This document shows, piece after piece, positions 1-64,000 of a DNA stretch of 64,000 nt. This DNA is from Coleofasciculus sp. FACHB-1120 (GTDB taxonomy: Bacteria > Cyanobacteriota > Cyanobacteriia > Cyanobacteriales > FACHB-T130). The notes under the pieces are model-generated. The model was not told the origin of the DNA. It searched no databases and saw only the letters and a list, made by a program, of their open reading frames with translations. A program made the translations under genes and the position numbers. The stretch lies in the NCBI RefSeq assembly GCF_014698845.1, contig NZ_JACJTV010000004.1, positions 1 through 64,000 on the forward strand, in the 5' to 3' direction. Numbering within the stretch: the stretch's first letter is position 1; each line of letters opens with the position of its first letter.

Positions 1-84
1 CCACAAATCAGCGAGACAGTCATCTATGCGGCAATGACTCGCTTGATGCTACGACGCTTAACTCACCAAATGCAAACTGCTTAA
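1..84 (+). pseudogene. C-terminal end of an IS transposase (cut by window edge)
   Basis: The first 27 codons are open and end in TAA at 82-84. The peptide ends with AMTRLMLRRLTHQMQTA, a pattern I associate with the last helix of DDE transposases of the IS5/IS4 type. The rest of the gene lies outside the window, so integrity cannot be judged; it may be a complete IS upstream. The right end of the element should lie just after the stop, but no terminal repeat can be recognised with only one end visible. Family assignment is tentative. Confidence 0.5.
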
Positions 85-98
85 GATTTGCTTTATAA

Positions 99-368
99 AC
101 AATCTCTCACAGAAGAACAATTTACAGACATTTTCCCGATTTCTGCCGTGCTATTTCTGCCAAGTACGTTGCTTATCAAAAATATGGCTATGCCAAAGCA
201 ATTGAAGAATGTTGCGAGGAAGTACGAAGGATTGCTGTTGATTTATATAATCAGGGTAAATATCCCAACGAATCTCTTATTTCAAACCTAGTGTCTAAGC
301 CAGGACACTTCCGAGATAAAAAAGTTAAGCAAGCTCTCAAGGAAGTGCATCGTGAGCTTGGGCTATAA
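99..368 (+). pseudogene. 3' remnant of a TniQ/TnsD-like gene
   Basis: From the stop at 96-98 to TAA at 366-368 one frame is open. From about 129 it reads as a normal protein tail, with HFPDFCRAISAKY, YQKYGYAKAIEECCEEV, GKYPNESLISNLVSKPG and KQALKEVHRELGL. The layout 'helix - GxYPsxxxVxxLlxKPGxxRd - helix ending RELGL' resembles the C-terminal DNA-binding part of TniQ/TnsD transposition-targeting proteins (judged by eye). There is no start codon or ribosome binding site, and the sequence before about residue 10 does not look coding, so this is a truncated remnant directly behind an IS end. Part of the lost frame (TEEQFTDI) may survive one frame over at about 112-138, which would mean a frameshift. 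It could also be another small HTH protein. Confidence 0.4.
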
Positions 369-510
369 ACAGCTTTCTCTTGCCTGCTCCCAATCATCCC
401 CTTGCTGGAACCATAACTTTGCCGTCCTTTATTGGAAGCATAAGTTTGCCATTGCGGCAAACTTATGGGTAAAGTCACACGGAGAAGGTTGGGCGTGAGG
501 TTTATTCTTA

Positions 511-583
511 TGGAGCTAAGCGGATTCGAACCGCTGACCCCCTCAATGCCATTGAGGTGCTCTACCAACTGAGCTATAACCCC
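511..583 (-). tRNA. tRNA-Ala (anticodon GGC)
   Basis: On the minus strand a 73-nt cloverleaf can be folded by hand. It has an acceptor GGGGUUA pairing with UAGCUCC (one G-U and one U-G pair), a D arm GCUC/GAGC, an anticodon stem CCUCA/UGAGG with loop AUGGCAU (anticodon GGC), a T arm AGCGG-UUCGAAU-CCGCU, and discriminator A. CCA is not encoded, as is usual in cyanobacteria. Its 3' end faces the mobile-element debris at 1-368, about 140 bases away. Confidence 0.95.
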
Positions 584-650
584 TTACGGTGCTTTATGAT
601 TATGCCTTAAAAATTCGCAAGTCGTCAAGTAAAATTTCAGCAATTATAAA

Positions 651-863
651 TTAATAAAACGAACAGGGGTGTTGAGCAAGATGGCTGATATAACCCATGT
701 AGCTGTTCATCAGGAAATATACGACTAGCATGGCGGCTGCGGATAGCGCCACCAGGGTGCCAGCAAGCATTAAGGAGAACTCCTGTTGGTCGAAGGCTTC
801 CTGCATCAAGTGCAGCGACCACGCCACCAGAGCCACATCAAAAATTAAAATACTAACTAACAT
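651..863 (-). CDS. small two-helix membrane protein, unknown function
   Basis: This 70-residue protein contains two hydrophobic stretches: residues 2-15 (LVSILIFDVALVAW) and about 30-52 (SLMLAGTLVALSAAAMLVVYFL). They are separated by a short polar link (HLMQEAFDQQEF). The ATG at 861-863 has a GGAAG-like ribosome binding site about 15 bases upstream, which is rather far. It lies between hisF and tRNA-Ala on the same strand as both, about 100 bases after hisF. I do not recognise a family. Coding is supported by the hydrophobic pattern and start context; the function is unknown. Confidence 0.5.
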   Translation of the reverse strand: MLVSILIFDVALVAWSLHLMQEAFDQQEFSLMLAGTLVALSAAAMLVVYFLMNSYMGYISHLAQHPCSFY

Positions 864-965
864 AATTTACGTTTTGTAACACTTCCTTTATTCTAATATA
901 TACAACCGAACAGATTGATGCTACAAAGCCAAAGCCGCTTCTTCCAGAAGGAAGAAGTTTCGCCT

Positions 966-1736
966 TTACAAGAGCCGCACCGGCACTTGATGCTCTACAA
1001 GATAGTTTTTAATTTCTGATACAGTGAGTTCTCCGTAATGCAGGAGGGAAGCCAGCAGAGCCGCTTCCGCTTTCCCTTCCGTTAAGGCGTCATAAATGTG
1101 ACCCGTGTTACCAGCCCCACCGGAGGCAATCACTGGAATTTGTACTTGTTCTGCTATGGTACGGGTAAGCTCTAAGTCATAGCCTGCTTTGGTTCCATCA
1201 GCGTCCATACTCGTGACGAGCAGTTCGCCCGCGCCGCGTTGCTCGACTTCTTGCGCCCAATTGATCGCATCGATGCCTGTGTTTTCCCGCCCACCACGCA
1301 CGTAAACATCCCAACCGGGATTGCTGGGATCTTGTCGTTTCCGTGCATCAATTGCTACCACGATGCACTGGTTGCCGAAGCGATCGCTCGCCCGATCGAT
1401 CAACTCTGGATCGCGTACCGCCGCCGAGTTAATGCTGACTTTGTCTGCGCCAGCCCTTAACAATTGTTTAATATTTTCTAAGGATTGAATTCCCCCGCCC
1501 ACGGTAAGGGGGATAAATACCTGTTCAGCGGTGCGGTATACCACATCCAGAATGATGCCCCGGTCTTCGTGAGTGGCAGTAATATCCAGAAACACCAACT
1601 CATCTGCACCCGCCTGATTATAAGCTTGTGCCAGTTCCACCGGATCGCCAGCATCCTGGAGATTGACAAAGTTAACCCCTTTGACAACTCGCCCCGCTTT
1701 CACATCTAAGCAAGGCAGTATTCTTTTTGCAAGCAT
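966..1736 (-). CDS. hisF: imidazole glycerol phosphate synthase cyclase subunit HisF
   Basis: HisF is the synthase/cyclase subunit that uses ammonia from the partner HisH to turn PRFAR into imidazole glycerol phosphate and AICAR in histidine biosynthesis (cytosolic). The 256-residue protein has the normal length and a (beta/alpha)8 half-barrel repeat pattern. The two catalytic aspartates are in place: Asp11 in [12 protein letters not shown] and Asp130 in VVAIDARK. Phosphate-binding loops TVGGGI (78-83) and ASGGAG are also visible. The ATG at 1734-1736 has GAGGA five bases upstream. No other his gene is adjacent, which is normal in cyanobacteria where his genes are scattered. Confidence 0.97.
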
Positions 1737-1839
1737 GACGATCCTCTGGTTCCCCGATGTAATGATAATGAAAGCCTACACACTTTAAACCTTCTGTGTC
1801 TTCGGATCTGGGTAGTGTTTTTAAAATAAATTTTTAATC

Positions 1840-2943
1840 ATGGCGATAATTTCTTCTAAACAGCAGCCGCAAGAACCCAACGGGCAACCCCAGGAACGCC
1901 GAAAGCCAGGGGGACGCCGGAAATCTCAGCCAGAGGAAACGGTTGAAGAGTTATTACAGCCAACTGTCGCAATGGACGAAACCGAGAAGCAAGAAGAAGG
2001 TCTGCGACCCCAACGACTGGCTGAGTATATCGGGCAAAAAGACCTCAAGGGCGTTCTAGAAATTGCGATTCAAGCGGCAAAAGGCAGAGACGAGTCGATG
2101 GATCACTTGCTGCTGTATGGCCCGCCGGGTTTGGGCAAAACCACAATGTCGCTGATTTTGGCGACGGAGATGGGAACCACTTGTAAAATCACCTCTGCAC
2201 CCGCGTTGGAGCGTCCCCGCGATATTGTGGGGATACTCATGAGCCTAAAGCCGGGAGATATTATATTTATTGACGAAATCCACCGCTTGAGCCGAATGAC
2301 AGAGGAATTGCTTTATCCGGCAATGGAGGATTTTCGGTTAGATATTACGATTGGCAAGGGTCAAAGTGCGAAAACTCGCAGTTTGCCGCTACCGCCATTT
2401 ACGCTAGTAGGAGCAACGACGCGGGTAGGTTCCCTGTCGTCACCCTTGCGCGATCGCTTTGGCTTAATTCAACGGTTACGCTTTTATGAGTTGGATGAAC
2501 TGATTTTGATTGTGCAGCGGACTGCTGAGGTGATCCAAGCCCCGGTTACGCCGGATGGTGCTGAAGAAATTGCGCGTCGTTCTCGTGGAACTCCCCGAAT
2601 TGCCAATCGCCTTTTAAAACGGGTGCGAGATTTTGCTCAGGTAAAAAAATTTGGGGAAATTACTAAACCTGTTGCGGTGGAAGCTTTGGAAGTCTTCGGT
2701 GTAGATCCGATGGGTTTGGATTGGGCAGATCGGTTGATGCTGACCGTGATGATAGAACAATTTAATGGGGGGCCTGTAGGCTTGGAAGCGATCGCCGCCG
2801 CCACAGGGGAAGATGCCCAAACAATTGAAGATGTCTACGAGCCGTATTTATTGCAGATTGGCTATTTGCACCGCACGCCTCGCGGTCGCATTGCCACTCC
2901 AGCAGCCCGAAAGCACTTAGGATATGATTCGTCATTATTCTAA
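1840..2943 (+). CDS. ruvB: Holliday junction branch migration helicase RuvB
   Basis: RuvB is the AAA+ motor that, with RuvA, drives branch migration of Holliday junctions during recombinational repair. Walker A (GPPGLGKT, about residues 94-101), Walker B ([10 protein letters not shown], about 141-150), the sensor/arginine-finger stretch [17 protein letters not shown], and the C-terminal winged-helix domain beginning at [10 protein letters not shown] are all present. At 367 residues it is about 30 longer than E. coli RuvB because of a polar, low-complexity N-terminal extension (residues 1-45, rich in Q, P, R, K, E), common in cyanobacterial orthologues. No clear ribosome binding site precedes the ATG. 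Divergent from hisF with a gap of about 100 bases. ruvA and ruvC are not in the window. Confidence 0.97.
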
Positions 2944-3038
2944 GGATAATAAGCTAAAGACAAATGACGAATACAGCAGTAGTAGGATGGGCATTGCCTA
3001 CGGATTATCGCAATTCTCGTTTGGATGCAGTACCGTTT

Positions 3039-3122
3039 AACCCCACCCCTGCCCCTCCCCGCAAGCGAGGAGGGGTTGAAAACTGCTCTTTGCTTGCAAA
3101 GAAAAGAGGGGTTGGGGTGAGG
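3039..3122. repeat. intergenic C/G-rich palindromic repeat
   Basis: A run of C-rich sequence (CCCCACCCCTGCCCCTCCCC) is followed by its imperfect complement (GAGGGGTTGGGGTGAGG) 40-50 bases later. A smaller CCCCTCC...GGAGGGG hairpin and a CTTTGC/GCAAAG hairpin sit inside. Such GC-rich interspersed repeats are common between genes in filamentous cyanobacteria. It lies between ruvB and the TPR gene and creates a spurious reading frame from 2964. Confidence 0.5.
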
Positions 3123-3212
3123 TGACGAAGTGTGTATTGCAACAAAGGGAGTACCGCGATAGCTTTCTGCTGGGCAGCGCCTATGCTACCAAAATCTAAA
3201 AGCCAAGATAAT

Positions 3213-4034
3213 ATGATTCGTTGGATTCTGACTTTACTGAGCATTCTGTTTATTACTGTTTCAACTGGGTTCGTCAATGTAACGCCAGCGATCGCGCAAG
3301 AACAACCTTCTACTTACACGGAAGCTGAGTTGCAGGAAGGAGATGAACTCGCAGCTAAAGCGTTTACCGCGACAAATGCCGGTGATTTTGTTACGGCTGA
3401 AGGGCTTTGGACACAGCTAATTGAGCGATTTCCCAGTAATCCGGCTATTTGGAGCAATCGGGGAAATTCTAAGGTAAGCCAGAATAAATTGTCAGAGGCG
3501 ATCGCTGACTTCAATAAATCTATTGAACTCGCCCCAGACGCCACCGATCCCTATCTGAATCGCGGTACAGCATTAGAAGGACAGGGGAAATATTTGGAAG
3601 CGATCGCCGATTACAATCGGGTGTTGGAAATCGATCCCAAGGATGCAATGGCTTACAACAACCGGGGGAATGCCAAAGCGGGAATGGGCGAGTGGGAGGA
3701 AGCGATCGCCGACTACAAAAAAGCAGCCGATCTCGCTCCTAATTTTGCGTTTGCCAGGGCCAATTACGCGATCGCGCTGTATCAAATGGGCGAACAAAAA
3801 GAAGCGATTCGCACTATGAAGAATATTGTTCGCAAATACCCCCAGTTTCCTGATATGCGGGCTGCCCTTACTGCGGCCCTCTGGGAACAGGGAAATCGGG
3901 GTGAAGCCGAAAGTAACTGGGTTGCGGTTGTCGGAATCGATCGTCGTTATAAAGATATTGACTGGGTGAAAACTGTCCGCCGTTGGCCTCCAGTTATGGT
4001 TGCCGCCTTAGAGAAATTTCTGAGTTTACAATAA
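3213..4034 (+). CDS. exported TPR protein
   Basis: A 273-residue protein with a cleavable signal peptide (MIRWILTLLSILFITVS... ending AIAQ-E), so it acts in the periplasm or thylakoid lumen. At least three to four tetratricopeptide repeats follow, with signatures AIWSNRGNSKVSQNKLSEAIADF, PYLNRGTALEGQGKYLEAIADY and AYNNRGNAKAGMGEWEEAIADY as the A/B helices. TPRs mediate protein-protein contacts; the partner is unknown. I chose the ATG at 3213 because it places the signal peptide at the N-terminus; the frame is open further upstream to 3132, but that extension would run through repeat-derived sequence. HIP1 octamers fall at similar points of successive repeats. A strong hairpin follows the stop. 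Confidence 0.85.
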   Translation: MIRWILTLLSILFITVSTGFVNVTPAIAQEQPSTYTEAELQEGDELAAKAFTATNAGDFVTAEGLWTQLIERFPSNPAIWSNRGNSKVSQNKLSEAIADFNKSIELAPDATDPYLNRGTALEGQGKYLEAIADYNRVLEIDPKDAMAYNNRGNAKAGMGEWEEAIADYKKAADLAPNFAFARANYAIALYQMGEQKEAIRTMKNIVRKYPQFPDMRAALTAALWEQGNRGEAESNWVAVVGIDRRYKDIDWVKTVRRWPPVMVAALEKFLSLQ

Positions 4035-4073
4035 AGGCGATTGCAATTAGTCTGAAGCTTTGTGCAACCAAAA

Positions 4074-4110
4074 TGAGAGAACCGCTTTCTTGAAGAAAGC
4101 GGTTCTCTCA
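4074..4110. terminator. perfect 17-bp hairpin, bidirectional terminator
   Basis: TGAGAGAACCGCTTTCT and its exact reverse complement are separated by the three bases TGA, 40 bases after the TPR gene stop and 280 bases from the end of the convergent antiporter gene. No long U-run follows on either strand, so termination is inferred from the very stable stem and its position between convergent genes. Confidence 0.6.
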
Positions 4111-4391
4111 TTGGAGAATTTTCCGTATAGAGCTTCTGTATATAAACGATCGTGTTTAGTGAGAAAGAGCGATCGCGGTTTTGATTCACTTCTAAGGATG
4201 ACCTGGAAGCGAATCAAAACTTTTCTACAGTTCTAAGGTAATCTGCCTTGCCACGGTTCCCCCTCACCCTACCAGGTAAACAGGAATCACCCATTCAGGT
4301 TAGCGATCGCCTTTTTCAACGGTCGATAAACGCCACAGGAGTCATCAAAAAACACAAAAGCTCGAAGAAAGAACTTTTACCTTTTGTGTTT

Positions 4392-5513
4392 CTACCCGAT
4401 CCCCCCCATGACTGGGTGGAAGTAAAAAGCCAACGCCAAAATTGCATAAGCAGCCAATAGCAGCGTGCCTTCTAACCAGTTAGACTTGCCATCAGAACTA
4501 ATCGAATTGGCAATGAGTACCGACACCGCTACTGCTACCAATTCAAAGGGGTTGAAGTCCAAATCCATCGGTTTGTGCAACGCCCAACCTGTCAGAACGA
4601 GAACCGGAGCTACAAATAAAGCAATCTGCAAGCTAGAACCCACCGCCACCGAGATAGAAAGATCCATCTTATTTTTCATCGCCACGGTAACAGCAGTGGC
4701 GTGTTCGGCAGCATTGCCAATAATCGGAACCAGGATCACCCCTGTAAACAGTGCCGTCAGACCTAGTTGGGAGGTGGCTTCTTCCAAAGAGGAAACCAAT
4801 AGTTCCGACTCTGCTGCAACCAGGAGCGTTGCGCCTAATAGCACCCCAATCCATAGGGGCAGGTTAACTTTATGTTCGGGATCTTCTGGAGCGAGATTTG
4901 ACTCAGCTAACTCAGTGAGTATCTCCTGTTCTGCCACACCCGCATCATAGAGATAGCTGTGAGTCTTCATCGAAAATAGCAGCGTCAACCCATAGACTCC
5001 GATTAATACTACGGCAACGGCGACCGAAAGTTGCTGGACAATGGCTTCATCAATCCCGGTGGAGGTATAGTCCATTGCGGTTGGTAGCAGCATCGCAATC
5101 ACTGCTAGGTTCATTGCCGAGGCATTTACCCCTGCCACCATTGGCTGAAATTGCTGCTCTTTATAGCGCAAGCCCCCCAATAGCATGGAAAAGCCCATGA
5201 CCAGGAGTAAGTTGCTGATAATAGAGCCGGTGATACTCGCTTTGACGACATCCACCAGTCCCGCGTTGAGGGCAACGAGGGAGATAATGAGTTCGGTGGC
5301 GTTACCAAAAGTGGCATTCAGCAGTCCTCCCAAGGATGGGCCAAGAACAACCGCGATTTCCTCGGTGGCGGTGCCCATCCAAGCAGCAAGGGGAATGATC
5401 CCCAGACAAGCGGTGATGAAGACGACTGACGATCCCCATTCCAGAAAGTGGGCCGTAATGGAAATGGGGATAAACAACAAAAGAATGGAAAAAAGCGTGT
5501 TTAGAGACAGCAT
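4392..5513 (-). CDS. cax: Ca2+/H+ antiporter (CaCA superfamily, CAX type)
   Basis: This 373-residue integral membrane protein has about eleven hydrophobic segments. It carries the two signature alpha-repeats of CAX exchangers, GGLLNATFGNATELIISLV (about residues 61-80) and GNAAEHATAV in the second half, with the acidic residue of each GNxxE motif in place. An acidic stretch between the halves (EILTELAESNLAPEDPEHK) is typical of the CAX acidic linker. The family exchanges Ca2+ (sometimes other divalent cations) for protons across the plasma or thylakoid membrane, lowering cytosolic Ca2+ and giving salt/alkaline tolerance. Single gene, convergent with the TPR gene. Ion specificity cannot be read from sequence. 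Confidence 0.93.
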   Translation of the reverse strand: MLSLNTLFSILLLFIPISITAHFLEWGSSVVFITACLGIIPLAAWMGTATEEIAVVLGPSLGGLLNATFGNATELIISLVALNAGLVDVVKASITGSIISNLLLVMGFSMLLGGLRYKEQQFQPMVAGVNASAMNLAVIAMLLPTAMDYTSTGIDEAIVQQLSVAVAVVLIGVYGLTLLFSMKTHSYLYDAGVAEQEILTELAESNLAPEDPEHKVNLPLWIGVLLGATLLVAAESELLVSSLEEATSQLGLTALFTGVILVPIIGNAAEHATAVTVAMKNKMDLSISVAVGSSLQIALFVAPVLVLTGWALHKPMDLDFNPFELVAVAVSVLIANSISSDGKSNWLEGTLLLAAYAILALAFYFHPVMGGIG

Positions 5514-6005
5514 CCAAATTATTCGTATTTAGCTCGTGTCTAGGATAGCCGCTTGTTGAGTGTTCTGGCTTCTTTCAGTCTTTGAGTATGTAACGGAATA
5601 TTTCTTTAGATGCAGGATTCCTTAAGCAAAGTTAATTTACTATTCATTTGCATGAAGTTAGTGTTCCAAGCATGGCAGCATTACGCTTGAATCATGTAAG
5701 TAACAAGTAACTATCCTGGCTTTTCAATTTTGTTCATTGACCGCTACCGGCATGGGGCACAGGCAGTTGCTCATCGGTACGGGCAAAATAATTGGATGTT
5801 AAACCGATTGCTTTGATCCCCCCATTTAAGGAGAGAAGGCTTCGCCCCCAAGAGTCTTTGCCATGTTTGGGTGGTGAGTCTTCGCCTTCTCCAGATGGAC
5901 TGATTTAACTTGCTGTTTCCCTGGCGTTCAAGTAAACGCGGGGATGCTCAGTCTATCTGGATAAGTTATTGACCCTAATTTTTTACTAATTTTGGATGCG
6001 ATCCT
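5514..6005. other. gene-free region upstream of the divergent cax and GH57 genes
   Basis: No supported gene. The region must hold the promoters of both divergent genes. At about 5831-5893 an imperfect inverted repeat (GGAGAGAAGGCTTCGCC and its near-complement GTCTTCGCCTTCTCC) could form a hairpin. I could not identify a convincing -10/-35 pair or NtcA box. Confidence 0.5.
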
Positions 6006-8651
6006 ATGACTTCTGCTGCTGAAAGACCAGCTTCACAGTATTCTGCTGAGGGAACAGCAAACACCAGTGTAGCAACTGATCCCCTGCAAACGGCTACCGG
6101 CGTTTATGTTACGGTTCACGGTCATTTTTACCAACCCCCCCGCGAAAACCCTTATCTAGATGCGATTGAACGGCAGCCGAGTGCGTCTCCGTTCCATGAC
6201 TGGAATGAGCGGATTCACCATGAATGCTATCGCCCGAATGCCTTTGCCAGAGTGCTAAATGACCGGGGCGAAGTCGTGGGGATCGTGAATAACTATGAGT
6301 ATTTCAGCTTTAATATTGGTCCCACATTGATGTCGTGGCTGGAACGTTACGACGTAGAGGTATATCAGCGAATTCTGGAAGCGGATCGTAAAAGTAGCGA
6401 TCGCCTGAACGGACACGGCAATGCGATCGCGCAAGTTTACAATCACATCATCATGCCGCTTGCCAACGAGCGGGATAAGTACACCCAAATCCGCTGGGGT
6501 AAAGAAGACTTCCGCTCCCGATTTGGGCGCGATCCCGAAGGAATGTGGCTGGCTGAAACGGCCGTAGACTATGCAACCTTAGAAGCATTAGTTGCAGAAG
6601 GAATTAAGTTCATTGTTTTAGCACCTTCTCAAGCTGAACGTTGCCGACCAATCCCCACAGACGAACAGCCCGTGACTCAGTGGTTAGAAGTAGGCGGATC
6701 TCAGATCGATCCCACCCGTCCCTATCGCTGTTATCTGAAACCCACACTCAGCACGCAAGATTCACCCCTTAACACTGAGTATTCATTCCCCACCAACCAA
6801 ACCCCAGATACTCCTTACATCGATATCTTTTTCTACGATGGCCCGATCTCGCGGGACATGGGATTTAATGATGTACTGGGCTGGGCTGGGACGCTAGCTG
6901 GACGCATCGGTTCCGCTGTACGCGGGGATCACCGGACTTCGCAGCTCATCTCGGTTGGCACAGATGGCGAAACCTTTGGACACCACAAAAGCGGTACAGA
7001 GAAAACCTTAGCTTTTGCCTTTGTGGACGAGTTTCCCCGGCGCGGCTGGACTGTCACAAACTATGCTCATTATCTAAGTCTGAATCCTCCTACCTGGGAA
7101 GTGGAACTGAAGCCAGTCACGGCTTGGAGTTGCGCTCACGGAGTCAATCGATGGCAGGATGATTGCGGTTGCGGTGGCGAAGGTGGCGTTTGGCACCAAA
7201 AGTGGCGGCGTCCCCTGCGGAATGCCCTAGATTGGTTGCGGGATCAGTTAAGCAAAGTTTATGAAGAAACGGGTCACCAGTTCTTCCGCGATCCTTGGGC
7301 TACACGGGATGAATATATCCACGTGATTCGCGATCGCTCTCCTGCTAATGTAGAGCGCTTCCTCGCCCGCCATCGCACCCGTAAACTAACAGCATCAGAA
7401 CAAGTAGACGCCCTGCGCCTATTAGAGATGCAGCGCCATAGTCTGCTGATGTACACCAGTTGCGGCTGGTTCTTTGAAGAACTCTCAAGACCCGAAGGAA
7501 CGCAGATTCTCCGCTACGCCGCCAGAGCCTTGGAACTTGCCGGTGATGTCTCTGGTGTGCAGTTAGAAAAAGGATTTATCAAACGCCTCTCCCAAGCTCC
7601 CAGTAATGTTGATTTATTCAAGCATGGTGCTGAGGTGTACCGGCAACTGGTAGTCAGTGCCCAGATTGGGATCGAGCAAGTGGCAGCACACTATGCCATT
7701 AGTTCCCTATTCACCACCTATCCCCAGCAACAGCGGGTCTACTGTTACGATGCCCATCAGTTGGATTATCAGATGCAACGCATGGGGTCGCTGACTCTGG
7801 CTGTGGGGCAACTGCGACTAACTTCAGAAATTACCTGGGAAAGCACTCATTTAGTCTTTGCCGTTCTCCATTTGGGCGGCTGGGATTTCCACTGCTGCAT
7901 TCAACCCTTTGCTGGTCGCCGCAGTTATACCCATCTCAAGGAAAAGCTGTTTGCGGCGCTACAACAGGCGAGTGCGGCTCACGCGATCCTGGCAATGTCC
8001 CAGATGTTTGGGGGTTCTTCATTCAATTTGCAGAAATTATTTGCTGAGGAACGGCACCGGATTATGCGGTTACTCAGTCAGAAAACTTTAACCCGCCTAG
8101 ACCAGCTTTATACGCAGGTTTACCGCGATAACTACGGCATCTTGATGGCGTTCCAGCGCGATGAGCTACCTGTTCCGCAAGAATTGCAAGTAGCCGCAGA
8201 AGTAGCAATTTCTAACCGCGCCCGGATGTCTCTACGGGCACTAGAGCAAGAAAACGGCGAACCTCAGCAAGGTTTGAATCAACTGGCAGAACTGGAAGCG
8301 ATCGCCAAAGAAGCCAATCAGCTGCGCTGTCAGCTGAATATTCCGGATGCTAAGCGAACCTTGGAGCAGTTGATCTTGCGATCGCTCTGGAAGCTTCTGC
8401 ACGACTCTAACCCAGCCACTCTAGAAGCCGATATCCAACGCTTAGAGCGGATGATTTCTGTAGGCAATCAGCTACACCTGGGCTTATCTTTGCATCGCGC
8501 TCAAGAACTCTACTTTAGCTGTCTCCACAGCCAAATCGTGCCTCTGTTGGAATCAGAAACCAACGGCAATTCGTCTCAGCTCCGTCAGTTGCTATTACTC
8601 GGTCAAAAGCTAGCTGTAGATGTCAGTCCCCGGTTGAACCAACTGTCATAG
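6006..8651 (+). CDS. GH57-family glycoside hydrolase with DUF3536
   Basis: An 881-residue protein with the GH57 (beta/alpha)7-barrel in its N-terminal half. Conserved regions include the start motif HGHFYQPPRENPY (about residue 37), GMWLAETAVDYATLEALV (region III, with Glu as likely nucleophile) and SVGTDGETFGHHKSGTEK (region IV, with Asp as likely acid/base). The C-terminal half matches the layout of DUF3536 proteins. A Cys-rich knot CGCGGEGG sits after the barrel. GH57 enzymes are retaining alpha-glucan hydrolases/transferases (amylase, branching enzyme, 4-alpha-glucanotransferase); the substrate here is likely glycogen-like but not settled. No signal peptide, so cytosolic. A strong hairpin terminates the gene. 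Confidence 0.9.
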   Translation: MTSAAERPASQYSAEGTANTSVATDPLQTATGVYVTVHGHFYQPPRENPYLDAIERQPSASPFHDWNERIHHECYRPNAFARVLNDRGEVVGIVNNYEYFSFNIGPTLMSWLERYDVEVYQRILEADRKSSDRLNGHGNAIAQVYNHIIMPLANERDKYTQIRWGKEDFRSRFGRDPEGMWLAETAVDYATLEALVAEGIKFIVLAPSQAERCRPIPTDEQPVTQWLEVGGSQIDPTRPYRCYLKPTLSTQDSPLNTEYSFPTNQTPDTPYIDIFFYDGPISRDMGFNDVLGWAGTLAGRIGSAVRGDHRTSQLISVGTDGETFGHHKSGTEKTLAFAFVDEFPRRGWTVTNYAHYLSLNPPTWEVELKPVTAWSCAHGVNRWQDDCGCGGEGGVWHQKWRRPLRNALDWLRDQLSKVYEETGHQFFRDPWATRDEYIHVIRDRSPANVERFLARHRTRKLTASEQVDALRLLEMQRHSLLMYTSCGWFFEELSRPEGTQILRYAARALELAGDVSGVQLEKGFIKRLSQAPSNVDLFKHGAEVYRQLVVSAQIGIEQVAAHYAISSLFTTYPQQQRVYCYDAHQLDYQMQRMGSLTLAVGQLRLTSEITWESTHLVFAVLHLGGWDFHCCIQPFAGRRSYTHLKEKLFAALQQASAAHAILAMSQMFGGSSFNLQKLFAEERHRIMRLLSQKTLTRLDQLYTQVYRDNYGILMAFQRDELPVPQELQVAAEVAISNRARMSLRALEQENGEPQQGLNQLAELEAIAKEANQLRCQLNIPDAKRTLEQLILRSLWKLLHDSNPATLEADIQRLERMISVGNQLHLGLSLHRAQELYFSCLHSQIVPLLESETNGNSSQLRQLLLLGQKLAVDVSPRLNQLS

Positions 8652-8719
8652 TCATAAATGTCACGGGTAATGGGAAATTGTCTGACGAATCCCCGTTACC
8701 TGAATAGATTAGTTGCTCT

Positions 8720-8763
8720 CAAATGTTAAGGGGTAGGTTTTGTAACCTACCCCTTAACATTTG
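8720..8763. terminator. 20-bp perfect hairpin between convergent genes
   Basis: CAAATGTTAAGGGGTAGGTT pairs perfectly with 8744-8763 around a TTGT loop. It sits 70 bases after the GH57 stop and 50 bases from the stop of the convergent DUF2382 gene, so it probably serves both directions. Confidence 0.75.
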
Positions 8764-8813
8764 AAGCGTTTCACCCGTTATTTCAGATTTAAAAGGGTGT
8801 ACTCTTTATCCGG

Positions 8814-9791
8814 TTAGATGCGATCGCGATCGGTGCGGATATTTTGATCCCGAATTGGCAGATCGTTACTATTCACATCCAGCTCTTCTCGACGAAGCTG
8901 TTCTTCGGCATTAACCGTGTCATGATCTACTTCTTTTCTAATTCTGACTTCCTCGCGAACAAAGGCTTCCTTTTGAATGTTAGGAGTCTCTTCGTAGATT
9001 TCCATTCGTGCAGCTTCCCCTTCATGGAAAGCAGCCTCGCCAGGAGTAACTGCTCTTCCCGCGTCTGCTGGAGTCACACGCTCAACAATCACTCGCTCTT
9101 TGTCAACCGGAACTGAAACTCGTGCTGTTTCCGTTTCAACGTGCTTACCAACCGCTACCTCACCAGTTTTCCGACGAGTTTTGTTAGCAATCAACCGTTC
9201 TTCATACAACTTGAGGGTTTGATGATCCCGATCGTTCATGTCGTACAAAGATGGCTCTTGCTGATAATCGTAGCGATCGCGGTCATAAGCCGCATAGCTA
9301 GGCTCAGCAGGTACAGCGCCTGTCATCGGAGCCGCGTAAGTAGGTTGCACAGGAGGTGCCCCCAAAGGTGCAGATGCGTCCACAGGTGTCGATGTGTTAA
9401 TAGGTGCCGATGTTTCTACAGATGGCTCTGCTGCCGAGCTGCGATACACTCCTCTCACCTGCTCTTCGTAATCGTAATCAACCTTCAGATCGTCGCCAAA
9501 TTCCGGTAAATTTTCTACCTGCTCTTTGGTAAGCCCAACAGCGGATACACGCCGATTATCATAGTCGATCCGAGAACGACCCACTGGTAGCAATACTTGC
9601 TTACCGAAAACCCAGAAGCCTGTATCAACAACCAAATAGCGGAAACGCCCTGACTCGTCAACTAAGATATTTTTGACGCTACCAACCTTGTCATCACTTA
9701 TATCTGAATAGACATCAAATCCCTTAACGTCATCACCCCCAAAACTGTCTTGATAGTCTGTGTCAAAATCTTCAAGCTTGAATAAAACCAT
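8814..9791 (-). CDS. PRC-barrel and DUF2382 (YsnF/AvaK) stress protein
   Basis: A 325-residue protein. Residues about 1-95 form a PRC-barrel (SDISDDKVGSVKNILVDESGRFRYLVVDTG and a VLLPVGRSR strand). A Pro/Ala/Thr linker with SAPINTSTPVDASAPLGAPP follows. The C-terminal about 130 residues carry the DUF2382 pattern (LYEERLIANKTRRKTGEVAVGKHVETETARVSVPV, then VRIRKEVDHDTV and EQLRREELDV). DUF2382 proteins (YsnF/AvaK) are associated with general stress; their biochemistry is unknown. I chose the ATG at 9789-9791 because GGAGG lies ten bases upstream; the frame could extend to a TTG at 9809 that overlaps this ribosome binding site. Confidence 0.88.
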   Translation of the reverse strand: MVLFKLEDFDTDYQDSFGGDDVKGFDVYSDISDDKVGSVKNILVDESGRFRYLVVDTGFWVFGKQVLLPVGRSRIDYDNRRVSAVGLTKEQVENLPEFGDDLKVDYDYEEQVRGVYRSSAAEPSVETSAPINTSTPVDASAPLGAPPVQPTYAAPMTGAVPAEPSYAAYDRDRYDYQQEPSLYDMNDRDHQTLKLYEERLIANKTRRKTGEVAVGKHVETETARVSVPVDKERVIVERVTPADAGRAVTPGEAAFHEGEAARMEIYEETPNIQKEAFVREEVRIRKEVDHDTVNAEEQLRREELDVNSNDLPIRDQNIRTDRDRI

Positions 9792-10288
9792 ACTTTTTTT
9801 ATCCTCCAAATTCTTTGCATCTTTATACTACCCAGACTAAAAGTCTCTACTTTCGCTCCATCTGGCTAGCGGCTGAGTTAACTCAATCCAATACATAATC
9901 CTTAAAGGGGATGCGAAGTAATCAAGCTTTCTCAAAAGTCGTAAATCAATGGAAAGTGTGTGGTAAAAATGAATTATTTATTACTTATAGCCGATGAAAT
10001 ATCCCCTTGTATAGCAAAAACACTGTTTTTTTAAGCTTGAAATTATTCTTGTAGATAGGCATCAATATATACAGTTAGATAGGTGCTGAATTATTCAAAA
10101 AATCACTGAAACCTTTAACTAAATCTTAAGTTGAAGACCAAAATAATAGAATTGCTTAGGTTTACAAATTTTGACAAGCTTATCAATCTGCCTATAGATA
10201 TATAGGTTTCCCTCGGTAGGAGGAGGAATAGGCAAAAATAAGAGAGATAGCCTTAAGGAGTAGGCAGAATTATCGGAGAAAATTTATA
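9792..10288. other. AT-rich gene-free region between divergent stress and SLH genes
   Basis: No reading frame is supported. The right part contains a plausible promoter for the SLH gene (separate entry) and two purine-rich AGGAGG-like tracts at about 10218-10260 with no short open frame of note behind them. The left part should hold the promoter of the DUF2382 gene. Confidence 0.5.
10171..10198 (+). promoter_or_regulatory. putative sigma-70-type promoter of the SLH gene
   Basis: A perfect -35 hexamer TTGACA (10171-10176) is followed after 16 bases by TATAGA (10193-10198), a 4/6 match to the -10 box. The start site would lie about 80 bases upstream of the SLH gene's ATG. Prediction from pattern only. 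Confidence 0.4.
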
Positions 10289-11419
10289 ATGTCCAACTCC
10301 TATCGTCGGTCAGCAGGAAGTGCAGCATTGCTAACTTTAGGAGTGGCAGCAAGTGTAATTGCCTGTTGGGGGACTTCCGCTCCCGTGTCAGCTCAGGTTA
10401 CTGCTCCATCTCCCACTACAACAGCTAGCTTTCCCGATATTCAGAATCATTGGGCGCGTCCTTTTATTGAAAGACTCGCTGAAAAAAATATTGTTACTGG
10501 ATATCTTGATGGAACCTATAGACCCAATAAGGCAGTAAACCGCGACGAATTTGCCGCAATCATCCGCCAAGCTTTTAACCAAAACCAAGTTAGGAAAATA
10601 GTAACTGGAAGCGTATATAAAGATGTTCCTACGGGTTATTGGGCAGCTCCTGCCATTGAGGAAGCCTACCAAACAGGATTTATGACAGGCTATCCTGGCG
10701 GTTTCTTTCGTCCACAAGAAGAAGTTTCCAGAGTTCAGGCATTAGTTGCTTTAACGAAGGTTCTGAATAATTCTTCTAACCCGACGGCCTCATCTACCAC
10801 TCCAGCAACTGCTACTCCAGCAACTTCTGCTCCAGCAACTACCGCTCCAGCAACTACTCAATCTACCGCCTATCCAGCAACCAAACGTAGAGCAACTAAG
10901 AAGCGTTTCTTGATGCCCTTGGCAATGACTTCTTTGATGTATCCCATATTCATGACAAAAGCCAATGCTCAGAGTACGCCTCCTAGCAGTACTCCCTCCT
11001 CTGTAGCAAATGACCAGGATACGCCTCCTAGCAATACTCCTTCATCTGTTGCTAAGACTCCGAGTACGCCTCTTAGCAGTGTTCCCTCATCTGTTACCAA
11101 GACTCCGATTATGTCTGCGAATCCTCCTGCATCATTTCTTGTTAGCGATTATTATGCAGACGCCAAACAGATTCCTTTGTACGCTGTTGATGATGTAGCA
11201 GCAGCCACAAGAGCAAACATTGTGGTCAACTATCCTAATCTGAACGTTCTCAATCCTAACCAAGCTGCTAGCCGTGGGGATGTTGCTGCTTTTATTTATC
11301 AAACATTAGTTAATCAGGGGAAAATAGAACCTCTGAGAAGTAATGCCCCAGCTTCTAACTATATTGTTGGTCGCACCAATACCACTAGCAACAATCAAAC
11401 CACTCAAACAGCGCAATAG
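10289..11419 (+). CDS. S-layer homology (SLH) domain protein with internal low-complexity insert
   Basis: A 376-residue exported protein: signal peptide residues 1-35 (ending VSAQ), then SLH repeat 1 (SFPDIQNHWARPFIERL ... GYLDGTYRPNKAVNRDEF) and SLH repeat 2 (YKDVPTGYWAAPAIEEA ... GYPGGFFRPQEEVSR). A Thr/Pro/Ser/Ala tract (residues about 165-275) follows, then a degenerate third SLH-like unit (YYADAKQIPLYAVDD ... NPNQAASRGDVAAFIY). SLH domains bind cell-wall polymers or peptidoglycan. CGGAGAAAATTTATA precedes the ATG, giving a spaced GGAG site. Residues about 203-228 look like a second signal peptide inside the protein (KKRF, hydrophobic stretch, then ANAQS), which is odd. A hairpin follows the stop. 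Confidence 0.85.
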   Translation: MSNSYRRSAGSAALLTLGVAASVIACWGTSAPVSAQVTAPSPTTTASFPDIQNHWARPFIERLAEKNIVTGYLDGTYRPNKAVNRDEFAAIIRQAFNQNQVRKIVTGSVYKDVPTGYWAAPAIEEAYQTGFMTGYPGGFFRPQEEVSRVQALVALTKVLNNSSNPTASSTTPATATPATSAPATTAPATTQSTAYPATKRRATKKRFLMPLAMTSLMYPIFMTKANAQSTPPSSTPSSVANDQDTPPSNTPSSVAKTPSTPLSSVPSSVTKTPIMSANPPASFLVSDYYADAKQIPLYAVDDVAAATRANIVVNYPNLNVLNPNQAASRGDVAAFIYQTLVNQGKIEPLRSNAPASNYIVGRTNTTSNNQTTQTAQ

Positions 11420-11431
11420 ACTATCGCCTTA

Positions 11432-11470
11432 ACGCACTTCTAATGAAGTTTTCGACTTCACGGAGTGCGT
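11432..11470 (+). terminator. hairpin after the SLH gene
   Basis: ACGCACT (11432-11438) pairs with AGTGCGT (11464-11470), and an inner GAAGT/ACTTC stem sits around TTTCG. It starts 12 bases after the stop. No strong U-run follows. Confidence 0.45.
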
Positions 11471-11595
11471 AAATCTTAATTGGGGCTGAGCCGAACTTTG
11501 TAGACTAAATTTGTAGATTAAACAAGAAAGGCTTTCCCCAGGCTGACTAACTATGAAGGTACCCGACTGGTTGCTTTGTATTTTCCAAACCTGAC

Positions 11596-12225
11596 CTAGA
11601 AACCGGGCGGCAGCAGAACTTTATTAATCCCGTGAATGACTCCATTACTAGCTGGGATATCTGCCAGAATTACCTTAGCACCATTAACAGTAATTTCTTG
11701 GTTTGGACTCACTCTCATCGTTACAGGTTGACCTGCTAACGTTCTCACTCGTCCCGACTTGGCACCCATAGAGGTGATTTCCCCCGGAACTACGTGATAA
11801 GTCAAAATTTTAATCAACTTTGCTTTGTTTTCTGGTCTTAAAAGTGCTTGCAAAGTACCCCGTGGCAAAGCGGCAAATGCTTCATCCGTGGGAGCGAAAA
11901 TTGTGTAAGGTTGTCTTCCAGAGAAAGTGTCATTCAGACCGCTTTTTTTCAAGGCAACACTGAGGGTAGAGAATGCATCGCTAGATGTTTCTAGCTCCAA
12001 AGCGATATTCCTGACACCGAGGATTCTTGCCAGGAGGTCGAGATTGCCTGTGGTGCTTAAAGACTGTGGCTGATTCCGGCTGCGAGAACCGAACTGAGCG
12101 TTCGACACGCGAAAACTCGTCTTGCTATGAGCTAGAGCAGGTAGCGTGATAAGAACACCCAAACCAAGCAGACTTATCAGAGCGGTAAGTTTTTTGGATA
12201 CAGGGGAGGAAGAATTGATTGGCAT
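11596..12225 (-). CDS. exported fasciclin (FAS1) domain protein
   Basis: A 209-residue protein: signal peptide MPINSSSPVSKKLTALISLLGLG... ending ALA-H, a linker of about 35 residues, then one FAS1 domain from NLDLLARILG to the C-terminus. The two conserved FAS1 boxes are visible: H1 YTIFAPTDEAFAALP and, near the end, ANGVIHGINKVLLPP in variant form (SNGVIHGINKVLLPP), with the YH motif in LTYHVVPGEI. FAS1 domains mediate adhesion or surface interactions. The ATG at 12223-12225 has AGGAAG eight bases upstream and is preferred over an in-frame ATG 24 bases earlier. Monocistronic, convergent with the SLH gene. Confidence 0.88.
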   Translation of the reverse strand: MPINSSSPVSKKLTALISLLGLGVLITLPALAHSKTSFRVSNAQFGSRSRNQPQSLSTTGNLDLLARILGVRNIALELETSSDAFSTLSVALKKSGLNDTFSGRQPYTIFAPTDEAFAALPRGTLQALLRPENKAKLIKILTYHVVPGEITSMGAKSGRVRTLAGQPVTMRVSPNQEITVNGAKVILADIPASNGVIHGINKVLLPPGF

Positions 12226-13216
12226 TAGGCAACTTCCTAGTCTTGGCATCGCTGATATTTGCAGATTTGTATATTAATTGAATCTTGGTCTCCTATGCTA
12301 GTTCTCTAGGTTTGGTAGGCGTAAAAAAATTTTACTCTCCCTATTAAGGATAAATACCTAAGATTATTAAGCTGCTCCCTGAACTACCTTGAGTGAGACG
12401 CTCTCAAGAAAATCGCTTACATAACGCTTACGCTCTAGCCCCAGAGTCCCCTGATAGCGCAGTTTAACAGCGCATCCGTGAAAGTACAGAGTTTGCAAAA
12501 ACACTTTCTGGAGATTCCGTAATCTAACCCAAGCAAATATGTAGTAATCTTTGGCAAGGTAATATTAACCAAGCAGATGTCACCTTAGATAGATGCACGG
12601 TGCCCCTGTTTTGTACTACTGCTATCTGGAATTTTCAAACTATGGCTCCCCAAAACGGCAAAATTCGGTTCCCTCTGTGGCAGTTCCTAAATCAGCCCCT
12701 GTTTAGTTCCAAAACTAAATTGGTACTAAATCCCCGCCGCTTCTCGTACTGTTACAGAATCCACCTTTTGGAACGATGCTGGGTTAAAGATTACCAGTCT
12801 GAAAACCGCCGTCAGCACTGAACCTCTAAATTGCATTCAGTTGTCGGGAGCCAAATTGAGACTGACCACCCTATGGTGGCTAAAGAATCTGGGAGCCGGA
12901 ATCTATCCTCAGTCTGACTCCTAGATTCTCAATAAGGCGAAGATTGTTATTTTTATTTATTTAAGTCTAAACGCTGTTCAGCGACTCAGCGATGCCCTGA
13001 ACAAAGAAAATTGACTTTTCCTCGATCCGGAATTTAGTTCCCGCTTGTCGAATAGGTTACACAGATAGCTCAAGCCGCCTGTGAATTCACCGTCAGTTAT
13101 GGGTGCCCAAAAACCCCATAACCGACGCGGGAAGTCCTTTTAGGCTCCCAGGAAAGCACGCTCGTGAGCGATCGCCTAAGTTTGGTTTTCCTCAAGCACG
13201 CTCGACAAGAAAAGTC
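12226..13216. other. 1-kb gene-free region with RNA-like hairpins
   Basis: No protein-coding frame here looks genuine; the longest open stretches have no ribosome binding site and a composition unlike the neighbouring genes. Sequence from about 12840 to 12930 is rich in potential structure: CCACCCTATGGTGG is a near-palindrome, GGGAGCC occurs twice, and AGAATCTGGGAG (12884-12895) pairs with CTCCTAGATTCT (12918-12929) with one G-T wobble. It could be a leader or small RNA in front of the RodZ-like gene. Confidence 0.4.
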
Positions 13217-14311
13217 ATGGCATTACAATCAGCGTATGGTAGCGGTATTACCGAAAGCCCAACCATTGAAATTTCTCAGGAAGTATTACGGTCTATCCTT
13301 AGCCGGATAGAATCTGAACTCCATAGCAGCGAAGTCTACAATCGCTCTTTGGCTGGGTTACAGACGATCTTGGGAGAAGCTGCTGGCAGTGCCCAGATTA
13401 TGGTTAAGGCAGTGGGGAGAGAAGCTATCCGACTAGCGTTCCAACAGTTTGCAAGAACTTATAAGGTTGTCCCAGTCACATCTCCAGAAATTGGGAACAA
13501 TCAACAAGAGCCGCAAGCCAGCAGTCAGCCTCAAGAGTTGTCAATCGACAACGAGCAGTCATCCGTTAATCACCCAGAATCAACAACGAATGACTTGACT
13601 TTAATCAACGATCAAGAACGCAGTATGAATGCCTCACCTGCCGAGTTAGTAGACTTTAAGCCACTGCCGCTCCCAACCAGCCCAGATCCGGTTTTTCTCA
13701 AACCATCCAAAAAGCTCTCTAAGGCTGAACTAGCCGCGCAAATGGCAGTTGAACAGCGGCAAGAAAGCCTGCGTCAGATTGGTCAGCAATTAGGGCAGGC
13801 ACGTCATGCACAGTCAATGACTCTGCGCCAACTTCACAATCAAACACTCGTGCCGCTTCATCACATTCAGGCTTTGGAAGCCGGTTACTTCGAGCAATTG
13901 CCGGAGGATATCTATGTCCGAGGTTTTATTCGCCGGATGGGAGTTGCGTTGGGGTTAGATGGTGCTGCTTTAGCGGCTTCTTTACCCGCGCCCGACCCGA
14001 CAAAATCTGTGATTCCATCCTGGTCCCGACCGAAACCAGGGGTAGGGTTCGGATTTCAGCTCAATACAGTTCACTTGTACGTGGGCTATGCGGCACTGGT
14101 GGCAGGGGCAGTGGGAGGACTCGCTTTGATGTCGAACCATTCGCAATCATCAGTGTCTGCTGATTCTCCACCGGATGTTCCGAACAACTCATCTACCTCT
14201 GAGTCGCATCCTCCTGTGAAACCTGCTGCGAAACCGGGCTTAAAGGCGGGTCAGAAAGGAGTGGCGGTTGGAGCTGATATTTCTCCACCCGAAGCAATTA
14301 GTCGTAATTAG
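13217..14311 (+). CDS. RodZ-like helix-turn-helix membrane protein
   Basis: A 364-residue protein. An N-terminal helical segment (EISQEVLRSILSRIESELHSSEVYNRSLAGL) leads into a long polar Gln/Asn/Ser-rich linker. A HTH_25-type Xre domain follows from about residue 190 (LRQIGQQLGQARHAQSMTL ... FEQLPEDIYVRGFIRRMGVALGLDG). One transmembrane helix (YVGYAALVAGAVGGLALMS) and a short Pro/Lys/Ser tail of about 60 residues end the protein. RodZ links MreB to the membrane during cell-shape control; this protein lacks a recognisable C-terminal DUF4115 domain. I start at ATG 13217; an in-frame GTG at 13103 would add 38 residues that look non-coding. Function by domain analogy only. Confidence 0.75.
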   Translation: MALQSAYGSGITESPTIEISQEVLRSILSRIESELHSSEVYNRSLAGLQTILGEAAGSAQIMVKAVGREAIRLAFQQFARTYKVVPVTSPEIGNNQQEPQASSQPQELSIDNEQSSVNHPESTTNDLTLINDQERSMNASPAELVDFKPLPLPTSPDPVFLKPSKKLSKAELAAQMAVEQRQESLRQIGQQLGQARHAQSMTLRQLHNQTLVPLHHIQALEAGYFEQLPEDIYVRGFIRRMGVALGLDGAALAASLPAPDPTKSVIPSWSRPKPGVGFGFQLNTVHLYVGYAALVAGAVGGLALMSNHSQSSVSADSPPDVPNNSSTSESHPPVKPAAKPGLKAGQKGVAVGADISPPEAISRN

Positions 14312-14372
14312 CCGTAATTAGTCGGTGGTCATTCGTGGTTAGTCATTGGCAGAAAAAACAACTGACAGCTGA

Positions 14373-15482
14373 CTAACTAATGACAAGATTATCTCGATGG
14401 ACGACGGTTTCTGCACCGGCATAGCCCAAAATGGCGGGAATTTCTTCAGAACGGCGTCCGCGAATTTGCTGTAGCTCATCGCTGCTGTAGTTCACCAGCC
14501 CTCTAGCGATTTCCCGTCCTTGGGGGTCGCATAACTGCACGGCGTCTGACGCCTGAAAGTCTCCTTCGACGACGCTAATCCCAGCAGCTAAGAGGGATTT
14601 GCCAGCCTGACAAATTGCCGCGATCGCTCCGTGATCCAAATACAGCTTCCCGGCAGGGATTAACCCGTGGGCAATCCAACGCTTCCGGGCGTTGCCCATC
14701 GTGTCGCGGGGTGAAAACTGAGTGCCGAGGGGTTCCCCTTGCAAGATTTTTTGGATGTTTCGGGGAAATCGCCCTTCGGTGATGACTGTCCGGACTCCGG
14801 CACTGGTAGCAATACGGGCAGCAGTAATTTTTGTAACCATGCCACCTGTGCCCCACTGAGAGCCGCGATCGCCTGTTTGTACTTGTAATTCTTCCAACTC
14901 ATCAATCCGATTCACCAAGGAGATCGGCTGAGCATCAGGCACTTGGCGCGGATCGGCGGAGTAAAGTCGGTCTACATCGGTCATTAAAAATAGCCAATCT
15001 GCCTCTATCAAGCTGGCAACCAGGGCTGAAAGCGTATCATTATCCCCGAATTTCAGTTCCTCTACGGCTACGGTGTCATTTTCATTCACCACAGGGATAA
15101 CACCTAAGCGCAACAGTTCCCGGAAGGTGTTGGAGGCGTTGATATAAGCTGAGCGTTCTTTGAAGCTACTGCGGGTCAGAAGAACCTGGGCGATGGGTTG
15201 TTCCAACGTTGTAAAAAGGTCATCGTATACGCGCATCAGGCGTCCCTGACCGACTGCTGCCACTGCTTGTTTCAGCGCTAGCGTCCGAGGGCGTTGCACG
15301 AGTCCTAAGCGGGCGCAACCCACTCCAACAGCGCCCGAAGAAACTAGCACCACTCTATGACCTTGCCGCCGCAAATCCGTGAGGGCTTCTACTAAGGCAG
15401 CAATGGTGGAAAGAGCCAGATGACCTGTTTCAGGCGATGTCAGACTAGAAGTACCAATTTTGATGACAAGGGTTTGACTCAC
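14373..15482 (-). CDS. proB: glutamate 5-kinase ProB
   Basis: ProB phosphorylates L-glutamate to gamma-glutamyl phosphate, the first step of proline biosynthesis. The 369-residue protein has the amino-acid-kinase fold at the N-terminus ([47 protein letters not shown]; the GTGGMVTKI glycine-rich loop). The PUA RNA-binding-like domain lies at the C-terminus (about residues 280-360, [25 protein letters not shown]), which is the full two-domain form. It starts at GTG (15480-15482) with no good ribosome binding site. Feedback inhibition by proline is known for the family. proA is not adjacent. The nearest minus-strand gene, yqeG, ends 324 bases upstream. Confidence 0.97.
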
Positions 15483-15806
15483 AAGAGAGAGGGGGCGCAG
15501 GGGAGCAGCGGGAGGGGGAAGAGCTTGTAGAGATGCGACTCATCGCATCTGATTTATCTTGTCTGGAGTCTGGGAGCCGGTGATTCCCATTCGCATGACC
15601 CCATTACCCATTCCAAATTGTAAAACGCCAGCTCCTCCGTTGGGGGAACTGACGCTTTACACAGGTATTCACGGGGATTAATTTTTAGGGTCTTTATATC
15701 GGCTGACCCCATTTGAACCATATGTATAATGCCAGGAAATTTTGACAATCGAGAATCTTATAATTATTTCTTTAGATTTTGTTTTCTCAGGATTTGTCTG
15801 GATTTT
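15483..15806. other. gene-free region between yqeG and proB
   Basis: No credible gene. It holds an AGATGCGA/TCGCATCT hairpin at 15531-15550, a degenerate member of the widespread cyanobacterial repeat based on GTAGAGACGCGA. An imperfect hairpin CAGCTCCTCC...GGGGAACTG lies at about 15630-15652. One minus-strand open stretch (15554-15748) has no ribosome binding site and overlaps these repeats. Confidence 0.45.
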
Positions 15807-16340
15807 TTAAGTTTTATTGCTTTGCTTTGCTGTGAGCGAGACGCCTAAGGATTGAGAAACCCAGACTTCAAAGGTGCGGACTGGATAAGAACGCGCAGCA
15901 AGCGCTGGGTCAACCATCGGTTCAACGAGAATAGTAAACATACCGAGTCGGTTGCCTGCTAAAACGTCTGTAAATAAGCGATCGCCCACCATCGCCACTT
16001 GTTCAACGGGAAGGTTCATCGCGGTGACAGCCTGCCGCAGCTTACGCCGCGACGGCTTGGCAGCGCTGGTAATGTAGGGCAAATTTAATGAGTGAGCGAT
16101 GCTACTAATTCGGTTTTCGCTCAAGTTGTTACTCACCAACCAAAGCGTTGCCACTTTTCTGATTTGCTTCACCCACTCCACGAGTTCTTCAGACGCCTGG
16201 GCTGCTTTCAGGGGTACTAGCGTGTCATCGACATCCAAGACAAGACCTTTGAGATGATATTGCTGGAGAAGATCGGGAGTCAGACTGACAACAGGTCTGC
16301 CCAGAATTAAGTCAGGCTGTAACTGTGTTACCCAAGACAT
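15807..16340 (-). CDS. YqeG-family HAD-IIIA phosphatase
   Basis: A 177-residue HAD-superfamily hydrolase of the YqeG type (HAD subfamily IIIA), full length. Motif I is GLVLDVDDTLVPL with both nucleophile aspartates (DxD), motif II is WLVSNN, the motif III lysine lies in SAAKPSRRKL, and motif IV is MVGDRLFTDVLAGNRLGM. The B. subtilis and mitochondrial (GEP4) relatives dephosphorylate phosphatidylglycerophosphate to phosphatidylglycerol, and the cyanobacterial homologue is a reasonable candidate for the same step, important because PG is needed in thylakoids. That role is an inference. Start taken at ATG 16338-16340, six bases inside a TTG. Confidence 0.88.
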   Translation of the reverse strand: MSWVTQLQPDLILGRPVVSLTPDLLQQYHLKGLVLDVDDTLVPLKAAQASEELVEWVKQIRKVATLWLVSNNLSENRISSIAHSLNLPYITSAAKPSRRKLRQAVTAMNLPVEQVAMVGDRLFTDVLAGNRLGMFTILVEPMVDPALAARSYPVRTFEVWVSQSLGVSLTAKQSNKT

Positions 16341-16507
16341 AAGCAATTTTCAATTGTAGGGGTGAGTTGTTAGAAGAACCCAGGTAAAAGCTTTTTCAAC
16401 CCGGCAAAGCAATAAATTGGGGACTGCTAGTGGTGGCAAATTCACCTGCCTCGATCTTAACTAGACTGATTGGTAGCTTGGCGACTAGATTAATCGCCAA
16501 GCTGTTT

Positions 16508-17593
16508 TTAGCGGCTTTGTTGCCGTTGTTGGCGAATCGCGTTTGTAGCGGCTTGATGTTCTTGTAGCGTCCGACTAAAGACGTGGGTGCCATCGTAGCG
16601 AGCCACAAAAAAGAGGTAGTCTGTTTTTTCAGGATTGAGAGTGGCTTTGAGACTTCCTAAGCCAGGGCTGGCGATGGGAGTTGGCGGCAATCCTGCGTTG
16701 AGATAAGTATTGTAGGGGGAGGCTGTCTTCACCTGAGCCAAAGTTAAGGGCTGATCCGCTGTTTGCCGAATGCCGAGTCCATACTCAACGGTTGGATCGG
16801 ATTCTAGTCTCATCCCTTTCTGAAGGCGTTGTGTGAAGACGCCAGCAATCTGAGGGCGTTCGACCGGAATCACTGCCTCTTTTTCGACGATGCTAGCCAA
16901 TGTCACCCATTGAAGAAGGGGCATCTGGGTTTTGTTTGGCGCTTGTTGATGGACGGGGAGTGCCACCTGCTCAAAGCGATCGAGCATCTGTTTGATGATG
17001 GCTTGGGGGGTAATGCGATCGCTATTTAGCTTGTAGGTATCCGGGTACAAAAAACCTTCCAAATAAGGCACGTCCTCAGGTAGCCAAGGATACTGGTCTT
17101 TGGGAATCTGAGTTGCAGCGGTGAGAAATTCTTCGGCTGTAAAAAATCCCTGAGATTCAAAGTAAGCCGCCATTTGCTGAAGCGACCATCCTTCAGGAAT
17201 GGTAAAAGACAGCTGCACTACATCGCCTGTCCAAATTTTATCGGCGATCGCTGGTAGCGGCTGGGCGGGTGACAACTGGTAAGTCCCAGCTTTAAACCCA
17301 CCCGGTCGCTTTTGCAAGTCCAACCAAAAAGCCCATAGTTTCCAAGCATCAGCGGAGCGAATCAACCCTGCTGCTTCTAAATCGCGCCCTATCTGCTGCG
17401 CCGAAGTTCCTTGCGGAATCCGGATTAGCACCGATGCATCTTTTCCAGCATTCGCTGACGGTTGAGTTTCTGCAACGGGGGGCGCACTCGCCCAGTTCCA
17501 CCACGCCCAACCCTGCCATGCACAGAGTCCAAGCGTTGCAGGAATTAAGGCGAGATAAAACGTCCATTTGGAGATGCGTTGGATTGCTTTCAT
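16508..17593 (-). CDS. mltG: endolytic murein transglycosylase MltG
   Basis: MltG cleaves nascent glycan strands in the inner membrane and may set glycan chain length. The 361-residue protein has one N-terminal transmembrane helix (TFYLALIPATLGLCAWQGW), an LysM-like region (LIRIPQGTSAQQIGRDLEAAGLI ... LSFTIPEGWSLQQMAAYF), and the YceG catalytic domain. The active-site Glu lies in TLASIVEKEAV, and the signature GLPPTPIASPGLGSLKATLNP is intact, as is DYLFFVAR. Normal length. The gene is upstream of yqeG on the same strand with a 160-base gap. The yqeG-mltG-DUF3727 linkage is one I associate with cyanobacteria. Confidence 0.95.
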   Translation of the reverse strand: MKAIQRISKWTFYLALIPATLGLCAWQGWAWWNWASAPPVAETQPSANAGKDASVLIRIPQGTSAQQIGRDLEAAGLIRSADAWKLWAFWLDLQKRPGGFKAGTYQLSPAQPLPAIADKIWTGDVVQLSFTIPEGWSLQQMAAYFESQGFFTAEEFLTAATQIPKDQYPWLPEDVPYLEGFLYPDTYKLNSDRITPQAIIKQMLDRFEQVALPVHQQAPNKTQMPLLQWVTLASIVEKEAVIPVERPQIAGVFTQRLQKGMRLESDPTVEYGLGIRQTADQPLTLAQVKTASPYNTYLNAGLPPTPIASPGLGSLKATLNPEKTDYLFFVARYDGTHVFSRTLQEHQAATNAIRQQRQQSR

Positions 17594-17696
17594 CTTGAAT
17601 GCGGGTAATAACCGCTGTCATGGAATCAAAAAGGCAGAATTAAAAATTAAAAAAAGAAAATTATTCATTTTTAATTTCTAATTTTTAATTATTTGC

Positions 17697-18266
17697 CTAT
17701 TCCATTTCATCAAATAGCTGATCTTCCAGCAGCGGTTGCACTTTTTTAAATTCCTCTGGGGAAAGTAGCACTGGTTCACCCGCACTATTAATCCGCGCAA
17801 ATAATAACAGCGGATCAAGAGGCGTGTATATTGTGTATTCTTGTTCTTTGTGGTAAAAGCTGGCTAGAAACTGAAATTCCTCTGGTTCAAGCTGAGTATC
17901 GTCATCTTCGATTTCCAGGGTGAGAATTTCTTCCTCTTCAACCGCAGGCAGTTCACCGGCAACAGTCAAAGCAAATGCGGTTCGCTTTAGAGCCAGATTT
18001 CGCTCTGCCAGGACTGCTTGAGCCGTGGGAAAAACTTCGTCAATTTCGGCATCGTCTTCGACTAAAGTGGCTTCTTCCTCCTCCTTCTCCTCGTCCCACG
18101 CCACAATTTCTACAGGTGAATCTACCGGCAGGAGGATGACGTATTCTTCACCATCTACTTCTATTGAATGCTCAATGTAACAACTAAGCGATCGCCCGGA
18201 TTCATCCGTCAGTGAGACGGTTTGGACGGAAGACCCATTCTCTTCAGGGGGTTGGGATGAGAACAT
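17697..18266 (-). CDS. DUF3727 protein
   Basis: A 189-residue very acidic protein matching the cyanobacterial/plastid family DUF3727: an N-terminal beta-rich segment (VSLTDESGRSLSCYIEHSIEVDGEEYVILLPVDSPVEI) and a C-terminal segment (EEFQFLASFYHKEQEYTIYTPLDPLLLFARI). An acidic stretch lies between them. The two segments share the pattern 'tag + yxIytPvDP', suggesting an internal duplication of a DUF1292-like fold. The function is unknown. I start at ATG 18264-18266, which begins MFSSQPPEENG; an ATG 54 bases earlier is possible. It sits about 100 bases upstream of mltG on the same strand. Confidence 0.85.
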   Translation of the reverse strand: MFSSQPPEENGSSVQTVSLTDESGRSLSCYIEHSIEVDGEEYVILLPVDSPVEIVAWDEEKEEEEATLVEDDAEIDEVFPTAQAVLAERNLALKRTAFALTVAGELPAVEEEEILTLEIEDDDTQLEPEEFQFLASFYHKEQEYTIYTPLDPLLLFARINSAGEPVLLSPEEFKKVQPLLEDQLFDEME

Positions 18267-18470
18267 TGCAGATATGCTGCTATCAACGTGAGATTGTGGA
18301 CTAAGAAACTCCAACCCCAAAGTTTACACACAATGGGGAAGTAGCTTGCAAAAATCAGGATATCACGGCACAAGAGTTGTAGAGACGCCATAACTCAAGT
18401 AGGGACATATCAATTGCCCCTACTTGAGCAAGTAGGGAGATGAGAAGACTCTTCAAAGCGATGGCTTCGG

Positions 18471-20141
18471 TTACTGGCAGACAAACACCTTCGCTTCGTA
18501 CTCTGGCAAGTCAACCATTAAGGCATCCTCTCCAGCTTCAACTGGGGAGTTATTTATCCAATCCTGCCACGTCCCAGAGGATGGGACGTTAGGAATGCCA
18601 TACCCTGACAGAGACTTATCCGAGAAATTCGCCACAACGACAACATGGGAACCTTGTTCGTTCCAGCGGTAGTATGCCAACACTTTTGCCTCTGGATTTT
18701 CGTGGAAAAACTCAATGTTGTCGCTAGAAAGCGCTGGATTTTCTTTCCGTAGAGTGATTAACTTTTTGTAATACTCAAACAAATCTTGATTTAAGTCTCT
18801 TGAAAACAAAGGCCAAGCGATTTTCTTTGGCTGAGTCACGGTTTCGCTTTTGCGCTTGTGTTCTCCAAACTCTTCTCCCATCCAGAGCATTGGTACACCC
18901 ATCGCCGTCATTAACAGAACAGCTGCTAACTTGGCTCTCCTAAATGCGGCTTCGTCAAAAATCCCGCGATCGCCTAATTCTCTCATCAACCGTTGACGAT
19001 CGTGAGTTGCCAAATAATTCACTACATTCGTAGCAGCCGTATAACCCTGCCTTCTCGGATCTAAAACTTCCTTCAGTTTTTCTAATTCAAACATTTCGCC
19101 ACAAATATGTGGAAGCACAAAGTAGCGAAAACTTTCATGCCAACAACCATCCAGTGGGCCTTCTGGATAAACGACGGTTTTGGTATCGGGAATATGTTCG
19201 GCAATGTTGTAGAACGGCTTAGGCGCAGTATTTTTCTTGGCTTGCCAAGCCAGCCAAGAAAAAAATTCATAATTTGCCAATTGGCGCACGGCATCAAAAC
19301 GAATCCCATCAATGTGATATTCCTGAACCCAGAAACGCACCACATCTCCCACGTATTTCCAAGCAGGCTTAACATCTAACTTTTCGTCGTAGTTGTCGTA
19401 GTTAAATTCTGGTCCCCAGTAATTCGCCGGATCTTCTGGATAATGCATATGCTCGTAGTACCAGTAATTCCGGTCAATCAGCATTAATGGACATTCTTCA
19501 TCTGTGTGGTTATAAATCCCATCCATGAAAACGCGGATACCTCGACTATGACACTCGTCAATCAACCGCTTCAAATCTTCTGTGGAGCCGTAACTGGATT
19601 CTGTAGCGAAGTAGTGACGGACTGTATAGCCCCAATTGTAATCACCGGGATACTCATTCACTGGCATCAATTCGATGGCATTAATTCCGAGTTCGCTCAA
19701 ATGATCTAACTTAGCGATCGCGTCTTGGTATTTTCCTCGCTTGTGCGGATCATCCTCACCGCCAGAAAAGTCCGCAACGTGCATTTCATAAATGACTAAT
19801 TCGTGATTATTTGGCAAAGGTGTGTTGTCATGCTGCCAAACGTAAGCATCAACAATTCGCTTCCCATCTTTAATCCGCACTACACCGTTGTCTCTTGCTT
19901 CATCAATGTCTGTGGCGTAAGGATCAATTACATCCACCCATTGATTGGGTTCAAAATCTGGGCTTTTCGATTGAATGCGAAATTTATATTGATAGATGCC
20001 ATCCTCCAACTCAACCTGAGTTCGGAAATAGCCATCCTCACCTTTTTCCATTGGAATCTCTTTCCAGTCAGAAAAAGAACCTATCAATGACGCTCCTTGG
20101 TTGCGAGGAGCAAATAAATCGAATTTGATTGAACTTGCCAT
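18471..20141 (-). CDS. GH13 alpha-glucan enzyme with CBM48-like N-terminus (copy 1)
   Basis: A 556-residue GH13 enzyme. The N-terminal E-set/CBM48-like domain (about 1-110, NQGASLIGSFSDWKEIPM ... GIYQYKFRI) is followed by the (beta/alpha)8 domain. Conserved regions are intact: I VFMDGIYNHT, II GIRFDAVRQL (Asp nucleophile), III YNIAEHIP (Glu acid/base) and IV NYLATHDRQR (Asp). A C-terminal beta domain ends at VFVCQ. Architecture resembles the branching enzyme/trehalohydrolase branch of GH13; the exact reaction is not resolved. No signal peptide, so it probably acts on cytosolic glycogen or its oligosaccharides. A near-identical paralogue lies 1.1 kb upstream on the same strand. Confidence 0.9.
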   Translation of the reverse strand: MASSIKFDLFAPRNQGASLIGSFSDWKEIPMEKGEDGYFRTQVELEDGIYQYKFRIQSKSPDFEPNQWVDVIDPYATDIDEARDNGVVRIKDGKRIVDAYVWQHDNTPLPNNHELVIYEMHVADFSGGEDDPHKRGKYQDAIAKLDHLSELGINAIELMPVNEYPGDYNWGYTVRHYFATESSYGSTEDLKRLIDECHSRGIRVFMDGIYNHTDEECPLMLIDRNYWYYEHMHYPEDPANYWGPEFNYDNYDEKLDVKPAWKYVGDVVRFWVQEYHIDGIRFDAVRQLANYEFFSWLAWQAKKNTAPKPFYNIAEHIPDTKTVVYPEGPLDGCWHESFRYFVLPHICGEMFELEKLKEVLDPRRQGYTAATNVVNYLATHDRQRLMRELGDRGIFDEAAFRRAKLAAVLLMTAMGVPMLWMGEEFGEHKRKSETVTQPKKIAWPLFSRDLNQDLFEYYKKLITLRKENPALSSDNIEFFHENPEAKVLAYYRWNEQGSHVVVVANFSDKSLSGYGIPNVPSSGTWQDWINNSPVEAGEDALMVDLPEYEAKVFVCQ

Positions 20142-20468
20142 AAAACCTTTTGATGAAGTAGATTCGCTTGTGAAAGCAAGGATTGTTTGCGAAAATTCCT
20201 TAAGTTTGTGTTTCTAATTCTAAAGTTTAGTTATGGATTATACAGAGTTATCCATTTTGAGAAATAGTTAATCATAAATATTTTTGTATACTCAGGAACA
20301 AAATTGATAATTTTTATAATCTTTCTACCTCTAGGAATAGACACGAACTATTTTTTTTTGACTTTAGAGATACTTTTAAAAAGGGTGTAAATAAGGCTAT
20401 GGAGAGATGGCAGTTGAGGGATGAACAGAGAGGATCGGGGCATAACGAACAGCTCAAAGGAGCTGAAA
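20142..20468. other. AT-rich gene-free region
   Basis: No supported gene. It contains the upstream region of GH13 copy 1 (minus strand) and probably the promoter of the small plus-strand genes that begin at 20469. A T-rich run lies at 20349-20358. Confidence 0.45.
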
Positions 20469-20564
20469 ATGGGCACATTACAATGGATTCCCCTCATTTC
20501 TACTCTTAGTCTCGGTCTTGCATTTATCATGCTTGCTTATTGTTTTGCAGCAGTTATTATCTAG
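20469..20564 (+). CDS. 31-residue hydrophobic single-helix peptide
   Basis: ATG at 20469 opens a 31-codon frame ending TAG at 20562-20564. The product starts MGTLQWIPLISTL and continues SLGLAFIMLAYCFAAVII, a single membrane-spanning helix with almost no charged residues. AAAGGAG lies six bases upstream, one of the best ribosome binding sites in the window. Short membrane peptides of this size occur as subunits of cyanobacterial membrane complexes, but it does not match PetG, PetL, PetN, PsbN or PsbX as I recall them. The next small gene starts 63 bases downstream with its own good ribosome binding site, so the two may be co-transcribed. Function unknown. Confidence 0.5.
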   Translation: MGTLQWIPLISTLSLGLAFIMLAYCFAAVII

Positions 20565-20627
20565 TTTCCTATATGGGAGCTTGTCTGATTAATCCATTAT
20601 TTTCTAATTTGAATTAAGGAGTTTCAG

Positions 20628-20861
20628 ATGTTGAAACAAATGTGTTGGTTGCCAACGATGGGAGTCAGTGGAGAAAAGTTATTGCATTTACGAACGGCAC
20701 CCAATCAACCGTGGCGACCTTATACAGCTTTTCCCGAATATGCTGTACCAGACTACCCGATTCCTGGAGGTTCTAAGGGTTGGGCAACCTACCAGAAATT
20801 AAGATGTGAAGGCTGGGCTTTAGCACCCAGTACGCAGGGTCAGCAGCTGAAAAGCGCTTAA
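20628..20861 (+). CDS. small unknown protein (77 residues)
   Basis: A 77-residue frame starts at ATG 20628 with TAAGGAG seven bases upstream. The product is moderately basic and aromatic-rich (MLKQMCWLPTMGVSGEKLL; NQPWRPYTAFPEYAVPDYPIPGG; GWATYQKLRCEGWALAPS). It has no membrane helix or signal peptide. I do not recognise a family, although the composition and ribosome binding site argue for a true gene. Located between two GH13 paralogues on the opposite strand; probably expressed with the 31-residue peptide upstream. Confidence 0.6.
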   Translation: MLKQMCWLPTMGVSGEKLLHLRTAPNQPWRPYTAFPEYAVPDYPIPGGSKGWATYQKLRCEGWALAPSTQGQQLKSA

Positions 20862-21263
20862 AATTATCCAGTGATTTTAAGGCAATGTCTTTAATAGAGT
20901 TGTTGCTTAATCAGCCTTCTGTGTTTTGGCTCCAGAACCTAGAAAGCGACAACTCCAATTCATGCTTATTTCTGAAAATAATTATTTCCCCTCGTTCTCT
21001 ACCACTTAATACTATTTAGGTTGTGAGGCGTTACATTAACGAGACCTAATCCCTATGTTAACGAATCGCTATAGCGCGATCGCGCATCGCTGAGGGCATC
21101 CGTGCCGCTACGCGATCGCGCTAGAAAAAGGGGGATAAGAAGTCTATCTGTTGCAAAAAGAAACAGAATGGTGCAACTTCTGTGAGGCACCCATTAGATT
21201 CTCTTCGCCATCTTGTAAAAGAGGCAAAGAGAATCTAAGGTTCAAGCCTTTAGGAAATTTCGA
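20862..21263. other. gene-free region with HIP1 hairpin
   Basis: No supported gene between the small plus-strand gene and the end of GH13 copy 2. It contains the HIP1-based hairpin at 21072-21123 (separate entry). An imperfect inverted repeat near 21197-21236 (AGATTCTCTTCGCC and GGCAAAGAGAATCT) can act as terminator for the GH13 gene. Confidence 0.5.
21072..21123. repeat. inverted repeat with HIP1 cores
   Basis: TAGCGCGATCGCG (21072-21084) and its perfect complement CGCGATCGCGCTA (21111-21123) flank 26 bases. Each arm contains a GCGATCGC octamer. The unit resembles short interspersed repeats common between cyanobacterial genes. Confidence 0.65.
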
Positions 21264-22916
21264 TTAATGCCAAACTAATACTTTGGCTTCGTAACCGCCT
21301 AAGTCGAGATGGATGCCATCCTCCCCAGCTTCGACATCATAATCGCCAGTCCATTCGTGCCAGGTTCCGGCTTCAGGGAAGTTAGGGACGTGATAGCCAC
21401 CCAAGAAGTTGTCGGAGAAGTTCGCGACAACGACGACACGAGAACCCTCGCCATTCCAACGACTGTAAGCTAATATCTTCGCTTCTGGATCTTCGTGGAT
21501 AAAGTCGATATTTTCCGTGTAGAGGGCATGATTATTTTTACGGAGATGAATCAAGCCTTTGATAAACTCAAACATACCGCGATTCAGGTCATGACCCAAT
21601 AGTGTCCAATCGATTTTTGCTTGTTCAGTTGTTTTGTATTTATACTCTCCGAACTCTTCACCCATCCACAGTAGAGGTACGCCGACAGCGGTCATATTGA
21701 TAACAGAACCTAACTTTCTCCGCTTAAATGCTTCTTCATCCAAAATGCCGCGATCGCCTAACTCAGCTAAAACATGATTGTGGTCGTGATTCGTTAGGTA
21801 ATTCACAACATTCGTGGCACCCATGAAGCCTTGTCGCTTGCAGTCAATGGCATCCTTGAGGCGCTCTAAATCAAAGGTGTCACCACAAATATGTTCTAGA
21901 ATGCAGTGATAGAAACTGTCGTGCCAGCAACCATCCATCGGACCGTCTACATTCGTAATGCTGGGGTTTTCAGGAATGTGTTCAGCAATGTTGTAAAACG
22001 GCTTTGGCCCAGCTGTATTTTTTGCTTCCTGAACAATCCAGTGCATGAAATCATAGTTGGCAATTTGCCTAGCCGCATCATAGCGAATGCCATCAATGTG
22101 AAATTCCTTAATCCAGAAGCGCACAGTATCACCAACAAACTTCCATGCAGGCTTAACATCTAGATTTTCATCATAGTGTTCGTAGTTAAACTCTGGCCCC
22201 CAGTTATTATCAGGGTCGCGGGGAGAATGATGGTACCAATAATCGTGGTCTATTTGTGTCAGAGGGCTTTCTGCTTCTGAGTGGTTAAAAATCCCGTCCA
22301 TAATGACGCGGATTCCACGACCATGACACTCATCAATTAGATTTTTTAACCCTTCAGTTGTGCCATAGCTGGATTCTGTGGCAAAGAAGTGGCGAGGATT
22401 ATAGCCCCAGCTATGGTCGCCTGGATACTCCTTCACTGGCATCAACTCGATGGCATTAACTCCCAGTTCGCAGAGGTAATCTAATTTTTCTACAACGTGT
22501 TCGTATTTACCGCGTGCGTAGGGATCATCCTCACCGCCGGAGAAGTCGCCAACGTGCAATTCGTAAATGACTAATTCGCGATCGCTTGGCAGTGGCTTAT
22601 CGTCATTTTTCCAAACGTATGTATCGACAATCCGTTCGCCATCTTTAATCCGGACAACACCGTTTTGGGTGGGGTTATCAATATCGGTGGCGTAGGGGTC
22701 AACCACCTCTACCCATTGATCTGGTTCAAAGAACCAAGATTTGGATTGGATGCGGAATTTATACTGATAAACTCCATCTTCCAGTTCAACTTTGGTACGG
22801 AAATAACCATCCTTACCTTTTTCCATTGGGATGTCTTCCCAGTTAGAAAAATCCCCAATTAAAGCAGCTCCATTGTTATAGGGAGCAAATAAATTAAATT
22901 CAATCGGAGTTGCCAT
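21264..22916 (-). CDS. GH13 alpha-glucan enzyme with CBM48-like N-terminus (copy 2)
   Basis: A 550-residue paralogue of the enzyme at 18471-20141, aligned along its whole length with almost no gaps. N-terminal E-set domain (NGAALIGDFSNWEDIPM), then GH13 regions I IMDGIFNHS, II GIRYDAARQI, III YNIAEHIP and IV NYLTNHDHNH, all catalytic residues present. The differences in region IV (NHDHNH here, THDRQR in copy 1) may alter subsite preference. ATG 22914-22916 gives the same N-terminus as copy 1 (MA-PIEFNLFAP versus MASSIKFDLFAP); an in-frame upstream ATG at 22973 adds 19 residues with no counterpart in copy 1. Exact activity unresolved; glycogen remodelling is the likely field. Confidence 0.9.
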   Translation of the reverse strand: MATPIEFNLFAPYNNGAALIGDFSNWEDIPMEKGKDGYFRTKVELEDGVYQYKFRIQSKSWFFEPDQWVEVVDPYATDIDNPTQNGVVRIKDGERIVDTYVWKNDDKPLPSDRELVIYELHVGDFSGGEDDPYARGKYEHVVEKLDYLCELGVNAIELMPVKEYPGDHSWGYNPRHFFATESSYGTTEGLKNLIDECHGRGIRVIMDGIFNHSEAESPLTQIDHDYWYHHSPRDPDNNWGPEFNYEHYDENLDVKPAWKFVGDTVRFWIKEFHIDGIRYDAARQIANYDFMHWIVQEAKNTAGPKPFYNIAEHIPENPSITNVDGPMDGCWHDSFYHCILEHICGDTFDLERLKDAIDCKRQGFMGATNVVNYLTNHDHNHVLAELGDRGILDEEAFKRRKLGSVINMTAVGVPLLWMGEEFGEYKYKTTEQAKIDWTLLGHDLNRGMFEFIKGLIHLRKNNHALYTENIDFIHEDPEAKILAYSRWNGEGSRVVVVANFSDNFLGGYHVPNFPEAGTWHEWTGDYDVEAGEDGIHLDLGGYEAKVLVWH

Positions 22917-23231
22917 AGAAGTGTTTGGAGTTTGATGAAAAAAATGCTTAGAGCAGTATTTTCTCCTTTTCATCCGGCTAAGGTATCGTTCTTGAGAAAT
23001 AAAGTTGCCTACCGTGCCCTAATTCCTAGGAGATAAGCGGTAATGAAAGATAAAGGCAATTTAGGCGGAATTTAAGCGATTAATGCAGAATTTGGGGCTA
23101 TTCTGGGCAATTGCTTTTACAGAAAATCTACCTGTTTTTAGTTGACTGAAATATGGCAGAAGAATCTAACCGCTAGTCCCCTTTTATCAAGAAGGGGACT
23201 AGCGGTTAAGTTTTTAATTTAGTTAATAGTA
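22917..23231. other. gene-free region between DUF1611 gene and GH13 copy 2
   Basis: Contains the upstream region of GH13 copy 2 and a strong hairpin at 23167-23208 next to the end of the DUF1611 gene. No reading frame is supported. Confidence 0.45.
23167..23208. terminator. 17-bp perfect hairpin after the DUF1611 gene
   Basis: TAACCGCTAGTCCCCTT pairs perfectly with 23192-23208 around an eight-base loop. On the minus strand it begins 23 bases after the DUF1611 stop. The right arm core GGGGACTAGCGG also occurs inside the 3' end of the CHAD gene (about 28773-28784), so the element is probably a mobile or interspersed repeat. Confidence 0.6.
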
Positions 23232-24275
23232 TTAAGTCATTACTGCATCTAACAGTGCGTCCACACCGAAGCGGACTGGATCGGTGCAGGGACGCTTTGT
23301 TTCTGCCTGTATCTGCTCGATTGCTCGTTGTGCTGTGTAGGCGTCGAGATGGGCGGTGTTGAGTGCGATCGCGACCACGGGCACTGGCGCAAATGCACCG
23401 GCTGCGGCTGCCACTGTCTCGTAAAGCTGAATGACCTCTGACAGAGGCGGAATCCGAACGTGGGGATGATTGCGAACGGTTGCTTGTTGCGCTCGATGTA
23501 CCAGCACTAGATGCGTTGGCTGAGTCCCGCGAATCAGTGGCAGCGTTGCGGTTGAGCCGGGATGCAACAGGGAGCCTTGTCCCTCCACAAACAGAATCTC
23601 ATGCTCCTCGCCAAAAAGCATCACCATTTGCTCAATAGCACCGGCAGCAAAGTCAACCCGCACAGCATCCAGCGGTATGCCATCCCCCGCTATCATTAAA
23701 CCGGCTTGACCTGTAGCCAGGAACTTAGAACGCAAACCGCGCTGCAATGCGGCTTTATTGAGTTCCAAACAGGTTGACATTTTGCCAATTGCCATATCCG
23801 TGCCGACGGCGAGAACCCGTTTGCAAGCGAGCGATCGCGCCTGTCCACTTCCTATCTTTAATCCTGCGGGTTCCTGACGCACATCCCAAATCCACTGCCC
23901 ATCTTTCAATAATGCTTGGATTTCCGGATGGGACGCCATTGGAGTATGCAGTCCATTGACGACGGACAACCCCCCTGCTACCCCTTGTTTCACTTCCTGC
24001 CACCATTCGTCTGGCAAGGCACCCCCTGGGGGTGCAATCCCAATCGCCAGGATATCGGGTGTATAAGCTAGCGCCTCTTCCACGGAAGCAACAATCGGAA
24101 CCTCACGGGGGATACCTGTCAATTCCCGCAATGACTCTCCCGCACACTGGCGATCGATGACTGCCACCACTAGCGCTTCAGTGTAGCGTAATAGCGCCAG
24201 CCCGGTTTTGCCGTGGATACCGCGAATCCCTTCATGTAGCAGAATTGCCACTCGATGTTTAGATGTCAAATGCAC
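23232..24275 (-). CDS. DUF1611 P-loop protein (DgcN-like)
   Basis: A 347-residue protein of family DUF1611. The N-terminal Rossmann-like domain (VAILLHEGIRGIHGKTGLALLRY, GIAPPGGALP) is followed by a P-loop domain with GTDMAIGKMST (about residue 160), reminiscent of dethiobiotin-synthetase-type NTPases, and VEGQGSLLHPGS. In the described D-glutamate catabolic pathway of marine bacteria, DgcN of this family acetylates D-glutamate and DgcA epimerises N-acetyl-D-Glu. The gene is 38 bases downstream of a DgcA-type epimerase on the same strand, so they form an operon. Function in this organism is inferred from that pairing; a role in cell-wall peptide recycling is an alternative. Confidence 0.8.
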   Translation of the reverse strand: MHLTSKHRVAILLHEGIRGIHGKTGLALLRYTEALVVAVIDRQCAGESLRELTGIPREVPIVASVEEALAYTPDILAIGIAPPGGALPDEWWQEVKQGVAGGLSVVNGLHTPMASHPEIQALLKDGQWIWDVRQEPAGLKIGSGQARSLACKRVLAVGTDMAIGKMSTCLELNKAALQRGLRSKFLATGQAGLMIAGDGIPLDAVRVDFAAGAIEQMVMLFGEEHEILFVEGQGSLLHPGSTATLPLIRGTQPTHLVLVHRAQQATVRNHPHVRIPPLSEVIQLYETVAAAAGAFAPVPVVAIALNTAHLDAYTAQRAIEQIQAETKRPCTDPVRFGVDALLDAVMT

Positions 24276-24313
24276 AGCTTTTTAGAAAATAGGGAACAGA
24301 AATTTATTCGGCA

Positions 24314-25405
24314 CTAAGGCGCTGCTTCGCTAATATTCTTCGCCCTGCGGGTAACTCCCAATCCGGGTAGATCGTTGGGTAGCAATCGCCCATCTTGGAT
24401 GGATGCGCCGCTAAAAGGATCGTCGATTAGATTCAGATGACTATCTAAATCTAGATAATCCGCTAGGGGTGAGAGTTGTGCCGCTGCCGTATTTGAGATG
24501 GCGCTGTCAGAATAGCAACCGAACATTACCTGCAATCCGCAAGCTTTCGCTGTATGTATCATGCGAATCGCTTCCGTTAAACCGCCACACTTCATTAGTT
24601 TGATATTAACGCCATGAACGCGGTCTGCCAGTTGCGGGATATCCTTGCTAGTAAAGCAACTTTCATCTACAAAAATGGGTAGAGGCGATCGCTTGTACAA
24701 TTCTTGAAACGACGATTCCCCCATTATCCCGGCTTCTGCTTCTCGTCCCAGTGGCTGTTCCACATACTTGACGCCCATCTTGGCTAGCCAACTGCACATC
24801 ATCACAGCGTCTTCCAGATTCCAACCCCCATTGGCATCGACGCTTAGCTGAGCATGGGGTGCTGCCTCCTGAATCGCCATCAGCATCGCTTGATCCGCTT
24901 CAATCCCCTCAGAACTACCCAATTTCACCTTCAAAACATTTGCCCCTGTCACCGGCTGCCAGTCGCGCAATCGCTGTACAGCCCCAGAGGGGGAATTAAT
25001 CCCAATCGTCACGGAGATAGGAACAATCCGATTTCGATCCAATCCCCACAGACGCCATAACGGTAATCCTAGCCGCTTTCCTTGCCAATCGTGCAACGCC
25101 ATATCAATGGCTGCCCACGCCGCAGAAGGCATTTGTGCCGCTTGCAACACCTCCTCAATTTTCTGCTTCTCCCAAGGGCTAAATGCCTCCAACAGCGGCG
25201 CGATGCCTTGCAATGCCTCCAAGAGAATCTCTGTGGTTTGTCGCGGTTGTCCCACTCCAATGGAAAAAGGCGAAGCTTCCCCCCAGCCTTCAATCCCGTC
25301 TGCGATCGCGCGTACCCACACATTCATGGTTTGCGCTGTCGTCCCGCGACTAATGGTTAAAGGAAATCGCTTGTTTACTGTGAAGGTTTCTACGCTAATC
25401 TGCAT
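24314..25405 (-). CDS. dipeptide epimerase / N-acetyl-Glu racemase type (enolase superfamily)
   Basis: A 363-residue enolase-superfamily protein of the muconate-lactonising subgroup. Catalytic features: KVKLG (the KxK base pair, about residues 163-165), metal ligands in SVDANGG (Asp), YVEQPL (Glu) and FVDESC (Asp), and the opposite-face lysine in INIKLMKCGG. The N-terminal capping domain is present. This layout fits L-Ala-D/L-Glu epimerase (YcjG/YkfB), and its DUF1611 neighbour suggests the DgcA role (N-acetyl-D-Glu to N-acetyl-L-Glu). First gene of the two-gene operon; divergent from the Nudix gene with only 47 bases between starts, so their promoters must overlap. Confidence 0.85.
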   Translation of the reverse strand: MQISVETFTVNKRFPLTISRGTTAQTMNVWVRAIADGIEGWGEASPFSIGVGQPRQTTEILLEALQGIAPLLEAFSPWEKQKIEEVLQAAQMPSAAWAAIDMALHDWQGKRLGLPLWRLWGLDRNRIVPISVTIGINSPSGAVQRLRDWQPVTGANVLKVKLGSSEGIEADQAMLMAIQEAAPHAQLSVDANGGWNLEDAVMMCSWLAKMGVKYVEQPLGREAEAGIMGESSFQELYKRSPLPIFVDESCFTSKDIPQLADRVHGVNIKLMKCGGLTEAIRMIHTAKACGLQVMFGCYSDSAISNTAAAQLSPLADYLDLDSHLNLIDDPFSGASIQDGRLLPNDLPGLGVTRRAKNISEAAP

Positions 25406-25452
25406 TGTTGTATGCTTTATGATTTTTGGCTCTACTTTGGCGACTTAAGTTT

Positions 25453-26043
25453 ATGAAAAACCTTAGCAAGTGGAAAATCTTAAACTCTAAAATGGTGATT
25501 AACAATCAATGGTGTAAAGTCAGGCAAGATGAAGTCGAATTACCCAACGGGCAAATTGTTGATGATTTTTTTGTAAATATTCGACCTGACATTGCTGTTA
25601 TCTTACCAATCACTCAGCAAAAAGAAATTGTTTTTGTCCGCCAATATCGTCATGCCGTTGGAGAAGTTTTATTAGAACTTCCTGCGGGTGCTTTTTATCC
25701 AGCCCAAGAGGATAGTGTTGTAGCAGCCGCCAGAGAATTAGAAGAAGAAACGGGATATATTGCAGAGGAATTTATTAAGCTAACCACCTTGTATGACAAT
25801 CCACCAAAATACACAAATAAGATTCATTTATTTTTGGCTGAAAATGTTCATCAAAGTAGCCAGCAAATGCTAGATATTACCGAAGAGATTGAGGTTGTAT
25901 TGATTCCGATTTCTGAGGTGATGGAATCAATTGCTCAGGGTAAAATTTCCGTTTCCGGAACGATTGCTGCTATTTTCTTAAGCTTAGATTTTTTATCTCG
26001 TCGCGCTGCCAAGCAAATGGATGAAAGTCAGTTTAATTCCTAA
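25453..26043 (+). CDS. Nudix hydrolase (ADP-ribose pyrophosphatase type)
   Basis: A 196-residue Nudix protein. The N-terminal beta domain (NNQWCKVRQDEVELPNGQIV) is followed by the Nudix region with LPAGAF upstream and the core RELEEETGY (consensus REUxEExGU). The length and the pattern 'vRQYRhAvGevlLELPAG' match ADP-ribose pyrophosphatases (NudF-like), which cut ADP-ribose to AMP and ribose-5-phosphate. Start at ATG 25453; a TTG at 25426 is also in frame but sits on the overlapping promoter region. Divergent from the epimerase. Confidence 0.88.
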   Translation: MKNLSKWKILNSKMVINNQWCKVRQDEVELPNGQIVDDFFVNIRPDIAVILPITQQKEIVFVRQYRHAVGEVLLELPAGAFYPAQEDSVVAAARELEEETGYIAEEFIKLTTLYDNPPKYTNKIHLFLAENVHQSSQQMLDITEEIEVVLIPISEVMESIAQGKISVSGTIAAIFLSLDFLSRRAAKQMDESQFNS

Positions 26044-26135
26044 AATTTGATAAGGGTGAATCGGTTAGATTTTTTCTGGAAATTACCCATTAACCAGCTA
26101 ATGCTTAAACATATTAATGTTTTTAGGGAGCCAAC

Positions 26136-26438
26136 TTAATTGTATTCCCTGGATTGATAATGGGAGCAGTCTTGGCAAGGCCCAAAAGGGTTAACCGCAC
26201 AACGGATATAAGCAGAATGAGCATTGAACTGGCAAGTAATATCCCCAACCAAATAACCCACACCTTCAATGTAATGTTGATCTAAAGGTCTGTGCATTCT
26301 TTGCATTTGCCTAGCTTCTACCCTTCGCATCGCTGCTTGTAAACCTTCTCTGTTTCGTGCTTCTATCCTGCGAACGTGCCACACTGAAAGCAGCCCTGGT
26401 ATTAGACTGACAACAAAAATGAGGAGAATTTCTAACAC
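26136..26438 (-). CDS. DUF6464-like membrane-anchored protein
   Basis: A 100-residue protein: one N-terminal transmembrane helix (MLEILLIFVVSLIPGLLSVW), a basic helical segment (HVRRIEARNREGLQAAMRRVEARQ), then a conserved-looking C-terminal part (YIEGVGYLVGDITCQFNAHSAYIRCAVNPFGPC) with four cysteines arranged CxFNxxxxYIRC ... PCQDC. This matches the cyanobacterial family I know as DUF6464 (recalled, not searched). The cysteines could bind a metal or form disulfides. Function unknown. Confidence 0.7.
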   Translation of the reverse strand: MLEILLIFVVSLIPGLLSVWHVRRIEARNREGLQAAMRRVEARQMQRMHRPLDQHYIEGVGYLVGDITCQFNAHSAYIRCAVNPFGPCQDCSHYQSREYN

Positions 26439-26867
26439 ACGCTGATCCCTTCATCTTATCCTTATAAAATTCTACCCGATTCATATTAGTAGGTAGCGGT
26501 AAGCATTTGTAGAGTCACTTAAGCTTATGCACTACCCATTGAACCTTTGCAAATTTTAAGTTTTTCTATTGTTCAACTCAATGCTAAATTTGCTGTACCG
26601 TTTAAACATCTTGATTATGACTTTTCAGGCATTCTCTCAGACATTCTCTAGATTGAGTGACCTGAAACAACACATCCCTAATTGATGGAAGTTATTAATG
26701 TCATTCCTTCGTCTTCAGTCTGCAAGTAGCGTACCGCGACACTAACTATTCTATTTTTAAGGTTAGCGTAATTTTCATTTATCTCCAAGGAGAGCCAATA
26801 AAGCTTAAACTTATTCAACCAAAGGTATACAAATCTCTAGATCCAAGAGCCTATTCTAGGATCTAGA
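26439..26867. other. gene-free region
   Basis: No reading frame, tRNA or strong hairpin recognised. AT-rich; it should hold promoters for the divergent genes on either side, but I could not place them with confidence. Confidence 0.4.
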
Positions 26868-27617
26868 ATGGAACACTGCATTAGGTGTAGTGAGAGAATA
26901 TCCGTGTTGAACCTCGACTCCTTCTTCCCCCAAGAAATGACGACCGCGCCCGAACATCCCTTAGCAGCAAATCGAGATTTGCCGATTCCGGGACAAAGCG
27001 CATCTAAGGAAAAAATTCGTCAGATCCAACAACGCGATCGCATTCCGGGAGTCGTCAAGCGGATAGTTTCGTTAGATGCGAATACTTTCTGGGAATATTG
27101 GTGGTGTGTTCCGGGGCGCATCTTGCTACCGGAAGATATAGAACTTTTAAGAAGCGATCGCCTCCGCGTAGAATCAATTCTGTCAAAATTGGTTTGGCTG
27201 TTTGGTGGTTACTGCTTTGGAGACGATACTCCCCAACAGGGAGAGCAAAAACCCGTCTATGATTGGCAGCAAATTATAGAATTTGCCCGACAGCACGGGT
27301 TTGAATCTTATGTGCTGGATATTGATTTTCTACCCAGCGCCATTCAGCTCGATAACCGAAATTCCCAGCTAACGGAAAATACTCCCTCTACTACTCATGT
27401 TGCCGTTGAACCCGCTCATTGGCATATTGAGTTTTTTCGGCTGCAACCCGATGAAGCTGGGTTTTTTGAGCTTCAGGAAGTAAAAAACCTCTGTAGTTGC
27501 CAAATCTGGACTGGCAAGCCATTCCTCAAAAACCTACAAACCGGCGAAGCCGTTACCCGGTATGACCTCTGGGTTTCCTATCCGGGACATATCACAAATA
27601 CTCCCTGGATTCAATAG
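26868..27617 (+). CDS. conserved-looking hypothetical protein
   Basis: A soluble 249-residue protein, Trp-rich and acidic, with no signal peptide or membrane helix. Notable segments are IVSLDANTFWEYWWCVPGRILLPEDIELL, a helical stretch (YDWQQIIEFARQHGFESYVLDIDFLP) and a C-terminal part HIEFFRLQPDEAGFFELQEVKNLCSCQIWTG. I do not recognise a family. The first 23 residues (with two Cys in CIRC) may not be translated: an internal ATG at 26937 gives MTTAPEHPLAANRDLPIPG, a more usual start, but neither has a strong ribosome binding site. The CHAD gene starts 100 bases downstream on the same strand. Confidence 0.65.
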   Translation: MEHCIRCSERISVLNLDSFFPQEMTTAPEHPLAANRDLPIPGQSASKEKIRQIQQRDRIPGVVKRIVSLDANTFWEYWWCVPGRILLPEDIELLRSDRLRVESILSKLVWLFGGYCFGDDTPQQGEQKPVYDWQQIIEFARQHGFESYVLDIDFLPSAIQLDNRNSQLTENTPSTTHVAVEPAHWHIEFFRLQPDEAGFFELQEVKNLCSCQIWTGKPFLKNLQTGEAVTRYDLWVSYPGHITNTPWIQ

Positions 27618-27718
27618 ACTCCAATACCAAAAGCTGGGTAGCAATGTGGTATTTTTACCATTCAACTCAACTCTGCCCTGCCATTAGTTAATCCATCGCG
27701 TTTAGAGCCAATATTGTC

Positions 27719-28804
27719 ATGAAAAAGCATACCCAAGAAAAAGCCAAGACTCTAGGAGATTGGGCATACCTAGCGATTGAAAAACACTTTCAGAAAACAA
27801 TTAAGCACGAATCTGATGTTATCAAAGACAAAGATCCAGAAGCTTTACACCAGATGCGCGTGGGAATTCGTCGCCTGCGTTCGGCGGTAAAGGGTTTTGC
27901 ACCCGCGCTGGATCTTCCTAAATCAGCCCAAGAAAACAAGATTGGGAAAATTGGTCATCGTCTTGGCGGTTTGCGGGATTTAGACGTGCTTCAGGATGCT
28001 CTGAAAAACCGTTACCATCCGAATCTACCTTCCAAAGAACAGAAATCCTTAAAGGAGGCGATGAATGCTCTAGATAAGCAGCGCCGACACGCACTAGAAC
28101 AAGTCCGGGAAACTTTGGATCATCAGGAATACAACAAACTCAAGCAATCATTGCAAGGGTGGCTGAAGCATCCAACTTATCAAGAAGTTGCTCAGATGCC
28201 AGTAGATCCGGTTCTGCCAGATTTATTATTGCCAGAAATTAGCCAGCTGTTGCTGCATCCAGGTTGGTTGCTAGGGGTTGAATTTAAAGGGGGACAGATT
28301 GAAACGGGTAACGATCTAGAACCCTCAGCCGTAGCGAAACTCTTAACAAAGGATGGGGAAGTTCTCCACAGTTTGCGGAAAGAAGCTAAGCGGGTGCGCT
28401 ACCAAATGGAACTATTTTCTGACTTCTATGGCCCAGCTTATGCTGGTTATCTGCAAGATGTAAGGTCAGTTCAGGAAACTTTGGGGAAAATTCAAGACTG
28501 CGTTGTTTTAGCAGATGTGCTGAGTGATGTCTTGCACTCCAAGCTCAAACACCAACTACCAACACTGACTGAACAGCTAGATCAAACTGTTTACGAAGCT
28601 TGGCAAGAGTGGCAACCCATACAAGAGCGTTACTTAAATTCCCAAACACGGCAAGCCTTTCACCTGGCGTTGTTGCAGCCGCGTGATGGAAGTGATATCA
28701 ACAATGAACCGAAAAATGAACACAAGAACGAGCATAAGAACGAACACAAGAACGAGCAAAGTGGCATAAAAGAGGGGACTAGCGGTATCGGTTTTGGCAC
28801 ATAG
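27719..28804 (+). CDS. CHAD domain protein
   Basis: A 361-residue protein with a full CHAD domain: the first conserved histidine motif EALHQMRVGIRRLRSAVKGF (about residues 41-60), GGLRDLDVLQDAL, and the C-terminal half with SLRKEAKRVRYQMELFSDFYG and LGKIQDCVVLADVL. CHAD domains are helical bundles with basic surfaces that bind polyphosphate. The last 40 residues are unusual: a Lys-Asn-Glu-His tandem repeat (NEHKNEHKNEHKNEQ), encoded by a 12-base DNA repeat at about 28710-28760, then a Gly-rich end derived from an interspersed repeat. Likely a polyP-associated scaffold; the window also holds a PPK2. Confidence 0.88.
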   Translation: MKKHTQEKAKTLGDWAYLAIEKHFQKTIKHESDVIKDKDPEALHQMRVGIRRLRSAVKGFAPALDLPKSAQENKIGKIGHRLGGLRDLDVLQDALKNRYHPNLPSKEQKSLKEAMNALDKQRRHALEQVRETLDHQEYNKLKQSLQGWLKHPTYQEVAQMPVDPVLPDLLLPEISQLLLHPGWLLGVEFKGGQIETGNDLEPSAVAKLLTKDGEVLHSLRKEAKRVRYQMELFSDFYGPAYAGYLQDVRSVQETLGKIQDCVVLADVLSDVLHSKLKHQLPTLTEQLDQTVYEAWQEWQPIQERYLNSQTRQAFHLALLQPRDGSDINNEPKNEHKNEHKNEHKNEQSGIKEGTSGIGFGT

Positions 28805-28872
28805 CTTTAGAAATGCAAAAGTGGCTTTTCCATCGGCTAGTCTGAAAGTTGGAAAAACATTTTGATTAACGG

Positions 28873-29298
28873 ATGCAAAAGTTCATAAGCCGACTGCGAG
28901 TGCGATACCACGAGATGGACTCCTTGGGGCACGTTAACAACGCAGTCTATCAGCATTACCTAGAACACGCAGCAGTCGAACACGATGAACATCTCGGCTT
29001 TAACCAGAAGGTCTACGGGGAACTCGGCGGCGGCTTTGTGATGCGGCGGATCGAGATAGACTATCTGCGTTCTGCTGTTGCAGGCGATCGCTTAGAAATT
29101 ACCACCTGGGTACATCAAATTCAAGGAACCCGTGCCATCCGCCGCTATGAAATCCGCAAACAGGGAGAAGCTCCGCTGTTAGTGACAGCAGAGGCGTTGT
29201 GGGTGTGGGTGGATCTTGCCGCAATGCGTCCACGAGCCATCCCTAAGCAGATCCTGGATGCCTTTGGGCAATTGTTTGAGTCTGCGGTAACAGAGTAA
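28873..29298 (+). CDS. acyl-CoA thioesterase, hotdog fold (4HBT)
   Basis: A 141-residue single hotdog-fold protein of the 4HBT type. The active-site signature is YHEMDSLGHVNNAVYQHYLEHA, with Asp of xxxDxxGHVNN in place and the long central helix after it. The size fits the 4-hydroxybenzoyl-CoA thioesterase/YbgC class. Cyanobacteria use such an enzyme (DHNA-CoA thioesterase) in phylloquinone synthesis; that assignment is possible but not shown. It starts 68 bases after the CHAD gene. A perfect 11-bp hairpin (29338-29374) follows. Confidence 0.85.
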   Translation: MQKFISRLRVRYHEMDSLGHVNNAVYQHYLEHAAVEHDEHLGFNQKVYGELGGGFVMRRIEIDYLRSAVAGDRLEITTWVHQIQGTRAIRRYEIRKQGEAPLLVTAEALWVWVDLAAMRPRAIPKQILDAFGQLFESAVTE

Positions 29299-29337
29299 AA
29301 AATACTTTGTCTAAGGCTAATCAGTCATTAGTCCATC

Positions 29338-29374
29338 GTCATGGGTCATTTGTTTTTTGTTTCTGACCCATGAC
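29338..29374 (+). terminator. 11-bp hairpin after the thioesterase gene
   Basis: GTCATGGGTCA and TGACCCATGAC flank 15 bases that include a T-run in the loop. It lies 40 bases after the stop. Probably a terminator; similar GTCATTGGTCA-type repeats are common in intergenic regions of this genome. Confidence 0.45.
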
Positions 29375-29569
29375 CGATAGCTTGTAACAATCTTTAATTA
29401 TTTTGACGCCTTGAATGTATCTTGCGGCAGAAGGGTGCGCTATCGCCATACCCGTAGAATCTCTCTGGTCTAATCAATTGACATCTGGTTTTTATGAATG
29501 ACCTTAACGGTCAGCGGTTCGCAAATATTGCCAGATTCTACGAAATACAACAACAGGGAGATTTAAATA

Positions 29570-29938
29570 ATGCAGCGTATTTTTTCAGCATTAGGGCAAG
29601 CATTTCGCAACGGCATTTTGATTCTGGTTACGGTGAGTTTGCTTAGCCTTTCCAATTTATTCATTTTTGCAAATCAGCCTGCTTATGCAGCCAGCAATTC
29701 TAGTCCAAAGCAGGCTCTAGCAGACAAAATCGAACGCGCCGATAACAATGGTGAAGACTCTGGTTTGCGGGAACAAGCTTACGAAGAAGCCGCAGAACAG
29801 GCTCGGAACCCAGAAAAACAGGCTGAAATTTATAACGAAAGTGTAAAAGCCAATAAAGGGCCACAGGCAGAGAATGGCTTAATTGAAGGAGCGAAAGAAC
29901 TGGTTGAGAAAGTAACAGGTCAAGGCGATAGCAACTAG
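29570..29938 (+). CDS. small exported alpha-helical protein, unknown
   Basis: A 122-residue protein with a signal peptide (residues 1-41, hydrophobic core ILILVTVSLLSLSNLFIF, ending AYAA-S). The mature part is charged and helical (ADKIERADNNGEDSGLREQAYEEAAEQARNPEKQAEIYNESVKANKG). AGGGAGA precedes the ATG by about ten bases. No family recognised; likely periplasmic or lumenal. Monocistronic, with a terminator hairpin directly after the stop. Confidence 0.7.
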   Translation: MQRIFSALGQAFRNGILILVTVSLLSLSNLFIFANQPAYAASNSSPKQALADKIERADNNGEDSGLREQAYEEAAEQARNPEKQAEIYNESVKANKGPQAENGLIEGAKELVEKVTGQGDSN

Positions 29939-29943
29939 CTAGA

Positions 29944-29980
29944 TAGATAATTGGTAATTTTTTTAATTACCAATTATCTA
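29944..29980. terminator. 16-bp perfect hairpin
   Basis: TAGATAATTGGTAATT and AATTACCAATTATCTA enclose five T residues, six bases after the stop of the small exported protein gene. Because both arms are AT-rich it could serve either strand. Confidence 0.6.
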
Positions 29981-30151
29981 AGCAAAAAAGGAAAAATAGA
30001 CATAGCTCAGTATCGTCAATTTTCCAAATGAATACTGGCAACGCACCCAACATTCCTTTGCGAATCATTGCGATTCCCATTGCGACCCTTTGCGTTAAAA
30101 AAGATAGTAATATTCAACGCAAAGGATAGCGCCAATGTTCGCCAAGAAATA

Positions 30152-31234
30152 TTACTCGCCTTCTAAATTTGAACTCAAAATTTTGTCCTTGGATTGTTCG
30201 GTTTTCTTGCCGGTTCGTTTCTTTTGCTTAGCTTTCGGTTGAGTAATCTTGTCTAATGGCTTTTCTTCGAGTGGTTTGGGTGGGGGTGCGGTGCCAAAGA
30301 CAGGCGACCATTCTTCTCGCAATTTAGCGATCGCTTCTTCCTTCAGTTTTGCTTCTATCTCAATCCAGGGAACGTTGCAGTAGGCACTGGGCATCACAGT
30401 AATGAAATCGCTATGATGCGGATCGCCAAAGGATTCCCGCCCGTTAGAGATATGAACTAGCTGCCATTCTGGCACGGGCCAAGTCGTTCGCGCTGCTGCC
30501 TTCATCTGGGCGATGCTGGGGTGTTCGTAACTGTCCAGCTTCTCGTGAATAATGTGGTGATGGGCGTCAAAGACCATTGGCACGCCAGCTTCGCGGCAAA
30601 CAGCGATAATTTCTGCTGCACTGTAGGCGTATTCGTCGTTTTCTAGCGCTAATCTTGAGCGAATTTCATCGGGTAAATCGCGGATAACTTGGATCAGTCG
30701 CTCAGCGCGATCGCCTTTCCCACCATGTATCTCTATCATCGCCCAAGGCGATCGCGGTTGCCCCAATAAATCCATATTCCGGGCGTGCATCTGGAGAATC
30801 TTGATACTGTTCTCAATGACAGAGGGTGTATCGGAACTCAGGACAACGAACTGATCTGGGTGTACCACGATTCGGATGCCAAGAACCGTTGCGCGATCGC
30901 CTGTTGCTTTCACCTGTTCCGTAAACTCCTCCAGCACCGCCTCACCCAAATCGGTATCAGCAAAGGGAAACAACCCAGACGGAACTCGGTAAAGCCTGAG
31001 ATTATTTTCTACACAAAAATCCAGCGCCTTATTCAGGCGTTGCAAGTTGTCGGTATATAATTCCCGCAGCACTTGCTGCTGTTCCGCAGTTTCTAGCTGC
31101 AATAGTCGTTTGCGCGTGAGGGCGCGATAACGCACTTTGTCAGACGTTGTGATACACACCAACCCTAATTCGGGTGGTGATTTTGTGGAAGTGGAATGCA
31201 CGTTTGTCCGGCTAGGCAGATTGCTTATCATCAT
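30152..31234 (-). CDS. uvsE: UV damage endonuclease UvsE (UVDE)
   Basis: UvsE nicks DNA directly 5' of UV photoproducts (cyclobutane dimers, 6-4 products) and other lesions, starting an alternative excision repair. The 360-residue protein carries the TIM-barrel UVDE family features: ELGLVCITTSDKVRYR at the N-terminus, RVPSGLFPFAD, RIVVHPDQFVVLSS, MIEIHGGKGDR, RLALENDEYAYS, PMVFDAHHHIIHE and VHISNGRESFGDPHHSDFI. The His/Glu/Asp metal ligands fall in these motifs. A Lys-rich tail of about 50 residues (KAKQKKRTGKKTEQSKDK) extends beyond the usual domain and may help DNA binding. Single gene; the neighbouring genes upstream are the stalked-domain proteins. Confidence 0.95.
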   Translation of the reverse strand: MMISNLPSRTNVHSTSTKSPPELGLVCITTSDKVRYRALTRKRLLQLETAEQQQVLRELYTDNLQRLNKALDFCVENNLRLYRVPSGLFPFADTDLGEAVLEEFTEQVKATGDRATVLGIRIVVHPDQFVVLSSDTPSVIENSIKILQMHARNMDLLGQPRSPWAMIEIHGGKGDRAERLIQVIRDLPDEIRSRLALENDEYAYSAAEIIAVCREAGVPMVFDAHHHIIHEKLDSYEHPSIAQMKAAARTTWPVPEWQLVHISNGRESFGDPHHSDFITVMPSAYCNVPWIEIEAKLKEEAIAKLREEWSPVFGTAPPPKPLEEKPLDKITQPKAKQKKRTGKKTEQSKDKILSSNLEGE

Positions 31235-31365
31235 TGTTTTATCCTTAGTTTTCGTGTGGGTTTCACAAATTTAGATCGCCAAGGCGGTTTGTTAAAAAAA
31301 TATCTGACAAATTCAGTAGGACTCAATCCAGTTTTTTTCGTAAAAGACGCAAGAATTTTCACTGC

Positions 31366-31393
31366 GTAGAGACGCGATGAATTGCGTCTCTAC
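31366..31393. repeat. GTAGAGACGC-type interspersed hairpin
   Basis: GTAGAGACGC and GCGTCTCTAC enclose eight bases. This is a typical copy of a very common cyanobacterial intergenic repeat; degenerate relatives lie at 15526-15550 and 18377-18390. It may act as terminator for the gene at 31449-32087, which ends 55 bases away. Confidence 0.65.
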
Positions 31394-31448
31394 AATCTCA
31401 CTGTTTAACGAGCCATGTTATCCAAACCTTGCATTTACGCTCACCAAA

Positions 31449-32087
31449 TTAATTAGAAACCGGCACGCCTTTAAATGGCTGGGTATTGGGAATATAAATG
31501 TCTAACGTATTGATTCCCTGAGGAACTTGTAGCCAAACATAGGCATCGGCTGAGGCACCTTGTCCAATACTGCCAAAATCCACCGAAGGAGTCGCACGTT
31601 TCGGAGAAACCGCCTTGTAAGTCTCGTTCGTATTCGGATTGCGGGCAGTGATTGCAGACGGATTTAAAACGTCTATATCTGGATCGGTCGGACTTGCAAC
31701 CCGTCGCATCCGAAATTGCATATTTACGACATTCCGCGATCCCGTTTCTGGATCGGCAACTCGCCTTACCGAAAGTAATTCTACTTGCGCCTTGCTGTTA
31801 AAAGCCGGTTGCACAAATTGCCCTGGTTGAATTTTGGCGTTGGTGTTGGTGGCGTTAGTCGGAGTAGGCACTGGAGAGGCGACGCTAGTGGGGCTGACAG
31901 TGGGAGTGCTGTCTGAATCTGGTGTCGGGCTAGATGTTGGCTCTCCGATAGGCGTCGAACCGCTTTTTAAATTAGCGATCGCGTTGAGTTCCTCCCGCAG
32001 TTCAAAAACTTGATAGGCACTGAAGCCACTGCCAATCATCGCCAAAATTGAAAGTACAACTGCGATGCCAGATAAAAAATTGCTCAT
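31449..32087 (-). CDS. membrane-anchored stalk protein with one copy of a repeated beta-rich domain
   Basis: A 212-residue protein: an N-terminal transmembrane anchor (MSNFLSGIAVVLSILAMIGSGFSAY), a short helix (QVFELREELNAIANL), a Ser/Thr/Pro stalk of about 45 residues, then one domain of about 115 residues beginning KIQPGQFVQPAFNSKAQVEL and ending LDIYIPNTQPFKGVPVSN. The same domain occurs twice in the next gene upstream (32411-33562). Its strands and the motif 'ADAYVWLxVPxxxNxLDIYI' recall DUF4352-like Ig folds, but the match is by eye. Probably periplasmic. Function unknown. Confidence 0.7.
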   Translation of the reverse strand: MSNFLSGIAVVLSILAMIGSGFSAYQVFELREELNAIANLKSGSTPIGEPTSSPTPDSDSTPTVSPTSVASPVPTPTNATNTNAKIQPGQFVQPAFNSKAQVELLSVRRVADPETGSRNVVNMQFRMRRVASPTDPDIDVLNPSAITARNPNTNETYKAVSPKRATPSVDFGSIGQGASADAYVWLQVPQGINTLDIYIPNTQPFKGVPVSN

Positions 32088-32410
32088 ACCGTTTTGGTCA
32101 GGGGTAATGGATCGTGAGTCAGCAATTCACATCTTGCACCGGGCGGTTGAAACCGTAAACCGCAGCGATACAACCGAAACCTGCGGAAGTAGATTGCAAA
32201 CACCCTGATTTGCTCTCTTAGTCCGCGTAGGCGGACTAGGAATGCAATAGCTTCAGAATTCCTTTCTGGTGGCTTGGTGAAAGATGTGAATAGCAACGAA
32301 CTAAGAACGAATGTCTAATGACGTTGGACTCACGATTATGGACGAATAACAACTGACAATTCCCAATTTTCCATCACCCGTTACCGATTCCGGCCCTATT
32401 TATTCTGCCC
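32088..32410. other. gap between the two stalked-domain genes
   Basis: No supported gene. One minus-strand open stretch of 70 codons (32084-32296) lacks a ribosome binding site and runs into the next gene. It may contain a separate promoter for the downstream paralogue. Confidence 0.4.
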
Positions 32411-33562
32411 TTATTTAGAGATGGGCACATTCTTAAATGCCTGTACCTCCGGCACGTAAAGGTCAATAGAATTGACGTTTTCTGGCACCCTCAACCAGAC
32501 ATAGGCATCTGCCGAGGCTTGTGGGCGCAGCTGGAACAAAGAAACGGTTCCCGTCGAGCGATTAATCAAGTCAACGGCTTTGTAGGTTTCGCTCGTCTCT
32601 GGATTCCGTCCAGTGGTTCCGCCCACAGTAATGATGTCACCTCCAACCACTCGATCCGCTGACAGACGCCGGACGCGCATCTGCACGTTTACCACGTCGC
32701 GGTTTCTTGAGTCGGGATCTTGAATTCGCTTCACAGACAGCAACTCTACTTGTCCTTTGGTGCCCAAGGCAGGCTGTACAAATTGACCGGGTTGAATGTC
32801 AGCGCTGGATGCTGGCGCAGCTGGCACAGTGGTTGCAGGTGCTTGAGCTTGGGGCGATGGCGCGATGGTAGGTACTGGGGAAGCGGGGGCGGTTCCACTC
32901 ACTGGGCTGGCGTTCGCATCCGCAATCGGCACATTTTTAAATGCCTGCGTTTGATCGACATAGATGTCAAGGGCGTTGACACCTGCGGGTACTTTTAGCA
33001 CGACATAGGCTTCTTGCGGTTGCCCCCGGCGCATCTGATATAAAGAAACCGTTGCTGATGAACGCTTCAAGGGATCGAGTGCTTGATAAGTTTCGCTGGT
33101 GATTGGATTCCGGGCAGTTGTCCCACCGACATTAATCAGGTCTCCTCCCACCACATCGTCTGCAAGACGATTAATTCGCATATCCACGCTGACTTCATCA
33201 GGCGCACCGAGAATTCTGCGGACGGCGATTAATTCTACCTGCGCTTTGTTGCTTAAAGCAGGCTGAACAAATTGACCGGGTTGAATGCCAAGGCTGGGCG
33301 CTGGCGCGACTGCGGCAGATGGAGCGACGGTGGGACTAATGGTTGGGCTGACAGTGGGGCTAGCAGTCGTCACAGGAATTTCTGCGGGAGCGATCGCATT
33401 TTCTTGTTGCATTCGCTGATACAGCCACCAACCAGCAGCAACTAAACCTAACGTCGAAAGTACGCTCAATAGAGCAACCAAAAAATATTTACTCCCGTTG
33501 TTCCGCCGAGGTGCCTCTATACGACGATTGCTTTTCTCAAAATCGCGCTCTTGAAGTGCCAT
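32411..33562 (-). CDS. membrane-anchored stalk protein with two copies of the same domain
   Basis: A 383-residue protein: polar N-terminus (MALQERDFEKSNRRIEAPRRN), one transmembrane helix (YFLVALLSVLSTLGLVAAGWWLY), a Pro/Thr/Ser/Ala stalk, domain copy A (GIQPGQFVQPALSNKAQVEL to QTQAFKNVPIAD), a second Pro/Ala linker, and domain copy B (DIQPGQFVQPALGTKGQVEL to EVQAFKNVPISK). The copies share the landmarks GGTTxRNPxTSETYxAxD, RSSATVSLYQMR/RSTGTVSLFQLR and xxxNxxDxYVxxxQAFKNVPI. Topology predicts a short cytoplasmic tail and two periplasmic domains. It precedes its one-domain paralogue by 320 bases on the same strand. Function unknown. Confidence 0.75.
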   Translation of the reverse strand: MALQERDFEKSNRRIEAPRRNNGSKYFLVALLSVLSTLGLVAAGWWLYQRMQQENAIAPAEIPVTTASPTVSPTISPTVAPSAAVAPAPSLGIQPGQFVQPALSNKAQVELIAVRRILGAPDEVSVDMRINRLADDVVGGDLINVGGTTARNPITSETYQALDPLKRSSATVSLYQMRRGQPQEAYVVLKVPAGVNALDIYVDQTQAFKNVPIADANASPVSGTAPASPVPTIAPSPQAQAPATTVPAAPASSADIQPGQFVQPALGTKGQVELLSVKRIQDPDSRNRDVVNVQMRVRRLSADRVVGGDIITVGGTTGRNPETSETYKAVDLINRSTGTVSLFQLRPQASADAYVWLRVPENVNSIDLYVPEVQAFKNVPISK

Positions 33563-33753
33563 GATTATAAGTACCTATTTTTTTCGGTTGTAAATACAAA
33601 AAAAGCTATGATTATTCCGTATTTTATTCACTTTTTAAGACTCAATAAGCTCTACCATTAGAAATATTTTTATTGGTAAACCAAGTTGCAGTTTCGCACC
33701 TATCCAAGGTAATATTTTTATTACCCAAATCAGTTTTATTTGGAAAAATCTGA

Positions 33754-35412
33754 ATGGTGAGTAGGTTGTTAAAAGAAAGTATCAGCTCATTCCAGCCTCA
33801 AAAAACCTGTAGTTTCAAAAAAACAAGGTTATCTATTTTTAGGTTTTTCCCGCGCCCCTACTTATTCTTAGAAATTACTAAAATTAGTAAATGCCTGAGC
33901 TTCCTGTTGCTCCTAAACACACAATTGCTATCCTGGCAGGAAGCAGCGAGGGCAAATAATCCCGCTGTTTCTCCGAATCGGTCGATAAATTCAAGGCAGG
34001 TTTCTCAAGCAGAAAAACCCCAATCCCCTGCGTTGGTTTGTCCTGCCCAACTAGGAAACGCGATTAATGCTATCACCACCCGTCCGGAATTTTCCCGCAC
34101 TCGTTGGGGAATTTTAATAGAACCATTATCAACAAATTCAAACCTGCCAAAACGCACCCTCTACAGCCGCGAACCAGAGCGTTACTTTATCCCCGCATCA
34201 AGTACGAAGCTACTGACAACGGCAGCTGCTTTAAACAAGTTAGGCTCTCAGTTTCGGATTCGCACCTCTGTTTATGGCACAAATAAAGGAGAATTGCGCG
34301 TTGTCGGACGAGGCGATCCTAGTTTCAGCGATACCCAGATGAGAGGCTTGGCACAACAGCTAAAGCGCCAGGGAATTCGTCAGGTGCAGCAGCTAATTGT
34401 TGAGGATGATTACTTTCAAGGACAGGCAGTAAATCCCAGTTGGGAATGGGGAGACCTTCAAGCACCTTATGGGGCACCCGTTAATAGTTTAATTTTGAAT
34501 CAAAATGCCACCGTGCTGACCCTATCACCGCGCTCGCCTGGGCAACCGCTACAAACCGCTTGGGTCGATCCAATTGCGATCGCGCAATGGCGACTGGAAA
34601 ATAATACGGTGACAGGGGAAGCGAAAGCACCCGCAGCGATCGCCGTTAGCGCTGTATTGGGGAAACCCGTGTTGCAGATTAAAGGTCAGCTGCCTGCGGG
34701 TGCCGAACCTGCATCTTTGGGTGTAGCAGTTCTCGACCCCGCCCAGTATTTTTTGCAGCACTTCCGGCGGGCTTTAGTAATTGCGGGGATTCCTGTCGCA
34801 CAATCGCAGGTGGGATCTGGCAAGGAAAGCGGGAACGAACGGGAATTAGCTGCTGTGGAGTCGCCGCCGTTGGAGACTCTGTTGGTGGAAACGAACCAGA
34901 ACAGCAATAATCTCTACGCAGAAGCTTTATTGCGAACTCTGGGTGCCACCAGCAAAGGCGAGGAAACCCCACCTTCAGAGAATTCTGCGGCAATGGGATT
35001 GGCTGCTGTTAAACAAGCTTTAACGGAATTAGGCGTCGATCCTAATAGTTATGTGATGGCTGATGGTTCCGGGTTGTCTCGTCATAACTTAGTGAGTCCA
35101 AAAGCACTGGTGCAGACTCTCGAAGCGATCGCGCAAACGAAAGAAGCCGCAATTTACCGCGCCTCTCTCCCAATTGCCGGTGTCAGCGGCACCCTAAAAA
35201 GTCGCTTTCAAAACACCCCAGCCCAAGGCATTGTGCAAGCGAAGACAGGAACGATGAGTGGAACGGTTTCCTTATCTGGGTATATGAGCCACCCAGAGTA
35301 TCAAACGATTGTTTTTAGCATTCTCGTCAATCAATCCGACCAATCCGCCTCCACGGTACGGCAGGCGACGGACGAAATTGTGCTGCTACTGACTCGCTTG
35401 CGTCGCTGTTGA
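33754..35412 (+). CDS. dacB: D-alanyl-D-alanine carboxypeptidase/endopeptidase (PBP4, peptidase S13)
   Basis: A 552-residue penicillin-binding protein of the S13 family that trims or opens peptide cross-links of peptidoglycan in the periplasm. The N-terminal about 70 residues contain a hydrophobic export segment (CLSFLLLLNTQLLSWQEAARA). Three active-site motifs are present: SxxK as PASSTKLLTTAA, SxN as NQNSNNLYAEALL, and KTG as QAKTGTMSGTVSLSGY. The usual large insert domain lies between SxxK and SxN, so it is full length. The stop codon lies inside the left copy of an 11-base direct repeat flanking a MITE-like element. Start at ATG 33754; the long N-terminus before the hydrophobic stretch leaves the true start uncertain. 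Confidence 0.92.
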   Translation: MVSRLLKESISSFQPQKTCSFKKTRLSIFRFFPRPYLFLEITKISKCLSFLLLLNTQLLSWQEAARANNPAVSPNRSINSRQVSQAEKPQSPALVCPAQLGNAINAITTRPEFSRTRWGILIEPLSTNSNLPKRTLYSREPERYFIPASSTKLLTTAAALNKLGSQFRIRTSVYGTNKGELRVVGRGDPSFSDTQMRGLAQQLKRQGIRQVQQLIVEDDYFQGQAVNPSWEWGDLQAPYGAPVNSLILNQNATVLTLSPRSPGQPLQTAWVDPIAIAQWRLENNTVTGEAKAPAAIAVSAVLGKPVLQIKGQLPAGAEPASLGVAVLDPAQYFLQHFRRALVIAGIPVAQSQVGSGKESGNERELAAVESPPLETLLVETNQNSNNLYAEALLRTLGATSKGEETPPSENSAAMGLAAVKQALTELGVDPNSYVMADGSGLSRHNLVSPKALVQTLEAIAQTKEAAIYRASLPIAGVSGTLKSRFQNTPAQGIVQAKTGTMSGTVSLSGYMSHPEYQTIVFSILVNQSDQSASTVRQATDEIVLLLTRLRRC

Positions 35413-35587
35413 GACTATCTACTGTGTACACACAAGTGACTTTTTTTGCTCCCCCACGCTCTCAGACCTAACCCCCAACCCCTTCCCTACGAGGGAAGGG
35501 GAGCCATATTCAAAGCCCCTCTCCGACACGGAGAGGGGTTTGGGGAGAGGTCTGCCGACTTGTGTATACACAGTCGGTTGAGACTAT
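35408..35587. mobile_element. MITE-like element with 11-base flanking direct repeat
   Basis: GTTGAGACTAT occurs at 35408-35418 and again at 35577-35587, directly flanking a segment of 158 bases. That segment begins CTACTGTGTACACACAAGT and ends with ACTTGTGTATACACAGTCG, which pair as a 19-bp terminal inverted repeat with two mismatches. A second, internal imperfect inverted repeat (CAGACCTAACCCCCAACCCC against its counterpart near 35530-35556) can form a long cruciform. The direct repeat looks like a target-site duplication and contains the dacB stop codon, so dacB was not lengthened. No transposase is encoded: a non-autonomous element. Confidence 0.7.
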
Positions 35588-35616
35588 AGCGAACCGGATT
35601 GGAGCAATGCCCACTT

Positions 35617-36675
35617 CTAGCTGGGGAAAACTCGAACGCTATCACCCGCAATAGATAGCTGCACTCGGGTTCCCACGGGCAAAGCGGTGTCAGTCATCGT
35701 GCGAGCGTGCAATTCGTTGCCAGAGGGAGTTTGGAGACAATATCGATATTCCCGCCCTAAAAACCGTCGGGTTCGGATGACAACGGGTGCATCCGGAGAT
35801 GGCTGTAGGAGCAAGTCTTCCTGGCGTATCATTAGTTCCCCGGTGAGGCTAGAAATGGGATCTTGTCGTCGGTTCATTGCGACATCAAAACAACCGACTT
35901 CTGTTTCCCACAGATGACCTTGGCGTCGGGCGGGAAGGAAGTTCGCTTGGGTGACAAATTCAGCCACAAACCGCGAGGCGGGGTACGTGTAAATTTCTTC
36001 CGGCGTGCCCAATTGCTCTAAATGTCCTTGACGCATCACACCAACCCAGTCAGAGATGGCAAGCGCTTCTTCCTGGTCGTGGGTGACAAAAATTGCCGAA
36101 GTGCCGATTGCCTTGAGAATGTCTCGTACTTCTTCGCGCAACCTCAAACGCACTTGAATATCGAGATTGCTGAGGGGTTCATCTAAAAGAACCAGCTTGG
36201 GTCGCGGCGCTAAGGCACGGGCGAGAGCAACCCGTTGCTGCTGACCGCCAGAGAGTTCGTGAGGGTAGCGCTTTTCTAATCCTTGAAGACCGACGAGAGC
36301 GATCGCATCTTCCGTGCGCTCCTTTCCTTGCTGTTTAGTCAACTGTTGCAACCCAAAAGCAACATTCTCCGCCACACTCAGATGAGGAAACAGAGCATAG
36401 TCTTGAAAGACAATTCCCACGTCCCGATGCTCTGGCGGCACCCAACAACGGGAATCCGCAACCATTCGTCCCGCAATCTCCACACTTCCGCTATAAGGTC
36501 GTTCAAAACCCGCAATCAGCCGCAACAGGGTAGTTTTACCGCAACCAGATGGCCCTAGCAATCCCAACAAATCCCCTTGTTGCAAGGTTAACGTTACATC
36601 TTCAACAGCGGGAATTGTATTTTGACTAAACTGCTTCGTTACATTCTGTAAGCGTAAAATTGCCGGTGATTGCAT
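35617..36675 (-). CDS. futC: ABC transporter ATPase of the iron(III) system, FutC
   Basis: The ATPase energises import by the FutA/FutB system. The 352-residue protein has Walker A GPSGCGKTT, a Q-loop in FQDYALFPH, signature LSGGQQQR, Walker B KLVLLDEPLSNLD and the switch histidine in FVTHDQEEAL. The C-terminal about 110 residues form the TOBE/regulatory region of the sulfate/iron/spermidine-type ATPases (MIRQEDLLL, VIRTRRFLGREYRYCLQT). It is the last gene of the futA-futB-futC run, 179 bases after futB. Confidence 0.92.
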   Translation of the reverse strand: MQSPAILRLQNVTKQFSQNTIPAVEDVTLTLQQGDLLGLLGPSGCGKTTLLRLIAGFERPYSGSVEIAGRMVADSRCWVPPEHRDVGIVFQDYALFPHLSVAENVAFGLQQLTKQQGKERTEDAIALVGLQGLEKRYPHELSGGQQQRVALARALAPRPKLVLLDEPLSNLDIQVRLRLREEVRDILKAIGTSAIFVTHDQEEALAISDWVGVMRQGHLEQLGTPEEIYTYPASRFVAEFVTQANFLPARRQGHLWETEVGCFDVAMNRRQDPISSLTGELMIRQEDLLLQPSPDAPVVIRTRRFLGREYRYCLQTPSGNELHARTMTDTALPVGTRVQLSIAGDSVRVFPS

Positions 36676-36854
36676 AACTAAAAATTTAAAATTAAAAACT
36701 TAAAATTGGAGGCTTTGATTAAATATCTTTTTAGGGTGAAAAATAATTTGCTAAAACTAAATCATCAATAAAATCTTTCCTCATTCCTTCTTTCTCTTCC
36801 TTCGCGCTCTTTGCGTCTTCGCGGTTCACAAAAAAACCCTTACTTCAGATTCCT

Positions 36855-38435
36855 CTAGCTCCTAACCCGCTCTTGAGATAACAATAATAAAGTCGAACCA
36901 ATCGAAACTAACAACATAAATAAAGAGCCAGTTGCTGCCTCAGCAAACTCAACATTTTCCGTAGCTTTCCAAATCTTTACCGCCAGGGTTTCAAATCCAA
37001 TCGGTGCTAGCAGCAGAGTAGCCGGTAATTCTTTAATTGCTGTGAGAAACACCAACATTGCTCCAGCAATCACACCCGGACGCACCAGCGGAAGCGTAAC
37101 TTCTCTGAGAGTTTGCCAGGAACTTCTACCCAAACTCCGCGCTGATTCTTCCAGCTGCGGATTCACCTGCAAAAGCGAACCCCGCACAGTTCCCACGGAC
37201 TGGGGTAGAAACAAGACAAGATAGGCAAACACCAACATCGGCAAAGTTTGATACAACTGGGGCAAGTAGTTCGCCCCAAAAAATACCAACGACAGCGCCA
37301 CCACAATTCCAGGCAAACCAAATCCAATGTAAGAACAGCGTTCAATTATTGAAGTGATTCGGCCAGGAAACCGCACCGATAAAATTGCCACAGGTAAGGC
37401 AAAAAGAGTAGCGACACCCGCTGTAATTCCTGACGCCAAGATGGAATTGAGGGCAGCCGGTACTAGATTCGGAAGGCTGTAGCCATTATGGAGTCCGCGA
37501 ATCAGCCAGAACACGGTAATGCCAACAGGAAGCACTAAAGCGATCGCTGTCACGACCGCGCAAAAAGCCACCGCAGGCCACTTCCAACGCCCTAGCAGCA
37601 AGACTTTAGGCGGTCGCTGGGAGGTGGAGCCGCGACTATAGTATGCTGCACGCGATCGCGCTCGATACTCTAACCACAAAATCAACAGCACCAGCCCCAC
37701 CAATACCAATGCCAAAGCCGCTGCTGAATTACGGTTAAAGCTTGCCTTGTACTGCAAGAAAATCGCTCGCGTAAAGGCATCGAACCGCATCAGCGACGGC
37801 GTTCCAAAATCCCGCAGCGAGTACAAAGCGACCAATAAACCCCCGGCAACCAATGAAGGGCGTAACTGGGGCAAGATGACGCGAAAGAACGTAGATTGAC
37901 CGCTTTGACCTAAACTCCGGGCGGCTTCCTCCAGGGTTGGGTCAATTCCTTGCAATCCAGAACGCACGCTCAATAGCAGATAAGGATAGGTAAATAAGGT
38001 GAGTGCCAAAATCACCCCAGGCCAACCGTAGATGGAGGGTAATTCCTGCACTCCCAAAGGTTCCAGCAACAACTGCAACAAACTACCCCGTGGCCCAAAG
38101 GTGGCAATCAGCGTAAAACTCCCTACATAGCTAGGAACTGCCAAGGGTAAGGTCGTGACAATTAGCCAAAATCGGCGTCCCGGTAAATCGGTTCGCACCG
38201 TTAAAAATGCCAGTGGAACGGCAATCAATGCCGAACACAGGGTCACGATTGCCGCCATCGCCGCACTGTTGAACAAAATGGTAAGAGTTCGCGCACGGGA
38301 AACTAACTCCCAGAGCGCCTCCCCACCGACACCAGCCGTCCGGATGACCAAATAAGTCAGAGGCAGAGCGATCGCGATCGCTACTGCCGCTGCTGTTAAA
38401 GTCAGAAATAAAGGGGGTCGAGCTGCTTTCTCCAA
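36855..38435 (-). CDS. futB: iron(III) ABC transporter permease, FutB (two fused permease halves)
   Basis: A 526-residue permease with about twelve membrane segments formed by two fused halves. Each half has the EAA-loop that contacts the ATPase: LEEAARSLGQSGQSTFFRV (about residue 180) and LEESARSLGRSSWQTLREV (about residue 430). This layout matches Synechocystis FutB and bacterial FbpB. The frame opens at TTG 38433-38435 right after a TGA stop, with no recognisable ribosome binding site. No ATG lies before the first membrane helix, so an unusual start must be assumed or the frame has been altered upstream. It starts 43 bases after futA. Confidence 0.9.
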   Translation of the reverse strand: MEKAARPPLFLTLTAAAVAIAIALPLTYLVIRTAGVGGEALWELVSRARTLTILFNSAAMAAIVTLCSALIAVPLAFLTVRTDLPGRRFWLIVTTLPLAVPSYVGSFTLIATFGPRGSLLQLLLEPLGVQELPSIYGWPGVILALTLFTYPYLLLSVRSGLQGIDPTLEEAARSLGQSGQSTFFRVILPQLRPSLVAGGLLVALYSLRDFGTPSLMRFDAFTRAIFLQYKASFNRNSAAALALVLVGLVLLILWLEYRARSRAAYYSRGSTSQRPPKVLLLGRWKWPAVAFCAVVTAIALVLPVGITVFWLIRGLHNGYSLPNLVPAALNSILASGITAGVATLFALPVAILSVRFPGRITSIIERCSYIGFGLPGIVVALSLVFFGANYLPQLYQTLPMLVFAYLVLFLPQSVGTVRGSLLQVNPQLEESARSLGRSSWQTLREVTLPLVRPGVIAGAMLVFLTAIKELPATLLLAPIGFETLAVKIWKATENVEFAEAATGSLFMLLVSIGSTLLLLSQERVRS

Positions 38436-38478
38436 TCAGTTAATCGACATTGGGATTAACAACCAATAATTCAACCAA

Positions 38479-39585
38479 TTAAATTACCTGTGTTTCCTGC
38501 AAAAGCTTCAACGTTGCATCCAAGTCGTTCAGATTGCTCAAGTCAATGGCAGTCGCTTGGCTGGGAATTCCATTGAGTGCTTTTAAGTTCCCCTCCGGAG
38601 CGATTCCCGAAACTAGTGGATACTCATAAGTCTTGGTTGCAAAGTATTTCTGAGCATCCTGAGCCAACATGAAGTCCACAAACTTCTGAGCAATATTGGG
38701 ATGTTTTGTACCATCTAGAATTGCCACCCCTGCCACGTTGACTAGGGAACCCACATCATTGGTGAAGTGATGATCCACGGGAGCTTGAGGATTTTCTTGC
38801 TTGAACTTTTCCAAGTAATAGTGATTGACAAATCCGACGGCAATTTCCCCACGGGATAAGGCTTCTACAATTGCCGTATTTTTGGGATAAGTTTTGGGGT
38901 TATTGGCCTTAATGCCTTCGAGCCATTGCTTGGCTTTCTCATCCCCTTGCGAGACGCGCAGAGCGGTGACAAAGGACTGGAAAGAGCCATTTGTAGGTGC
39001 CCAACCAATTTTTCCTTTCCACTTTGGATCGGTAAAGCCAGAGATTGATTCTGGTAAATCTGCTGGTTTGACTAGCTTGGTGTTGTAGTCTACTGTCCGC
39101 ACTCGACCCGTAATTCCTACCCACTTCCCATCGGGTGAGCGGTAGCGGCTTTCTACCCGATCGAGCAGTGACGGTGGCAACTGAGATGCCCTCCCTGCCT
39201 TTTGCATTGCTCCGAGTGCCCCGGCATCTTGAGCAAAGAAAACGTCAGCCGGACTATTTTTGCCTTCTTCCAGAATGGCGGCTGCTAACTCAGCGGTGTC
39301 GCCATAGCGGACTTGTACTTTCGCCCCAGTTTCCTGTTCAAACTGTTTAATCAGGTCGCCAACCAGTTTCTCGTCCCGTCCTGAGTAGATCACCAGTTCT
39401 TTTTCCAATGGGCCGGTGGCGGCAACTGGGCTGGCAGATGGACTGGCGGCAGTCGTACTGGCAGGGCTGCTGGTTGGGGAGGTTGCATTGGGAGTTGTGG
39501 CACTCTGGTTGTCAGCGCAGGCGATCGCTAACCCGCCGCTGGCAGTTGCCAGTCCCATTAAAAACACAAACTTTCGACGCTTCAC
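38479..39585 (-). CDS. futA: iron(III)-binding protein FutA (periplasmic/lipid-anchored)
   Basis: A 368-residue ferric-iron-binding protein. The N-terminus has a basic head (KRRKF), hydrophobic stretch, and Cys in GGLAIACAD that could be a lipobox, then a Ser/Thr/Ala/Pro linker. The binding-protein domain begins about residue 60 (LVIYSGRDEKLVGDLIKQFEQETG). The paired tyrosines typical of FutA/FbpA ligands are in GFVNHYYLEKFK. The best start is GTG at 39583-39585, preceded by TAGGAG seven bases upstream; the frame also opens 33 bases earlier at TTG, which lacks such a site. A Fur-box-like sequence lies about 210 bases upstream. Confidence 0.93.
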   Translation of the reverse strand: MKRRKFVFLMGLATASGGLAIACADNQSATTPNATSPTSSPASTTAASPSASPVAATGPLEKELVIYSGRDEKLVGDLIKQFEQETGAKVQVRYGDTAELAAAILEEGKNSPADVFFAQDAGALGAMQKAGRASQLPPSLLDRVESRYRSPDGKWVGITGRVRTVDYNTKLVKPADLPESISGFTDPKWKGKIGWAPTNGSFQSFVTALRVSQGDEKAKQWLEGIKANNPKTYPKNTAIVEALSRGEIAVGFVNHYYLEKFKQENPQAPVDHHFTNDVGSLVNVAGVAILDGTKHPNIAQKFVDFMLAQDAQKYFATKTYEYPLVSGIAPEGNLKALNGIPSQATAIDLSNLNDLDATLKLLQETQVI

Positions 39586-39795
39586 AAGATTACTCCTAAT
39601 AAAATTTTCTATTGACAATATTTGTTAACTAGGTAACTCAGAAGTGTTGGTTAAATTACTACAAGCAACTTCTCAACCTGCTACCTGTATAAAAGATTGC
39701 TTTTTTTTTAAAACCATCTTTTATAGCCTGTGTTATTAACACTATTTTGAGTGGCGTATTGACAACCTTTGAATATAGCTGCAAAAAAACTTATT

Positions 39796-39814
39796 GTCAA
39801 TAATTATCATTAAG
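39796..39814 (-). promoter_or_regulatory. putative Fur box upstream of futA
   Basis: Read on the minus strand, CTTAATGATAATTATTGAC matches the 19-base Fur consensus GATAATGATAATCATTATC at 14 positions, including 13 of 14 in the core. It lies about 210 bases before the futA GTG. This suggests repression of futABC by Fur when iron is sufficient. Pattern match only; AT-rich sequence gives chance matches. Confidence 0.5.
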
Positions 39815-40086
39815 CTGCACAAATTTTGAAGGTGACAGCGATGCAGCGGCGTTAAGTTCCTAGGTTCGGGAGCATCTCGATGAGAGCAAATTGTCCAGAG
39901 ACGGGAATTGGGCTAGACCAGCGAAGTCCGTCTACCGCTTCGAGAGCCGCTTTGCGCTTTGCCGACTCAATCTAGCCTACCAACCCTGGCTTTAGATAAA
40001 CTAAGGCGGAATGAGCCTAACGCAAGGAGCCTAGCAATAAATTTCTAGATTAGACCTAAAGCTTCCTTTAGCTTACTGGTAAGCCT

Positions 40087-40110
40087 TTAAACCCGTTTAA
40101 ACGGGTTTAA
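40087..40110. terminator. 24-bp perfect palindrome, likely part of sod terminator
   Basis: TTAAACCCGTTT is followed directly by its complement AAACGGGTTTAA. It lies about 55 bases downstream of the sod stop on the minus strand, within a zone of further inverted repeats. Confidence 0.5.
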
Positions 40111-40163
40111 GTTTTTAGCCCAAACTTTAGCTTCGGGCTTCAGTTTAGGGCTGAAATCAGCGA

Positions 40164-40964
40164 CTAAGCCGATGCTTTCTCAAATCGCTGGTTCACTGCA
40201 TTCCAATTAATGACATTCCACCAGGCATCTAAGTAATCAGCACGCTTATTTTGGTATTTCAAATAGTAGGCGTGTTCCCAGACATCATTACCCATAATCG
40301 GATACATTCCTTCCATCAACGGGCTATCTTGATTCGCCGTACTCATCACTTGCAACTTACCATCCTTGCCGCGAACCAACCAAGCCCAACCACTGCCAAA
40401 ACGCTTGCTACCGGCTTCATTGAATTGCTTCTTGAAGGCGTCAAAGCTGCCAAAGCTTTGATTAATCGCTGTGGCAATTTCCCCCGTCGGCGCTCCACCG
40501 GCATTGGGTGCCATAATTTCCCAGAACATCGTATGATTTACGTGACCGCCGCCGTTATTGCGTACTGTAGTACGAATATCTTCTGGCACGCTATTGATGT
40601 CGCGAAGCAATTCTTCAGCACTCTTGCCTTTGAGTTGCGAGTATTTATTCACGGCTTCATTCAGGTTTTTGACATAAGCGGCATGGTGTTTATCATGGTG
40701 AAACCGCATCGTCGCCTCATCAATATGGGGTTCCAGAGCATTGTAGGCATAAGGTAAAGGCGGCAGTGTAAAAGTATTTGCCGTTTGCCCTTGCTGTGGT
40801 GCTTGCGGTGTCTGCTGTGGTACTTGCGGTGTCTGCTGCTGTGCTTGCTGGGTTTCACTTTTTGGGGTTGTTTGAGCTGCACAAGCTGCGGGGAAAGCCC
40901 CAATCACGGCTGCTCCGGCAGTGCCACCTAGCAGAAACAGGAAATTTCGACGATAAAGAGCCAT
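40164..40964 (-). CDS. sodA: exported manganese superoxide dismutase
   Basis: A 266-residue Mn/Fe-type SOD that converts superoxide to oxygen and hydrogen peroxide. The N-terminal 35 residues ([30 protein letters not shown]) form a twin-Arg-less signal/anchor with Cys at about 28, then a Gln/Pro/Thr-rich linker ([13 protein letters not shown]). The SOD domain (from about residue 65) has the metal ligands in [22 protein letters not shown] and [11 protein letters not shown]. The [10 protein letters not shown] and ANQDSPL patterns favour manganese over iron. This fits the membrane-associated MnSOD known in filamentous cyanobacteria. Location next to iron transport genes is consistent with protection under iron stress. 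Confidence 0.93.
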
Positions 40965-41144
40965 AATTCAATCAATTTCGGTAAAAATCTGCGCTTTTAT
41001 CAAAAATTACACCTGTCTACCGACATAAATACCTCTATCTCAAGGAGGTAATTTCGGGATGGCGACCGGATTGCGTTAAACGATCGCATCCTCGAAAAAC
41101 AGTAAATTCCACTCTTACTCCATCCAATATTTCAAAAAATTGGA

Positions 41145-43502
41145 TTAAAAATTGGACTGTAAACCAATTCGTAAACTTAAACCGGGGTGATAGATTCGAT
41201 TAGCTTTTTCGTACTTTACATCAGCCAAATTTTCTAAATTTACGGTAATACCAAAATTTTTAGTAATCGGAATCCGACCGCTCAAATCTAAATTTAAGTA
41301 GGACGGTGAAAAATCTTTGTTGCTTTCACCAGGATTATTAAAGAAAGCTCTTCGTGCCCCACTGTGGTAACTTGCAAATAAATTCAACTGCCATCCTCCC
41401 CTGGTATAGCCGATACCAAATTGCCCTACGGAATAAGGAATTAAGCCTAGTTGAAATCCCCTTTCCAAGCCAGTTTCAATTCGCGCATCCGTATAGGTAT
41501 AGTTGAGGAAAGTTGACCATTGCGGAGTCATTTGCCAGCGCAGTGCCGCCTCTAACCCATTTGTATTAACAAGCCCAATATTCGCCCAGCGTCCTGATAG
41601 AACTCCGAGGCGGTCGTTTAAACGACTGCCGAAATAGGTAAACTGTCCTGTCAAATTTTCTAAAAATTGGATATCGACTCCAGCCGTCCAAGAAGAGCCA
41701 GTTTCCGGATTTAAATCTGGATTAGGCAACCAGTTATGAACTGCATCAAAAACATACAATTGATCTAATCCAGGATTGCGCTGCACTGAAGCCCAACTGC
41801 CCCGCACAGCTACCGTTGGGGTAACAGCCCATCGTGCCCCGACGCTAGGATTTAAATAACTCCCAAAGTCACTATTAAAGTTTTGTCTCAGACCAAAATC
41901 TGCCTGAAAGGAGTCGCTTATCTTCCAACTATTTAAGGCAAATATTGCTGTATGTAACCTATCTCTATTTTCACTTTCATTAAGGGCAAGCTGATTAGGA
42001 GCCGTACTTAAAACATCCCCATTCAAGTAGCTATTCTGTAAATCTAAGCCCCAAGTCAACTTGTTATCAGAGGATGTTTGCCACTGATGCTCTACCCTAG
42101 CATTGAGAGCTTGAGAATTCAGGGTGCCAGTCCGGTAGAAGATATTTTGAGTTGGGCCATAAGTGTTAAAGTAATCTTGATTGTATGAAAGTGTCGTTTT
42201 CAGAACCGAATCTTCACCTTCTCCTAGCAAAGTCTTCCAAGATAACCCAATATTAAAAGCATCGTGATCTAATCTGTCTCTTTGTAGAGGAAACCCAAAA
42301 TAAAGTAACCCACGACGACTGCTAATTTTAGAAGCATCTAAACTAAGAGTATTTCTAGAATTCAAATCTAGTGAGATCCCACCAAAGTAGTTACTAGTTG
42401 CGGTATCTCCGTTAAATAGAAGACCTTCGGAATCCCGATTAGCTGCACCTTTAGGGACAGCATAACGATTATCTGCCTCGTAATCTTCATAGCCAAGATT
42501 AAATCTTAGATTGTCAACAGAACCGCCATAGCTAATCCGATAGTTAGACTGATTAAAAGAGCCATATTCAACTAAAGCATTGAGTCTAGGAACTTCTTGC
42601 CCTTGTTTGGTGATGATATTAACAACTCCTCCAAAAGCTTCCGAACCATATAAAGTAGAACTGGTGCCGCTGGATAATTCTACTTCTTCGATTGCTTCTA
42701 CTGGAATACTATTAAGGTCGGTAGCGCCATGATAAGTATTAATATTCGTGTTAATCGGTCTGCCATTGAGGAGAAAAACAGACTGATTAGTCGAATGTCC
42801 CCGGTAGTAAGTACCCGTATGAATATCTGCGCCAAAACCAGCATCGTTAATAGCAAATCCAGGAAGTCCTCTCAATACTTCCGCTGCACTATTAGCGCCT
42901 TGCTTTTGAATTTCTTCTTGATTAATTGTATAGAGGGGCGTAGACGTTTCCGTGAAAACTTCTCTTTTTGCTGTTACAACTAATTCAATTTCTTCATTTG
43001 TTCCTACTTGAACTTCTGGCTCAGATGCCAACTCACTTGATTCAACTGCTTCTGGCGTTTCATCAGCCTCGATAGCAGGCTCAGATGATAGGGAATCAGT
43101 ATTATTATCTAAGTTGAAAATAAGCGCGGAATCACTTTGATTAACTTCTCCGCTTGGAATTCCAGCCTTTCCAATTATGACTACCTGAATACTATTAGAA
43201 TCTAAAGGAGTAACAGATACAGCAGTAATTGCATCAGTAGGGTTATTTTGATAGAAACGATTTCCTTCAGGTAAGCTCAACTGAGCATTGATGATGTTAG
43301 CGGAAAAGATATTGTTATTGCTGGATGTCAAAATTTGAGAAAGCGTACCACCCGTAGTTTCTAAAACTACCTGAATACCGCTACTTGTTGGAATTAAACG
43401 AATGCTAGTGACTTGTGTGACTTCTGCCCGAACTAGAGGGGCAATGAATACTGCTACAGCGTTCGCAATCAAAAAGCTATTGAACAATAATTGTTTATTC
43501 AT
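41145..43502 (-). CDS. TonB-dependent outer-membrane receptor with N-terminal AMIN domain
   Basis: A 785-residue outer membrane receptor. Signal peptide 1-27; AMIN domain about 28-130 (VTSIRLIPTSSGIQVVLETTG); an acidic linker; a TonB-box-like ELVVTAKR; plug domain from about 175 (LYTINQEEIQKQGANSAAEVLRGLPG ... LYGSEAFGGVVNIIT); then a 22-strand-type beta barrel ending in the outer-membrane Phe (IGLQSNF). The AMIN plus receptor layout is typical of cyanobacterial siderophore receptors. Substrate is not shown: ferric siderophore is favoured by the neighbouring Fut system, while a cobamide is possible because riboswitch-hupE is close. The TPR gene upstream ends 76 bases before, suggesting an operon. 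Confidence 0.9.
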   Translation of the reverse strand: MNKQLLFNSFLIANAVAVFIAPLVRAEVTQVTSIRLIPTSSGIQVVLETTGGTLSQILTSSNNNIFSANIINAQLSLPEGNRFYQNNPTDAITAVSVTPLDSNSIQVVIIGKAGIPSGEVNQSDSALIFNLDNNTDSLSSEPAIEADETPEAVESSELASEPEVQVGTNEEIELVVTAKREVFTETSTPLYTINQEEIQKQGANSAAEVLRGLPGFAINDAGFGADIHTGTYYRGHSTNQSVFLLNGRPINTNINTYHGATDLNSIPVEAIEEVELSSGTSSTLYGSEAFGGVVNIITKQGQEVPRLNALVEYGSFNQSNYRISYGGSVDNLRFNLGYEDYEADNRYAVPKGAANRDSEGLLFNGDTATSNYFGGISLDLNSRNTLSLDASKISSRRGLLYFGFPLQRDRLDHDAFNIGLSWKTLLGEGEDSVLKTTLSYNQDYFNTYGPTQNIFYRTGTLNSQALNARVEHQWQTSSDNKLTWGLDLQNSYLNGDVLSTAPNQLALNESENRDRLHTAIFALNSWKISDSFQADFGLRQNFNSDFGSYLNPSVGARWAVTPTVAVRGSWASVQRNPGLDQLYVFDAVHNWLPNPDLNPETGSSWTAGVDIQFLENLTGQFTYFGSRLNDRLGVLSGRWANIGLVNTNGLEAALRWQMTPQWSTFLNYTYTDARIETGLERGFQLGLIPYSVGQFGIGYTRGGWQLNLFASYHSGARRAFFNNPGESNKDFSPSYLNLDLSGRIPITKNFGITVNLENLADVKYEKANRIYHPGLSLRIGLQSNF

Positions 43503-43578
43503 ATATTTTTTCCAATAAAGTTTTAGTTAATTGCTTCGAGCTTTAGCGATCGCTTTGATGATTGAAGGCAACAAATGA

Positions 43579-44190
43579 TTAAGAAATCAAAAAATAGCTT
43601 GACGAATGAAGCTCTTTGATTTCTTGGAGTAAACTTTGATATTGTTGTTGCTTGCCTTGTTGTAGATAGAGATCGGTGGCTTTCTCGAAATCTGCTTTCA
43701 CTCCCTGTTTGTGTCCCAACGTGTAGTGGACGAGACATCGGCAGTGATAGGCGTCGCCATCCTGAGGATTGAGTTGAATCGCTTGGGTAAAGTCTTCGAT
43801 TGCTCCCTGATAATCCTGTAACTGGGAGCGGACAAAACCCCGGTTATAGTAAGCTAATGCGAGGCTGGGATCGATCTCAATTGCTTGGCTAAAGTCAGCG
43901 ATCGCTCCTGGCGTATCTCCGAGGGCAGCGCGGGCAAGACCTTGATTCGTGTAAGCTTGAGCATTATCGGGATTGAGGCGAATTGCTTGGGTTAAATCAG
44001 CGATCGCTTGACTGTAATCTCCGCTCAATACCTTGTAGACTCCGCGCTTGAAGAAGTCCTCAGCACCCATTTGAGCTATATCGGTACTCGCCGTTATCGT
44101 GATTTGTAATGGCTGAGCTTGAGCTATCAGCGGCAAATTCAGCAGTACCACTGCAATGCTGAAGATGATAATAATGCGGGAGCGACTCAT
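43579..44190 (-). CDS. exported TPR protein upstream of the TonB receptor
   Basis: A 203-residue protein with a signal peptide (MSRSRIIIIFSIAVVLLNLPLIAQAQ) and about four TPR units (QAIADLTQAIRLNPDNAQAYTNQGLARAALGDTPGAIADFSQAIEIDPS, then LAYYNRGFVRSQLQDYQGAIEDFTQAIQL and DAYHCRCLVHYTLGHKQ). I chose ATG 44188-44190 so that the signal peptide is at the N-terminus; an upstream ATG at 44268 adds 26 implausible residues. It is transcribed toward the receptor gene and divergent from blaI. Possibly helps assemble or couple the receptor; this is inferred from position only. Confidence 0.8.
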   Translation of the reverse strand: MSRSRIIIIFSIAVVLLNLPLIAQAQPLQITITASTDIAQMGAEDFFKRGVYKVLSGDYSQAIADLTQAIRLNPDNAQAYTNQGLARAALGDTPGAIADFSQAIEIDPSLALAYYNRGFVRSQLQDYQGAIEDFTQAIQLNPQDGDAYHCRCLVHYTLGHKQGVKADFEKATDLYLQQGKQQQYQSLLQEIKELHSSSYFLIS

Positions 44191-44346
44191 AAGATAGACG
44201 TTTAGAAAGCACGGATACGCCAACATTTTGAGTTGAGTTGCTGTCGCCGTCAAAAGACAAGCTGTCAAACTTGTTTCGTGCAGTTTGGAGTGTAAGCTTA
44301 TTCAGAGATTGCACAGAACACAAAGAAAGCACAAAGTTTTAGATGC

Positions 44347-44769
44347 ATGGTTCCTCTACCTAACTATCGTCCCAAACAACTCTCCCTTGGCCCTTTAGAA
44401 GCAGAGATTTTAAATATCGTCTGGGAACTTGGTTCTGCCACGGTTAAGGATGTACACGATCGCATTCTGGCTGACCCAGACCGGGAGTTAGCTTATACTT
44501 CAGTAACAACGGTGCTGCGTCGCTTGACCCAAAAAGGTTGGCTAGCTTGCGATAAACAAGAACGTAGCTTCTCCTGGCAACCCTTGATTTCGCGGGAAGA
44601 AGCGCAAGCCATTAAAGCTCACGAACAGTTACACCAGTTTCTGGCAGTGGGGAACCCAGATGTCGTCGCCGCCTTTGCAGATAGCCTCGACAGCGCTAGC
44701 GTAGAGCAAATAGAAGCGATCGCGCTTCGTCTTCAATCCGCACGCAAAGCGAGAGAGGAGGGAAAATAA
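44347..44769 (+). CDS. BlaI/MecI-family transcriptional repressor
   Basis: A 140-residue winged-helix repressor of the BlaI/MecI/CopY family. The DNA-binding part is LGPLEAEILNIVWELGSATVKDVHDRI ... AYTSVTTVLRRLTQKGWL, and the C-terminal half forms the dimerisation helices ending RLQSARKAREEGK. In the classical system a BlaR1/MecR1 metalloprotease inactivates the repressor. The next gene, an M56 protease, starts at the ATG overlapping this stop (TAATG), so the two are translationally coupled. Target genes are unknown; the divergent TPR-TonB-receptor unit lies 156 bases away and is a natural candidate. Confidence 0.9.
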   Translation: MVPLPNYRPKQLSLGPLEAEILNIVWELGSATVKDVHDRILADPDRELAYTSVTTVLRRLTQKGWLACDKQERSFSWQPLISREEAQAIKAHEQLHQFLAVGNPDVVAAFADSLDSASVEQIEAIALRLQSARKAREEGK

Positions 44770-45611
44770 TGCATCTAGCAATGATTCTGACAGCGTTAGG
44801 ATTAGCGTGGTGTCTGAGATGCACAGGGTCAAATCCTTCTGGAAATTGGACGCAACGCTGGCAACGAGCCTTTGGGTTATTTTTGTTTCCGCCGATGCTA
44901 TTAATCGTGACAGCGATCGCGGTTATTTGTATGGGTACAGACGGAAAAATGGGAGGACTGCAAGCCGGATGGTTCAGCTACTCCCTCGCATGGGGATTTT
45001 TAGGTGTTGCCGGAATTTTATGTCTAAAGTTGGCAAGGGAGGGATGGCTTGCGGTACAACAGACACGCACCTATCCCCAAATTGAGATTGAAGGTAAATT
45101 GGGTCGCCTTCTTGAGGCTAGCGTTCTATTTAGTGCCCAAATTGGGTTCTGGCAGCCTGAATTAGTCGTGAGTCAGGGATTGTTAGAAACCCTCGATCGA
45201 GATCATCTAAAAGCAGTTCTCGCCCACGAACAAGCGCATTCCTATTATCGGGATACGTTTTGGTTTTTTTGGCTTGGCTGGGTGCGTCGGATAACCGCTT
45301 GGCTGCCAAATACAGAAGCTTTGTGGCAAGAACTTTTACTATTGCGAGAACTTCGTGCGGATCGATGGGCGGCGCAACAGGTAGATCCTTTGTTGTTGGC
45401 GGAATCTCTGCTATTGGTGGTGAGTGTCTCGCCAGTACAGTCTGAAAGTTTCTGTGCGGCGTTCAGCGCTGTTGCCACCCGGAACCGTTTAGAGGAAAGA
45501 ATCGAAGCACTTTTAGCACCACCAGAAGAGTCAAATTCACCCAGCTTATGGCTTTGGCATTGGATACTGCTAGGCTTTCTTCCGCTAATAACCGTGCCGT
45601 TTCACAGTTAA
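44769..45611 (+). CDS. M56-family membrane metalloprotease (BlaR1-like, no sensor domain)
   Basis: A 280-residue membrane protein with about three to four hydrophobic segments. The zinc protease motif is LAHEQAHSYYRD (HExxH), with a glutamate in LLRELRADRWA as third ligand candidate. It is short and lacks the penicillin-binding sensor domain of BlaR1, so beta-lactam sensing is not expected. Pair order regulator-protease and TAATG overlap match the many blaI-M56 pairs in bacteria. The signal is unknown. Confidence 0.88.
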   Translation: MHLAMILTALGLAWCLRCTGSNPSGNWTQRWQRAFGLFLFPPMLLIVTAIAVICMGTDGKMGGLQAGWFSYSLAWGFLGVAGILCLKLAREGWLAVQQTRTYPQIEIEGKLGRLLEASVLFSAQIGFWQPELVVSQGLLETLDRDHLKAVLAHEQAHSYYRDTFWFFWLGWVRRITAWLPNTEALWQELLLLRELRADRWAAQQVDPLLLAESLLLVVSVSPVQSESFCAAFSAVATRNRLEERIEALLAPPEESNSPSLWLWHWILLGFLPLITVPFHS

Positions 45612-45735
45612 ATTTTGGTGCTGCACAATCGGGATGATTTTCTGTTAAATTTTGCCCAAAGAGGCAAAGTTTTTCTTACCGTCTTTGCGCGAGATGATCA
45701 TCCGTTCCCTGTGCAACGCCTCAATTTCTGACAAA

Positions 45736-46398
45736 TTAACCGAGGACGGAATTACTCAAGAAAACCACTCCAATCGAGCAGATAGCCAACCCGGCGAATC
45801 GCTGCCAGGGTAGCGGTTGAGTGGCAGATTTCCGGCTCACTGCATTGCCAATCAGCATGGCAACCAAGGCAACGCCATACTGAATAAATGTGAAACCCAG
45901 AAGGTAAGCAACAAGCGGCGTCATGCCAGCACCGACGATTGCCTCGCCATAAGCGTAGCCGTGAAATAAACCAGCGATCGCTCCCAGCGCCAGAATAACC
46001 AGCCAGTTTGGTTTATTTGGCGTCACTAACAGCGCCCCAAAGATAATCACGGAACCCGCGATCGCTATCTCAGACCCCGGTAAATCTAGCTTCAGTAAAT
46101 GAATCCCAGTTCCCGCCAGTGCTGCCGACACAAACCCGGCTGGGATGAATGCGCCCCACACTTGCCCAACCGCCAGTAACCCAATCGCCACCACAAACGC
46201 AAAATGATCCAGTCCAATCAAGGGGTGGGCTAGCCCTGAAAAGAACCCTTCAAAGAAATTAGACGGCGTCTTGCCACCCATTGGATGGTGAGCGATCGCC
46301 TGCTGGGCGCATAGCAAAGTGCTAATTAAAACCAAAAATACAATTACCGTTCGGCTTTGCATCAGATTCAAGAAAGCAAAGCGTCTATCTTTAGACAT
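45736..46398 (-). CDS. hupE: HupE/UreJ-family metal transporter, cobalt type
   Basis: A 220-residue membrane protein: cleavable signal peptide (MQSRTVIVFLVLISTLLCAQQAIA then HHPMGG), and six hydrophobic segments. The family signature GLAHPLIGLDHFAFVVAIGLLAVG (HPxxGxDH) and the second histidine motif GLFHGYAYGEAI are intact. HupE/UreJ proteins import nickel or cobalt. The cobalamin riboswitch directly upstream makes cobalt for B12 synthesis the likely substrate. ATG 46396-46398 has GAGG eight bases upstream; an upstream ATG at 46428 would lie in the riboswitch 3' end and is not preferred. Confidence 0.92.
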   Translation of the reverse strand: MSKDRRFAFLNLMQSRTVIVFLVLISTLLCAQQAIAHHPMGGKTPSNFFEGFFSGLAHPLIGLDHFAFVVAIGLLAVGQVWGAFIPAGFVSAALAGTGIHLLKLDLPGSEIAIAGSVIIFGALLVTPNKPNWLVILALGAIAGLFHGYAYGEAIVGAGMTPLVAYLLGFTFIQYGVALVAMLIGNAVSRKSATQPLPWQRFAGLAICSIGVVFLSNSVLG

Positions 46399-46424
46399 AT
46401 TCTGTACCTCGCAGATTTCGCAAA

Positions 46425-46562
46425 TCAATTTCTTTCGGCGGGTATTCTGGCTGAGAGATCAAAACGACGGATCTCATTACAGCTGCGGGACAGCGACGGC
46501 TTTACACCGAACTTTCCCCGTTACCTCTGGTGGCTGCTCCCCACCAGAACCGATTGAGTAGG
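46425..46562 (-). ncRNA. cobalamin (AdoCbl) riboswitch
   Basis: On the minus strand the conserved B12 riboswitch elements occur in order: GAGCAGCCACCAGAGGTAAC, GGGGAAAGTTCGGTG, then TAAAGCCGTCGCTGTCCCGC with the AGCTGTAATG loop, and the terminal box GCCAGAATACCCGCC close to the hupE start. Read together they match the AdoCbl aptamer consensus (P3 to P6 core, B12 box). Binding of cobalamin would block hupE translation or transcription. Boundaries are approximate. Confidence 0.9.
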
Positions 46563-46664
46563 GCAATCATATCACTTCAGTGCTGGCATTTTAAAAAGTA
46601 TGGGTAAAATGAACCTCAAACAGATGACTCCAAGAGCCGCTTTATTTGAGGAGGAATCGAAAAA

Positions 46665-46769
46665 ATGTGCGTTAATTGTCTGCTGGTTTCGGCTTTAATC
46701 TTCTTTACAATCCAACCCGGCGAATCAAATTGCATTGGCTCAAAAACTCAAGAAGCGATCGCTTCTTGA
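46665..46769 (+). CDS. possible 34-residue peptide
   Basis: ATG 46665 has GGAGG about ten bases upstream and opens a 34-codon frame starting MCVNCLLVSALIFFTIQPG with two Cys and a hydrophobic stretch. It ends at a TGA (46767-46769) inside a 20-base perfect palindrome (CAAGAAGCGATCGCTTCTTG, 46750-46769), so the end of the frame may be part of a terminator. Weak candidate; the purine-rich site is the main support. Confidence 0.25.
   Translation: MCVNCLLVSALIFFTIQPGESNCIGSKTQEAIAS
46750..46769. terminator. 20-bp HIP1-centred palindrome
   Basis: CAAGAAGCGATCGCTTCTTG is self-complementary without a loop. It lies 13 bases past the end of the ABC exporter gene (minus strand) and could terminate it. 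Confidence 0.5.
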
Positions 46770-46781
46770 CTGCCACTATAA

Positions 46782-48530
46782 TTAGCTCAGGATTTCCTTT
46801 AGCTCGTGCTGGTTCCAAAGCGAACGGTAAAGCCCAGGTTCTCGCAAAAGCTCGGCATGAGTCCCAGACTGCACGATCTCACCTCGATCCATCACAAAAA
46901 TGCGATCGGCAGTTGCAGCCGCAGACAGTTGGTGAGAGATAAAAATCACCGTTTTGCGCTGAACGCCTTCCGATAGATTATTCAAAATCGCTGTGGCAGT
47001 CTGATTATCGACGCTAGAGAGAGCATCATCCAAAATCAGAATCGGGGAATCCATCAGCAAAGCACGGGCGAGAGCAGTTCGCTGTCGCTGTCCGCCTGAG
47101 AGGGTGATGCCGCGTTCTCCGACAATGGTTTCGTATTGCTGCGGAAAATTAAGAATTTCTGGGTGAATTTGTGCTTGCTTGGCAGCATTCATAATCTCTG
47201 ACTGTTCGCTCAGAGGATTGCCGTAGCGAATGTTGTTTTTGATGGTAGTGCTGAACAGAAAACTGTCTTGAGGGACATAAGCGATCGCTCCCCGCAAATC
47301 GGGCAATTTTATCTGCGTAATATCATTGCCATCTAGGAACAAACTCTCGCTTGGAATATCCACTAATCGCGGCAAGGCATTGGCAAGCGTCGATTTTCCG
47401 GAGCCAATTGGCCCGACAATTGCCACGGTTTCTCCTGGTTCAATGGTAAAGCTAACATTCTTAAGCGCCGGAGTTGCGGCTCCGGGAAACGTATAACTCA
47501 GCTGACGAGCTGTTAATTTACCGCTTACTTTTTCAACTGGTAAATTCAGTGCATTCGGAGTATCTTTAATTTTGGCTTCTGCCATGAGAATCGACTCAAT
47601 GCGGTCAATACTCACCTCACCTCGTTGGTAAGCAGTTATCGTAAAACCCAGTAAAGCAGTGGGGAAAACTAATCGCTCGGTGTAGAGAATCAACGCTAGA
47701 AAATCGCCAATCGTAATCGCACCTGCCACAATTGACCGCGCTCCTACCCATAGCAATATCAGTAAGCTGATAAAAGCCATCCCTTGAATGATGGGAAACA
47801 AGGTATTTCTCGTCTTTGCCAATTTGATATTGGCTTGCAACAAGCGGTTGTTTAATCGGGAGAAGGCGCGGCGCTCGTTCTCCTCCTGAGCGTAGATTTT
47901 GATTAGAGCAATCCCGCTCATATCTTCTTGAATCAATTCGCTGACGCTGGAGAGTTCCTCTTGTAACTCTAGCTGTTCATTCCGCAAGCGATCGCTAAAT
48001 AGTTGCACAGCAATCAGCATAAACGGATAGACTGCGATCGCCAGCAGACTCAGCTGCAAATTAATCGACAGCATCACTGGCAATGTCAATCCGTAGGCAA
48101 AAACTGTATTCGCCAAACTCAACACAGCAAATCCCAGCAGACGCCGGATATTATCCACATCGCTAGTCGCCCGGTTAATCAAATCTCCCGCTGTATTGCT
48201 AGCAAAATAAGACGGTTCCAGGGTGAGTAGATGCTGAAAAATCTTTTGTTTCAGGTCAAATTCTACTTGTCGCCCGACTCCAAACAGCAAGATGCGCGAA
48301 GCCATCCGCACCACCCACATCGCCGAAGCCAGAATCAGGATTAGCGCTACATACTTCCAGATTTGAGCGAAGTCAAACGCTTGGCGGAGGTCGTCAACGC
48401 TATCTCGAATCAGCAAAGGGATATAAACGCCCACTGCATTCACAACAAACAGCGCGATGACGCCTAAGGTAGCCTGCCGCCAGTGGGGACGCAGATAAGC
48501 ACCCAATTTTTGCAGCCGAGAGTGAGCCAT
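46782..48530 (-). CDS. ABC exporter half-transporter (membrane plus ATPase domains)
   Basis: A 582-residue half-transporter. About six membrane helices in residues 1-310 (the ABC_membrane fold, with LLTLEPSYFASNTAGDLINRATSDVDNIR as the usual coupling region), then the ATPase domain with Walker A VGPIGSGKST, Q-loop YVPQDSFLFS, signature LSGGQRQRTALARAL, Walker B ILILDDALSSVD and H-loop FISHQLS. It resembles MdlB/MsbA-type multidrug or lipid exporters; the substrate cannot be predicted. I start at ATG 48528-48530, which begins MAHSRLQKLGAYLRPHW; an upstream ATG at 48590 adds 20 residues unlike the family. Confidence 0.9.
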   Translation of the reverse strand: MAHSRLQKLGAYLRPHWRQATLGVIALFVVNAVGVYIPLLIRDSVDDLRQAFDFAQIWKYVALILILASAMWVVRMASRILLFGVGRQVEFDLKQKIFQHLLTLEPSYFASNTAGDLINRATSDVDNIRRLLGFAVLSLANTVFAYGLTLPVMLSINLQLSLLAIAVYPFMLIAVQLFSDRLRNEQLELQEELSSVSELIQEDMSGIALIKIYAQEENERRAFSRLNNRLLQANIKLAKTRNTLFPIIQGMAFISLLILLWVGARSIVAGAITIGDFLALILYTERLVFPTALLGFTITAYQRGEVSIDRIESILMAEAKIKDTPNALNLPVEKVSGKLTARQLSYTFPGAATPALKNVSFTIEPGETVAIVGPIGSGKSTLANALPRLVDIPSESLFLDGNDITQIKLPDLRGAIAYVPQDSFLFSTTIKNNIRYGNPLSEQSEIMNAAKQAQIHPEILNFPQQYETIVGERGITLSGGQRQRTALARALLMDSPILILDDALSSVDNQTATAILNNLSEGVQRKTVIFISHQLSAAATADRIFVMDRGEIVQSGTHAELLREPGLYRSLWNQHELKEILS

Positions 48531-48658
48531 TCTGTGAGGACTGAGGATTAAAAACTGAGAAAAGGCAACAGGCAAAAAACTTCCTTGCAACCTGCAAGAG
48601 GCTTTCGCCTAACACCCAACCCCAAACCATCGTAGACGAATTGGCACTCATACTGCTT

Positions 48659-49705
48659 CTATAAAACGAGGGGTGTCAACCAGCCACGCAGAAAGTAGTA
48701 GATGAAGGTGAGATATTCTTCTACCACTCGCGTTGTTGTGACCAACGCTTCCACAGTCGGAACAAAATCCGTGACGGCGATCCGTCGGGCGGGCGTCGCC
48801 CCGCCTTGAAAGGTGAAGAAATCTGTCGCTCTGGGGATGACCGTGACGCCCAAATTGGCAAAAGTGAGGTTAGCACGGCGAATATTTAAGCCAGAAGAAA
48901 CAAGGATAATGCGGCGCGATCGAATCCCACGTTGTCTCAAGATTTCCTCAACCCTGACCGCACTGGTACGGAGATCAACCCCACGAGGTTCAAGCACAAT
49001 TCGGTTTCGGGGCACACCCATCCTGACCAGCAGCGCCGCGACATCGTTAGCCTCATTGACACTATCTTGATTCCCGATCAGCTCCGATCTGGGTCCGGCG
49101 CTGACAATGACTAAGGGGTCATTGCCGCTCCGTATCTGTTCTTGATAAAGCTGAGCAGCGTATAGAATGCGATCGCCTGTATCAGTTAATTGAATCTGCG
49201 TCCGATAGGGAAGATTTGCTTGTGTCGTCCCTCGCCCCAGCACCACAATCGCCCCCACAATTTGAGATCCGGTCGGCGTAATATCAGCCGGACATTGAGT
49301 TTGGCAAATAAGTTGGCGTCGTTGCTCCAGTTGAATCGCCTCCACTTCTGCTTGCTGAGCCAGCCAGTAGGCAACAATGGGCAAACTAGACAGCAGCAAA
49401 ACGAGGAAGGCTATCCTAAGTTGGTTCCAGGCTACGCCTGTTATGCCTCCCTTTTTCACCCCGCCAATGGCGAACAGCAAAAGCATAATTGACAACCCCA
49501 ACGGTTTGAGCGGAAACGAAAGGATATTCCAGGCATTCGATACCAACCTTTCATTGGGATTGTAAAACGCCATCACCATGATCACAAACAACAGTAGCCC
49601 GCCCAACCAAGCGAGATATTGTTTGGGAATCCATCGCACTAACAAAAAGTAGACTAAGGTGCCAATCAGCAGCCACAACAGAACTCGCGTTAAGAGTAAA
49701 AACAT
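48659..49705 (-). CDS. DUF218 (YdcF/ElyC-like) membrane protein
   Basis: A 348-residue protein with N-terminal transmembrane helices (MFLLLTRVLLWLLIGTLVYFLLV; LAWLGGLLLFVIMVMAFY; LSIMLLLFAIGG; IAFLVLLLSSLPIVAYWLA) and a C-terminal DUF218 domain. That domain starts AIVVLGRGT, contains VIVSAGPRSELIG and EANDVAALLVRMGVPRNRIVLEPRGVDL, and ends around FTFQGGATPARRIAVTDFVPT. The family (SanA, YdcF, ElyC) affects envelope integrity; ElyC influences peptidoglycan at the lipid-carrier stage. Exact role unknown. Confidence 0.88.
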   Translation of the reverse strand: MFLLLTRVLLWLLIGTLVYFLLVRWIPKQYLAWLGGLLLFVIMVMAFYNPNERLVSNAWNILSFPLKPLGLSIMLLLFAIGGVKKGGITGVAWNQLRIAFLVLLLSSLPIVAYWLAQQAEVEAIQLEQRRQLICQTQCPADITPTGSQIVGAIVVLGRGTTQANLPYRTQIQLTDTGDRILYAAQLYQEQIRSGNDPLVIVSAGPRSELIGNQDSVNEANDVAALLVRMGVPRNRIVLEPRGVDLRTSAVRVEEILRQRGIRSRRIILVSSGLNIRRANLTFANLGVTVIPRATDFFTFQGGATPARRIAVTDFVPTVEALVTTTRVVEEYLTFIYYFLRGWLTPLVL

Positions 49706-49710
49706 AGTAG

Positions 49711-49752
49711 GTAATTGGTAATGGGTAATTGGTAATGGGTAATTGGTAATGA
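49711..49752. repeat. three tandem 14-base repeats
   Basis: GTAATTGGTAATGG occurs three times in a row, the last copy ending GA. It lies between the DUF218 gene start and the PPK2 stop. Short tandem runs of this type (also AATGACC-like repeats near 59935-59965) are frequent between genes in filamentous cyanobacteria. Confidence 0.8.
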
Positions 49753-49780
49753 CTATTTACCGGCGATTACTGATTACCTC

Positions 49781-51271
49781 TTATCGACGTTTCAATTTTG
49801 TCCGAATCGCCTCGGTTACGGTTTGAATTACCTTAACACGGGCATAGTATTTATCATTCGCGGCAACAATTGTCCAGGGAGCGTTAGGAGTGTTCGTCCG
49901 CTGAATTGCTTGATTGACTGCCACCTCATAGAAAGCCCAATTGTCCCGATTTCGCCAATCTTCGGCGGTGAGTTTGTATTGTTTAAAGGGGTCATTCTGA
50001 CGCGATATGAATCGCTGATACTGTTCTTCAGGACTAATATGCAGCCAGAACTTGACCAAAACGTAGCCTGCATTCGTCAGTTGGCTTTCAAACTCATTGA
50101 TTTCCTGGTAGGCTCTGCGCCATTCCAGTTCTGTGGCAAAACCTTCAACACGCTCTACTAACACTCGTCCGTACCAGCTGCGGTCATCAATGCCAATTGT
50201 CCCTGCTGTTGGCAACCACCGCCAGAACCGCCAGAGGTAGTGATGCGCTTTCTCTTCATCCGTAGGTGCTGCGAAAGGATGAACGGCATAACTGCGGGGG
50301 TCGAGAACATCGGTTAAGCGTTTGATGGCTCCTCCTTTCCCAGCCGCATCCCAACCTTCAAACAGCACCAGGACGGGCACTTGATGTTTGTGAATCTTCA
50401 TTTGAAGTTTCAGCAGTTCTACTTGTGCCTCGCGTAACTGCTTTTTGTACTCATCTTTAGAGAGGGCGAGATTGAGATCGACTTGCGCTAAGAGATCCGG
50501 TTCGGCGGGGTTGAGGTGTTCTTGAAAGGGTGTAGGGGGAAGAATGGGCGTCCGAATGTGCAGTCGGTCGAGGGCTTCTGTAAGAGTGGCTGCGAATTGG
50601 GTGAGGACTTTCACCTGCGCCCAGCGTTGGCAGTTGCCTTCAACTAATGTCCAGGGGGCGGAGCCAGTGCTGGTTTGGACGAGCATTTCCTCGGCATAAT
50701 CTACATATTTGCCGTAGTGTTTCTCTTGTTTCCAGTCTTCCGGACGCACTCGCCAAGAGTCTAAGGGATCTTTGGCATATTCTTTTAGCCGGTGCTTTAA
50801 TTCTTTGCGGCTTAGATGAATCCAGAATTTAGCGATCGCATTTCCATCATCCACCAGTTGGCGCTCAAAGGCGTTTATCTCCGCCATCACGCATGGAATT
50901 TTTGACTCCTCGATTCTTGCAAACAGCCGGTCTTCTAAAACATGGGTGTACCAGCTGTGATAAAAAATCCCAATACTGCCCTTTACTGGCAGTCTCCGCC
51001 AGAAGCGCCACAAAAAGGGGTATTGTTGCTCTTCCTCGTTGGGAGGCCAAATCGGGTGAACCGTAAACCCTCGCGGGTCCATGTAATTGACCATTTTCTT
51101 GACTAAAGCACCTTTCCCCGCCGCTGCCCAACCTTCCAGCACGACAATCATGGGTAGCTTTTTGTCCCAGCAAGCCTTTTGGAGCGATCGCACTTGACGC
51201 ATTAGCGTCTCAATCTGAGACTCATAGGTATTTTTATCGAGGGAAAGATCCAAGTCCAGGGTATCTAGCAT
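49781..51271 (-). CDS. two-domain polyphosphate kinase 2 (polyP:AMP phosphotransferase type)
   Basis: A 496-residue protein made of two PPK2 domains in tandem. N-domain: MIVVLEGWAAAGKGALVKKM (P-loop), then GSIGIFYHSWYTHVLEDRLF. C-domain: VLVLFEGWDAAGKGGAIKRL and GTIGIDDRSWYGRVLVERVEG. Two-domain PPK2 proteins convert AMP to ADP using polyphosphate; the C-terminal domain is generally the active one, and here it has the canonical DAAGKGG and DRSWYGRVLVERVE motifs, while the N-domain has AAAGKGA and HSWYTHVLEDRL. Cytosolic. Together with the CHAD protein it points to polyphosphate use in this organism. Confidence 0.93.
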   Translation of the reverse strand: MLDTLDLDLSLDKNTYESQIETLMRQVRSLQKACWDKKLPMIVVLEGWAAAGKGALVKKMVNYMDPRGFTVHPIWPPNEEEQQYPFLWRFWRRLPVKGSIGIFYHSWYTHVLEDRLFARIEESKIPCVMAEINAFERQLVDDGNAIAKFWIHLSRKELKHRLKEYAKDPLDSWRVRPEDWKQEKHYGKYVDYAEEMLVQTSTGSAPWTLVEGNCQRWAQVKVLTQFAATLTEALDRLHIRTPILPPTPFQEHLNPAEPDLLAQVDLNLALSKDEYKKQLREAQVELLKLQMKIHKHQVPVLVLFEGWDAAGKGGAIKRLTDVLDPRSYAVHPFAAPTDEEKAHHYLWRFWRWLPTAGTIGIDDRSWYGRVLVERVEGFATELEWRRAYQEINEFESQLTNAGYVLVKFWLHISPEEQYQRFISRQNDPFKQYKLTAEDWRNRDNWAFYEVAVNQAIQRTNTPNAPWTIVAANDKYYARVKVIQTVTEAIRTKLKRR

Positions 51272-51379
51272 AATGTTGACTAGAAAAGAGCAGTATCTTT
51301 AACTATCTCCTAGTCTTGCACTTGTTGAGCTGACAATTCAGTAACTACCCCTAAATGTCAAAGCTTAGACATAAAAATA

Positions 51380-51437
51380 CCGGAGCTAAAAACAAGAAGA
51401 AGAAAAAAGCGCTTTTTCCTCTTCTTGTTTGCTCCGG
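51380..51437 (-). terminator. long hairpin downstream of the beta-helix protein gene
   Basis: CCGGAGC (51380-51386) pairs with GCTCCGG (51431-51437), and inside it AACAAGAAGA-type sequence pairs imperfectly with TCTTCTTGTT, giving a stem of over 20 pairs. On the minus strand it is followed by TATTTTTATG, a U-rich tail, so it looks like an intrinsic terminator for the gene at 51504-52994. Confidence 0.7.
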
Positions 51438-51503
51438 GCAACAAATAGTTTGAAAAAAATCGGCAATTGGTAAATTACATCTCCTTACCAATTACCCATC
51501 TGA

Positions 51504-52994
51504 TTACTTTGCTTCAAACGCTCCGATATCACAAACACCGCCTTGCGGTCTTGCAACACCCCGTTGATCGGTTGCCAAGCAAGTCGCATTGTTACCTGTA
51601 TTAATCGCTGGACTACCGGCTAATAACGGTAGAGTTTGAGTCAAACCACCAGTGGCAGAAAGTGCGCCTAGCATTGGTTCAACAATAGTGATGCTAACCG
51701 CGCAGTTTTTGTCTGTGGGATCGTTTGGATTTTTGGCGGGAAATTGGATATTGTTGCCGCCGTTGGTCATTTCGTCAGAACAATTCTGTTTAATATTCCA
51801 GGTATTCCCCCCATTATCTGCCTTATTATTAGCGATAATTGTATTCTTCAGCGTTATATCTGGACTACTGCCAAAAATACCAGCTCCCATAAACCCAGCA
51901 TAATTGTTAGCAATCGTGGCATTATTGATGGTCATCTTGCCACTGGTTCTCATAATGGCACCGCCCAAACCCCCCTTCGCATCTGGAGTCACGGCTCGAT
52001 TGCCTGAAAAAGTAGTATTAGAAACTTCTGCCTTTACATCATTTCCAGTCCACAGTCCCCCGCCCTGATTCGCAGAAAGGTTGCCAGAAAAGGTAGTGTT
52101 TCTCACTACAAAAATAGTGCTATTTGTTCCGGCTGTGTAATTAGGAGCAGTCGTAGTGCCACCGACCACGAAAATAGCACCGCCAAAGCCTTTGTCGTCA
52201 GTGCCTGTAACGCTATTTCCAGAGAAGGTATTATTTTCGATTGCCGTTGTATTACTATTATAAAGTTGGTTAAAGAAAGCGCCGCCTTGATTGGTAGCAG
52301 TATTGTTTGTGAAGGTGTTATTCCGCAGGATGATTTTGCCAAGATTGCCATTAGCACCATCATTATAAATGGCACCACCCGCCCCACCCGGAGCCACAAT
52401 TCCAGCGCTATTTCCCGTGAAGGTGCTGTTAGTTACGGTTAGATCGCTGAGCAAGTCATAGATTGCACCACCGAGGCTGGCTTGGTTTCCGGTAAAAGTG
52501 CTTTTATCTATAATAATTGTACTTTCACTCTTACTATAGATGGCACCGCCTCCAGCCTCTCCCGGTTTCGTTGATTTGTTGTTGCTGAAGGTAGAGTTCA
52601 GCACTACTAACTTACCTCGATAACCGCTATAAACACCGCCGCCATTTTCGGCGCTAAAGCCATTAGCAATGGTGAGGTTCTTAAGTGTCAGTTGAACAAG
52701 ACTATCAGTGGAGAAGATCCGATTAGTTCCATTTCCGCTGAGAGTTACTACACCTCGTCCGTCGATTACCGTATTAGCGGAAAGTACCTTTTCTTTCACT
52801 ACAATCGTATGCGGACTGGAACCACAATTAAAGGTTACAGTCCCCCCACCTACTAAAGCAGTATCTAAAGCAGCTTCAGTACAGCTTGCAGCAGTTCCAT
52901 TGCCGACAGTTCCAGCCGCCTTAGCTTTTTGATGCGAGGAAATCGTTAAGGCGACGCAGAAAGCGAGAGTTAAAAAATAGAGTGGTTGTTTCAT
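51504..52994 (-). CDS. exported beta-helix protein with Pmp-like repeats (choice-of-anchor Q type)
   Basis: A 496-residue exported protein: signal peptide MKQPLYFLTLAFCVALTISSHQ ending AKAA-G, then a right-handed beta-helix from GGGTVTFNCGSSPHTIVV. Many repeats of the types SNTTFSGN, NSTFTGNSAG, ENNTFSGNSV and 'GGAIY/GGAIF/GGGLW' occur, as in Pmp/choice-of-anchor-Q proteins. The C-terminal part LPLLAGSPAINTGNNATCLATDQRGVARPQGGVCDIGAFE is the recognisable end of choice-of-anchor Q domains. Probably cell-surface or secreted. ATG 52992-52994 has GAGG upstream; an earlier TTG/ATG would put the signal peptide internal. Divergent from the large TpsA-like gene. Confidence 0.88.
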   Translation of the reverse strand: MKQPLYFLTLAFCVALTISSHQKAKAAGTVGNGTAASCTEAALDTALVGGGTVTFNCGSSPHTIVVKEKVLSANTVIDGRGVVTLSGNGTNRIFSTDSLVQLTLKNLTIANGFSAENGGGVYSGYRGKLVVLNSTFSNNKSTKPGEAGGGAIYSKSESTIIIDKSTFTGNQASLGGAIYDLLSDLTVTNSTFTGNSAGIVAPGGAGGAIYNDGANGNLGKIILRNNTFTNNTATNQGGAFFNQLYNSNTTAIENNTFSGNSVTGTDDKGFGGAIFVVGGTTTAPNYTAGTNSTIFVVRNTTFSGNLSANQGGGLWTGNDVKAEVSNTTFSGNRAVTPDAKGGLGGAIMRTSGKMTINNATIANNYAGFMGAGIFGSSPDITLKNTIIANNKADNGGNTWNIKQNCSDEMTNGGNNIQFPAKNPNDPTDKNCAVSITIVEPMLGALSATGGLTQTLPLLAGSPAINTGNNATCLATDQRGVARPQGGVCDIGAFEAK

Positions 52995-53648
52995 ACCAAA
53001 AACCTCATTATTCAATACTAGAAGAGATATTACTGTTTGCAATTGCTCGACCAAATGAGCTTACTTATTTTTGGGGTTAGAATACTGTGCAATTGCAAAA
53101 AAAGCCTGGGAGTGAGAAAGGTTAGAAGCTGAACTAACAAACCAGATATTTGACAAGTTCAACATTTATTGGGTTCCAAACAAATGCAGCATTCTCGGCT
53201 CAAGGAATAATTTGTAACCCGGAATAGAGTCTCTAACAAAACTAGAAAGTTTAATCATCCGCGAATATACGTAATTTTCACTTTACAGAATTGTCTTACA
53301 AGAAGCCTTGTTAAATAGTTCGTGATTTTGGCTATCAATCCGGAAATTTTTTCGATTTTCAGTAAATTTACACACGTTTTATAGTATTAGACTATTGCCA
53401 AATTACAAATAAATTTTTATTTAAAAATAGAAATTATGATTAACCGTAAAATCATTTATAAATTCTTGCTTGTGTGTACAGCGTAAAAGCATTTTTATCC
53501 ATATATTTACATAAATAGAATTCAATCAAATTCGCTCCTAGAAATATTTTATTTATCTATTCATAAGGTCTCTTTGAAATCCTGATAGTTCTATTAATCC
53601 TGGTAATGAGGAGCAGGATACATCATAAATCTGATGGGTTAACACCAG
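52995..53648. other. AT-rich 650-base region between divergent surface-protein genes
   Basis: No gene supported. Strongly AT-rich (long A/T runs around 53360-53480), consistent with the promoters and long leaders of the two divergent surface-protein genes. No convincing site for a named regulator. Confidence 0.5.
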
Positions 53649-56315
53649 ATGAAATCAGCTTTTGAAAGTTCTGGCGTATTGCTTGGGTTACTTGCTGTTG
53701 CACCAGCGATCGCTGTGAAACCGGCACAGGCAGAAACGATTGTTCCAGCTCAAGATGGTACGGGCACAATTGCCGCTCCTGAAGGGAATACAATCGATAT
53801 CAGTGGGGGAAAACTCTCTGGGGATGGAGCAAACCTTTTCCACAGTTTTGAGCAATTTAACCTCAATGCAGACCAAATCGCTAACTTTATTTCTAATCCC
53901 AAAATTGAAAATATTTTAGGCAGGGTAGTGGGTGGTAATCCCTCTACAATTGATGGTTTAATTAAAGTCACCGGAGGAAATTATAATTTATACCTGATGA
54001 ATCCATCCGGGATTATATTTGGTGCCAATGCCAGATTGGATGTGCCGGGAAGCTTTACCGCAACCACTGCCACAGGTATTGGTTTTGGCTCTAATTCTTT
54101 TAATGCTAGCGGCGATAATAATTACGCAACATTAACGGGAACCCCCAGTAGTTTTTCATTTAATACTGCTCAACCGAGTGCCATTGTCAACTCTGGAGAA
54201 CTAGCTGTTAAAGAAGGACAAAATCTCACCTTGCTGGGTGGCACTGTGGTTAGCCAGGGAACTCTGTCAGCACCAGGAGGTAAACTGATTGTGGCAGCAG
54301 TACCAGGACAGAATACAGTACGGATTAGTCAACCCGGACAATTGCTAAGTTTAGAAATTCAACCAATTTCTTCTGATGCCAGTCAGTCTTCAACTGCAAC
54401 AGTTTCCTCTCTACCCCAGTTATTAACGGGCAGCAAAGCGGGAAATGCCACTGGACTGACTACAAATAGCAAAGGAGAGGTAGAGCTAACAGGTTCTGGT
54501 ATCAAAGTAGAAGCGGGAGATGTGGTAGTCCGTCAGCTCAATGCGGGAACAGCGACTCTTTCAGCCAACCATAATTTGACCCTAGTTGAAAGCCAGATGC
54601 AGACATCTGGAGATATGAATCTGCTGGCAAAAGATACCGTGCGAGTGCGGGATAGCGTCGCGACGCCTTTTGTGGCGAAGGCGGGGGGGAATCTCACTGT
54701 TCAAGGCAATCAAGCGGTTGATATTTTGGCACTGAATCACCCAGAAACCCCCTTTCAAAGTGGCGGAAATCTCAGTTTAATCAGTGATGGCATTATTTCT
54801 GGAGATGCTCACTATTCAGCGGGTGGTAATTTTTCAATTCTCAACTTATCGGGAGCAGGTGGCAAGTTTCAAAGTATCTATGACCCCATCATTACTTCCG
54901 ATGGCGATGTCATGCTTGATTCTTATACAGGTGCTTCCCTTAAGATAATCGCAGCCGGAAAAATTACGATTAGTGGGGATATCGTCATTAATGCGATAGA
55001 TCCAGAGGTAGACCCTGATAGCCGTGCCTTGATTTTACAGGCGGGTGCGGTTGGAACAACTGATAATGTACCTTTCAGCGAACCCTTTCCGGGTGCATCT
55101 CCAGAATATTTTGACGACGCAGGCGCAAATCCCTCTTACACAACCTTTGTGAAATCTCCTGCCTCAGCGGGAACAATTACAGTTGCAGGAACCATCAAAT
55201 CTGATGATTTACTGGGGCCAGCCGAACCATTAGATGTTACCTTGTCGGCACCGGGTGATATTAATGTTCAAACCATTCAGTCGTCTGGGGGAAACATTAG
55301 TATTAGCAGCACCAGCGGTTCTATTAATGCCGCCGACCCAGTCAATCAAGTTTACAATTTAGACTCGCGGAATCGCCCTGGTAACGCGGGTACGATTACC
55401 CTCAGCGCCCCATCTGGAAATATCACAACTGGAGATATTTTTTCCTCTTCTGATAACTTTGGCACTACCGCTTCTGGGACTGGTGGCGCGATCGCAATTA
55501 GCGCCGGAGGCAATATTAAGACTGAAACCATAGATTCCAGTTCTAAGTGCAATTCTTGCTCTTCCTCTGGCAATGGCGGTGAAATCACGCTGATTGCTGG
55601 CAATGATATCGCCGCTAAAATCATCGATGCTCAGAGTCTTGGCAGTGGCATAGGCGGTAATGTAACTATCGCGGCAGGACAGAATCTCACCGTTGATAAT
55701 AAGTTCGTTACTTTTACTTACAATAACCCCAGCATTAACACGACAGGAACGGGCGGGGGTGGAGCCATTAATATCAACCATCACGGGGGAGTCCCAGTCC
55801 CCACGACTCCATTTGTCGTTGGCGATCCCACAACGAATGGAACTGCCCAAGCCATCACCACGGGCACTTCGACAATTTCGCCCCCCGAATCTTTCCCCGG
55901 TGGAACTGTTCAGGGCAATATTACGATCAATACCACTCCTCCACCGCCGATTCCTGCACCAATTCCTGCACCAATTCCTGCACCAATTCCTGCACCAATT
56001 CCTACGCCAACTCCCGCGCCAACTCCTACCCCTGTCCCTAGTTCAAATCCCCAGCCGGAACCTGGGAACCAACCCAAGGCAGAAATTGTGGCAGACTTTC
56101 AAGGAAATACACTCTCACCCGTACCAGTAGAAGGTGCAGAAAATCAAAGACCGATTTTGTGTACGGTAGAGAGTCTCGAAGATGAAAAGCTGCCGATTTT
56201 ACACAGGTTGCCTCGCTGTCAAGAACGCCCCGATCGCCGCAATCAGCCACCGGCAAGCTCTAAAACGCTGTTTGTTCCGCAACAACAAAGCGATCGCGCG
56301 ATCCCTCAAAAGTAA
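53649..56315 (+). CDS. two-partner-secretion exoprotein (TpsA, filamentous haemagglutinin type)
   Basis: An 888-residue TpsA-like protein. Signal peptide (MKSAFESSGVLLGLLAVAPAIA ... AQAE), then the TPS/haemagglutination domain from about residue 30 to 270: GTIAAPEGNTIDISGGKLSG, NLFHSFEQFNL, the diagnostic LYLMNPSGIIFGANARLDVPGSF and NSGELAVKEGQNLTLLGG. A beta-helix region with many G-N-I/S repeats follows. The tail has a Pro-rich repeat (IPAPIPAPIPAPIPAP) encoded by a 12-base tandem repeat at about 55956-56004, and a basic/Cys end (CTVESLEDEKLPILHRLPRCQ). No TpsB (Omp85) gene is nearby in the window, so its partner must be elsewhere. Likely adhesin. Confidence 0.9.
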   Translation: MKSAFESSGVLLGLLAVAPAIAVKPAQAETIVPAQDGTGTIAAPEGNTIDISGGKLSGDGANLFHSFEQFNLNADQIANFISNPKIENILGRVVGGNPSTIDGLIKVTGGNYNLYLMNPSGIIFGANARLDVPGSFTATTATGIGFGSNSFNASGDNNYATLTGTPSSFSFNTAQPSAIVNSGELAVKEGQNLTLLGGTVVSQGTLSAPGGKLIVAAVPGQNTVRISQPGQLLSLEIQPISSDASQSSTATVSSLPQLLTGSKAGNATGLTTNSKGEVELTGSGIKVEAGDVVVRQLNAGTATLSANHNLTLVESQMQTSGDMNLLAKDTVRVRDSVATPFVAKAGGNLTVQGNQAVDILALNHPETPFQSGGNLSLISDGIISGDAHYSAGGNFSILNLSGAGGKFQSIYDPIITSDGDVMLDSYTGASLKIIAAGKITISGDIVINAIDPEVDPDSRALILQAGAVGTTDNVPFSEPFPGASPEYFDDAGANPSYTTFVKSPASAGTITVAGTIKSDDLLGPAEPLDVTLSAPGDINVQTIQSSGGNISISSTSGSINAADPVNQVYNLDSRNRPGNAGTITLSAPSGNITTGDIFSSSDNFGTTASGTGGAIAISAGGNIKTETIDSSSKCNSCSSSGNGGEITLIAGNDIAAKIIDAQSLGSGIGGNVTIAAGQNLTVDNKFVTFTYNNPSINTTGTGGGGAININHHGGVPVPTTPFVVGDPTTNGTAQAITTGTSTISPPESFPGGTVQGNITINTTPPPPIPAPIPAPIPAPIPAPIPTPTPAPTPTPVPSSNPQPEPGNQPKAEIVADFQGNTLSPVPVEGAENQRPILCTVESLEDEKLPILHRLPRCQERPDRRNQPPASSKTLFVPQQQSDRAIPQK

Positions 56316-56564
56316 TCAATGTCACGAAAGCGCTGGTTTGTAAGCTCAGCCGCAAAAATCTCTAAGATATAATTTTGAATCGCCCAGAAATGCGGATACT
56401 TCCGCGTTTCTGTGCGATTTTCAGACGAAAGAGGTATGCGATCGCTAGTTTGGTGAAGGAAAGTATTTATAAGGAACACAAGCTCTCTTACTGAGGACAA
56501 CGCATTGCCCTCAGTTAGCTATCCTTATAAAGCATTGATTCAAAGTTTTGAGAAGGGATTGAAC

Positions 56565-57563
56565 GTGTCGCAAGTCAAACCAACCATTCTGGTGACGGGT
56601 GGAGCTGGATATATTGGAACCCATGCTGTACTGGCGCTGCTCAAGGCAGGCTATGGGGTAGTGGTATTAGATAACCTGGTGTACGGACATCGGGAATTGG
56701 TGGAAAATGTACTCAAAGTAGAGCTGGTAGTGGGAGATATGAGCGATCGCGCTCTCCTCGCCCAACTCTTTGCCACTCGCAATATTGCGGCAGTTATGCA
56801 CTTTGCCGCTTATATTGCTGTGGGAGAGTCCGTCACCGATCCCGCGAAATACTACCACAACAACGTCGCTGGCACCCTGACACTGCTAGAAGCAATGGTG
56901 GCGGCAAACGTGAAGAAATTTGTCTTTTCTTCTACGTGCGCCATCTACGGGATGCCTCAGGAAGTTCCCATGACCGAACACCATCCCCAGAATCCCCTCA
57001 GTCCTTACGCAACCAGTAAGTGGATGGTAGAGAAAATTCTGGCGGATTTTGATCTTGCCTACGATTTCAGGTCTGTGGCATTCCGCTATTTCAATGCGTC
57101 TGGTGCGAATCCCGATGGCTTACTGGGTGAGGATCACGAACCAGAAACCCACCTGATTCCCTTGGTACTCCAGACAGCTTTGGGCAAACGGGAATCGATC
57201 TTCATTCTTGGTACCGATTACCCGACACCTGATGGAACCGGAATTCGGGACTACATCCACGTCAGCGACTTGGCAGATGCTCACGTTTTAGGGTTAGAGT
57301 ATCTCCTGCAAGGCGGAAGCAGCGATGTCTTTAACTTAGGGAATGGCAACGGTTTCTCAGTCCGAGAAGTGATTGAGACAGCAAAGGCGGTAACGGGTCG
57401 GGAAATTCCCGCAGTAGAACGCGATCGCCGTGCCGGTGACGCCCCAATTTTAGTCGGCAGCAGCGACAAAGCAAAAAAAATCCTCGGTTGGCGTCCACAA
57501 TACGCAGACCTGAGTAAAATCGTTGCTGACGCTTGGCAATGGCATCAGCATCGTCATGGATAA
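56565..57563 (+). CDS. galE: UDP-glucose 4-epimerase GalE
   Basis: GalE interconverts UDP-glucose and UDP-galactose for surface polysaccharide and lipid synthesis. The 332-residue protein is a short-chain reductase: NAD-binding TGGAGYIGTH near the N-terminus, DNLVYGHRELV, catalytic SSTCAIYG and the Tyr-x3-Lys pair in PYATSKWMVEKIL, NASGANPDG, and the substrate loop EDHEPETHLIPLVLQ. It starts best at GTG 56565 with GAAGGGA nine bases upstream; the frame stays open 60 bases earlier. Its stop overlaps the start of the coiled-coil gene. Confidence 0.95.
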   Translation: MSQVKPTILVTGGAGYIGTHAVLALLKAGYGVVVLDNLVYGHRELVENVLKVELVVGDMSDRALLAQLFATRNIAAVMHFAAYIAVGESVTDPAKYYHNNVAGTLTLLEAMVAANVKKFVFSSTCAIYGMPQEVPMTEHHPQNPLSPYATSKWMVEKILADFDLAYDFRSVAFRYFNASGANPDGLLGEDHEPETHLIPLVLQTALGKRESIFILGTDYPTPDGTGIRDYIHVSDLADAHVLGLEYLLQGGSSDVFNLGNGNGFSVREVIETAKAVTGREIPAVERDRRAGDAPILVGSSDKAKKILGWRPQYADLSKIVADAWQWHQHRHG

Positions 57564-57957
57564 TTCTGGAGTGGAAGTTAGATTAAGTCGTTTAGAATCG
57601 ATTGTTGAACAAATTGCAGAGGCAGTACTTGCCAGCGCTGACACAATTGACCGTCTTGGCGAGCGAGTAGATGCTCTCACAATTCAAGTACAACAACAGG
57701 GAAATCTTAGAGAGGCAGTAATTGCTACCAATGAGACAATTAACCGCCTTGCTGACCGAGTGGATGCCCTCACCATTCAAGTACAAGAACAGGGGCATCA
57801 AGTCCAACAGCAGCACTATCAAATTTTTGCCTTAAGTGATGCAGTGCAAACCTTGGCAGAAACCCAAGATGATTCTCTCGTGCGGTTGACGCAACTGACA
57901 GAAGCTTTACAACGCCTTGTGGATGCCATCGAAGCAACTGAAGAGACCGAATCTTAA
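57556..57957 (+). CDS. coiled-coil protein overlapping galE
   Basis: A 133-residue protein that begins at ATG 57556, eight bases inside the galE end (TCATGGATAA), so translational coupling is likely. It is almost entirely heptad-repeat helix (VRLSRLESIVEQIAEAVLASADTIDRLGERVDALTIQVQ). A 30-odd-residue unit is duplicated: TIDRLGERVDALTIQVQQQG and TINRLADRVDALTIQVQEQG, and DNA of the two copies is similar. Structural or scaffold role likely; partners unknown. Confidence 0.75.
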   Translation: MDNSGVEVRLSRLESIVEQIAEAVLASADTIDRLGERVDALTIQVQQQGNLREAVIATNETINRLADRVDALTIQVQEQGHQVQQQHYQIFALSDAVQTLAETQDDSLVRLTQLTEALQRLVDAIEATEETES

Positions 57958-58049
57958 TCTCGGTCTCTGGTTTGCTATCGTATCCCGATTGGCTGTCAAT
58001 CCCAGGGAAATAAAGTGGAAGTCCCCATCAACTCATCAGGAGAGTTTTC

Positions 58050-58487
58050 ATGCACTTTCTTCGTCGGTACGCTGTCATCCTTCCCGTGACTGCCGCCGTC
58101 AGTTTCTTGCTCGTCAGTTGCAGCGAAAGCAAAATCACTCAGTGTCAAAAGATATTCAAGATTACCAACGAAACGGTGAATGAAACCAAAACCGTTACCA
58201 ATGGAGGTCAAAATAGCTCTCCAGAAGCGCTAGTCAAAACAGCCGAGATTTGGGATAAATCAGCTCAAGAAATGACCAGTATCCAAGTCAATGACCCAAA
58301 GCTGAAAAAGTTTCAAGCTGATTTTATTAGGATGTATCGAGAGAGTAGTAAGGCAACTCGCGAATATGTTGCAGCTCTCAAAAAAAGGGATTTCCCCGCG
58401 GTTGATGCCGGATTTAAAAAATTGCAAAAATCCTATAACCCAGAAAGAAATTTAGTGAATGGGATAAACACCTACTGTGGAAGTTAA
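58050..58487 (+). CDS. small lipoprotein, unknown
   Basis: A 145-residue lipoprotein precursor: n-region MHFLRRYAVILPV, hydrophobic core, lipobox LLVSC at Cys24. The mature part is a helical, Lys-rich domain (WDKSAQEMTSIQVNDPKLKKFQADFIRMYRESSKATREYVAALKKRDFPAVDAGFKKL) with three cysteines including the anchor. AGGAGAG about nine bases before the ATG. It sits in the polysaccharide gene region, but no polysaccharide link is visible. Confidence 0.75.
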   Translation: MHFLRRYAVILPVTAAVSFLLVSCSESKITQCQKIFKITNETVNETKTVTNGGQNSSPEALVKTAEIWDKSAQEMTSIQVNDPKLKKFQADFIRMYRESSKATREYVAALKKRDFPAVDAGFKKLQKSYNPERNLVNGINTYCGS

Positions 58488-58726
58488 TCAAAAGTTGCTT
58501 GCGATTTCTACCCACTTTCTAAAGCTCAAAAATTAGGAGAAGAGAAGAATCAAGCTATTTTTCTGGGCTAAGTTCTAGGAAGTCTATTTTTGATTCCATG
58601 TAATCCAGTGTCAGGCGTGCAAAAGTGCGGTAATGGACTTAGAGCCTACAGCGATCGCTCAAGAGCGATCGATCGCTGGCTGAGGAGTGAGTAAAATTTA
58701 CACTCAGCCCTTAAGTACGCGCAACT

Positions 58727-59893
58727 GTGAAGTCAGCTTTGTCATTAAAGTATGCCCTCGTCCATGAATGGTTGACCCCCGAAGCTACTGGCGGGTCAGA
58801 ACTCGTTGTCCGAGAAATTCTCAAGCACATTGATGCCGACCTCTATGCCCTCATTGACTTTGAATCCACCAATTCCGAAAGTTATCTCTTCAATCGCCCC
58901 ATTGGCACCACATTCCTGCAACACTTCCCGAAAGCCCGCAGTGGCATTCAAAAATATCTCCCCCTATTGCCGCTAGCGATTGAACAGCTGGACTTACGCG
59001 ACTATGACGTAATTCTCTCCTCTGCCCACGCTGTCGCCAAAGGAGTCCTCACCAGTCCGCAACAACTGCATATCTGCTACTGCCATACGCCCATGCGCTA
59101 CGCCTGGGATTTAACTTTTGATTATCTAGACAGTAGCCGACTAGGACGGGGTCTCCCAGGCATCCTGACGCGGTATCTCCTTCATCAACTGCGTCAGTGG
59201 GATGTCCTCTCCGCAAACCGCGTTGATTATTTCATCGCCAACTCCCAACACACCGCACGTCGCATCTGGCGCTGCTATCGGCGGGAAGCAGAAGTCATTT
59301 ATCCACCCGTCAATATCGAGCGGTTTTCCTTTCAGCCCCATAAAGAAGATTTTTACCTCACCGTTTCCCGGCTGGTGAGTTACAAGCAAGTATCTTTAAT
59401 TGTCCGATCTTTTAACCAACTGGGACGCCCGCTTGTGGTGATTGGCACGGGTCCGGAACTTGACGAAATGCGCCAACTAGCGAAACCCAATGTAAAAGTG
59501 CTAGGGTCACAACCAGATGATGTTGTTGAGCAGTATATGGCTCAAGCAAAAGCATTTGTGTATGCAGCCTGTGAAGACTTTGGCATGGCGTTGGTAGAAG
59601 CCCAAGCTTGTGGCACTCCTGCGATCGCCTATGGTGCTGGTGGGGCATTAGAAACCGTTCTGGATATTCGGGAACACCCGACACAGGGGACTGGCTTATT
59701 TTTTCCAGCCCAAACAGAAGCGGCTTTGATAGAAGCGGTAAAAACCTTTGAAGCATCGCAAGGATTATTTAATCCGGAGATTGCTAGAGTCCGCGCTTCT
59801 CAGTTCGCCCCTCAAACTTTCCAGAAGCGCTATCTAGCCTTTCTAGAGAGCTGTTATCAAGAATTTCAGTCATCCTCAGCCATTCGTCCCTAA
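58727..59893 (+). CDS. glycosyltransferase family 4
   Basis: A 388-residue GT-B glycosyltransferase. N-terminal half: ALVHEWLTPEATGGSELVVREILKHIDADLY and CYCHTPMRYAWDLTFDYL. C-terminal GT4 domain: VSRLVSYKQVSLIVRSFNQLGRPLVVIGTG and VKVLGSQPDDVVEQYMAQAKAFVYAACEDFGMALVEAQACGTPAIAYGAGGALETV, including the E-x7-E signature (EDFGMALVEA). Such enzymes transfer a sugar, often mannose or a deoxyhexose, during exopolysaccharide assembly. The start is GTG 58727 with no clear ribosome binding site. HIP1-based hairpins lie about 60 bases upstream. Confidence 0.92.
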   Translation: MKSALSLKYALVHEWLTPEATGGSELVVREILKHIDADLYALIDFESTNSESYLFNRPIGTTFLQHFPKARSGIQKYLPLLPLAIEQLDLRDYDVILSSAHAVAKGVLTSPQQLHICYCHTPMRYAWDLTFDYLDSSRLGRGLPGILTRYLLHQLRQWDVLSANRVDYFIANSQHTARRIWRCYRREAEVIYPPVNIERFSFQPHKEDFYLTVSRLVSYKQVSLIVRSFNQLGRPLVVIGTGPELDEMRQLAKPNVKVLGSQPDDVVEQYMAQAKAFVYAACEDFGMALVEAQACGTPAIAYGAGGALETVLDIREHPTQGTGLFFPAQTEAALIEAVKTFEASQGLFNPEIARVRASQFAPQTFQKRYLAFLESCYQEFQSSSAIRP

Positions 59894-60053
59894 TCATCCG
59901 TCATGCTCTTTAGCCGGTTGCTAAAAACCCATGACTAATGACCAATGACCAATGGTTAATGACCAAATTCCATTTTCTGGGACTCTATTAGCTGTCTTCA
60001 GGCGTCTTGTGGCTTTATGATCGGGACTGTGTGGTGTGAAGTGAAGGAGTAAG

Positions 60054-60803
60054 ATGACTGCCGAAAGCCAACTTATCTCCGGCAAGATGTTGTGGGCGTT
60101 CGTGAAGCGAGGTTTTCAACCACTCGCGCCGACAGGTAGGCCCAGAGGTTTGAGCAAACAGCGAGACCTCCCCCTACAGCGTCTAGACCGAGATTTCGCT
60201 AAGCGATGTTTTGATGTTCTGTTTTCACTGTCGGTTTTGATTTTGTTTTCTCCCGTTTACCTGCTGTTGGCCTTGCTGATTGCCCTTAGCACACGAGGCC
60301 CGGTTTTTTATCTCCAGGAACGAATCGGGAAAAATTACCAGCCTTTTGGTTGCCTCAAATTCAGAACGATGGTGCCAAATGCAGACGAAGTGTTGTTGCA
60401 AATGATGGCAACCTCACCCCATCTGCGTCAGGAATTCGAGGATAATTTCAAACTCAAAGACGACCCTCGAATTACATGGATTGGTAAATTTCTACGGGTG
60501 ACTAGCCTGGATGAGTTTCCCCAATTCTGGAACGTTCTGAAAGGGGATATGAGTGTTGTTGGACCAAGACCTCTAGTTGCTGAGGAGTTGTCAAAATACG
60601 GACATCACATTGACAAAGTGTTGACGATTCGACCTGGAATCACCGGATTGTGGCAGGTTTCTGGGCGTAATGACATCCCTTACCCGCGCCGAGTGCAGAT
60701 AGATGTCTATTACGTCAATGCCAGGAATTTCTGGCTCGATTTGTGGCTGATTGTAAAAACAATTGGCGTTGTCGTTTCCCCTAAAGACAATGGTGCCTAC
60801 TGA
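60054..60803 (+). CDS. undecaprenyl-phosphate sugar-1-phosphate transferase (bacterial sugar transferase)
   Basis: A 249-residue initiating sugar transferase of the WbaP/RfbP C-terminal type: one membrane helix (VLFSLSVLILFSPVYLLLALLIALS), then FYLQERIGKNYQPFGCLKFRTMVPNAD, KDDPRITWIGKFLRVTSLDEFPQFWNVLKGDMSVVGPRP and ITGLWQVSGRNDIPY. These are the conserved parts of polyprenyl-phosphate hexose-1-phosphate transferases, which load the first sugar onto the lipid carrier for exopolysaccharide or O-antigen. AAGGAG lies five bases before the ATG. Donor sugar unknown (UDP-Glc/Gal plausible, given galE). Confidence 0.93.
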   Translation: MTAESQLISGKMLWAFVKRGFQPLAPTGRPRGLSKQRDLPLQRLDRDFAKRCFDVLFSLSVLILFSPVYLLLALLIALSTRGPVFYLQERIGKNYQPFGCLKFRTMVPNADEVLLQMMATSPHLRQEFEDNFKLKDDPRITWIGKFLRVTSLDEFPQFWNVLKGDMSVVGPRPLVAEELSKYGHHIDKVLTIRPGITGLWQVSGRNDIPYPRRVQIDVYYVNARNFWLDLWLIVKTIGVVVSPKDNGAY

Positions 60804-60858
60804 CAAATAGCTGACGTTCGGCCATCTATCACTCAAATAAAGTTCTTTAAACAACGAC

Positions 60859-60897
60859 TCCTACAGCTTTCCTCCTTACGTGGAGAGAGCTGTAGGA
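60859..60897 (+). terminator. hairpin after the sugar transferase gene
   Basis: TCCTACAGCT pairs with AGCTGTAGGA, with inner CTCC/GGAG pairs, followed by CTTTGTG. It lies 55 bases past the stop. Confidence 0.6.
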
Positions 60898-61010
60898 CTT
60901 TGTGATTCATTAGTTTGATGAGTCTTAGAAGACTGTGGAGTTCCGCTTGCCTCTAGAGCGGGTAGACTCTTCATACCTGATTTTACGGTCTAGATCAGTG
61001 AGTTGTTGTG

Positions 61011-61148
61011 ATGGCGATTAATCAATTTGTCTCGCTCGGAATTTATGCAACAGGTATTGTAGGTACTCTTGCAAGAAGCTTTTCTCCTCTTCTTGGCTCA
61101 ACATTTAGTCCACCGTTGAAATACGTAAGTCTTATTGCCGATGCTTAG
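61011..61148 (+). CDS. possible 45-residue peptide
   Basis: ATG 61011 opens a 45-codon frame beginning MAINQFVSLGIYATGIVGTL and continuing ARSFSPLLGSTFSPPLKYV, a mildly amphipathic or hydrophobic peptide. No good ribosome binding site precedes it (GTGAGTTGTTGTG). It lies in the gap before gmd. Unproven; listed because its composition is protein-like. Confidence 0.25.
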   Translation: MAINQFVSLGIYATGIVGTLARSFSPLLGSTFSPPLKYVSLIADA

Positions 61149-61357
61149 AAGAATCTACGTATATTCCTGATGTTGCGCCAGAGATTTTAAGTTAACGTAA
61201 GGAGTGAATTAAGGATTTCCTCTACTTACAGAGGGATTTTTCATAAAATTGGGTGCAAGTGACTCTTGCTGCAACGTTAGCGAGAGAAAACTTACAGGAT
61301 AATTACCACTTACTGTTAAGACGATTGTTTCGTCACAGGCTATAGGGAATACTAAGT
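61149..61357. promoter_or_regulatory. leader region upstream of gmd
   Basis: No gene. It contains an imperfect hairpin GGATTTCCTCTACTTACAGAGGGATTTTTC at 61215-61245, with a T-run after the stem, and several AT-rich stretches; it could be the gmd promoter and attenuator. Not resolved further. Confidence 0.3.
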
Positions 61358-62437
61358 ATGACGCAACGCAAGCGAGCGCTAATTACGGGCATTACAGGAC
61401 AAGACGGTTCTTACTTAAGTGAATTTTTGCTTGAGCAAGGCTATGAGGTTCACGGGATCATTCGCCGGACTTCTACATTTAATACAGACCGGATCGATTA
61501 TATGTATGAAGACCCTCACAAAGAGGGTGTGCGGTTGTTTCTGCACTATGGTGATTTAACCGATGGCACGACGCTACGCCGGATCTTAGAACAAGTCCAG
61601 CCGGTAGAAATTTATAATTTAGGTGCCCAATCCCACGTCCGCGTTAGTTTTGACTCGCCGGAATACACGGTTGATGCAGTCGGGATGGGGACGTTACGCC
61701 TTTTGGAAGCGATTCGGGACTACCAACAACGTACCGGCATTGAGGTACGGTTTTATCAGGCAGGTTCTTCTGAGATGTTTGGTAAGGTACAAGAAGTACC
61801 TCAGAAGGAAACCACACCGTTTTACCCCCGCAGTCCTTATGCCTGTGCGAAGCTTTACGCTCACTGGCAAACGGTAAATTACCGGGAATCCTACGGTCTA
61901 TTTGCGTGTAATGGGATACTCTTCAACCACGAAAGTCCACGGAGAGGAGAGACGTTTGTAACGCGCAAGATTACCAGAGCGATCGCTCGCATTGTTGCCG
62001 GGAAGCAGAAAAAAATCTACCTGGGTAATCTCGATTCCAAGCGGGATTGGGGCTACGCAAAAGACTATGTAAGAGCAATGTGGCTAATGCTACAGCAGCA
62101 GGAAGCGGATGATTACGTTGTAGCAACGGGAGAAACTTACTCCATTCGTCAATTCCTGGATATTGCCTTTGAGCACGTCAATCTAGATTGGAAAGACTAC
62201 GTAGAGTTTGACGAACGCTATTTACGTCCAGCTGAAGTGGATTTGCTGATCGGCGATCCCACGAAGGCTTACCAAAAGCTGGGTTGGAAACCATCGGTTA
62301 CTTTTGAAGAATTAGTTCGCTTAATGGTGGAAGCGGATATGCAAGCTTTGGGTTTGAATTGTCCGAATGGCAACGGTTTGCACTCGCCTCTGGATCTTGC
62401 CACGATTCGCCAGAATGTCGGTAGTATGCACGATTAA
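61358..62437 (+). CDS. gmd: GDP-mannose 4,6-dehydratase
   Basis: Gmd converts GDP-D-mannose to GDP-4-keto-6-deoxy-D-mannose, first committed step to GDP-L-fucose (also GDP-rhamnose). The 359-residue protein begins with the NADP-binding [19 protein letters not shown]. It has [49 protein letters not shown], the catalytic [12 protein letters not shown] (Tyr-x3-Lys) and [20 protein letters not shown]. Full length. A strong terminator hairpin separates it from the GDP-fucose synthase gene 130 bases downstream. Confidence 0.96.
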
Positions 62438-62484
62438 ATCGTTTTGACTTGTCGGGGCAAGGGCGATCCCCGTGCCCTACTGAG

Positions 62485-62523
62485 TGATGAGTGATGAGTT
62501 TTGCATTAACTCATCACTCATCA
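62485..62523 (+). terminator. 16-bp hairpin with T-run between gmd and the GDP-fucose synthase gene
   Basis: TGATGAGTGATGAGTT pairs perfectly with 62508-62523, seven-base loop, and is followed by ATTTTTGG. This is a good intrinsic terminator for gmd, so the downstream gene probably has its own promoter or relies on read-through. Confidence 0.7.
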
Positions 62524-62566
62524 ATTTTTGGAGATATCCTGAATCCAGTGGAGGATGGCAAGAGAT

Positions 62567-63511
62567 ATGGCAACTTTAGATTTGAGCGATAAGCGAATTC
62601 TCGTCACTGGCGGAGCTGGTTTTTTGGGGCGTCAGGTCGTAGATCGGTTGTGTAAAGCCGGAGCCGATCAAAACAAGATTACGATACCGCGATCGCGCGA
62701 GTACGATCTCCGCTCCTTAGAAGACTGTCAACGCGCCGTTGAGCAGCAGGATGTCGTGATTCACCTCGCCGCTCACGTCGGTGGCATCGGTCTGAATCTG
62801 GTAAAACCCGCTGAATTATTCTATGACAACCTGATGATGGGCGCTCAACTGATTCATGCTGCCTATCAAGCAGGGGTTCAAAAATTTGTTTGTGTAGGGA
62901 CTATCTGCGCTTATCCCAAGTTCACTCCAGTACCATTCAAAGAAGATGACCTCTGGAATGGTTATCCGGAAGAAACTAATGCTCCCTATGGCGTTGCTAA
63001 GAAAGCTTTACTGGTGCAACTCCAATCCTACCGGCAGCAGTATGGCTTTAACGGCATTTACCTGTTGCCAGTAAACTTGTACGGGCCGGAAGATAACTTC
63101 GATCCCAAGAGTTCCCACGTGATCCCTGCCTTAATTCGCAAAGTACATGAAGCTCAAGCTAGAGGCGATAAGCAGCTACCTGTATGGGGCGATGGGAGTC
63201 CCACTCGCGAGTTTCTCTACTCTACGGATGCCGCTTTGGGTATCGTCATGGGTACGCAGGACTACAATGGCGCAGAACCCGTCAATTTGGGAACGGGTTA
63301 TGAAATTTCTATCAAGGATTTGGTAGAACTGATTTGCGAACTGATGGGCTATCAGGGCGAAATTATCTGGGAAACCGATAAGCCGAACGGTCAACCGCGC
63401 CGCTGTTTAGATACAGAACGGGCGAAGCAAGAGTTTGGCTTCACTGCCCAAGTGGACTTCAAGGAAGGGCTGAAGAACACAATCGATTGGTATCGGCAAC
63501 ACGCTGAGTAA
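62567..63511 (+). CDS. fcl: GDP-L-fucose synthase
   Basis: The enzyme epimerises and reduces GDP-4-keto-6-deoxymannose to GDP-L-fucose, the step after Gmd. The 314-residue protein has NADP-binding [50 protein letters not shown], catalytic [14 protein letters not shown] (Tyr-x3-Lys), the loop [23 protein letters not shown] and [16 protein letters not shown] 62567 ([10 protein letters not shown]) is preferred because GGAGG ends directly before the earlier ATG at 62555, leaving no spacing for that start. Last gene of the sugar-nucleotide region; terminator follows. Confidence 0.94.
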
Positions 63512-63535
63512 GTGTGAAAAACTTGCGATTGTGAA

Positions 63536-63564
63536 AAACCCGTTTTGCTAAACAAAACGGGTTT
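63536..63564 (+). terminator. hairpin after GDP-fucose synthase gene
   Basis: AAACCCGTTTTG pairs perfectly with CAAAACGGGTTT around CTAAA, 24 bases after the stop. T-rich sequence CTGCGTTTTC follows. Confidence 0.65.
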
Positions 63565-63672
63565 CTGCGTTTTCAGGAGGGAAAATAGCGATCGCAAAAC
63601 AAGTCCGCAGGATATCGAGTCAGGATATGGACGATAGGCTCCCCTCGGCACAAACCTAATTTATTAAGACTT

Positions 63673-64000
63673 GTGAACAAAGTCAATCATCAACTGGATA
63701 AACAGCAATTGAGGCGATCGCTTCTCAAAACACGGCAATTGATGCCTGTGGAGGAATGGAGAGAAAAGAGCGATCGCATCTGCACCCACCTCGAATCTTC
63801 CTACCTATTTACCCAATCCAAAACTGTCTTAGCTTATTTCAGTTTTCGACAAGAACCTGACCTCAGCCCTCTAATTAGCGATTGTCGCCAATGGGGATTT
63901 CCTCGCTGTGTTGGCGATAGTCTTATTTGGCATCTCTGGAAACCCGGAGACTCCCTACAAAAAGGCGCTTATGGTATTCTTGAACCGCACCCAGATAGCC
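63673..64000 (+). CDS. 5-formyltetrahydrofolate cyclo-ligase (N-terminal part, cut by window edge)
   Basis: From GTG 63673 the frame is open to the window end (109 codons). The product begins NKVNHQLDKQQLRRSLLKTRQLMPVEEWREKSDRICTHL, then SKTVLAYFSFRQEPDLSPLI, CRQWGFPRCVGDSLIWHLW and SLQKGAYGILEPHP. These match the N-terminal and central parts of 5-FCL proteins (YgfA family), including the GxxGILEP stretch that contacts substrate. The enzyme converts 5-formyl-THF to 5,10-methenyl-THF with ATP. An ATG at residue 26 is an alternative start but would cut conserved sequence. Confidence 0.88.
   Translation, partial: MNKVNHQLDKQQLRRSLLKTRQLMPVEEWREKSDRICTHLESSYLFTQSKTVLAYFSFRQEPDLSPLISDCRQWGFPRCVGDSLIWHLWKPGDSLQKGAYGILEPHPDS

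What the first reader, a model, noticed from the sequence alone, without database searches (positions are those of the whole stretch)
23232..25405. DgcN/DgcA-like pair (DUF1611 + epimerase) in a cyanobacterium
Seen: DUF1611 protein with P-loop GTDMAIGKMST 38 bases downstream of an enolase-superfamily epimerase with the KxK/D-E-D/K residues. Known: DgcN (this family) and DgcA catabolise D-glutamate through N-acetyl-Glu in marine proteobacteria and haloarchaea. Inference: the host may recycle D-Glu, for example from peptidoglycan, into N-acetyl-L-Glu, an arginine precursor. I am not aware of this role being shown in cyanobacteria.
Basis: partly seen in the sequence, partly recalled or inferred. 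Interest (0 to 1): 0.55.

Follow-up and report, generated by a model that had tools for sequence, protein, structure and literature searches.

The report
Cyanobacterial DgcN/DgcA-like gene pair
Two neighbouring cyanobacterial genes form a widespread, tightly linked enzyme pair that resembles, but is not the same as, the bacterial D-glutamate recycling pair DgcN/DgcA, so it probably adds an acyl group to a D-amino acid and flips it to the L-form, although its real substrate is untested.

Summary
In detail: a 363-aa enolase-superfamily epimerase (24314-25405, minus) is followed after 38 bases by a 347-aa DUF1611 protein (23232-24275, minus). The link is strong: of 292 cyanobacterial-phylum genomes 82 have both and two have one alone (8 genomes with weak partial DUF1611 hits dropped); 76 of 83 epimerase genes lie within 2.4 kb of the DUF1611 gene, same strand. 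The DgcN/DgcA label is only partly right. Both proteins score about half the NCBIfam cut-offs (DgcN 236 of 480 bits, DgcA 194.5 of 400), form their own clades and have the opposite gene order. One Natronohydrobacter MAG carries a true dgcN-dgcA and this type, which argues for a different job there. The DUF1611 core residues are kept, and the P-loop lacks Ser/Thr after Lys in 90 of 90 proteins, which fits acyl-CoA better than Mg-NTP. Best reading: a DgcN/DgcA-like acylate-then-epimerise module of a distinct subfamily; D-glutamate is the likeliest substrate but unproven. Searches of the open-access library found no paper on the function of the cyanobacterial pair. New variant of a known kind, moderate interest.

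The parts
24314..25405 (-). Enolase-superfamily (MR/MLE, dipeptide-epimerase-like) epimerase, 363 aa, first gene of the pair
   Evidence: ORF; Pfam; NCBIfam DgcA 194.5 of 400 bits, PRK15129 L-Ala-D/L-Glu epimerase 141.9 of 343; model pLDDT 90.7, best structural match 3iji Z 45.6, rmsd 1.6, 333 aligned, 35% identity
24923..24931 (-). KxK motif (K159, K161) of the epimerase
   Evidence: invariant; role of the two active-site lysines in YkfB: PMC5808125, one section read
23232..24275 (-). DUF1611 protein, 347 aa, second gene; DgcN-like, proposed N-acyltransferase
   Evidence: ORF; Pfam; NCBIfam DgcN 236 of 480 bits; model pLDDT 94.1, 2obn Z 50.8 (68% identity), 7xrj (DgcN-25328) Z 36.7, rmsd 3.7, 329 aligned, 32% identity
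23772..23804 (-). P-loop GTDMAIGKMST (residues 158-168); residue after the Lys is Met, not Ser/Thr
   Evidence: GKM/GKR/GKK in 71/14/5 of 90 DUF1611 proteins
23166..23209 (-). Strong hairpin just downstream of the DUF1611 gene, possibly the end of the two-gene transcript
   Evidence: terminator-like on both strands (4 sites found in the region against 2.5 sd 1.5 in shuffles, so the count itself is no evidence); fold -32.3 kcal/mol, z -7.2; one arm recurs at 28774-28785, so a repeat element is not excluded

Best explanation
The two genes are a two-step module that works like DgcN/DgcA but belongs to a separate subfamily. The DUF1611 protein puts an acetyl (or other acyl) group from acyl-CoA on the amino group of a D-amino acid; the epimerase then inverts the alpha-carbon of the N-acyl amino acid. 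D-glutamate from peptidoglycan is the likeliest substrate, giving N-acetyl-L-glutamate, which can enter arginine synthesis or be deacetylated. Shown: adjacency, co-occurrence, parallel trees, predicted folds, intact conserved residues. Inferred: acyl transfer (from the family's named activity and the P-loop without Ser/Thr). Guessed: the D-Glu substrate.
For: Linkage: 82 of 292 genomes have both genes, one DUF1611 only, one epimerase only, after dropping 8 genomes with weak partial DUF1611 hits; 76 of 83 close together on one strand. Distances in the two trees correlate: r 0.93 over 58 loci, 0.81 within the window clade (35 loci), 0 of 2000 permutations as high (relatedness of species adds to this). 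Nineteen residues are at least 95% conserved over 90 DUF1611 rows, DgcN included, and the window has them; the P-loop lacks Ser/Thr after Lys in 90 of 90. Fold match to DgcN-25328. DUF1611 proteins of three separate clades pair with enolase-type epimerases, and the second DUF1611 type of cyanobacteria, 7 of 7 copies, with a PLP alanine-racemase-like gene. N-acyl hydrolases sit beside some pairs: a histone-deacetylase-fold gene directly upstream in 2 of 4 rhodobacter loci (L168, L177, both from CSSed162cm MAGs), a gene annotated D-aminoacylase beside the Natrinema pair. The genome has ArgJ, 4 histone-deacetylase-fold genes and one NlpC/P60 gene whose best solved relatives are 2hbw and 2evr.
Against: Both proteins miss the DgcN and DgcA cut-offs. 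Nine DUF1611 positions and ten epimerase positions are fixed differently from DgcN/DgcA, so substrate or acyl donor may differ. The Natronohydrobacter MAG carries both types, and its window-type pair stands with a class III aminotransferase and a BKACE gene, which hints at another amino acid. Of 20 neighbours scanned only the two deacetylase-fold genes look like N-acyl-amino-acid hydrolases; the others vary widely. The closest solved epimerase structures are dipeptide epimerases. MurI can already convert D-Glu. The window pair has no neighbour that points to a pathway.
Confidence: 0.55

Rival explanations
1. Murein-dipeptide recycling: the NlpC/P60 peptidase frees L-Ala-D-Glu, the epimerase makes L-Ala-L-Glu for ordinary dipeptidases, and the DUF1611 protein has a helper role such as acetylating leftover D-Glu.
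For: Best structural matches are Bacteroides dipeptide epimerase complexes with L-Ala-D-Glu (3iji, 3ijq). YcjG, a true L-Ala-D/L-Glu epimerase, nests inside the DgcA clade, so sequence does not separate the two substrates. G000 has a 2hbw/2evr-like peptidase; 71 of 82 pair genomes have one (E up to 1e-30). Halorussus has NlpC/P60, DUF1611 and epimerase genes in a row.
Against: 11 of 82 pair genomes lack that peptidase, and 61 genomes have it without the pair. It does not explain why the DUF1611 gene is kept almost without exception with the epimerase, also in 6 genomes where the genes are apart.
Confidence: 0.22
2. Same chemistry, other substrate: the module acylates and inverts a different amino acid (for example a cationic or hydrophobic one), with N-acetyl-Glu not involved.
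For: Clade-fixed differences from DgcN/DgcA; coexistence with true DgcN/DgcA in one MAG, beside aminotransferase III, BKACE and a deacetylase-fold gene; dipeptide epimerases of this fold have varied substrates (3rit with L-Arg-D-Lys, listed).
Against: The SRG loop and DLD motif shared with DgcA are kept; no direct evidence for another amino acid in cyanobacteria.
Confidence: 0.18
3. True DgcN/DgcA orthologue.
For: Best NCBIfam hits are DgcN and DgcA.
Against: Half the cut-off scores, separate clades, reversed gene order, both types in one MAG.
Confidence: 0.05

Closest known systems
DgcN / DgcA (NF041892, NF042940; EC 2.3.1.312 and 5.1.1.25)
   Same: Same two protein families side by side; same DUF1611 core (19 residues at least 95% over 90 rows); shared SRG loop and DLD motif in the epimerase
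   Different: About half the curated cut-off scores; own clades; epimerase gene first; fixed differences such as R249 (His in DgcN), M161 (Cys), S322/H323/N325 (Gly/Pro/Leu in DgcA); no regulator among the flanking genes scanned, unlike L061 with dgcR
2obn, DUF1611 protein Ava_3511 of Anabaena variabilis (solved structure)
   Same: Same subfamily by identity, 68%, Z 50.8
   Different: No function assigned in its title; neighbours not looked at here
[quoted passage not shown]
   Same: Fold, KxK, Asp/Glu/Asp, NIK lysine and DLD motif
   Different: Below the curated cut-offs (141.9 of 343; 122.3 of 500); own clade (99, 35 rows); tied to DUF1611, unlike ycjG, which sits beside mpaA
TM0796 (2g0t), DUF1611 of Thermotoga
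   Same: Same fold, Z 37.2
   Different: 32% identity; titled only putative nucleotide binding protein

Membership tests
DUF1611 (PF07755 + PF17396) | Curated Pfam cut-offs | tested here: met
   255.7 bits (cut-off 25) and 95.2 bits (cut-off 22.6)
DgcN (NF041892 equivalog) | Curated cut-off 480 bits | tested here: not met
   236 bits; positives 493.4 and 560.7
DgcN (NF041892 equivalog) | Falls in the DgcN clade | tested here: not met
   DgcN 18 rows are one side of a branch, SH-aLRT 100; window lies in a 44-row clade, 100 (quick method, no bootstrap; warnings for two long rows, L240 and L065, and for uneven composition)
DgcN (NF041892 equivalog) | D-Glu N-acetyltransferase activity | not testable with these tools
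   needs enzyme assay
DgcA (NF042940 equivalog) | Curated cut-off 400 bits | tested here: not met
   194.5 bits; positives 412 and 511.3
DgcA (NF042940 equivalog) | N-acetyl-D-Glu racemase activity | not testable with these tools
   needs enzyme assay
DgcN-DgcA operon | DUF1611 gene before the epimerase gene | tested here: not met
   epimerase first in the window and in 71 of 76 close pairs; DUF1611 first in 33 of the 34 loci whose DUF1611 best matches a DgcN query and that show a partner (the odd one, L217, is an overlong ORF call; 4 more showed no partner). DUF1611 first also in other non-DgcN types, so order alone does not define DgcN
Enolase superfamily, MR/MLE type | KxK, Asp-Glu-Asp metal ligands, second Lys | tested here: met
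   K159, K161, D190, E216, D247, K269 invariant
L-Ala-D/L-Glu epimerase (NF011708, NF041118) | Curated cut-offs 343 and 500 bits | tested here: not met
   141.9 and 122.3 bits
L-Ala-D/L-Glu epimerase (NF011708, NF041118) | Epimerises L-Ala-D/L-Glu | not testable with these tools
   DLD motif kept, but DgcA keeps it too, so it does not decide

The most novel reading that the evidence does not exclude
DUF1611 is the acylating half of a general acylate-then-invert amino-acid module that has taken different racemase partners in different lineages (three enolase-type clades and one PLP type). In cyanobacteria it turns cell-wall D-Glu into N-acetyl-L-Glu, a second entry into arginine synthesis beside the ArgJ cycle.
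Probability: 0.3. Interest if true: 0.65.

Novelty: new variant of a known kind. Interest (0 to 1): 0.42.

Why it matters
It would give a testable function to a protein family solved structurally in a cyanobacterium (2obn, released 2007) but titled only DUF1611, and suggest that the DgcN/DgcA idea is one branch of a wider set of paired acyltransferase-epimerase modules. In cyanobacteria it could join cell-wall turnover to arginine synthesis. Automatic naming of these genes as dgcN or dipeptide epimerase would be misleading.

Tried and rejected
Substrate from sequence: the DLD motif does not separate dipeptide epimerases from DgcA, and YcjG falls inside the DgcA clade, so epimerase sequence alone cannot settle the substrate.

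Partner by phylogenetic profile: the NlpC/P60 type and the histone-deacetylase fold both associate with the pair across 292 genomes (Fisher p 9e-20 and 1e-25; within the 132 peptidase genomes, deacetylase against pair p 2e-7), but both are widespread (132 and 130 of 292) and genome size and kinship are not controlled, so I give these little weight.

Fold search: the DUF1611 C-domain resembles SIMIBI P-loop proteins (Soj, BioD, SRP; Z about 13-14); this would fit an ATP-using ligase, which I consider less likely because of the P-loop residue and the named activity of DgcN.

Literature: the primary DgcN/DgcA paper is not held; its content is recalled (D-Glu pathway in marine proteobacteria and haloarchaea). 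Haloarchaeal DUF1611 L065 scores only 192 of 480 for DgcN, so if haloarchaeal proteins of that kind were shown active, the activity would span the family; I could not check this. Searches listed no paper on the function of the cyanobacterial pair; PMC3605383 does say that L-Ala-D/L-Glu epimerase genes are found in cyanobacteria (passage). Seen: passages of PMC10845958, PMC3605383, PMC9620832, PMC11747546 and PMC5808125, and one section of the last (91); other papers only as listings. The role of the Walker Ser/Thr in Mg binding, the specificity of 2hbw/2evr and the use of CF6-2 in the original work are recalled.

Rows used: the DUF1611 tree has 90 rows of 240 loci with a DUF1611 ORF (some loci hold the same gene), the epimerase tree 59 of 194 partner ORFs plus 9 references. 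Fixed-difference counts compare 44 window-clade with 17 DgcN rows (L066 left out) and 33 with 17 DgcA rows (truncated L003, L152 and the f39 rows left out). Before the counts I dropped 8 genomes whose only DUF1611 hits were weak and partial (E 5e-5 to 7e-4; marks 6 of them as over the cut-off with neighbours in the frame); counted in, DUF1611-only genomes would be 9. Five of the 82 pairs (family f39) are DUF1611-first; the three put in the trees fall outside the window clade. L128 (a Fimbriimonadales MAG contig) I treated as probably cyanobacterial.

Full report
What is there. The epimerase gene (24314-25405, minus, 363 aa) is followed after 38 bases by a DUF1611 gene (23232-24275, minus, 347 aa). 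The scan found no terminator-like site on the minus strand between them, and a long hairpin (23166-23209; fold -32.3 kcal/mol, z -7.2) lies just after the second gene, so a two-gene transcript is likely. Upstream is a divergent NUDIX gene, downstream two similar GH13 genes; nothing there points to a pathway. The host genome (6.2 Mb, 79 contigs) has one copy of each at the thresholds used.

How tight is the pair. In the same 292 genomes of the phylum, 83 have a DUF1611 gene (after dropping 8 genomes with weak partial hits), 83 have the epimerase, 82 have both. In 76 of 83 the two lie within 2.4 kb on one strand, 71 with the epimerase first and 5 (family f39) with DUF1611 first; in a few of these another ORF stands between them, for instance one on the other strand in L089. 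Six genomes hold them on different contigs (5) or 2.4 Mb apart (1) and still keep both. The DUF1611-only genome (G211) has the second type described below; the epimerase-only genome (G053) is 9% contaminated. In G266 remnants of both genes stand within one 304-aa frame. Outside cyanobacteria the same order recurs: 26 of 30 contigs with non-cyanobacterial titles among the 80 kept (one contig titled only 'bacterium' left out; of the four misses L160 starts at the DUF1611 gene and L128 may be cyanobacterial). Tree distances of partners correlate (r 0.93 over 58 loci; 0.81 within the window clade, 35 loci), part of which is species relatedness.

Is it DgcN/DgcA. NCBIfam gives DgcN 236 bits against a cut-off of 480 and DgcA 194.5 against 400. 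Controls pass: CF6-2 493.4 and 412; Natronohydrobacter L192 560.7 and 511.3. In the DUF1611 tree (90 rows, quick IQ-TREE, SH-aLRT only) the 18 DgcN rows stand alone (100, branch 1.86); the window is in a 44-row clade (100) of 24 cyanobacterial and 20 other rows; a third group (18 rows, 97) holds Bacteroidota, haloarchaeal and PLP-racemase-linked proteins; ten further rows (f39, L187, L229-L231, L236, L240, L243) lie outside these groups. In the epimerase tree (68 rows) the window clade (35 rows, 99) is apart from a clade (19 rows, 100) that mixes DgcA with E. coli YcjG and a Sinorhizobium dipeptide epimerase. So epimerase sequence cannot tell N-acetyl-Glu from L-Ala-D-Glu as substrate. One rhodobacter MAG (G297) carries both a true dgcN-dgcA and a window-type pair; I did not test for binning error.

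What it likely does. The 90 DUF1611 rows share a core of 19 residues (at least 95%), and the residue after the P-loop lysine is Met, Arg or Lys in 90 of 90, never Ser or Thr. In Mg-NTPases that Ser/Thr binds Mg (recalled), so CoA rather than ATP is the more natural ligand, in line with the acetyltransferase title of DgcN-25328 (7xrj). The window protein models well (pLDDT 94.1) and matches 2obn (Z 50.8, 68%), 2g0t (37.2) and 7xrj (36.7, rmsd 3.7, 329 aligned). The epimerase model (pLDDT 90.7) matches dipeptide epimerases best (3iji Z 45.6, 3ijq 45.5). N-acyl hydrolases occur beside some pairs: histone-deacetylase-fold genes directly upstream in L168 and L177 but not in L173 or L183, and a gene annotated D-aminoacylase in Natrinema (Amidohydro_3). 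Other neighbours are varied: class V aminotransferase (L180, L181), GH32 and sugar transporter with M81 peptidase (L184), beta-lactamase-fold hydrolase and S9 peptidase (L165), FAA hydrolase (L164), among others. From this I infer acylation of an amino acid followed by inversion of the N-acyl product. D-Glu is the likeliest substrate because it is the only one I know to be named for the family, but nine DUF1611 and ten epimerase positions are fixed differently, so another amino acid is quite possible.

Pathway fit in this genome. ArgJ (442.7 bits), MurI (283.6 bits), four histone-deacetylase-fold genes and one NlpC/P60 gene closest to 2hbw and 2evr (315 and 314 bits) are present; no Amidohydro_3 (D-aminoacylase-type) gene passes its cut-off (24.3 of 29.7). 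MurI alone could return D-Glu to L-Glu, so the pair would be a side route. It is dispensable: 11 genomes of genus g51 (1.6-1.7 Mb) that have the peptidase have neither gene of the pair.

Literature. [quoted passage not shown] DgcN-DgcA in Shewanella psychrophila in PMC10845958 (passages). PMC3605383 mentions L-Ala-D/L-Glu epimerase genes in cyanobacteria (passage). Searches listed no paper on the function of the cyanobacterial pair in that library; subscription journals are largely outside it.

Verdict. A real, widely conserved and well-linked pair; a type of its own beside DgcN/DgcA rather than DgcN/DgcA itself. New variant of a known kind.

Noticed in passing
L070-L076 (DUF1611 plus next gene), L067: A second DUF1611 type in cyanobacteria, in 7 of 7 copies followed at once by an alanine-racemase-like PLP gene (PF01168); the same pairing occurs in Aliiroseovarius. 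I did not search the literature for it.
   Followed up: partly
L168, locus positions 104-7014: Rhodobacter cluster: ABC transporter ATPase, class III aminotransferase, BKACE, a short ORF, histone-deacetylase-fold gene, epimerase, DUF1611, in a MAG that also has true dgcN-dgcA.
   Followed up: partly
window 18471-20141 and 21264-22973, minus: Two GH13 genes whose products are 65% identical, probably a local duplication.
   Followed up: no
window 23166-23209 and 28774-28785: The arm CCGCTAGTCCCC of the hairpin after the DUF1611 gene recurs once near the end of the CHAD-domain gene; 3 matches in the window, two of them the hairpin's own arms, against 0.21 expected. Perhaps a repeat element.
   Followed up: no
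L152, L153, L156, L157: Planctomycete pairs nest among cyanobacterial ones in both trees, suggesting transfer of the whole pair.
   Followed up: no
H11, H14-H19, H22-H34 of the listing: DUF1611 genes, many annotated dgcN, on enterobacterial plasmids (Klebsiella, Enterobacter, Pantoea); listing only.
   Followed up: no
G266:C1:700789-701334: Remnants of both genes within one 304-aa open frame in a genome of family f26.
   Followed up: no
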